37,107 bases of DNA from Methylococcaceae bacterium. GTDB lineage: Bacteria; Pseudomonadota; Gammaproteobacteria; Methylococcales; Methylomonadaceae. The translations under genes and the position numbers were made by a program. The notes below the pieces were generated by a model. That model was not told the origin of the DNA. It saw nothing but the letters and a program-made list of their open reading frames with translations, and ran no database searches. Each line of letters begins with the position of its first letter. Within the stretch, counting starts at the first letter, position 1. Positions 1-37,107 of the stretch are shown one piece after another. The DNA lies in contig JAJRDU010000113.1 of the NCBI GenBank assembly GCA_028748685.1, forward strand, positions 1 through 37,107, read 5' to 3'.

Positions 1-169
1 AGGCCCGCGTTGTTTCTTGGGTTTGATTATAAATCTTTGTCGCATTTTTGTCGCACTTAACTATAAAAACAGGCAAAAAATAGCAACAGAAAGCGACAGT
101 GAATAACTGGTAACTTATTGATTTAATGATTACTGTTTGTTGTGGTCTTTTGTTGACTTTTGGTTTAAT

Positions 170-218
170 CGCCCTCCTAAGGGGCAGGTCGGACGTTCGA
201 ATCGTCTCCGGGACGCCA
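170..218 (+). other. 3' half of a tRNA-Arg(CCT) gene, probable att site scar of an integrated element
   Basis: cgccCTCCTAAGggg resembles a tRNA-Arg(CCT) anticodon arm, followed by a T-arm GGACGTTCGAATCGTCT and an acceptor 3' strand ending CCGGGACGCCA. No matching 5' half (GTCCCGG...) lies upstream. Confidence 0.72.
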
Positions 219-317
219 TATAAATTAATAACTTGATGTTTTTTCAGTGCTTCAGTTTTCATTAATGATCCACTGATGATCCATTTAAAAATAAGCAGAC
301 TAGAAAATGAACAACAA

Positions 318-355
318 AAAAGCCGGTAGCTAGCCAAGGTCACCGGCTTTTTTTG
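318..355 (+). terminator. Rho-independent terminator-like hairpin
   Basis: AGCCGGT...ACCGGCT stem flanked by A-tract and TTTTTTT. Confidence 0.7.
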
Positions 356-453
356 TATGCTCGGCTTAGTCAGACTAAACGGTTTTCGGTGCTTAGTTGT
401 TTTATTAATCCGCCCCGCGCCCCGAATAATACAGCCCAAGATCGCGGCTGGAG

Positions 454-485
454 TGTCAAGCTAATTGACAGTTTGTCAATGACAC
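454..485. promoter_or_regulatory. Nested inverted repeats, operator-like
   Basis: TGTCAA-gctaa-TTGACA-gtt-TGTCAA; perfect palindrome ATTGACAgttTGTCAAT at 464-480, flanked by GTGTCA...TGACAC. Confidence 0.4.
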
Positions 486-550
486 AAAGTCTCTTGACGC
501 CAATGCGGGTAGGTACCTCTAGCAAGGCAAGTGGGCATGAGGGTAATTAA

Positions 551-578
551 AGCCCCTTTGTTTGTGTAGGTAGGGGCT
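551..578. terminator. Hairpin AGCCCCT...AGGGGCT
   Basis: 7-bp inverted repeat in a non-coding stretch. Confidence 0.3.
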
Positions 579-623
579 CTAAAAGTTTGTTTACAGGTTT
601 ACGTTTGACGCTTTTTCGGTCAT

Positions 624-745
624 CTCCCTAAAAAAAGGGGAGAAACTCCCCAATCTCCCCACCAACTCCCCACGATCTCCCCAGGCCAAGTCTCATCCAA
701 TTCTCTGATTTATCTACTATATTTAACTATCTCCCCAAACTCCCC
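624..745. repeat. CTCCCC iteron-like cluster
   Basis: Exact CTCCCC at 646, 655, 666, 677, 731 and 740, a near copy at 624 and an inverted GGGGAG at 637. Confidence 0.6.
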
Positions 746-798
746 AGAAAATATATATATCCCCCTTTAAAAGTTCTGCAGGGCTGCCCATTAAAAGT

Positions 799-1044
799 TC
801 AGAGCGGATCAAATTGGACTGCCGGCCAGGTTGGTGATGTTGGCCTGGGTGTTGATGCTGCTAGGCTGGCGATGGTATCGGCAGCCCCGGCATCGGGACA
901 GCCCCCCGGCGGCATGGCGTGGTTTTGAAAGGGGTTCGGGGGGAGACTAATCGCATCAGCTTCGCTTTCGTTGAGCCTTGCCGCCGCTTCAATGACCAGC
1001 GCCGCATGTTCGTGGGCTGTCAGTTTGGAATAAAGTTTGTTCAC
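799..1044 (-). pseudogene. Remnant of a small mobile-island-type hypothetical protein (N-terminus MNKLYSKLTAHEHAALVIEAAARLNESEADAI)
   Basis: GTG start; plausible helical N-terminus followed by a low-complexity Pro/Ala tail that looks out of frame or fused. Confidence 0.3.
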
Positions 1045-1075
1045 TTGTGCACCATCCCACTCGGGTTGAAAATGG

Positions 1076-1098
1076 CTGCTTGCTTGCTTGCTTGCTTG
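1076..1098. repeat. Tetranucleotide tandem repeat (TTGC/GCAA, about 5 units)
   Basis: ctgcttgcttgcttgcttgcttgag. Confidence 0.8.
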
Positions 1099-1314
1099 AG
1101 ATGATGTTGAGTCTAGTTTTAGTCGCTACTTCACGAAGACCGAGTGTCTTGGATGAGGAACAATTACCATCCCATACTGGAACGCTCGGATTATTGAACT
1201 AAACTCAGTTTGCTTATGTTTTAGCAACTGATCGTACACCAGTGGTACCGCTATTTTGAGTGTGCCGTAAACTCTTAAGTTGCTTGAGCGGTTGAGTAAC
1301 GGGAGCCCTCGCCA

Positions 1315-4038
1315 ATGAAAATCATCCAACGCGTCACCAAAGCGGCCGAATGTTTTGCCCGACACCCATGGTGGATCTTAGGCATAGCTTTGGCGCTGTC
1401 GATTCTGTCTGGTTGGGCGACCGTGCAACTGCCGGTCCTCACTTCCCGGCAAGCGCTGCTTCCGCAGAACACGGCGGTGGCGAAGCGCTTCAACGATTTC
1501 TTGAAAAACTTCGGCGCCGCCTCGGACCTGATGGTAGTCCTGGAGGGCGCTCCCCGCGGGGAGTTGGAGGCTTTTGCCAACGATCTGGCCGTCAAGCTCC
1601 GGACAGAGCCCGAAATCGGTCAGGCGACGGCCCGTCTCGACATGGCGTTTTTCCTGGACCACGCTTATCTGATGATGCCGGCCGAGGCGCTGGACAAGCT
1701 TGCGGCGCTGGCGAATCAGCCCATCCTGGGTGGCGGTGGGATGGAAGAAAACCTGCGCAAAGCGGTGAGTTGGAGCAAAGACCCTCCGCCGCTGGGCGGA
1801 ACGGACACCGACCTGCAAACCGCCGAAGCCAGCCTCAATATGGTGGGATTCTTCCTGGAAGAATGGCAACGCTGGCTGTCCGCCGAAACTGCGCCCGCGA
1901 GCTTGGACTGGAACCGTCTGCTGGCCAAAAACGGCGCGGCCGGCATGGCCGATGGCTACTTCGCATCGCACGACGGGCGGATGCTGTTTTTGTTCGTCCA
2001 TCCGAAAATTCCTTCCGAGGATTTCGAGAATCTTGGCCCCTTCGTCGACAAGGTCAAGCAAGTATCGGCGGACTTGGCCAAACAAGCCAAAGACGCCGGC
2101 CGCACGCAGCCCACCGTGGGCCTAACCGGCTTGCCGGCCATCGTCTACGAGGAATACGTCAACATCCGCCAGGATATTACCCTGGTGCTATTCACCTCTG
2201 CGGGTCTGATCGCCTTGTTGATCCTGCTGGTGGTGCGCAGCGTACGCTGGGCCGTGCTGATTTTCGTCCCCATGGGCCTCGGGGTGCTGTGGAGTTTGGG
2301 CTTGGCCCTGGTCACCGTCGGCCACCTGACCATCATCACCGCCACTTTTATTGCCATTCTGTTCGGCTTGGGGGCTGACTACGGCATCTTTACATCCTCG
2401 CGGATCGCCGATGAGCGCCGGGCAGGCAAGCCCTTGGTGGAAGCTATCGGGGCAGGCATAGGCTCATCCTTTTTAGCAGTGATGACGGCGGGTGGCGCCT
2501 CGCTGCTGATTTTCGGTGCCTTGGCCACGGTCGATTTTCCCGGCTTCGCCGAACTGGGCTTGGTGGCGGCGAAAGGTGTGCTGATGATACTGATCAGCAC
2601 CTGGGTGGTTCAGCCTGCGCTGTACGCCTTGTGGCCGCCCAAGTTGAGAGACATCCGGTCGCCGGTAGCCGCTCTCACCCCTCGCCCTCAGGGAGAGGGG
2701 GCGGGGGTGAGGGGGCGGTTCCCCAAGCCTGTCGCGGTGACACTTGTGATGCTGGCCGTTGGCTTTGCTTTCTTCGGCGGTGTGAAGGGCTTCAGCATTC
2801 CTTTCGACTACGATCTGCTATCCATGTTACCCAAGGATTCCCAGTCGGCCTATTACCAACGCCGGATGGTGGCGGAGAGCGACTATCAGGCCGAAGTCAT
2901 TATTTTCACCGCCAAGGACATGGCCGAGGCTCGGCGGATCACCGGTGAAGCCGGCAAGCTCCCGACTATTGCCCAGGTGCAGTCGCTGACCAAGTTGTTT
3001 CCCGAGGACGCCGGCCAACGCCTGCACAAAGCCATAAGCATCGGCGAATCGTTCGCCCGGACAGACTACGCCAAGCAGGTTGCCGAGCTCGACCGAGTAG
3101 GCTTGTCTTCGGAATCGTTCGAGTTATTGCGGGCAGTACTGGAAAACGGCACCGCCATCATCGACGAAGCCGAGGAGCAGGCATTCTCGGCGGGGCATGC
3201 CAAACTGGTCGAGAGTTTGGAGAAAGTGCGCGGGCAGCTTTTGGCCATCTCGGCCAAATTGGCTGCGGATGGCGAACAGGGCAGGGCGCGCACCGAGAGC
3301 TTCTTGCGTACCTTGCTATCCGGCGCGGATGCCGGACTCAAAATCGTCAGCGCCTGGCGGCAGGCCGAAGCGCTCACCCCGGAGCAGATGCCATCAACCC
3401 TGCGCGACCGTTTCTTCGCCGACGACGGCCGCATCGCGGTTTACGCCTTTCCAGCTAAATCCGTGTACGATCCCGACAACCTCGATGCCTTGATTAAGGA
3501 CGTGTATAGCGTCTCGCCGGAAGCGACCGGTTTTCCGACCACGCATCAAGTGTTTTCCAAGGCGGTGGTGGACAGTTCCGTTCAGGGTACCCAGTTGGCT
3601 CTGGTGCTATGCCTGCTCTGGATCATGGCGGCAACCCGCAGTGCGCGCGGCTTCGCGTTGGCGGCTTTGCCCTTGCTGATCGGCGGCGGCTGGATGCTGG
3701 GAATTATGGCCCTGAGCGGCATTCGCTATAACTATGCCAATATCGTCGCCTTGCCGATGGTGATTGCACTGGCGGTGGATTACGGGGTATGGTTTAACTA
3801 TCGCTGGGGCGAATTGAAGGGCCAGCCGCCCTTGCAGGTCAGTCTATCCGTTGGCAAGGTAATCGGGTTGGCCGCGGGCACCGAGTTGGCGGGGCTGGGC
3901 GGTATTACCCTGGCAAGCTATCGGGGCGTATCTTCCCTAGGGCTGAGCATCACCATTGGATTATTGTGCTGCCTGATGGCTACTTTGGTGGTGAACCCGG
4001 CTATCGGACAGTTATTTGATTCCAGGAGAAAACCATAA
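1315..4038 (+). CDS. MMPL/RND superfamily lipid-type transporter (BstA-like candidate)
   Basis: 907 aa with two RND halves: TM segments, large periplasmic loops and repeated 'GLGADYGIF' / 'ALAVDYGVWF' TM4/TM10-type motifs. Confidence 0.9.
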   Translation: MKIIQRVTKAAECFARHPWWILGIALALSILSGWATVQLPVLTSRQALLPQNTAVAKRFNDFLKNFGAASDLMVVLEGAPRGELEAFANDLAVKLRTEPEIGQATARLDMAFFLDHAYLMMPAEALDKLAALANQPILGGGGMEENLRKAVSWSKDPPPLGGTDTDLQTAEASLNMVGFFLEEWQRWLSAETAPASLDWNRLLAKNGAAGMADGYFASHDGRMLFLFVHPKIPSEDFENLGPFVDKVKQVSADLAKQAKDAGRTQPTVGLTGLPAIVYEEYVNIRQDITLVLFTSAGLIALLILLVVRSVRWAVLIFVPMGLGVLWSLGLALVTVGHLTIITATFIAILFGLGADYGIFTSSRIADERRAGKPLVEAIGAGIGSSFLAVMTAGGASLLIFGALATVDFPGFAELGLVAAKGVLMILISTWVVQPALYALWPPKLRDIRSPVAALTPRPQGEGAGVRGRFPKPVAVTLVMLAVGFAFFGGVKGFSIPFDYDLLSMLPKDSQSAYYQRRMVAESDYQAEVIIFTAKDMAEARRITGEAGKLPTIAQVQSLTKLFPEDAGQRLHKAISIGESFARTDYAKQVAELDRVGLSSESFELLRAVLENGTAIIDEAEEQAFSAGHAKLVESLEKVRGQLLAISAKLAADGEQGRARTESFLRTLLSGADAGLKIVSAWRQAEALTPEQMPSTLRDRFFADDGRIAVYAFPAKSVYDPDNLDALIKDVYSVSPEATGFPTTHQVFSKAVVDSSVQGTQLALVLCLLWIMAATRSARGFALAALPLLIGGGWMLGIMALSGIRYNYANIVALPMVIALAVDYGVWFNYRWGELKGQPPLQVSLSVGKVIGLAAGTELAGLGGITLASYRGVSSLGLSITIGLLCCLMATLVVNPAIGQLFDSRRKP
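2672..2713. repeat. REP-like palindrome inside a coding sequence
   Basis: ctctcacccctcgccctcagggagagggggcgggggtgagg, an imperfect long palindrome of the common 'CCCTCACCC...CCCTCAGGGAGAGGG' REP type, translated in-frame as ALTPRPQGEGAGVRGR. Confidence 0.75.
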
Positions 4039-4877
4039 TGCGAAAAACTTGCCTGATTGTGATTGCCGGTCTCCTGGCTTCCTGCACCGTAAGCGCCGCG
4101 CCCGATCCGGAAATGATCGTGGTTTGCTATCCCGGCGGTTCCGTGAATGTCAAGGACGCCAACGGAGCGATGAGTGCCATGCTGCGGGTGGTGGAGCGCG
4201 TCGGCCAATGGCAGGCGAACAGCTTCAACAGCCTGTTCACCTCCAAAACGGACGAATGCAGGAAACAAATGGCCGAAAAGAATCCCAAGTTCGCCATCAC
4301 TTCCTTGGGCCTCTATTTGGAATTGCGCACTTTGCACAATTGGGTGCCGGTGGTCCAGCCCAGGATTAAAGGCCGTAGCAGCGAACGTTATCGGGTAGTC
4401 GCTCAGAAGGGCAAGTACAAGAATCTGGACGAGTTGAAAGGCAAAACCTTGGGCGGTACGGTATTGGAAGAACAGGCATTTATCGGCAAGATCGTTTTCG
4501 CCGGGAAATACGACCCCGCCAGTTTCTTTGTCCTAAAACCCTCCAATCAGGCCATCCGTGCATTGCGCGCCTTGGACAAAGGCGAACTGGATGCCGTCAT
4601 TTTGAATGAGCAACAATTCGGCGGACTCGCCTCGCTGCAATTGACGACACCCCTCGAAGCTATCTTCACTTCCGAGGAAATCCCAATGATGGGGGTGGTT
4701 GCCAATAGCGCTATCACGACAGTGGAAGATCGATCCCGCTTCGGCAGGGCGTTGGAGGAGATGTGTTCCGACGCCGAGGGTAAAAAGCTCTGCGAGCTGT
4801 TCGGGGTGGAATCCTTCGTTTTCATGGATGTATCCTTGTTCGAGCCCATGATCAAGCTTTGGGGCGAGGGGAAATAA
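4038..4877 (+). CDS. PhnD-like periplasmic substrate-binding protein (BstB-like candidate)
   Basis: Signal sequence, 'VVAQKGKYKNLDELKGKTLGGTV' PBP-type signature; start overlaps the upstream stop (TAATG). Confidence 0.78.
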   Translation: MRKTCLIVIAGLLASCTVSAAPDPEMIVVCYPGGSVNVKDANGAMSAMLRVVERVGQWQANSFNSLFTSKTDECRKQMAEKNPKFAITSLGLYLELRTLHNWVPVVQPRIKGRSSERYRVVAQKGKYKNLDELKGKTLGGTVLEEQAFIGKIVFAGKYDPASFFVLKPSNQAIRALRALDKGELDAVILNEQQFGGLASLQLTTPLEAIFTSEEIPMMGVVANSAITTVEDRSRFGRALEEMCSDAEGKKLCELFGVESFVFMDVSLFEPMIKLWGEGK

Positions 4878-4881
4878 GGCT

Positions 4882-5718
4882 TTGCGCAAAATACAACTTC
4901 TTTCTATTGTTTTAATCCCGGCATTTCTGGCGGGCTGTGCCGGGCTTCAGCGCGACCACGTTCGGTTCGATGGACTCTCCGATTGCCCCAAGCATTCCGC
5001 TACCACGCTGGCTGCCAAACAAAGCCAACTCAGCCCCTCGAGCGACACCCAAACCCTGGCCTGTGCGTTGACTGTTTTACGCGAAACCCAGGACCAATCG
5101 GTACTTCGCACTTCGTTAGGCAGCCGCCTGTCGCTATACCTGGCCGAACGCGAAACCAATCAGGAAAAACGCGAGAAGCTGGCGGCCGAAGGCGTGGGTT
5201 TCGCCGAAACCGCCTTGGCGCAGGGAGGCGATGGTGACGGGGCCGTACATTACTATCTGGCGACCAACCTGGGTCTGGCGATTCGCGAGCAAATCACCCT
5301 GGCGATCGATAACCTTAGCCGGCTGGAGAATGAACTGAAACGTGCGTTGGCCCTGAGCCCGGACATTGACGACGGTGGACCACTACGGATTTTGGGTGCG
5401 CTTTATCTCAAAGCTCCGGCTTGGCCCAACGGTATCGGCGACCCCGACAAGGCATTGGAACTGCTGGAAAGAGCGGTCAAGGAATATCCGGGACACCCTA
5501 TCAACCACCTGTTTTATGCCCAGGCGCTTTGGGATGAAGAGGACGAGGCACTTCTGCCACGGATCAAAGCCGAATTTTCGCAAGGGGAAAAGCTGTTGGC
5601 CGAGGGCAATTGGGGATACAGCAAACAGCCCTGGATAAAGGAATTCGAAGAATTTCGGCGGGAGATAGGGGAAGCCCGATTGGGCGTGCCGGCAGCCAAT
5701 GGCACGCCCCATAATTAG
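4882..5718 (+). CDS. TatT-like TPR lipoprotein (BstC-like candidate)
   Basis: TTG start, lipobox LAGC, helical TPR-like body with 'PDKALELLERAVKEYPGHPINHLFYAQALWDE'; 4 nt after the preceding stop. Confidence 0.7.
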   Translation: MRKIQLLSIVLIPAFLAGCAGLQRDHVRFDGLSDCPKHSATTLAAKQSQLSPSSDTQTLACALTVLRETQDQSVLRTSLGSRLSLYLAERETNQEKREKLAAEGVGFAETALAQGGDGDGAVHYYLATNLGLAIREQITLAIDNLSRLENELKRALALSPDIDDGGPLRILGALYLKAPAWPNGIGDPDKALELLERAVKEYPGHPINHLFYAQALWDEEDEALLPRIKAEFSQGEKLLAEGNWGYSKQPWIKEFEEFRREIGEARLGVPAANGTPHN

Positions 5719-5859
5719 CGCTCGATTAAGCTTTTGCTGAATGTGCGCTACCGTACGGACGGTGCATAGTGTGGCGGTTAATCTGCTTGATAAGCAACGA
5801 GGAGCTGTTGACTCAATAAGGATTTGGTCACAAATAACTTCCGTGTTTTGATTAGCTAA

Positions 5860-5906
5860 GATTTTCCCGTTCGTCCTGAGCTTGTCGAAGGATGGGCGGG
5901 AAAATC
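5860..5906. repeat. Intergenic repeat with TTCGTCCTGAGCTTGTCGAAGGA core and 10-bp inverted flanks
   Basis: GATTTTCCCG (5860-5869) pairs with CGGGAAAATC (5897-5906); the core is the widespread 'CCTTCGACAAGCTCAGGACGAA' repeat, seen again at 28101-28127. Confidence 0.65.
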
Positions 5907-6160
5907 CGGACTTCACCGCGCCAAATCGTTCATGCTTCGACAGTGCTCTCGGCAACTGCTCCATGCGTTGCCCTACCTCCTGCATCCATGCAGTCGAGCA
6001 CGAACGGTTTGGCGAGCAACGGTTATGTCGGGAAGTTATTTTTTGCTGAATCCTAAGCTACTTTCAAACCTCTGATGTGCCTGTTGCTTCGGGGAAGGTG
6101 GGGCATGCGATACGGTGATATGATTCCCAGCACCTTTATCTAATTTCAATCGAGCTGAAA

Positions 6161-8794
6161 ATGGTCAAATCCCTTCCCGCCAAACGTGACTCGGATCCCG
6201 TGGAACCTGCCATTAACCACGGCAAAGTGCCCGAACTGACTGCGGCGAGCAAACCCAGTGTCAAAGCAGAAAATGCCCCGCCGATTGTCAGCATAGGCGC
6301 ATCAGCTGGGGGGTTGGAAGCCTTGGAACAATTTTTTCTTCAAGTCCCGGCCGTCAACGGCACGGCGTTTGTCGTGATTCAGCATCTCGATCCTACTCAC
6401 CAAGGCATCTTGCCGGAGTTGCTGCAGAGAGTCACGCCGATGAAGGTTGCCCAGGTGCGCGACCGTGTGATAGTCAAGCCGAATTGCGTGTATGTGATTC
6501 CATCCAATAAAGATCTGTCCATCCTGCACGGCAGGCTGTATTTGATTGAGCCGGCCGAACCACGGGGCTTACGCCTGCCTATCGATTCATTTTTCCGGGC
6601 CTTGGCCGACGATCAGCACGAACGGGCAATCGGCGTGATCCTATCCGGGATGGGGTCCGACGGGACTTTGGGCCTGCGAGCCATCAAGGAAAACGCCGGC
6701 TTGACCCTGGTGCAATCGCCGGAGTCCGCTAAATTCGATGGCATGCCGCGTAGTGCGATCGATGCCGGCTTGGCCGACATCGTTGCGCCGCCGCAAGAAT
6801 TGTGGGCTCGGATATTCGCCTATCTCACCCATAGCCCACGCGGCCTCCATGCTGTCAATGAACCACCCATACAGATTAAGTCGCAAAGCGCCCTGGAGCA
6901 AATTGTGATCCTGCTGCGGGAGCAAACCGGTAACGACTTTTCGCTCTACAAGAAAAACACCATCTATCGCCGCATCGAACGGCGCATGGGGCTGCACCAG
7001 ATCGACCAGATCGCCAAGTACGTGCGCTATCTACGCGAAAACTCCCAGGAGCTTGATCTTTTATTCAAGGAACTGCTGATCGGCGTGACTAATTTCTTTC
7101 GCGATCCGGCGGTATGGGTGTACTTGAAGAGCAACGTAATCCCGGCACTGTTCAGTGAATATCCAGCCGGCAAGGAATTGCGGGCCTGGGTACCGGCTTG
7201 TTCGACAGGCGAAGAAGCTTATTCGCTCGCCATGGTCTTCAAGGAAGCGGTGACGGAATGCCAACTCCAGCACCGGTTTAAACTGCAAATTTTCGCCACC
7301 GATCTCGATCAGGATGCCATCGCCAAGGCGCGGCAAGGATTCTATCCGGCAGATATTGCCGTCGATGTTTCGCCGGAACGTCTTAACCGTTTCTTTAATG
7401 TCGACGGCAATGGTTACCGAATCAACCAGGATATTCGCGAAATGGTGATCTTTGCCCCGCAAAACGTGATCATGGATCCGCCGTTTACCAAACTGGACTT
7501 GTTGTCCTGCCGTAATCTGCTCATTTATTTGGGGCCGGACTTACAAAAGAAACTGATCACGCTGTTTCACTACACCTTGACCAGCCACGGCATCCTGCTG
7601 CTGGGTAGTGCCGAATCCATTGGCGGTTTTAGCCATTTATTTTCCGTGGTCGACAACAAATCGCGACTTTATCAGCGTATTGGAACGCCTTTCCCGATAG
7701 AAGTGAATTTTCCCACTAAGTATTTTTCAGCAACGTCCTTAACGACAGCAAGCAACCAGAAAATGAATCTAGTAGCCAATCTACAAACCCTGGCGGACCA
7801 GGTACTGTTGCAACAATTCTCGCCGGCGGCGGTATTGGTCAATGCCGATGGCGACATTTTCTACATCAACGGCCGCACCGGTAAGTATCTGGAGCCGGCC
7901 GCCGGAAAAGCCAATTGGAATATACATGCCATGGCGCGTGACGGCTTGCGTCATGTGCTCGGTAGCGCCATCAAGAAGGCCCAACAGCAAATCGAAGCCG
8001 TTCACCTGCCTGGCTTGCAGGTCAATCATGACGGCGGAACCCAAGGCGTTAATCTTACGGTGCAAGCGATCGTTAAACCCGAAGCCTTAAACGGCATGTT
8101 GATGATCGTATTTACCGATGTGTTGGCGCAGACAATCGGTAATTCCGTCCGTAAATCATCGAGCGCCGCTCAAAAAGCATTGAACGCCGAGCTGCAACAA
8201 GCCCGCGAAGAATTGCAAACTCTGCGCGAAGAAATGCAGACCTCGCAAGAGGAACTGCGATCATCCAATGAGGAATTGCAATCGACCAATGAAGAACTGC
8301 AGTCCTCCAACGAAGAGTTGACCACTTCCAAGGAAGAGATGCAGTCATTGAACGAGGAACTGCAAACCGTCAATGCCGAATTACAGGCCAAGGTGGAGGA
8401 TCTGTCTCGGGTTAGCAACGACATGAATAATCTGCTCAACAGCATGGAAATCGCCACGGTATTCCTGGATAACGCGCTGAATATTCGGCGCTTCACCAGC
8501 CACACCGCGCATTTGTTCAAGTTGATTGCGGCGGACGTGGGCCGGCCGCTGTCAGACATAGTCTCCGACCTGGACTATCCGCAATTACAACTGGATGCCC
8601 AAGAGGTATTGCGTACCCTGATATTCGTGGAAAAACAGGTCAAAGCCGGCGACGGGCGTTGGTTCAAGGTGCGTGTCATGCCGTATCGTACCCAGGACAA
8701 TTTGATCGACGGTGTGGTCATCACCTTTATCGACATCTCCGAAACCAAGAAACTGGAAGCGGAGTTGAGGAGTAATCATGAACCGCCGATCTGA
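6161..8794 (+). CDS. CheB methylesterase - CheR methyltransferase - coiled coil - PAS fusion protein
   Basis: CheB: 'IGASAGGLEALEQFF', 'VIQHLDPTHQGILPELLQRVT', 'ILSGMGSDGTLGLRAIKENAG'. CheR: 'TNFFRDPAVW', 'WVPACSTGEEAYSLAM', 'FATDLDQDAIAKARQGFYP'. Coiled coil 'EELQSTNEELQSSNEELTTSKEEMQSLNEELQTVNAELQ'. Confidence 0.95.
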   Translation: MVKSLPAKRDSDPVEPAINHGKVPELTAASKPSVKAENAPPIVSIGASAGGLEALEQFFLQVPAVNGTAFVVIQHLDPTHQGILPELLQRVTPMKVAQVRDRVIVKPNCVYVIPSNKDLSILHGRLYLIEPAEPRGLRLPIDSFFRALADDQHERAIGVILSGMGSDGTLGLRAIKENAGLTLVQSPESAKFDGMPRSAIDAGLADIVAPPQELWARIFAYLTHSPRGLHAVNEPPIQIKSQSALEQIVILLREQTGNDFSLYKKNTIYRRIERRMGLHQIDQIAKYVRYLRENSQELDLLFKELLIGVTNFFRDPAVWVYLKSNVIPALFSEYPAGKELRAWVPACSTGEEAYSLAMVFKEAVTECQLQHRFKLQIFATDLDQDAIAKARQGFYPADIAVDVSPERLNRFFNVDGNGYRINQDIREMVIFAPQNVIMDPPFTKLDLLSCRNLLIYLGPDLQKKLITLFHYTLTSHGILLLGSAESIGGFSHLFSVVDNKSRLYQRIGTPFPIEVNFPTKYFSATSLTTASNQKMNLVANLQTLADQVLLQQFSPAAVLVNADGDIFYINGRTGKYLEPAAGKANWNIHAMARDGLRHVLGSAIKKAQQQIEAVHLPGLQVNHDGGTQGVNLTVQAIVKPEALNGMLMIVFTDVLAQTIGNSVRKSSSAAQKALNAELQQAREELQTLREEMQTSQEELRSSNEELQSTNEELQSSNEELTTSKEEMQSLNEELQTVNAELQAKVEDLSRVSNDMNNLLNSMEIATVFLDNALNIRRFTSHTAHLFKLIAADVGRPLSDIVSDLDYPQLQLDAQEVLRTLIFVEKQVKAGDGRWFKVRVMPYRTQDNLIDGVVITFIDISETKKLEAELRSNHEPPI

Positions 8795-11003
8795 CTATTC
8801 CAAAGACAACATAGAACTGAGGCAACAGGCGGAACGGCGGCTAGCCGAAAAAACAGAGGCCGCGCCGGAGCAAGAGCTCGACCAACGCCGGCTAGTGCAT
8901 GAATTGCAAGTCCATCAGATCGAGTTGGAAATGCAGAACGAAGCCTTGCGGGAAGCGCGCAATACCGTCGAGACGACGCTGGAACGCTATGCCGAACTGT
9001 TCGATTTTGCCCCTATCGCTTATTTTACGCTAGGGCGGGATGGCGTTATCAGGCAGACGAACTTTTGTGGCGAAAAATTGCTGGGTAGCGAGCGGTCCAA
9101 CTTAGTCGGACGTCATTTTGTCCAACACATTTCCCATGAAGAACGGCACTTATTCAATCTGTTTCTGGAAAAAGTGTTCACCACTGATGGCCCACAGCGC
9201 TGCGAGTTAACGCTACAGGCTGATCATGTTCCCGGCTGGATCATTATCGAGGCGAGCGCGGATGCTAGCCGACAAAGCTGTCTTGCGACGGTATTGGATA
9301 TCAGCGATCGCAAACGGAACGAACAAGAGTTACAACTGGCGGCGGCCGTTTATTTGGCGCTGGAGGAAGCGATTACGGTGATGGATGAAAATGACCGGAT
9401 TATCGCCGTTAATCGGGCCTTTACCAAATTGACGGGGTATTCAGCGGACGATGTCATCGGCCAGACCAGGTCGCTGCTTAAATCCGGTCGCCAGGATAAT
9501 GCCTTTTATCAGGAGATGTGGAAAAAACTTAATACCACGGGGAAATGGCAGGGCGAGATATGGAACCGACGTAAAAACGGCGAGGAATACCTTGAGTATT
9601 TATCCATCAACACGCTGTATAGTGAGAAGGGCAAGATCATCCGCCGGGTTGCTACCTCCTCCGACATCACCGAACAAAAACGCGCGGCCGAGATCATTCA
9701 TAAACAGGCCAACATCGACCCTCTGACCGGATTGGCAAACCGGCGAATGTTTCTCGACCGGCTACAGCGAGCCATCAATAAATCCCACCGCAGTCATCAG
9801 AAACTCGCATTGATGTTCCTGGACCTGGACCATTTCAAGGATGTCAACGACTCACTGGGCCACGACATGGGCGATCGTTTGCTCAAGGAAACCACCCAAC
9901 GCTTGCTGGGCTGCATCCGCGAGACCGATACGCTGGCGCGGCCGGGCGGCGACGAATTCACACTGATCATGGGCGAACTGCAAGAAACCAACAGTATCGA
10001 GCGCGTGGCTCAAGCCATGTTGCGAACCATGATGGCGCCATTCCAGTTGAAAGGCGAACGCAGCTATGTTTCCGTCAGCATCGGCATTGCCTTGTATCCG
10101 GACGATGCCGACAATCTGGAGGATTTGCTGAAGAAAGCGGATCAGGCCATGTATGCCGCCAAGGATATGGGCCGCGGCCGTTTCAGCTACTTCACGCCGG
10201 CCATGCAGCAAGCCGCCGAAGTTCGCTTGCGCTTGACCAATGACTTACGCCACGCATTGGACGATCATCAAATCTGGGTGGCTTATCAACCCATTGTCGA
10301 CTTGGCAAGCGGCGCCATTCAAAAAGCCGAGGCCTTGATTCGCTGGCAACATCCTACTCGCGGACTGGTCAGCCCCGCCGAATTTATGCCTGTCGCCGAA
10401 GACACCGGTCTGATTAACGAACTAGGCGGATGGGTATTCCATCAGGTGGCCAAGCAGGTGGCCGGTTGGCGCGCCGAATATTACCCACTGTTCCAGGTCA
10501 GCATCAATAAGTCTTCCGCACAGTTTCACAGCAGTGCCGACAAACTGAGCGATTGGTTGGAGCACCTTGAGAGCCTGGGGCTACCCGGAGGGTGTATTGC
10601 GGTGGAAATTACCGAGGGCTTGTTGCTCGATGCTTCTTCGGTCGTTTCCGAAAAATTGCTGGCTTTAAAAAGCGCCGGTGTCCAGACCTCGCTCGACAAT
10701 TTCGGTACCGGCTATTCCGCGCTATCACATCTGAAAAAATACCACATCGATTTCCTAAAAATAGACCGGACCTTCGTTTCCAATCTGACCGCAAGTTCCA
10801 GCGACATGGCCCTGTGCCAAGCCATTATCCTGATGGCGCATACTTTGGGTATGAAGGTCATCGCCGAAGGGGTGGAGACGGCGGAACAGCGCGACTTGCT
10901 GATCCAAGCCGGTTGCGATTACGGCCAAGGCTATTTGTTCTCGAAACCGGTGACTGCCGAAGAGTTCGAGGCGCTGCTTAAGGCGACTCAAGTTAAAGAC
11001 TAG
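8778..11003 (+). CDS. PAS-PAS-GGDEF-EAL cyclic-di-GMP enzyme
   Basis: GGDEF motif 'ARPGGDEF' with RETD I-site; EAL motif 'KAEALIRWQHP', 'EITEG', 'LDNFGTGYSALSHLKKYHIDFLKIDRTFV', 'VIAEGVET'. Overlaps the previous CDS by 17 nt. Confidence 0.95.
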   Translation: MNRRSDYSKDNIELRQQAERRLAEKTEAAPEQELDQRRLVHELQVHQIELEMQNEALREARNTVETTLERYAELFDFAPIAYFTLGRDGVIRQTNFCGEKLLGSERSNLVGRHFVQHISHEERHLFNLFLEKVFTTDGPQRCELTLQADHVPGWIIIEASADASRQSCLATVLDISDRKRNEQELQLAAAVYLALEEAITVMDENDRIIAVNRAFTKLTGYSADDVIGQTRSLLKSGRQDNAFYQEMWKKLNTTGKWQGEIWNRRKNGEEYLEYLSINTLYSEKGKIIRRVATSSDITEQKRAAEIIHKQANIDPLTGLANRRMFLDRLQRAINKSHRSHQKLALMFLDLDHFKDVNDSLGHDMGDRLLKETTQRLLGCIRETDTLARPGGDEFTLIMGELQETNSIERVAQAMLRTMMAPFQLKGERSYVSVSIGIALYPDDADNLEDLLKKADQAMYAAKDMGRGRFSYFTPAMQQAAEVRLRLTNDLRHALDDHQIWVAYQPIVDLASGAIQKAEALIRWQHPTRGLVSPAEFMPVAEDTGLINELGGWVFHQVAKQVAGWRAEYYPLFQVSINKSSAQFHSSADKLSDWLEHLESLGLPGGCIAVEITEGLLLDASSVVSEKLLALKSAGVQTSLDNFGTGYSALSHLKKYHIDFLKIDRTFVSNLTASSSDMALCQAIILMAHTLGMKVIAEGVETAEQRDLLIQAGCDYGQGYLFSKPVTAEEFEALLKATQVKD

Positions 11004-11225
11004 CGCCGACTACAGCTTGACGGCTTCAGTCCACCTGCTGCGATCCAAGCCTGTGGTTTAAACCTGATGATGGAAGATAAATCGAAGAGGTGCTAATCCT
11101 ATCGGGGGTAGTAGAGTTATGTGCGATAGCGTACCGACTTGGTTCGATTTTTACGTCAAGCTCATGCTAGTTTTTTTCGCGGGTTTCCGCTTCAACTGCG
11201 GAGTCCGTGCAATGAGGATAAGCCA

Positions 11226-13162
<1,937 letters not shown>

Positions 13163-13166
<4 letters not shown>

Positions 13167-15154
13167 CAAGCCTGCAAACGCTTGACGGCAGACGGCGCGT
13201 GGTGATCGAAAATGTGCAACCGGCAATCGATTGCGGGCGGTTTCCGATCAAGCGCGTCATTGGCGAGCACGTGGACGTGGAGGCCGATGCTTTCAGCGAC
13301 AGTCACGATGCGCTGACTTGCGTGTTGCGCTATCGGCATGAATCGGAAGCCGACTGGCGTGAAACCGCGATGTCACCTTTGGGCGGCGATCGTTGGGGCG
13401 CATCGTTTACTATCACCGAACTCGGCCAATACATATACACCGTCACTGCCTGGATTGATGGCTTTTGTTCCTGGCGGCAAGAATTTGTGCGACGTGGCGA
13501 TGCCGAGGATGTCGCCATGGCGCTTCAGACCGGCGCTAAGCTGGTGGCTGAAGCCGCGGCGCGCGCAGCCGGCGAAAATCAATTGCAGCTTCAACAATTT
13601 GCCGAGGAATTGCGTACCGCTAAACCGGATGCAGGTTCAGCATTGGCGGTTTCCGAAACCTTGTCCGGCCTGATGCGGCGATATCCGGATCGCCGTCTGG
13701 CGACGGATTATCCGGGTACGCTAAGGGTGTGGGTGGAGCCGGTAAAAGCTCGCTACAGCACCTGGTACGAATTTTTTCCTCGCTCCTGCGCGGGTGAGGG
13801 CATGGCTCACGGCAGCTTCGCCGATTGCGAAAAGCGTTTGCCTTATGTGGCGGCCATGGGATTCGATGTGGTGTATTTGCCGCCCATCCATCCGATAGGG
13901 CTGAGCAAACGCAAGGGAGCGAACAACGCGCCGCTAGCGACTGAGAGCGATGTTGGCAGTCCGTGGGCAATTGGTTCGGCGGATGGCGGCCATAAATCGA
14001 TTCATCCGCAACTGGGTACCATGGACGATTTCCGGCATCTGGTGGCGAAAGCGCATGAACTGGGCATTGATATCGCCCTGGATATCGCCTTCCAGTGTTC
14101 TCAGGATCATCCTTATCTGCAGGACCATCCGCCTTGGTTCCGGCGGCGAGCGGACGGCAGTATACAGTTTGCCGAGAATCCGCCCAAGAAATACGAAGAC
14201 ATCGTCCCTTTCAATTTTGAATGTGACGCCTGGCATGAACTGTGGCGGGAATTGCTGGATGTGTTCCTGTTCTGGGTCGGGCAAGGGGTGCACATATTCC
14301 GCGTCGACAACCCGCACACCAAACCGTTTCCGTTTTGGGAATGGCTGATAGGCGAAGTAAAGCGTAGCCACCCCGAGACAATTTTTCTGGCCGAAGCCTT
14401 TACCCGTCCGAAAATCATTTACCGTCTCGCCAAGCTGGGTTTCAGCCAGTCCTACAATTATTTCCCTTGGCGCAATACCAAGAGCGAACTGGAAACCTAT
14501 TTCACGGAACTTACCCGTACCGAAGTGCGCGAATATTTCCGGGCCAATCTGTGGCCGAATACGCCCGACATCCTGCCCGAGTATTTGCAATTCGGAGGCC
14601 GCCCGGCCTTTATGCTGCGCCTGGTGCTGGCCGCCACGCTGGGCGCGAATTACGGCATCTATGGACCGGCTTACGAGTTGATGGAGGCGGTTCCTCGCGA
14701 GGCGGGCGGCGAAGAATATCTCGATTCCGAGAAATACCAAGTGCGGCGCTGGCCGCTTGAACGGGCGGATAGCCTGAAGGATTTCATCGCCCGGCTGAAC
14801 CGCATCCGCCGGGAAAACCCGGCTTTGCAACAGGATCATCGCTTGTATTTTTTTACGGTGGACAACGAGAGTCTGCTTTGTTACGCCAAAACCACGGCGG
14901 ATAACGCCGAAATCATTCTGGTGGTTGCCAATCTGGACCCTCATCATACCCAATCCGGCTGGGTCACGCTGCCGCTGGATGTGCTTGAGCTGGATGATCG
15001 CCCTTATCAGGTACATGATTTGCTGACGGGGGCGCGCTTTTTATGGAATGGTGCACGCAACTACGTCGAAATCAATCCTCGGGTATCGCCGGCGCATATT
15101 TTCAAATTGCGTCGGCGTGTACGTACCGAACATGACTTCGACTATTTTCTGTAA
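13163..15154 (+). CDS. glgE: Alpha-1,4-glucan:maltose-1-phosphate maltosyltransferase
   Basis: 663 aa: 'WYEFFPRS', 'FDVVYLPPIHPIGLSKRKGANN', 'GVHIFRVDNPHTKPFPFWEWLI', 'FLAEAFTRPKIIYRLAKLGFSQSYNYFPWRNTK'. ATGA overlap with glgB. Confidence 0.95.
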
Positions 15155-15163
15155 GAGGGAATT

Positions 15164-18100
15164 ATGAGCGAAACAACAGCCGGCGAGATAAAAAAAACGC
15201 TCTTGGAAAACAGGCAATGGATGGACGATCCGCTCTGGTACAAGGATGCCGTGATTTACGAACTGCCCGTCAAAGCCTTTTTTGACAGCGACAATAATGG
15301 CGTCGGCGATTTCGCGGGCTTGATCCAGAAGCTAGATTATCTGCAGGAGTTGGGGGTGAACACCCTTTGGTTGCTGCCCTTCAATCCTTCGCCGATGCGC
15401 GATGACGGGTATGACGTAGCCGATTATCGCAATGTCCATTCCGAGTACGGCACCATGGCCGATTTCAGGCAGTTCGTGAAGGATGCGCACCGCCGCAATC
15501 TCAAGGTCATCACCGAACTGGTCATCAATCACACCTCCGATCAGCATCCCTGGTTTCAGGCCGCGCGCAGGGCGCCCGCCGGTTCGAGCAAACGTGATTA
15601 TTACGTCTGGAGCGATACCAAACAGAAATTTCCCGAGACGCGCATTATCTTTACCGATGCCGAGCAATCCAACTGGACCTGGGATGAGGAAGCCCATGCC
15701 TATTACTGGCATCGGTTTTTCTCCCATCAACCGGACCTCAACTTCAATAATCCACAGGTCGTGAAAGCGGTTATCAAATTGATGCGTTTCTGGCTGGACC
15801 ATGGCGTTGATGGTGTGCGGCTGGACGCGATTCCCTACTTGTGTGTGCGCGAGGGCACTCAAAACGAAAACCTACCCGAAACCCATGCCGTGATCAAACA
15901 AATGCGAGCGGTGCTCGATCAGCATTACCCAAACCGGGTGTTTCTCGCCGAAGTCAATCAGTGGCCGGAGGACGTGCGCGACTACTTCAGTGACGGCGAT
16001 GAATGTCACATGGCTTACCACTTTCCCCTGATGCCGAGGATGTACATGGCCATCGCTCAGGAGGATAGGCATCCCATCGTCGACATCATGCGTCAGACTC
16101 CGGATATACCGGACAGCTGCCAGTGGGCCATTTTTCTGCGCAATCACGACGAGCTTACCCTGGAGATGGTCACAGACAAGGAACGTGACTATATGTACCA
16201 GATGTATGCCGGCGATCCGCGTTCGCGCCTGAACATCGGCATCCGCCGCCGGCTGGCGCCGCTGATGGACAATGAGATGAATAAAATCCGGCTGATGAAC
16301 AGCATCTTGTTATCCATGCTGGGCTCTCCCATCATCTATTACGGCGATGAAATCGGCATGGGTGACAATTTCTTCCTGGGCGACCGCAACGGAGTTCGAA
16401 CCCCTATGCAATGGAGTCCGGACCGTAATGCCGGTTTCTCCCGCGCCGATCCGCAACGCCTGTATCTGCCGCCCATCATGGATCCCGTGTATGGTTACGG
16501 GGCGGTCAATGTCGAGGCGCAGTTGCGCGAGCGCGCTTCACTGCTGAACTGGATGCGGCGTGTGCTGACGGTACGCAAAAGTCATCAGGCCTTCGGTCGC
16601 GGGAAACTGGTGTTTTTACACCCAGGCAATCGCAAGATACTCGCTTATTTCAGAATTTACGCGGACGACACCATTCTTTGCGTGAGTAATCTGTCGCGTG
16701 CCGCGCAAGCGGTCGAGCTTGATCTTTCGGCTTATAAGGGCCGCGTGCCGGTGGAAATGATGGGGCGCTCGGCTTTCCCGCCTATTGGTGAATTGCCTTA
16801 TCTTCTGACATTGCCCGGCCATAACTTCTATTGGTTCCGGCTGGCCGGCGGCGAAGAGGTCCCTGCCTGGCACGAGGAACATTTGCCTCCCGAGGAATTA
16901 CCGACGCTGGTGCTGTTCGAGGGCTTGCGCAGTTTCTTTCCTGGCCGTGTCGTGCTCTGGCGGATTGCGATGGCGGAGAAGGCGCGTCTCCAACTTGAAA
17001 ATGACGCATTGCCGCGCTTTGTCGCGACGCAACGCTGGTATGGAGGCAAGGGAGAGGCGGTAACGCGCGTGGTGATCAGCGATTATGTCGAGTGGGAAAA
17101 TCAGGGTGATAGCTGGCTGTTATCCCTGAGCCGCATCGAAGCGGTGGCCGGAGAGCCGATAAGCTGTTTTTTGCCGCTGGCATTGGCCTGGGAAAATGCT
17201 GGCTCGGACCGCCTGCGCGCCATGTCAGCGACCACTGTGGCCAAAGCGCGCCGCCAGTCACAGCTTGGCATCCTGGGCGATGCCTTTGCCGACGAGATGT
17301 TCTGCCGGGCGCTGGTGCAGGCCATCGGCCAGGGTCTATCGTTACGCTGTGAACATGGTGTCATTCGCTTCTCGCCGACCAGCGCTTACCAGGCGCTTGT
17401 CGGAACATCGTCCGAAACCCTATCGGTGCGGCCAGCCGCCAGGCAAGGCAGTAATACCGCTATGGTGCTGGGCGAACAGCTATTCCTGAAAGGCTATCGG
17501 CATCTACTGATTGGAACCCATCCGGAGCTGGAGATAGGGCGCTTTCTGACCGAAAAAGCCCAGTTTCCCAATATGGCGACGGTGGCCGGCGCAATCGAGT
17601 ATGAGGCCGCCGACGGCGGTTGCATGACGCTTGCCTTATTACAGGGTTATGTCAGAAATCAGGGTGATTGTTGGAGTTACACGCTGGATTACCTGGATCG
17701 TTTCCTGGAAGAAAGTCGCGCCGCCACAACACCGCCAGCACCCGCCGAGCAAGCGCATGGCGCTTATCTGGTTCTGATCCGCACGCTCGGCCAGCGTACC
17801 GGCGAACTTCACAATGCGCTGGCTACGGTAACGGGGGATTCCGCCTTCGATCCAGAGCCGGTAAGCGATGCCGATCTTGAGGGCTGGGTCTTACAGGTGC
17901 AAGCCGAGGCTACCGCCACATTGGATCGGCTCGAACGCCGGCGGGAGGGGCTTGCCGATAGTGTTCGCGCGTTAGTGCAAACCTTGCTGGCGCAACGCAA
18001 TGAACTGATGGATCGCATTCACGCCTGTATTTCCGGACACTTGGATGCCGTCAAGACACGCTACCATGGCGATTATCATCTGGGGCAGGTGCTGCTCGCC

Positions 18101-18547
18101 AAGAATGATTTCGTGATCACCGATTTTGAGGGCGAGCCGACATGCCCGCTCGCCGAACGCCGGCGGAAACACTCGCCCTTGAGGGATGTGGCCGGCATGC
18201 TGAGGTCATTCAACTATGCAGCCTACAGCGCGGTTGCCCAAGACAGTGCGGAACGCCCCGAAGACATGGCGAAGCGAGAACTTTTGGTGCGTGGCTGGGA
18301 GGCCGAGGTTGGGCAAGTTTTCCTCGCCGCCTACGATGAAACCGTACACGGCTCAGGATTGTTGGCAACGTCGGCATCGCTACGCGGCCTGCTGGACCTG
18401 TTCCTGCTGGAAAAAGCACTTTACGAGGTTCGCTACGAACTCGACAACCGCCCCAATTGGGTGGTCATTCCGCTACGCGGTATCTTGGCCTTACTGAACC
18501 CGCAATTTAGCGATATTCAAGTGTTGCCGCTGATAGGGCAGTCGTGA
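15164..18547 (+). CDS. treS: Trehalose synthase / maltokinase fusion (TreS-Mak)
   Basis: TreS: 'DPLWYKDAVIYELPVKAFFDSDNNGVGDF', 'DGVRLDAIPYLCVREGT'. C-terminal maltokinase: 'ALPRFVATQRWYGGKGEAVTR', 'HGDYHLGQVLLAKNDFVITDFEGEP'. Confidence 0.95.
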   Translation: MSETTAGEIKKTLLENRQWMDDPLWYKDAVIYELPVKAFFDSDNNGVGDFAGLIQKLDYLQELGVNTLWLLPFNPSPMRDDGYDVADYRNVHSEYGTMADFRQFVKDAHRRNLKVITELVINHTSDQHPWFQAARRAPAGSSKRDYYVWSDTKQKFPETRIIFTDAEQSNWTWDEEAHAYYWHRFFSHQPDLNFNNPQVVKAVIKLMRFWLDHGVDGVRLDAIPYLCVREGTQNENLPETHAVIKQMRAVLDQHYPNRVFLAEVNQWPEDVRDYFSDGDECHMAYHFPLMPRMYMAIAQEDRHPIVDIMRQTPDIPDSCQWAIFLRNHDELTLEMVTDKERDYMYQMYAGDPRSRLNIGIRRRLAPLMDNEMNKIRLMNSILLSMLGSPIIYYGDEIGMGDNFFLGDRNGVRTPMQWSPDRNAGFSRADPQRLYLPPIMDPVYGYGAVNVEAQLRERASLLNWMRRVLTVRKSHQAFGRGKLVFLHPGNRKILAYFRIYADDTILCVSNLSRAAQAVELDLSAYKGRVPVEMMGRSAFPPIGELPYLLTLPGHNFYWFRLAGGEEVPAWHEEHLPPEELPTLVLFEGLRSFFPGRVVLWRIAMAEKARLQLENDALPRFVATQRWYGGKGEAVTRVVISDYVEWENQGDSWLLSLSRIEAVAGEPISCFLPLALAWENAGSDRLRAMSATTVAKARRQSQLGILGDAFADEMFCRALVQAIGQGLSLRCEHGVIRFSPTSAYQALVGTSSETLSVRPAARQGSNTAMVLGEQLFLKGYRHLLIGTHPELEIGRFLTEKAQFPNMATVAGAIEYEAADGGCMTLALLQGYVRNQGDCWSYTLDYLDRFLEESRAATTPPAPAEQAHGAYLVLIRTLGQRTGELHNALATVTGDSAFDPEPVSDADLEGWVLQVQAEATATLDRLERRREGLADSVRALVQTLLAQRNELMDRIHACISGHLDAVKTRYHGDYHLGQVLLAKNDFVITDFEGEPTCPLAERRRKHSPLRDVAGMLRSFNYAAYSAVAQDSAERPEDMAKRELLVRGWEAEVGQVFLAAYDETVHGSGLLATSASLRGLLDLFLLEKALYEVRYELDNRPNWVVIPLRGILALLNPQFSDIQVLPLIGQS

Positions 18548-18590
18548 TTTTTGCCCATGACTGATGTTACAGAATTAAGTGTTGATTTTA

Positions 18591-18865
18591 GGTTTTCAGG
18601 GGTTGAGTCGCTATTGCGACGTTTATTTTGTAGTCGGTTTTCGCACCGACAGGCGAGATACTTTTCTTTGCTTGTCCAAAGAAAAGTATCCAAAAGAAAC
18701 GACACCCGGATTCCGCCAATTTCCTGTGCTTCTCGCTTTTGGCGAGGGTTTTCGGAAGGGGCTTCCCAGCCCCTCCGAAAACGATCGGTATCCCTGCCGC
18801 TCCCCTAGCGGGCCTTTTTCGCCAAAAGCTGCGATGCTCGGGGCGGAACAACGGGACTGAAAACC
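18591..18865 (+). repeat. Structured repeat, copy 1 (MITE-like)
   Basis: Homologous to the reverse complement of 24272-24634. Perfect 14-bp hairpin GATACTTTTCTTTG-cttgtc-CAAAGAAAAGTATC; terminal GGTTTTCAG / CTGAAAACC. Confidence 0.65.
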
Positions 18866-18911
18866 ACCATTGCGTAACACCAGTGAATAATTCAAGCAGG
18901 AGGTTAGCAAT

Positions 18912-21029
18912 ATGACTAAGACAATAACGGCGGTATGGCCGGGGCGACCCTACCCGCGCGGCGCATTTTGGGACGGCGAAGGGGTGAATTTTGCTGTTTT
19001 CTCCGAACATGCCGAAAAGGTCGAATTGTGCTTGTTCGACGCCGCCGGAAAGAACGAAGTCCAGCACGTCGAACTCAAAGAGCGTAGCGATTTAGTCTGG
19101 CACTGCTATCTCCCCGAGGCCCGTCCCGGATTGCTTTATGGTTTTCGGGTGCATGGGCCTTACCGTCCAAAAGAGGGGCATAGGTTCAATCCGAACAAGC
19201 TGCTGATAGAACCCTATGCAAAAGATATAGTGGGTACGCCGCTCTGGAGCGACGCCCATTTCGGCTATCGTATAGGCGCCAAGGACGACGATCTGTCTTT
19301 TAGTCGTCGCGACAATGCCAATGTCATGCCGAAGTGCCGGGTGATCGATCAGGCCTTTGCTTGGGGAAATGATCATCCCCCCGATATTCAATGGTGCGAT
19401 ATGGTGATTTATGAGCTGCACGTCAAAGGCTTTACCATGCAACATCCCGATATTCTGCCCAAGTTGCGCGGCACTTATGCCGGATTGGCGATGGACCCCG
19501 TCATCGAGCATCTCCAACGGCTAGGCGTGACGACCGTTGAACTCATGCCGGTGCATGCTTTCCTCGATGATCGCCATCTGGTCGAGCGGGGCGCGCGCAA
19601 TTATTGGGGATATAACTCCATAGGCTTTCTGGCGCCCGATTCCCGTTATTCGGCCAGCGGTCAGATCAGTGAATTTAAAACCATGGTCAAGACATTGCAT
19701 AAGGCGGGTATCGAAGTGATTCTGGATGTGGTTTACAACCATACCGCCGAAGGCAACCAACTGGGACCGACGCTGTCCTTCCGGGGTATCGACAATGCAT
19801 CCTACTATCGCCTAGTCGGTGATAATCCACGCTATTACATGGACTACACCGGCTGTGGCAATACCTTGGACATGCAGCAATCCTGCGTTCTGCAGTTGAT
19901 GATGGACAGCCTGCGTTACTGGGTGCAGGAAATGCATGTGGACGGCTTCCGCTTCGATCTGGCGTCCTCGTTGGCGAGAGAGTTACACGAAGTGAACCAG
20001 CTTGGCACCTTCTTCAATACCATTCGTCAGGATCCGGTGCTGAGTACCATCAAGCTGATTGCCGAACCTTGGGATCTGGGTGAAGGCGGCTATCAAGTGG
20101 GAAATTTCCCATTGGGCTGGTCGGAATGGAACGATAAGTATCGCGATTGTATTCGTGCCTACTGGAAAGGTGATGAAGGCTTGATCGGGGAACTGGCGCA
20201 GCGCTTGACCGGATCCAGCGACCTGTATGAACGCAGTGGGCGAACTCATGCCAGCATCAATTTTCTCAGTGCGCACGACGGCTTCACCTTGCATGACTTG
20301 GTGACCTACAACGACAAGCACAACGAGGCCAATCAAGAAGACAATTCCGGTACCGACAATAACCGTTCCTGGAATTGCGGCGTCGAGGGGGAAACCGACG
20401 AACCGGCGATCAACGCCTTGCGCGCCAGGCAAAAGCGCAATCTTCTGGCGACTCTGCTGTTTTCACAAGGGGTTCCGATGCTGCAGGCAGGCGACGAGAT
20501 GGGGCGTACCCAGTTGGGTAATAACAATGCCTATTGTCAGGATAATGCGATTAGCTGGCTGTCGTGGGAACTGAAGAAACAAGATAAGGATTTGCTTGCA
20601 TTCACTCGGCGTATTATCGGCTTGCGCAACCAGCACCCCTTGTTTCGGCGACGTTATTTTTTTCAGGGAAGCCCCAATTACGGTGGCGAGATAAAAGATA
20701 TCATCTGGCTCAATTTCGATGGCTCAGAAACCAGAGATGATGACTGGAATCAGGCATCTTCGCATTGTCTTGGCCTTTATTTTGAAGGCGGCAAACTGAT
20801 CGAAACCGACGCGCGCGGACGGCGTTTACAGGACAATAATCTCTTGCTGCTGCTGAATTCTTATCATGAGGATATCGCATTTATGTTGCCGCAATTCGAG
20901 GATCATGAGTATTGGGAGGTGCTGCTCGACACGCGCGATGCTATCGGTACGCCGGATGTTACACGTTACAAGACGGAGCATGCTTATCCGTTGGGTGGAC
21001 GCTCGCTGGTACTACTGAAACAGGCGTAG
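18912..21029 (+). CDS. glgX: Glycogen debranching enzyme (isoamylase type)
   Basis: 'PYPRGAFWDGEGVNFAVFSEHAEKVELCLFD', 'YELHVKGFTMQHPDI', 'DVVYNHTAEGNQLGPTLSFRGIDNASYYRL', 'DGFRFDLASSLARE'. AGGAGGT ribosome-binding site. Confidence 0.95.
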   Translation: MTKTITAVWPGRPYPRGAFWDGEGVNFAVFSEHAEKVELCLFDAAGKNEVQHVELKERSDLVWHCYLPEARPGLLYGFRVHGPYRPKEGHRFNPNKLLIEPYAKDIVGTPLWSDAHFGYRIGAKDDDLSFSRRDNANVMPKCRVIDQAFAWGNDHPPDIQWCDMVIYELHVKGFTMQHPDILPKLRGTYAGLAMDPVIEHLQRLGVTTVELMPVHAFLDDRHLVERGARNYWGYNSIGFLAPDSRYSASGQISEFKTMVKTLHKAGIEVILDVVYNHTAEGNQLGPTLSFRGIDNASYYRLVGDNPRYYMDYTGCGNTLDMQQSCVLQLMMDSLRYWVQEMHVDGFRFDLASSLARELHEVNQLGTFFNTIRQDPVLSTIKLIAEPWDLGEGGYQVGNFPLGWSEWNDKYRDCIRAYWKGDEGLIGELAQRLTGSSDLYERSGRTHASINFLSAHDGFTLHDLVTYNDKHNEANQEDNSGTDNNRSWNCGVEGETDEPAINALRARQKRNLLATLLFSQGVPMLQAGDEMGRTQLGNNNAYCQDNAISWLSWELKKQDKDLLAFTRRIIGLRNQHPLFRRRYFFQGSPNYGGEIKDIIWLNFDGSETRDDDWNQASSHCLGLYFEGGKLIETDARGRRLQDNNLLLLLNSYHEDIAFMLPQFEDHEYWEVLLDTRDAIGTPDVTRYKTEHAYPLGGRSLVLLKQA

Positions 21030-21034
21030 ACCAT

Positions 21035-21249
21035 ATGAAACGCGTGCATGACATGCCGTTTGGGGCCAGCGTGCTATCCGATGGCAAGGTGCGCTTCCGT
21101 TTGTGGACATCACCGTCATGGATTTGATGCCTGTGGCAGATTTTCCAAGGACGCGCAACTTGGGGTTCCGACGGCGTGCCGCTGATTGCACAGTTGGGTT
21201 TATGCCGCCCTGGTGCGCCGCCTGGTTCATCGAGGATGTGCGGTCATGA
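21035..21249 (+). pseudogene. treZ: Collapsed malto-oligosyltrehalose trehalohydrolase remnant
   Basis: N-terminal 'MPFGASVLSDGKVRFRLW' then, out of frame, 'ITVMDLMPVADFP.TRN' and a C-terminus-like 'MPPWCAAWFIEDVRS*' whose stop overlaps the treY ATG (ATGA). About 215 bp versus about 1.8 kb for an intact gene. Confidence 0.8.
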
Positions 21250-24245
21250 AATATAATGTGAAGCGCTTTATCGAGGATATAACCGCCAAACACGCTAAAG
21301 CTGGCCAGACACAGGCTCGACAAACCGACTTGCCACCGGTAACCGAGCCACGCATCCCATTGGCGACCTATAGGCTGCAATTCAACGGCGACTTCACTTT
21401 TAATCAGGCGCGTGAAATTGTTCCCTACCTAAGCGCGCTAGGCATCTCCCACCTTTATGCCTCACCCTATCTCAAGGCGCGGCCTGGCAGCCGGCACGGT
21501 TACGACATCATCGATCACAACGCACTGAATCCCGAGATAGGCACGGACGAGGAGTTTGAGCGGCTTTGCAAAACCCTCGCCCAGCACGGCATGGGCCAAA
21601 TTCTGGACGTGGTGCCTAATCATATGGGGGTGCTGGGCGGAGACAATGCCTGGTGGCTGGACGTGCTGGAAAATGGCCAGACAGCCGTTCATGCCGGGTT
21701 CTTCGATATCGACTGGGCGCCGATAAAGGCCAAGCTGCATGGCAAAGTGTTATTACCGGTATTAGGCAAGCATTATGGCGCGGTGCTGGAAAATGCCGAA
21801 CTACAACTACGCTTTGATGCGGATCACGGTGAATTCGGCATCTATTACTACGAGCACCACTTTCCGGTGGATCCGGCGGAATATCCGCACATCCTGGCGT
21901 TCCGGATGGATGCCTTGAGCGCATGCTTGGGGGAGGGCAACCCGTTATTGATGGAATACCAGAGTCTGGTGACTGCATTCCATAATCTTCCATCCCGTGG
22001 TGAAGCATCGCCAGAACGCCAGCTTGAGCGCAGGCGCGACAAGGAAGTGCATAAGCGGCAACTCGCCGCTCTCGTTGCCCATTCCGCCGAGATTGCCCGG
22101 TTTCTGGAAGAGAACGTGCGCGTCTTTAACGGTAAGGCCGGGGAACCGGCCGGTTTCGATCGTCTTCACCACTTGATCGAGGCGCAAGCATACCGACTGG
22201 CATTCTGGCGGGTAGCCTCGGATGAGATTAATTACCGGCGGTTTTTCGACATCAACGATCTGGCCGGCTTGCGCATGGAAAACGACGAGGTCTTCGACGC
22301 GACTCATCAGTTATTGCTGCGCCTGATTCAGGAGGGCAAGCTGGATGGTCTGCGTTTGGACCATCCTGATGGTTTGTACGATCCGGAAGCGTATTTTTGC
22401 AAGCTGGTCAAACACTGCAACCGAATCGGGTGTTCGCCTTATCTGGTGGTCGAAAAAATACTGGCGGCAGACGAGTGTTTGCGTAGTAGCTGGCCGGTGC
22501 AAGGTACTACGGGTTATGAATTCACCAATCTACTCAACGGGCTATTTGTGGACACCAGCGCCGCCAAACGTATGCAGCGCGCCTATCACAGCTTCATCGG
22601 CGAGCATGTCGATTTCGGAGATCTGCTTTACCGTTCCAAAATCCTGATCATGAAGTCGGCGCTGTCGGGGGAACTGAATGTGTTGGCTAACTTGCTCTCA
22701 AAAATCGCCGAAGCCGACCGCCAGACTTGCGATTACACGTTGAACGGATTGCGCTTGGCATTGGCGGAAATCATTGCCTGCTTCCCGGTTTATCGGGGAT
22801 ACATCAGCCACCGCGGAGTGGCGGAGGAAGATCGTCGCAACATCGAACAGGCAGTGGCAACGGCTAAACGTAGAAGCACGACAGCGGATGCCAGCATTTT
22901 CGATTTTTTGCGAGAGGTGCTCACCCTTGCCGCGTCGGATGGCAAATCCCCCGCGCATGCCGAGCAGGTACTGGCCTTTGCCATGAAATTCCAGCAATTC
23001 ACCAGCCCGGTCATGGCGAAAGGGCTGGAGGACACCAGCGCCTATATTTATCACCGCTTGTTGTCGCTCAATGAAGTCGGCGGCGATCCACGCCGATTCG
23101 GCGTGACACGCAGCGCGTTCCACCGCGCCAATCAACTGCGCGCTCAGAATCATCCTCATACCCTGTTGGCCACCTCCTCTCACGACACCAAACGCAGCGA
23201 AGATATGCGCGCCCGCCTCAATGTGCTGTCTGAATTACCGGCTACCTGGCGGTTGGCGCTAAGGCATTGGAGCCGCGCAAACCGAAGTATTAAACGCATG
23301 GTTGATGGTATGGTGGTTCCTACCCTCAACGATGAATATTTCATCTATCAGACCTTGCTGGGGATTTGGCCTCCAGGTGAGCCGGACACCAATGAAATGG
23401 CGCGATTCATTGTTCGGGTCAAGGAATATCTGGTCAAGGCCGTGCGCGAAGCCAAGGTACATACCAGTTGGATAAACCCCAATACAGCCTATGAAGATGC
23501 AGTCACGGCGTTTGCCGAAGCCCTGATCAATTCGCCGGTGGAGAGTGCGTTCCTGACGGACTTTCGGTCTTTTCAGCGGCGGATCGCCCGGCTCGGGATG
23601 TTTAACAGCCTGTCGCAGACATTGATCAAACTCACCGTGCCGGGTGTACCGGATATTTATCAAGGTTGCGAATCTTGGGATTTCAGCCTGGTGGACCCCG
23701 ACAACCGGCGGCCGGTTGATTTCGGTTCCCGGCAAACCATGCTGACTGCATTGCGGACCCTAGTCGCCCAGGAATCGCCGCAACGTAGTGCGGGGGTAAG
23801 AGCACTATGTGAGACGCTGGAAGACGGCCGGGCCAAATTGCTGATTGTCCTATCGGCACTGATGTTGCGAAAACGCTGGCCGGAAGTGTTTCAACAGGGA
23901 AGCTATTTGCCGCTGGCAGTCAGGGGAGAGCATGCGGCTCATCTCTGCGCCTATGCGCGCATTGCCGGGAGGCGTATCGTCATTACGGTGGCGCCGCGCT
24001 TCCTCGCGCGGCGGCTGGGAGACGCCGAAGTGCTCCCGCTGGGAGAAAAGGTTTGGGGGAATACCTCGGTGGAACTGCCTTTTCATCAGCAAGATAAGCT
24101 ATATACCTGCGCCTTCACGGGAAAGGTTCTGAAGCCCGATAACCAGCTGTCCGGATGGCGTCTGTCCGTCGCGCAAGTGCTGGCGGAGTTTCCGGTGGGG
24201 CTGGTTATCGGTGAGAATAGCCTTGCTGAGCCTGAGGCGCTATGA
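21246..24245 (+). CDS. treY: Malto-oligosyltrehalose synthase
   Basis: 'PLATYRLQFNGDFTFNQAREIVPYLSALGISHLYASPYLKARPGSRHGYDIIDHNALNPEIGTDEEFERL', 'GQILDVVPNHMG', 'GLRLDHPDGLYDP', 'TSSHDTKRSEDMRARL'. ATG at 21246 preferred over the 21186 ORF start. Confidence 0.95.
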   Translation: MKYNVKRFIEDITAKHAKAGQTQARQTDLPPVTEPRIPLATYRLQFNGDFTFNQAREIVPYLSALGISHLYASPYLKARPGSRHGYDIIDHNALNPEIGTDEEFERLCKTLAQHGMGQILDVVPNHMGVLGGDNAWWLDVLENGQTAVHAGFFDIDWAPIKAKLHGKVLLPVLGKHYGAVLENAELQLRFDADHGEFGIYYYEHHFPVDPAEYPHILAFRMDALSACLGEGNPLLMEYQSLVTAFHNLPSRGEASPERQLERRRDKEVHKRQLAALVAHSAEIARFLEENVRVFNGKAGEPAGFDRLHHLIEAQAYRLAFWRVASDEINYRRFFDINDLAGLRMENDEVFDATHQLLLRLIQEGKLDGLRLDHPDGLYDPEAYFCKLVKHCNRIGCSPYLVVEKILAADECLRSSWPVQGTTGYEFTNLLNGLFVDTSAAKRMQRAYHSFIGEHVDFGDLLYRSKILIMKSALSGELNVLANLLSKIAEADRQTCDYTLNGLRLALAEIIACFPVYRGYISHRGVAEEDRRNIEQAVATAKRRSTTADASIFDFLREVLTLAASDGKSPAHAEQVLAFAMKFQQFTSPVMAKGLEDTSAYIYHRLLSLNEVGGDPRRFGVTRSAFHRANQLRAQNHPHTLLATSSHDTKRSEDMRARLNVLSELPATWRLALRHWSRANRSIKRMVDGMVVPTLNDEYFIYQTLLGIWPPGEPDTNEMARFIVRVKEYLVKAVREAKVHTSWINPNTAYEDAVTAFAEALINSPVESAFLTDFRSFQRRIARLGMFNSLSQTLIKLTVPGVPDIYQGCESWDFSLVDPDNRRPVDFGSRQTMLTALRTLVAQESPQRSAGVRALCETLEDGRAKLLIVLSALMLRKRWPEVFQQGSYLPLAVRGEHAAHLCAYARIAGRRIVITVAPRFLARRLGDAEVLPLGEKVWGNTSVELPFHQQDKLYTCAFTGKVLKPDNQLSGWRLSVAQVLAEFPVGLVIGENSLAEPEAL

Positions 24246-24271
24246 AATGGTGGAATGCAGTTTTTGAAATC

Positions 24272-24634
24272 GGGTGCGATTCAAACCGAGGCGGAATTCC
24301 TATGTCTGCAAAAATACCGCGAAGCGGAAATATGCCGAAGGCATGGGGTTAATCCCCTTATACCGCCCCGAGCATCACAGCATTTGGTGAGAATAGCCCG
24401 ATAGGGGAGCGGCAGGGAAGCTGCTCGTTTTTGGAGGGCTAAGGATAGCCCTTCCGAAAACCCTCGCCAAATGCGAGAAGCGCAGGATCCAGGCGGTATC
24501 GGGGCGGCCTTTTCTTTGGTTGCTTTCTTTTGGCCGAGCAAAAGAAAGCAACTCGGCTGTCGGTCCGAGAACCGACTTTTAAATTGGCTTCGCGCAGCGT
24601 TTCGTCAATTTACGCCTCAGTTTGAATCGCACCC
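24272..24634 (-). repeat. Structured repeat, copy 2, with 22-bp terminal inverted repeats (MITE-like)
   Basis: gggtgcgattcaaaccgaggcg (24272-24293) versus reverse complement of cgcctcagtttgaatcgcaccc (24613-24634), 21/22 identical. Internal 14-bp hairpin GTTGCTTTCTTTTG-ctcggc-CAAAAGAAAGCAAC on the minus strand. Confidence 0.72.
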
Positions 24635-24651
24635 TGGCGGATCAGTTGGCG

Positions 24652-27600
24652 TCAAGATGCCTCCCGCTCCCTCTCAAATCGGCCAAACCGCAGCAGAATC
24701 GCCGGCAGTAGCAGCAGATTCAATATTGTCGATGACGCCAGGCCACCGATGATAATGGCCGCCATCGGCCCCATGATTTCCCGGCCTGGGTTGTCGCTGT
24801 CGAAGGCGATGGGCAACATCGCCAGCGCGGTAACCAGCGCCGTCATCAAAATGGACGGCAACCTTTCCTGAGCGCCGCGCAACGCGGTGGCCCGCGACCA
24901 GACCTGGCCTTCATGGGCTATCAGATGCCGGTAATGGGAAATCAGCATGATGCAGTTGCGCACCGTGATGCCAAACAGCGTGACGAAGCCGACGAAGGAG
25001 CCGACCGACAAGGGTGCATCGGTGATCACCACCGCAGCGATGCCGCCCAACAATGCAAACGGCAGGTTCAACAGCGTCAATGCCGTATGGCGGACGCTGC
25101 CGAGCGCTATATATATAAACAGCAGCACCCCGGCGCCGGCCAGCAAGGCATGCAGGATCAAGGCTTCGCGGGCCTTGGCCTGTTCCAGTGCCGCGCCTAT
25201 GAATTCCGGATAACTGCCCTGGCTCCAGTCCAGGTCGTTGAGCACCTTCTGTTTCAGCTCGCGCATGAAGTCGTCCATGTCGCGTTCGTCGACGTCGCAG
25301 GTCACGGTCTGGGCGCGCTGAGCGCCTTGATGCAGGATGTTGTAGCGGCCTTCGCCATGGCGGATGTCGGCCACCTGTCCCAGCAATACCCGCTGACCTT
25401 CGGCATTTTTCAGAGGCAGTTGTTGCAGCGATTCGGTTTGGCTGCGCAATTCCGGCGCCAGGGCCACCGCGACGTTGAAAATCCGGTTACCCTGAATGTG
25501 CTTGCCGACGATGCGGCCTTCGTAAGCGGTTTGCAGCGCCGCCATCACCTGAGCCGGGCTGATGCCGCGAAACTTCAGCTGTTCCAGATTCAAAGCGACC
25601 TGCAACATGGCGGTGGCCGGCGGCGAACGCAGTTGCACGTCTTCGGCGCCGGCTATGCTCTTCATCAGTTGCGCCACAAGCTGCGCCTTGTCGTCCAGCG
25701 CCGCCAGGTCGTTACCGTAGATGTTCACCACCACTGGGGCGGTGTATCCGGAAATGGTTTCGTCCACCCGCTCGGTCAGGAAGGTATTGGCTTCGTAATT
25801 GATGCCGGGAAAGGCGTCCAGGATCTCGCGCAATTCGTCCAGCACGCTTTGCTGTTCGGCGCCGGAGGAAGGCTTGAGCCTCACCTCGTATTCGCTGTAA
25901 TGGCTGCCGTAGGTATCGGCGCCTCGCTCCGCCCTGCCCGCCCACTGCGACACCGATTCGACGGCGTCTATGCCTAAAAACTGTTCGGTCAGCAAGCTGC
26001 CGACCCGGATCGACTCCAGCAGGGACGTGCCCGGCACGCTCGCGGTATGGACGATGAAATGGCCTTCGCGCAGTTCCGGCAGGAATTTATGGTCCACGCG
26101 CAGAAAGGCGGCGATGCCCAACAAACAAGCAAATAAACTGGCGATGGCGACCGCCTTGAAATGCCGCATCACCCATTGCAGTTGTCTGGCATAGAAAGGT
26201 TTGAGCCACTTGATCAGCGGCGGATCGATTTCCTCGGGCAAATCCCGGCGCAACAGCAGATGGCACAAGGCCGGCGTTAGGGTCAGCGCCACCAGCAGCG
26301 ACATCAAAATCGCCAGAATATAGGAATAACCCAGCGGCGCGAACAAGCGCCCCGCCACGCCGCTCAGGGTCAATAACGGCACGAATACCAGTGCGACAAT
26401 GAAACTGGCGTAAACCACCGAGCCGCGCACTTCCATGGACGCCTTATAAATCACACCAACGATGCTGTCCGGCTGGGACTTAAGCCGGTTTTCCCGCAAA
26501 CGGCGGAAGATGTTTTCTGTGTCTATGATCGCGTCGTCCACCACCTCGCCCAAGGCTATCGCCAGCCCGCCCAGCACCATGATGTTGAGGTTGACGCCGT
26601 ATTCCAAGAGCACGATCACCGCCGCCATCAGCGACAGCGGAATCGCCATCGCCGCGATGAAGGCGCTACGGAAGTTGAACAAAAACAGATACAGGATCAG
26701 CACCACGAAAAAGCCGCCGATCAGCAAATGTCCGGACAGGTTGCCGACCGAAGTCTCGATGTAGTCGGCCGGACGGAATAGATGCGGATAGAAACTTACA
26801 TCCTGCTGTTTGAACAAGGGTTCGTATTCGGCCAGCACCGTTTCCACCGCACGGGACACCGACAAGGTGTTGGCGCCGTACTGGCCGATAATCATCATCA
26901 CGATGCCGGGCTTGCCCATGATTTGCGCGGCGCTGATAGACGGCTCCGGCGCGTAGACGACGTCGGCGACATCGCCCAGGGTAATATTGCTGCCGTCCTG
27001 GCGTTTGACGACCAGGCTCTTGAATTGATCGGGACCTGCGGGCTGACCCAAGACCTGCAAGGTAAAACGCTGATTGCTGTTTTCGATGAAGCCGGCGCCG
27101 CTGATCTCGGCCGCGCCGGCCGTGGCATCGACGATGTCCCCCAGCGCCAGATCGAAGCGCTGCAAGGCCGCCGGTTTGACCTGTACCTGTAACTGCTGCA
27201 CATCGCCGCCGAACACGTTGACGTCGGCCACTCCCGGAATCGCCAACAAACGCCGCACCAGCGTCCAGTCCACCAGGCTACGCAGTTCCATCAGGGATTT
27301 GCTGTCGGAACTCATGCCTATGGTCAGCACCGTCGCGGACGACGACGACAGAGGTACGGCGACCGGCATGCTGACACCCGCCGGCAGGCGCGGACTCAGC
27401 GTCGCCAGCCTTTCACTGACCAACTGCCGATTGCGGTAAATATCGCTGTCTTCGGCAAAGGTGGCGGTGATGATGGACAGTCCCTGAATCGACTCTGAGC
27501 GTAAATCCTTCAGGCCAATCAGGGGCCTGATGGTGGTTTCGATCGGTTGCGTGACCAGCACTTCCACCTGCTCGGCGGCCAAGCCCGGTGCTTCGGTCTG

Positions 27601-27747
27601 GATAATGACTCGCTTGGGCGCAAATTCCGGGAAAATATCCAAACCGGCGCCAACATATCGATAACTGCCGTAGCAAAGCAACAATATCGCCAATGCCGCG
27701 ACGAGGCCGGAAAAACGGATGGAAAAGCGGACGAAAAGTGAGAGCAT
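24652..27747 (-). CDS. Efflux RND transporter permease, CusA/CzcA-like (HME) family
   Basis: 1031 aa: 'LDIFPEFAPKRVIIQTEAPGLAAEQVEVLVTQPIE', 'GLAIALGEVVDDAIIDTENIFRRLREN', 'GFVTLFGITVRNCIMLISHYRHL'. Confidence 0.9.
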   Translation of the reverse strand: MLSLFVRFSIRFSGLVAALAILLLCYGSYRYVGAGLDIFPEFAPKRVIIQTEAPGLAAEQVEVLVTQPIETTIRPLIGLKDLRSESIQGLSIITATFAEDSDIYRNRQLVSERLATLSPRLPAGVSMPVAVPLSSSSATVLTIGMSSDSKSLMELRSLVDWTLVRRLLAIPGVADVNVFGGDVQQLQVQVKPAALQRFDLALGDIVDATAGAAEISGAGFIENSNQRFTLQVLGQPAGPDQFKSLVVKRQDGSNITLGDVADVVYAPEPSISAAQIMGKPGIVMMIIGQYGANTLSVSRAVETVLAEYEPLFKQQDVSFYPHLFRPADYIETSVGNLSGHLLIGGFFVVLILYLFLFNFRSAFIAAMAIPLSLMAAVIVLLEYGVNLNIMVLGGLAIALGEVVDDAIIDTENIFRRLRENRLKSQPDSIVGVIYKASMEVRGSVVYASFIVALVFVPLLTLSGVAGRLFAPLGYSYILAILMSLLVALTLTPALCHLLLRRDLPEEIDPPLIKWLKPFYARQLQWVMRHFKAVAIASLFACLLGIAAFLRVDHKFLPELREGHFIVHTASVPGTSLLESIRVGSLLTEQFLGIDAVESVSQWAGRAERGADTYGSHYSEYEVRLKPSSGAEQQSVLDELREILDAFPGINYEANTFLTERVDETISGYTAPVVVNIYGNDLAALDDKAQLVAQLMKSIAGAEDVQLRSPPATAMLQVALNLEQLKFRGISPAQVMAALQTAYEGRIVGKHIQGNRIFNVAVALAPELRSQTESLQQLPLKNAEGQRVLLGQVADIRHGEGRYNILHQGAQRAQTVTCDVDERDMDDFMRELKQKVLNDLDWSQGSYPEFIGAALEQAKAREALILHALLAGAGVLLFIYIALGSVRHTALTLLNLPFALLGGIAAVVITDAPLSVGSFVGFVTLFGITVRNCIMLISHYRHLIAHEGQVWSRATALRGAQERLPSILMTALVTALAMLPIAFDSDNPGREIMGPMAAIIIGGLASSTILNLLLLPAILLRFGRFEREREAS

Positions 27748-27942
27748 GAAAATAGGAAACGGATTTGGGACGCTTGCGATCTATCGAAGTCGGCAAAGGA
27801 CGATCGAAAAAGACAAAACTGATGCCGGCCCTCGGCCAAGAGCCTCCGCGGCAAACTTAGCTCGGATTTTAAATCGCCATTAAATCCTTGATTTTCGGCT
27901 CCGGAAATCGATCAAGGTTCGCGTAACAGTCCTTCAACATTC

Positions 27943-27961
27943 GATATACACCCAGTATATC
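27943..27961. promoter_or_regulatory. Palindrome GATATAC-accca-GTATATC
   Basis: Perfect 7-bp arms upstream of the minus-strand RND permease gene. Confidence 0.35.
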
Positions 27962-27988
27962 ATGCCCAAGCAAAGGCAATTCGGCCCC

Positions 27989-28008
27989 GGTCCGAGCGGT
28001 TTCGGACC
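27989..28008. promoter_or_regulatory. Palindrome GGTCCGA-gcggtt-TCGGACC
   Basis: Perfect 7-bp arms in the same upstream intergenic region. Confidence 0.3.
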
Positions 28009-28100
28009 ATTACGTTGAAAACGTTATGCGTTCTCCGAACACTACGTTACTAGTCCATCAACAGACGCTGATTCGTCCAGTTTAAGGAAACGCTGAATAA

Positions 28101-28127
28101 GTCCTTCGACAGGCTCATGACGAACGG
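28101..28127 (-). repeat. Second copy of the TTCGTC(C/A)TGAGC(T/C)TGTCGAAGGA repeat
   Basis: gtccttcgacaggctcatgacgaacgg; reverse complement matches the 5860-5906 core with small differences. Confidence 0.6.
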
Positions 28128-28347
28128 TAATCAACGCGGTTTCCAGGGCGGATAAAAATCCACAGCCTGTGAACAGATTGCCTAGAAAATTCAGTCATAA
28201 ACGCCTCCCCGTCATTTCTACTTCGCTTCCGGTCTCTACTGGTTTGGGCAAGATTGGGTTAACCAACGGAACATAAAGCCGTCAGTCAACCCAACGATTC
28301 AAAGTCGGCTTTTGCAACACCCGACCTTGGCGATGTTTCTAAACCAA

Positions 28348-28372
28348 CTTGAGCGGGTTTATCCCGCTCAAG
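28348..28372 (-). terminator. Hairpin CTTGAGCGGG-tttat-CCCGCTCAAG
   Basis: Perfect 10-bp stem just downstream of the minus-strand CDS ending at 28401. Confidence 0.55.
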
Positions 28373-28400
28373 CATTCTCTTCAGGAACATCTGGCTTCGA

Positions 28401-29255
28401 TCAAGCCAAAATCCCTAATTTACGGCGACCGGAGACCAATAACCCTACCAGTCCGCTACCAAACAGCCACACCGCGCCCGGCACGGGTACGGTCGATACC
28501 GCCGCGCATCCCGCTTCGGAACCAATACCCAAGCAGAAGCCACCCATGCGAGAGCCCGCCACACCACCTATCATTCCCTTGTTGGCCGTGGTCAGCAACA
28601 AATCGCCCGTCAGTTTCCAATTGTCGGCATCGGTGGCCGAAACATTCAGATTGGCAAGATAATAAGCCTCCATCAGCCAACCAATGTTATTGTCGAGATG
28701 CCAGCCGCTTAGATTATTGTTAAGACTGCGTTGACTCGCGCTGTAACTCAGCGAATAATCGCCGTAAACCATGCGCGAACCGGTAAACGGACCCGCACCA
28801 AGGGCTATTTTTTGCGCGCCGGTCATGCCCAACGTACCGGTGCCGGAATTGTCGCCAGTATTGAAGGCAAAGTCGGCACTAGTCGCTTTGACGTGGCGAC
28901 CTACGGCTTGACCGACTGGGTCCGCACCAGTAGCGGTAATATCATGCACCAAGGGCGCAGAAGGTTGTTCGGTCATCCCACCACCGTTCACCATATCCGC
29001 TAAAGCAACAGAGGTGTAATTCGACTCGGCGGTATTGTAAAAATGGGCGGTATAAATGCCGGGGGTGGTGCTGTTACCACCTTGTAAGGCCGCAAAGGCT
29101 TCCCTGTCGAAATTGATGGTAAACGTGCCGATCCCGCTGGCGGCACTCAAGATTGTCGCGCTGGCACTGGTTGGCGCCAACAGACCGGTTAACGCGCCAA
29201 ATATCATGGCTCCGGCTGTTGCCAATTTAAAATTATTGTTTTTCAATGGTTTCAT
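28401..29255 (-). CDS. Secreted protein with PEP-CTERM-like (VPxPxxxWLFGSGLxGL) sorting signal
   Basis: N-terminal signal 'MKPLKNNNFKLATAGAMIFGALTGLLAPTSASA'; C-terminus 'VPVPGAVWLFGSGLVGLLVSGRRKLGILA'. Confidence 0.8.
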   Translation of the reverse strand: MKPLKNNNFKLATAGAMIFGALTGLLAPTSASATILSAASGIGTFTINFDREAFAALQGGNSTTPGIYTAHFYNTAESNYTSVALADMVNGGGMTEQPSAPLVHDITATGADPVGQAVGRHVKATSADFAFNTGDNSGTGTLGMTGAQKIALGAGPFTGSRMVYGDYSLSYSASQRSLNNNLSGWHLDNNIGWLMEAYYLANLNVSATDADNWKLTGDLLLTTANKGMIGGVAGSRMGGFCLGIGSEAGCAAVSTVPVPGAVWLFGSGLVGLLVSGRRKLGILA

Positions 29256-29641
29256 GTTTTTCCTTAAATATATGTCTCGAAGTTTGAAGCAGATGCTTCG
29301 AGAAGAAATTCCAGCAAACACAAGGCCTCATTCCATTTTCATTTTTCATTCAAAGCCTTATAGCATTTAGCGGCAGCTATCCCTGCACTTCAATCTGTGT
29401 GAAATCCCATAATTCAAGTACTTATACGGCATTTGCCTCACTTAATACTGGCCGTGAAGAACAGCTTTCAACTTTTTTACTAATCATCGTGGATTTAACA
29501 TCCATTAAAGCTATGCATGCTTTTATCATCAATAAGTTATAAAAATACTTCCGGAAGGTTTTAACGCTCTTTCGGTATAAAATTGGTAAAAATTCGGTGC
29601 ACTTTCCCAGACTACGCGCTAATAATCAGGAAATAGCCCCA

Positions 29642-31399
29642 CTACTGCTGATCCGAATTGACCCACAATTCGACTTTTTGCTGACGGTAGGGAAGCGTGA
29701 ATGTTCCACATAAGCGGTAACCGGCCGGAAAGCGGGCTAATTGTTTCGGCATGCTAGGATCAAAACTGCCGGTGTCGAGGTCTATTCCGATTGCCGCCGA
29801 CTGTAATGTCTCGGGCAATAGGCTATCCAATATCGGTTCGGTGGACAGCCTGTCCTGTAACAACGGAAAACCGGGCATAACAGTCTGAAGCATCAGCCCG
29901 ATGCCGGGAATGTTATATAAACCAAGGAACGTCTGCCCAGGCTGAATGCCGCAAGAATCGGCCACCTGAATTAGTTTGATGTAGGCTTCCCGGCTTGCGC
30001 TATCCACCTTAAAGGTTCCGAGCGGTGGAATGGTGATAGCTTCCGACTGCTCCTGCAAAGGACGAAACAGGCGATAAGGCGCTCGAAAGCCGTTGGTCAA
30101 CACCTGGGAAGTTACTGTCGTGATGAATAGCGCACCGATGAGTCCGGCCACGAAGCGATTCTCGGCAGGCAAAGGCAGGGCAAATGCCAACAAACCGACC
30201 AATACTCCCCAGGGGGCGAGCGAAAATAATATCTGGGTATGAAGCGCGTTGAAGGTGCCGATCGCGGTGCAGACGGGAAGCAGCGCAAGTGCACCGAGCA
30301 CGCAAATAGCCTTTCGGTTTCGTATCCATATCCGTGCCGTGGCGAGTAAAATTAGAACCACGGCAACCAAAAGAGGCGCAGTCTGCTGTTCGTATCTATC
30401 CATACCGCCCAGCAGATAGCCATTCGTCAACACGATGTAGCCGAATATCGCCAAACCAATCAAAGCAATCCAAAAACGAGGCCGGACCGTGTGAATGCCA
30501 AACAGGACGAGCGGAATCCAAAAGTCAATGGCGATCAATCGGAAGAAGTCACCGGTTTGATTCAAGTAGCGGATTAGACGCTCCGAAAAGGTTTCGTTCG
30601 TCCCCAGCATATACACCACCGAGCCCAGCCGAAACTGGGCCAATGCTTCGCCGAAACTGCTCTGTACAAGGATGATTGTAACTATCGTAGCCGTCATGCT
30701 GATGGTGATCAGCACCATCCGCAGCATTCGTTCGCGAGAGGAATCACCCAACACGGCCGCGATCACGCAGATTATGCCCCAGGCGATGGTTCCGGAAGAA
30801 AACTTAGCGAGAAATGCGACACCCAGGGCCACGCCCGCGAGCATATGAAAACCGTAAAAGCGTAAACTGCGGAGCGCGTTTGCCGTCAACGAAACGAGTC
30901 CCAGGCCCAGATAAGTGCCTGAAACCGCCAACAAGTTGTACGAGGGCGTAAAGGGCACGAAGGCGTGATAAAGGCTTGCGCCGGCCAGGCTGCAAGCCAC
31001 GATCAACAACACCTGACGCTTGCGGCACGCTACCCCGACGCCAAAGGCACGAAACGAGTGTTCCAGCCCTAGCCCCAGCACAATGGACGAGAGTACCAAA
31101 ATAGCCATGCCTATCGCGCGAAACCCGACCAAACTACCGCTCAGTTGCCAGAGCCCCGAGGTAAACCAGTGCATGGCTGTTGCCCAGAGCATGATGGCCT
31201 CGGGATGCATTGCGGTGGCTAGGTAATAAGATTCGTCCGTCAGGTCCAGACCTCGGTCCAGAGACCAGAGGCAATAAGCCAACAGGATCACGACACAGCT
31301 CAATATCCACAAGGTAATGATCGAATCGAATACACGTGTGAATTTTTGCATGCTGCCTAGCCTCCGTTGGCGTTGAATCAGAATATTGCCTATTGTCAT
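29642..31399 (-). CDS. Polytopic membrane protein, possibly a GT-C / glycosyltransferase-39-like protein
   Basis: 585 aa, many hydrophobic segments, early 'SLDRGLDLTDESYYLATAMHPEAIMLWATAMHW' extracytoplasmic loop. Start could be 31351 (MQKFTRVF). Confidence 0.6.
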   Translation of the reverse strand: MTIGNILIQRQRRLGSMQKFTRVFDSIITLWILSCVVILLAYCLWSLDRGLDLTDESYYLATAMHPEAIMLWATAMHWFTSGLWQLSGSLVGFRAIGMAILVLSSIVLGLGLEHSFRAFGVGVACRKRQVLLIVACSLAGASLYHAFVPFTPSYNLLAVSGTYLGLGLVSLTANALRSLRFYGFHMLAGVALGVAFLAKFSSGTIAWGIICVIAAVLGDSSRERMLRMVLITISMTATIVTIILVQSSFGEALAQFRLGSVVYMLGTNETFSERLIRYLNQTGDFFRLIAIDFWIPLVLFGIHTVRPRFWIALIGLAIFGYIVLTNGYLLGGMDRYEQQTAPLLVAVVLILLATARIWIRNRKAICVLGALALLPVCTAIGTFNALHTQILFSLAPWGVLVGLLAFALPLPAENRFVAGLIGALFITTVTSQVLTNGFRAPYRLFRPLQEQSEAITIPPLGTFKVDSASREAYIKLIQVADSCGIQPGQTFLGLYNIPGIGLMLQTVMPGFPLLQDRLSTEPILDSLLPETLQSAAIGIDLDTGSFDPSMPKQLARFPAGYRLCGTFTLPYRQQKVELWVNSDQQ

Positions 31400-31541
31400 C
31401 TAATACGCCATTGAATGAGTATTTTTGGATGGCTTCCGTCGAACGAGTACCAAGAGCTAACCTGAACAGTGCTTAGTTCGCCGCTAGACAATACTGGCCT
31501 CGGCTCTTAAGGTGTTTCTTGCCGCGGGGAGTCCTCCAAGA

Positions 31542-32129
31542 TCATGTTCTTTCCAACGCCGCCAATAAAACCGACAAACTCTGTAACGATTCCCGCTTAT
31601 CCGCCGTTTTCGATTCCAACTGCGCCCTGACGATGGCGCCATCGATCGCTGTTGCCGCGGCATATGCCAAGCGTTGGCGTGACTCGTTTTCCGGCAGCAA
31701 ACCGGCGATCGTCCTTACCATATCTTGTTTGTGCATACTACAAATCTCGACTACGTCAGGCAAGACGCCGCCCAGTTCGGCAACCGCATTGATAAAGGCG
31801 CAGCCTCGATAAATCGGGTTGCAAAACCATTCTTCCAGCACCGGCACCAAGGGCATCAGACCGCCGCCCGGTTTGCCGCCGTGACGCTTAATCGCATCGA
31901 CGAACCAATCCATCCAGCGCCGATGCCTATATTCAAGGAATGCCCGGATCAAGTCGTTCTTGCTGGGAAAGTGCCGATAAAAAGTCACCTTGGTCACGCC
32001 CGATTCGGCGATGACTTTATCGATGCCGGTCGCGCGGATACCGTCGCGATAAAACAAATCATGCGCGGTGAGCAATATTCTGTCTTTGGCGGGAAGATTC
32101 GAAAAATCAGTATTCGTGTCGTAACTCAT
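31542..32129 (-). CDS. TetR/AcrR family transcriptional regulator
   Basis: 'DRILLTAHDLFYRDGIRATGIDKVIAESGVTKVTFYRHFPSKNDLIRAFLEYR' TetR helix-turn-helix. Confidence 0.93.
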   Translation of the reverse strand: MSYDTNTDFSNLPAKDRILLTAHDLFYRDGIRATGIDKVIAESGVTKVTFYRHFPSKNDLIRAFLEYRHRRWMDWFVDAIKRHGGKPGGGLMPLVPVLEEWFCNPIYRGCAFINAVAELGGVLPDVVEICSMHKQDMVRTIAGLLPENESRQRLAYAAATAIDGAIVRAQLESKTADKRESLQSLSVLLAALERT

Positions 32130-32137
32130 GACTAGAT

Positions 32138-32156
32138 TGTAGACAATTCTGTCTAC
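32138..32156. promoter_or_regulatory. Putative TetR operator, copy A
   Basis: TGTAGACAATTCTGTCTAC, containing the palindrome GTAGACA-attc-TGTCTAC; 9 bp upstream of the TetR start codon. Confidence 0.8.
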
Positions 32157-32177
32157 TACTGCTACCCTTAGCCTTCA

Positions 32178-32196
32178 TGTAGACAATTCTGTCTAC
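32178..32196. promoter_or_regulatory. Putative TetR operator, copy B (identical to A)
   Basis: TGTAGACAATTCTGTCTAC; 40 bp from copy A, about 30 bp upstream of the DUF1348 start codon. Confidence 0.8.
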
Positions 32197-32226
32197 CTGT
32201 CTAATCAACTAATTGGAGCCGACATC

Positions 32227-32694
32227 ATGGAAACAAAACCACCCTTACCACCATTTACACCCGAGACCGCCGCGCAAAAGGTGCGGATGGCCGAAGACGC
32301 CTGGAATAGTCGCGACCCGGATCGTGTCGTCCAGGTGTATACCGATAATACACAGTGGCGTAATCGCGCCGAGTTTCCGGTCGGACGCGAACAAGTCCGC
32401 GCCTTCCTGCAGCGCAAGTGGGCCAGGGAACTCGACTACCGGCTGATCAAGGAATTATGGGCAACTGCCGGCAACCGTATCGCGGTGCGCTTCGCTTACG
32501 AGTGGCATGACGACGCCAACCAATGGTTTCGCAGCTATGGCAACGAGAACTGGGAATTCAACGAGTTCGGCCTGATGCGGCGCCGCTTCGCCAGCATCAA
32601 TGATTTGCCGATCAAGATTGAAGATAGATTATTTCATTGGGAATTGGGCCGTCGGCCGGACGATCATCCCGGTCTGAGCGATCTGGGATTATAA
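32227..32694 (+). CDS. DUF1348 / NTF2-like (nuclear transport factor 2) family protein
   Basis: 155 aa: '[57 protein letters not shown]', '[30 protein letters not shown]'. Confidence 0.88.
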
Positions 32695-32846
32695 GATTTT
32701 GCCATCTCTAATCGATGGTCATGATTTTTCCCAAATTGATGAATCGATACGCCCGCAACACAGGTTTCGAATCAAAAAAAACGTTTCGATTGAGGCTGCT
32801 TTTTGACTAATAAAAAAACCTCACTCTTCGTCAAATATTGTGATTT

Positions 32847-32862
32847 AATGAGAACCATTATT
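32847..32862. promoter_or_regulatory. Fur-box-like site upstream of feoA
   Basis: AATGAGAACCATTATT, one mismatch from the classic AATGAGAATCATTATT. Confidence 0.7.
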
Positions 32863-32882
32863 AATTACCTTGTAGTAACAGC

Positions 32883-33116
32883 ATGTCGACTCCTCTCAAA
32901 ACGCTGGCGGCTGGCGACTCAGGCCGCATCATTGGTTTTGATCAATCCGGTGGCGTTTACCGCAAAAAATTATTGGCCATGGGTTTGACACCCGGCACCG
33001 AATTCAGCATCACCCGTTTCGCGCCCATGGGTGATCCAGTGGAGATCAAAATACGCGGCTTTTCATTGTCGTTACGCAAGAATGAAGCCTCGGTATTATT
33101 GATCGAGAAACTATGA
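32883..33116 (+). CDS. feoA: Ferrous iron transport protein A
   Basis: 77 aa SH3-like: 'MGLTPGTEFSITRFAPMGDPVEIKIRGFSLSLRKNEA'; overlaps feoB. Confidence 0.93.
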   Translation: MSTPLKTLAAGDSGRIIGFDQSGGVYRKKLLAMGLTPGTEFSITRFAPMGDPVEIKIRGFSLSLRKNEASVLLIEKL

Positions 33117-35437
33117 GCATAGCGTTCACCGTCGGCGTCGTCGGCAATCCCAATTGCGGCAAGACTACGTTGTTCAACGCCCTGACCGGGTCCCGGCAGC
33201 ACGTCGGCAACTGGCCCGGCGTGACCGTGGAAAAAAAAACCGGTGAATATTCATTTCATGGTAGCCGCATCGCCTTAGTCGACCTACCCGGCACTTATTC
33301 GCTTGAGGCCGACGACGACAGCATTTCCCTGGATGAAAAAGTCGCCCGCGATTACGTCGCCTCAAGACGAGCCAATCTGGTGATCAACATCATCGATGCC
33401 TCCAATATCGAACGTAATCTGTATCTGACTACGCAATTGATCGAGATGCGGGTACCGATGATCGTGGTGCTCAACATGATGGATGCGGTCAAAAAACGCG
33501 GCATCAAGATCGATGTCGACATGCTGGCAAAACGTCTGGCTTGCCCCGTGGTGGCGGTCACCGCTGCTACCGGCATGGGTATGAAGGAATTAAAGGAAAC
33601 CATCAACAAAGCTTGCATCGATGCGCCCGTTCCATCGTTGACGGTGCCTTACCACCCCGAGATCGAAAACGCCGTTATCGAGTTACAAAATCAGTTTCCC
33701 CTGCATGAAAAAAGCCTGGATTGCGATGACCGCTGGCTGGCTCTAAGGTTATTGGAAAACGACACGCTGGCGAAACAGATTGCCGATCCGGCATTGCGAG
33801 TTGCCGCGGACAAATTGCGGCAATCGATTGAAGCGAACACCAACGATGAAATCGACATTCTGGCGGCCGACGCCCGTTACGGACTGGTCAACGAACTGGT
33901 GAAAGCCGCGGTATGCAAGCTCAACGAAGTGTCGAGAAATACCACCGATAAAATCGACAGCATCGTATTGAACCGTTTTCTGGGTATCCCGATTTTCTTA
34001 TTGGTGATGTATGCCATGTTCATGTTCACCATTAATATCGGCAGTGCCTTCGTCGATTTCTTCGACAAGGCGGTCGGCGCCCTATTGGTCGATGGTCTGA
34101 ACGCATGGCTGACCGGCATGCAATGGCCGGATTGGCTGGTGGTATTGATCAGCAACGGCATCGGCGGCGGCATCCAAGTAGTAGCCACCTTCATCCCCAT
34201 CGTCGGCTTCCTGTTCATTTTCTTGTCGATGTTGGAGGATTCCGGCTACATGTCCCGAGCGGCCTTCGTGATGGACCGTTTCATGTGCATCATCGGCCTG
34301 CCCGGCAAGTCCTTCGTGCCGATGATCGTCGGTTTCGGCTGTAACGTGCCGGCTATTATTGCCAGCCGCACCCTCGACAATCAGCGCGACCGGATTCTGA
34401 CCAACCTGATGAATCCCTTCATGTCCTGCGGCGCGCGCCTACCGGTATATGCGCTGTTCGCCGCCGCGTTTTTCCCGGTCGGAGGGCAAAATCTGGTGTT
34501 CGGGCTGTATTTATTCGGCATCGTCGTGGCGGTATTGACGGGCCTGATCATGCGCCATACTCTACTTAAAGGCGCACCGACCCCATTCTTGATGGAACTG
34601 CCCGCCTATCATCTGCCGACCTTGCAAGGCATTTACACCAAGACTTGGGAAAGATTAAAAACTTTCATCTTCAACGCCGGAAAATTGATTGTACCCATGG
34701 TGCTGGTGCTGAACGTGCTGAACTCCTGGGGCACCGACGGCAGTTTCGGAAGGGAAAACAGCGACCAATCGGTGCTGAGCGAAATCGGCCGTTCCTTGAC
34801 GCCCATGTTCAAGCCCATGGGCATAGCGCATGATAACTGGCCGGCGACGGTAGGCATTTTTACCGGGGTACTGGCCAAGGAAGCCGTGGTCGGCACGCTC
34901 GACGCACTATACAGCCAAATGGCGGCTTCACCCTCGACCGATGAAGAAAAAGCTTTTGATTTAACCGCGGCATTGCTGGAGGCTTGTCAGACTGTCCCCG
35001 ACAATTTACGGGCGATCGCCGATAAAATATTGGACCCCTTGGGTCTCGGGCTCGGCGACCTGTCCGATCAGACGGCGATAGCCGAGCAACAAAAGGTCAA
35101 AGTCGATACTTTTGCCGTGATGCAAACCCATTTCGATGGCCAGATCGGCGCCTTCGCTTATTTGCTGTTTATCCTGCTTTACGCGCCATGTGTCGCGGCG
35201 ACGGCGGCCATTTATAAGGAAACCAATGCGGGATGGGCGGCATTCACGGTGTGCTGGACCACGTTCGTCGCTTATCTGACCGCCACGTTGTTCTATCAGG
35301 GCATGACTTATCTGCAACACCCCGGCACGACAATAGGCTGGATAGCCGGACTGACCGCGCTGTTTGCGATGATATTATCGAGTCTGCGCTTTTTTGGTAT
35401 GAAGCAAACCGGCACCACCAGAGGCGTGATGCAATGA
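33113..35437 (+). CDS. feoB: Ferrous iron transport protein B
   Basis: 774 aa: G1 'GNPNCGKTTLFNALTG', 'VGNWPGVTVEKK', 'DLPGTYSL', 'GFGCNVPAIIASRTL', 'SCGARLPVYALF'. Confidence 0.97.
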   Translation: MSIAFTVGVVGNPNCGKTTLFNALTGSRQHVGNWPGVTVEKKTGEYSFHGSRIALVDLPGTYSLEADDDSISLDEKVARDYVASRRANLVINIIDASNIERNLYLTTQLIEMRVPMIVVLNMMDAVKKRGIKIDVDMLAKRLACPVVAVTAATGMGMKELKETINKACIDAPVPSLTVPYHPEIENAVIELQNQFPLHEKSLDCDDRWLALRLLENDTLAKQIADPALRVAADKLRQSIEANTNDEIDILAADARYGLVNELVKAAVCKLNEVSRNTTDKIDSIVLNRFLGIPIFLLVMYAMFMFTINIGSAFVDFFDKAVGALLVDGLNAWLTGMQWPDWLVVLISNGIGGGIQVVATFIPIVGFLFIFLSMLEDSGYMSRAAFVMDRFMCIIGLPGKSFVPMIVGFGCNVPAIIASRTLDNQRDRILTNLMNPFMSCGARLPVYALFAAAFFPVGGQNLVFGLYLFGIVVAVLTGLIMRHTLLKGAPTPFLMELPAYHLPTLQGIYTKTWERLKTFIFNAGKLIVPMVLVLNVLNSWGTDGSFGRENSDQSVLSEIGRSLTPMFKPMGIAHDNWPATVGIFTGVLAKEAVVGTLDALYSQMAASPSTDEEKAFDLTAALLEACQTVPDNLRAIADKILDPLGLGLGDLSDQTAIAEQQKVKVDTFAVMQTHFDGQIGAFAYLLFILLYAPCVAATAAIYKETNAGWAAFTVCWTTFVAYLTATLFYQGMTYLQHPGTTIGWIAGLTALFAMILSSLRFFGMKQTGTTRGVMQ

Positions 35438-35658
35438 TACTCGCCGATTTACGCAGTTATTTGCAAGATAAGCACCGGGTGACGTTGAACGACCTGGTTA
35501 TACACTTTCAGATGGATGCCGATGCCTTGCGCGGCATGCTGGCGAAGTGGATCAGCAAGGGTAAGGTCAGGCAGTCACCCATGACGGGCGCGGCTTGCGG
35601 AACCACTTGCTGCAAATGCGATCCGTCGTTGACGGAAATTTATGAATGGATTGATTGA
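35434..35658 (+). CDS. feoC: FeoC-like small winged-helix protein
   Basis: 75 aa from ATG 35434 (ATGA overlap with feoB): 'MILADLRSYLQDKHRVTLNDLVIHFQMDADALRGMLAKWISKGKVRQ...CGTTCCKCDPSLTEIYEWID'. Confidence 0.85.
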   Translation: MILADLRSYLQDKHRVTLNDLVIHFQMDADALRGMLAKWISKGKVRQSPMTGAACGTTCCKCDPSLTEIYEWID

Positions 35659-35672
35659 CCGCCTTCAGCCGG

Positions 35673-35960
35673 CTATTTCTCGGCCAGCCAAGCTTGCAAG
35701 GCTTCAACGATTTCCTGAGCCTGTTTCTCGCTAGAAATATTGAATTTCGATTTTTGCTGATATTCGCCGTTGCGTTTCTGGTAACGGCGGATGGTAAACC
35801 TGTCCTGGCTATATTGCTCCTTGCTGGGCTCCCAATCCTGATAACGGTAAATCACCGTGGCCCAGGCTCCCTTGCTCAGGACTTTTTTATCCAGTTCCTT
35901 GACGGTTTCGATGCCTCCGTCTTCGTAACGGACGGTTAATTCTTCTACGGTTTCAGCCAT
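35673..35960 (-). CDS. Small hypothetical protein, convergent to feoABC
   Basis: 95 aa well-formed ORF 'MAETVEELTVRYEDGGIETVKELDKKVLSKGAWATVIYRYQDWEPSKEQ...'; composition typical of a real soluble protein. Confidence 0.7.
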   Translation of the reverse strand: MAETVEELTVRYEDGGIETVKELDKKVLSKGAWATVIYRYQDWEPSKEQYSQDRFTIRRYQKRNGEYQQKSKFNISSEKQAQEIVEALQAWLAEK

Positions 35961-36024
35961 AACGCCCTCAAAGCGATCTTAAAAACGGCGGCAGTCTATC
36001 ATACCCAGCGACCGCCAAACGCTG

Positions 36025-36975
36025 TTATTGCGTAATGAACTCGCCAAAAGCACGACTGCCCTCCCCCGTGCCTATGGTATTGACGACTTTTAAGGTCTTG
36101 GCATCGATCACCGAGACATTGTTATCGAACCAGTTGGCCACATAAACGTGGCTGTCGTCGGGATGGCTGCTGATGCCTTCCGGCTTATCGCCGACCGCTA
36201 TCACCGCTACCTGTTTCAGCGTGACGGTATCGATCACCGAGACGGTACTATCATCCTGATTGGTCACGAACAGCAGGCTGTCGTTCAAGGCCAACGCCAC
36301 CGCGTAAGGTCTGGCGCCCACCTTGACCGTAGCCAGACGCTTCAGGCGCTGGGCATCCAGTATCGTCACATCGTCGCTCTCGACGTTGGCGGTGTAAATC
36401 CGCTTGCCTTTGCTATCCACCGCGATACCGAAAGGATGCGCGCCGACCTTGGTGGTGTTTCTGATGGTCAATTTGTTCAAATCGATTTGCGAGATGGAAT
36501 CGTCTATCCGGTTGGCCACATAAAGCCAGCGATTGTCCGGGCTGACAGTCATGCCGGAGGGCGACTTGCCGACGGTAATGGTCTTGATCTTGTCAAAGGT
36601 TTTCGCGTCGAAAACGGCCACCGAGTTTTCATACCAATCAGCCACGAAAACGTGTTCGCCGCTCTTGTCGGCGGCGATTCCCAAGGAGGCACCGCCGACC
36701 TTGACGGTGCGCAAGGATTTAAGCTTGTCGCTATCCAGCACCGCGAAACCGCCGCCTTCCGGCGTGCTGATATACACCTGTTTCAACGCGCGGTTAACGG
36801 CGACCCCGGCCGGTTTTCCTTCAACCTTGAGCGTTTCTATAACCCGCTGGTTTTGGGTATCGATCACCGACACCGAATTATCCAATTGATTGGTGATGAA
36901 GGCTAGTGATTGCGCATAAGCGGCGCATTCAAAAAGGCTCAGAATCAGTAATACGCAAACTAAGGGTTTCGGCAT
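36025..36975 (-). CDS. Exported YVTN-repeat beta-propeller protein (YncE-like)
   Basis: Repeats of 'SVIDTQNQRVIETLKVEGKPAGVAVN', 'LYVANRIDDSISQIDL', 'FVTNQDDSTVSVIDTVTLKQVAVIAVGDKPEGI'. Signal peptide from MPKPLVCVLLILSLF (ATG at 36975). Confidence 0.88.
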   Translation of the reverse strand: MPKPLVCVLLILSLFECAAYAQSLAFITNQLDNSVSVIDTQNQRVIETLKVEGKPAGVAVNRALKQVYISTPEGGGFAVLDSDKLKSLRTVKVGGASLGIAADKSGEHVFVADWYENSVAVFDAKTFDKIKTITVGKSPSGMTVSPDNRWLYVANRIDDSISQIDLNKLTIRNTTKVGAHPFGIAVDSKGKRIYTANVESDDVTILDAQRLKRLATVKVGARPYAVALALNDSLLFVTNQDDSTVSVIDTVTLKQVAVIAVGDKPEGISSHPDDSHVYVANWFDNNVSVIDAKTLKVVNTIGTGEGSRAFGEFITQ

Positions 36976-37054
36976 GTGCGGACGAAGGGTTGGCGAACAG
37001 CGGGAGGCGGTTCCCATTCCAAAACGATGGGAACCTGGAGCAGCGAATTTTTAA

Positions 37055-37107
37055 TTATCGTTTGATATCGATATGAACGGAAGGCGTGGCACCCGGCGCG
37101 ACTTTTT
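37055..37107 (-). CDS. C-terminal end of a CDS running off the window
   Basis: Minus-strand frame ...KVAPGATPSVHIDIKR*; too short to assign. Confidence 0.35.
   Translation of the reverse strand, partial: KVAPGATPSVHIDIKR

Follow-up and report, generated by a model that had tools for sequence, protein, structure and literature searches.

Trafficking of sterols in bacteria is represented by one characterised system, BstABC, which is known mostly from Methylococcaceae. The Bst proteins of Methylococcus capsulatus bind 4-monomethylsterol with Kd values of 2.4-4.4 µM and picked C-4 methylsterols from a mixture containing hopanoids (Zhai et al. 2024, eLife, PMC10942540; structures 7T1M and 7T1S). 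Deletions of bst in M. capsulatus did not succeed, and sterol transport is therefore unproven in vivo even in that organism. Co-localisation with osc, sdmA or sdmB is an association reported for sterol-making methanotrophs and is not required by the family models. Methylomonas lenta, a relative with both an oxidosqualene cyclase (OSC) and BstABC, is a reported sterol producer (PMC13277303).

The locus described here lies in a window of 37,107 nucleotides, which is the entire contig C113 of a genome of the Methylomonas group (G000; 3.68 Mb over 337 contigs, completeness 77%, contamination 4%), in a genus that includes M. lenta. Three adjacent genes on the forward strand follow the order A-B-C: bstA (1315-4038, 907 aa, ATG start) for an inner-membrane MMPL/RND permease, bstB (4038-4877, 279 aa, ATG start) for a PhnD-like, bi-lobed periplasmic sterol-binding protein with an N-terminal signal peptide, and bstC (4882-5718, 278 aa, TTG start) for a TatT-like TPR lipoprotein. 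The reading-frame coordinates agree with the tight packing given in the initial annotation, bstA and bstB overlapping by 1 base (TAATG) and bstB being followed by bstC after 4 nt. Sequences resembling ribosome-binding sites are located 5' of bstB (AGGAG) and of bstC (GAGGGG). Since the same three genes recur in the same order in 36 of 38 related loci, the other two of which sit at contig ends, the trio is not a product of chance.

Each Bst protein has its own equivalog model in NCBIfam, with a curated cut-off, and all three products pass: BstA with 1641.9 bits on NF045600 (cut-off 1400), BstB with 495.1 bits on NF045601 (cut-off 350) and BstC with 439.3 bits on NF045602 (cut-off 350). Identity to the M. 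capsulatus proteins over nearly their full length is 61.3% for BstA, 62.5% for BstB and 54.2% for BstC, using as reference the sequences given by Zhai et al. 2024 (PMC10942540). The protein classes first proposed from the sequence (MMPL/RND, PhnD-like and TatT-like TPR) were recovered by Pfam as MMPL in BstA (E 5.6e-25), Phosphonate-bd in BstB (E 6.5e-11) and a weak TPR/TAtT match in BstC (E 3.5e-5), where TAtT (PF16811) remained sub-threshold at 23.7 bits against a cut-off of 26.5. As had been claimed, genes for an ABC ATPase, an ABC permease or a TRAP system were not recognised on the contig.

The solved structures closest in sequence are 7T1M for BstB (E 5.4e-112) and 7T1S for BstC (E 8.1e-87). 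AlphaFold models of the two proteins (pLDDT 88 and 85, respectively) also matched these structures first in a fold search, BstB with a TM score of 0.87/0.94 (0.94 when normalised by the target) and an rmsd of 1.4 Å, and BstC with 0.77/0.92 (0.92 target-normalised) and 2.2 Å. The next matches, phosphonate- and oxyanion-binding proteins and TPR proteins, followed far behind. BstB has the bi-lobed fold in common with the phosphonate/oxyanion binders PhnD, PtxB and ArrX (TM about 0.5-0.74), but is 10-17% identical to them, is unaccompanied by ABC transporter genes and carries sterol-pocket residues instead; its Phosphonate-bd match reflects the shared fold.

As a fold search shows the fold only, the cavities of BstB and BstC were assessed through their residues, mapped by alignment onto the M. 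capsulatus numbering. All three residues of BstB that contact the sterol head are kept (E116, Y118 and N190, equivalent to Glu118, Tyr120 and Asn192), and 16 of the 19 tail-cavity residues are identical, the rest being conservative changes. In BstC, 22 of 34 pocket residues are kept, compared with 56% identity over the whole protein; among the conserved positions is E89, the counterpart of Glu86, whose mutation weakens sterol affinity in M. capsulatus (PMC10942540). The N-terminus of BstC contains an LAGC lipobox with Ala at position +2, which is consistent with a predicted outer-membrane lipoprotein. The signal peptide of BstB contains LASC (4074-4085, residues 13-16), which is readable as a lipobox; no Cys is located at this position in those relatives whose N-termini were read. 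The nearest solved relative of BstA is the hopanoid transporter HpnN (6WU0). BstA carries two D-Y motifs (D355 and D822), positioned as in MMPL proton relays, which would form its proton relay.

The three reading frames are intact and show few changes at otherwise invariant sites. With dN/dS values of 0.12-0.19 against relatives, similar to those of sterol-linked copies, the operon is under purifying selection, and relaxed selection was not seen in this copy. The original assignment to BstABC is upheld by the equivalog models, the identity to M. capsulatus, the solved structures (by sequence and by fold) and the pocket residues, and the proposed alignment and structure comparison, carried out on all three proteins by alignment and on BstB and BstC by models, gave the Bst structures first; the three genes are almost certainly true orthologues of bstA, bstB and bstC.

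Proteins, gene order, folds and head-contact residues are thus the same as in M. capsulatus, whereas the operon described here does not lie beside sterol genes. Because the window is a whole contig, only 1.3 kb exists upstream of bstA, and no gene was recognised in it up to the contig end. The same operon is present within the genus in M. lenta, where CYP51, an NTF2-like gene, OSC and squalene monooxygenase (SMO) lie directly upstream of bstA, and in genome G179, where OSC and CYP51 are just upstream. Most relatives with enough flanking sequence carry sdmA or SMO at most 0.5 kb upstream of bstA; the operon is therefore at least outside the usual arrangement next to sdmA or SMO. An Rfam scan of 1.4 kb upstream gave no match above a family threshold, and a promoter/terminator scan found signal about as rich as in shuffled sequence. 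Positions 166-219 look like a tRNA-Arg(CCU) of which only the 3' half is present, and ARAGORN called no tRNA there. A 12-bp terminator-like inverted repeat follows (stretches at 166-219 and 316-353), and the tRNA-like stretch resembles what an integrated element leaves behind at its attachment site. From this stretch it is about 166 bases leftward to the contig end, which lies in low-GC DNA with a TTTGTCGCA repeat.

The initial annotation had cautioned that no sterol gene was visible and had left the cargo open. No sterol-synthesis gene was found on the 37-kb contig, and thus no co-localisation with osc, sdmA or sdmB, in a search whose upstream side was just 1.3 kb long. The proposed search of the genome likewise detected no OSC, SMO, SdmA or CYP51 in the 77%-complete assembly, and the caution stands. 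A match to PF08491 (squalene epoxidase) belongs to a UbiH-like hydroxylase and was rejected as SMO. Two TIGR01787 matches were rejected as OSC, as they score 902 and 564 bits on TIGR01507 against 236 and 158 bits on osq_cycl; the cyclases found in the genome are two hopene cyclases.

In a family sample of 151 genomes, BstB exceeded its cut-off in 19 and an OSC-type cyclase was present in 49. OSC-type cyclases were called at TIGR03463 scores of at least 284 bits, hopene cyclases scoring at most 237; because none reaches the curated 851, the call was based on this score gap and on a sample OSC (653 versus 249 on the hopene model). OSC is present in 17 of the 19 BstABC genomes with a completeness of 90% or more, the family sample contributing 15 of 16 and the genus set 2 of 3. 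The two without it are G120, a Methylobacter MAG that is 100% complete, where OSC, SMO, SdmA and CYP51 were not found and a contig of 7.8 kb carries Bst, and G195 (91% complete), where BstABC is present and OSC and CYP51 were not found. BstABC and OSC can therefore be uncoupled. For the source genome, missing assembly sequence is the likeliest reason why sterol genes were not seen, since OSC is present in about 90% of BstABC genomes and the assembly lacks about a quarter of its genome. The unusual context is mostly explained by the incomplete genome, and a simple Bayesian estimate makes true absence of the sterol genes unlikely, though by no means negligible.

The operon most likely functions in transporting 4-methylsterols to the outer membrane. 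Sterol ranks first as cargo in view of the conserved pocket, the cyclase present in most BstABC-bearing relatives and the two HpnN proteins that cover the hopanoids; that BstABC serves sterol export in the source organism is regarded as probable. BstA would act as a proton-driven RND/MMPL pump, extracting a 4-methylsterol or a closely similar sterol from the inner membrane and passing it to periplasmic BstB, whose hydrophobic cleft would hold the sterol across the periplasm. BstB would then deliver it to BstC, a putative periplasm-facing outer-membrane lipoprotein, for insertion into the outer membrane. The sterol would most likely be made by the cell itself, from genes absent in the incomplete assembly. 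Orthology, gene order, the folds of BstB and BstC, conservation of pocket and relay residues and purifying selection were established here; for the direction of transport, energy coupling and hand-over we infer the same course as has been inferred for M. capsulatus.

A different origin of the cargo was considered for an orphan BstABC, which could handle 4-methylsterols shed by neighbouring methanotrophs, without synthesis by the cell and possibly in the inward direction. Sterol genes were detected neither on the contig nor in the assembly, BstABC likewise occurs without OSC in the better-assembled G195 and G120, and as far as contigs show, bstABC lies apart from sterol genes in the window, G195, G120 and G129. 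Pocket and head-contact residues are unchanged in these orphan copies, although BstA of G195 is more divergent. The four copies tend to cluster in a tree built from the joined Bst proteins, with the window and G195 paired at a support of 74 and G120 and G129 at 100. However, the loose grouping as a whole has a support of only 56, the pairing of the window with G195 is likewise weak, and grouped G129 does have OSC, with SMO and SdmA, on a different contig. The source genome is just 77% complete and the orphans are draft assemblies, and scavenging by the source organism is considered unlikely. The data on orphan copies allow for a mobile standalone bst cassette, short of proof. The broader proposition, that methanotrophs including the source organism, G195 and G120 keep a functional standalone BstABC without sterol synthesis, for scavenged sterols or a different lipid, is put forward as a tentative one that probably does not hold.

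Alternatively, the same proteins might carry another cargo, a hopanoid or another polycyclic lipid. Squalene-hopene cyclases are present in the genome where OSC was not found, and BstA belongs to the same RND/MMPL fold family as HpnN (6WU0, 5KHN). Yet BstA scores just 362 bits on the HpnN model, far under the cut-off of 751.85, whereas contigs C179 and C229 encode two bona fide HpnN proteins, which score 917 and 900 bits against a cut-off of 752. Export of hopanoids thus does not require BstA, which weakens this explanation. The head-contact residues are moreover the same as in sterol-linked copies, and the M. capsulatus Bst proteins favoured sterols over the hopanoids of the mixture (PMC10942540). 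Another cargo is accordingly judged improbable for this operon. Outside Methylococcales, BstABC-like trios occur in a Myxococcales MAG (L081) and two Deltaproteobacteria MAGs (L085 and L086), all three without any match to a squalene or oxidosqualene cyclase. BstB of L085 and L086 has D-F-N in place of E-Y-N at its head-contact positions, and the trios there may therefore carry another lipid. A contig titled Candidatus Thermoplasmatota (L050) holds SdmB-SdmA-BstABC with 74-88% identity to methanotroph genes; as most likely a mis-binned bacterial (Methylobacter-like) contig, it was set aside as evidence for archaeal Bst.

A recently acquired or decaying cassette without function in this cell was also weighed. 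The G+C content of the operon (0.584) is higher than in any of the 40 control windows taken from the genome, and only 4 of these have a poorer tetranucleotide fit, which places the operon in roughly the lowest 10%; this composition hints at horizontal acquisition. Within the genus, BstA is present in only 4 of 37 genomes. The intact reading frames, low dN/dS and scarcity of changes at otherwise invariant sites stand against loss of function, which is very improbable. The contig itself is not contamination, a possibility raised by TreS (15164-18544), which is closest to a protein outside the genus (80% identity): GlgX on the contig has counterparts with 94-95% identity in three genomes of the genus, and the tetranucleotide usage of the contig is closest to the source genome (r 0.89 to its own contigs). 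TreS forms part of a glycogen/trehalose cluster (11139-24245) with GlgB, GlgE-like, TreS-maltokinase, GlgX and TreY, the last with 84-87% identity in those three genomes. GlgB-GlgE was not seen next to TreS in several members of the genus, which together with the outside affinity of TreS suggests replacement by recombination. Two reading frames on the reverse strand (28401-29321, 306 aa, and 29642-31399, 585 aa), located between an RND pump of the heavy-metal type and a TetR-like gene, had no Pfam or NCBIfam match.

Finally, an ordinary phosphonate-binding protein and TRAP T-component beside an unrelated RND pump, as the Pfam matches to Phosphonate-bd and, weakly, TAtT would have it, is refuted by the equivalog models, the nearest solved structures and the kept three-gene order, all of which indicate Bst, and by the lack of recognised ABC or TRAP genes on the contig.

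With sterol export as the preferred function, the context and not the proteins is the unusual part of this BstABC, in a genus in which most species examined are without a sterol cyclase. A standalone BstABC, if true, would contradict the reported rule by which bst genes invariably accompany sterol synthesis. A BstABC apart from sterol genes would also allow the cargo to be tested where a knockout may be viable, and with the new Bst sequences, natural variants can be compared to see which pocket residues track sterol synthesis.
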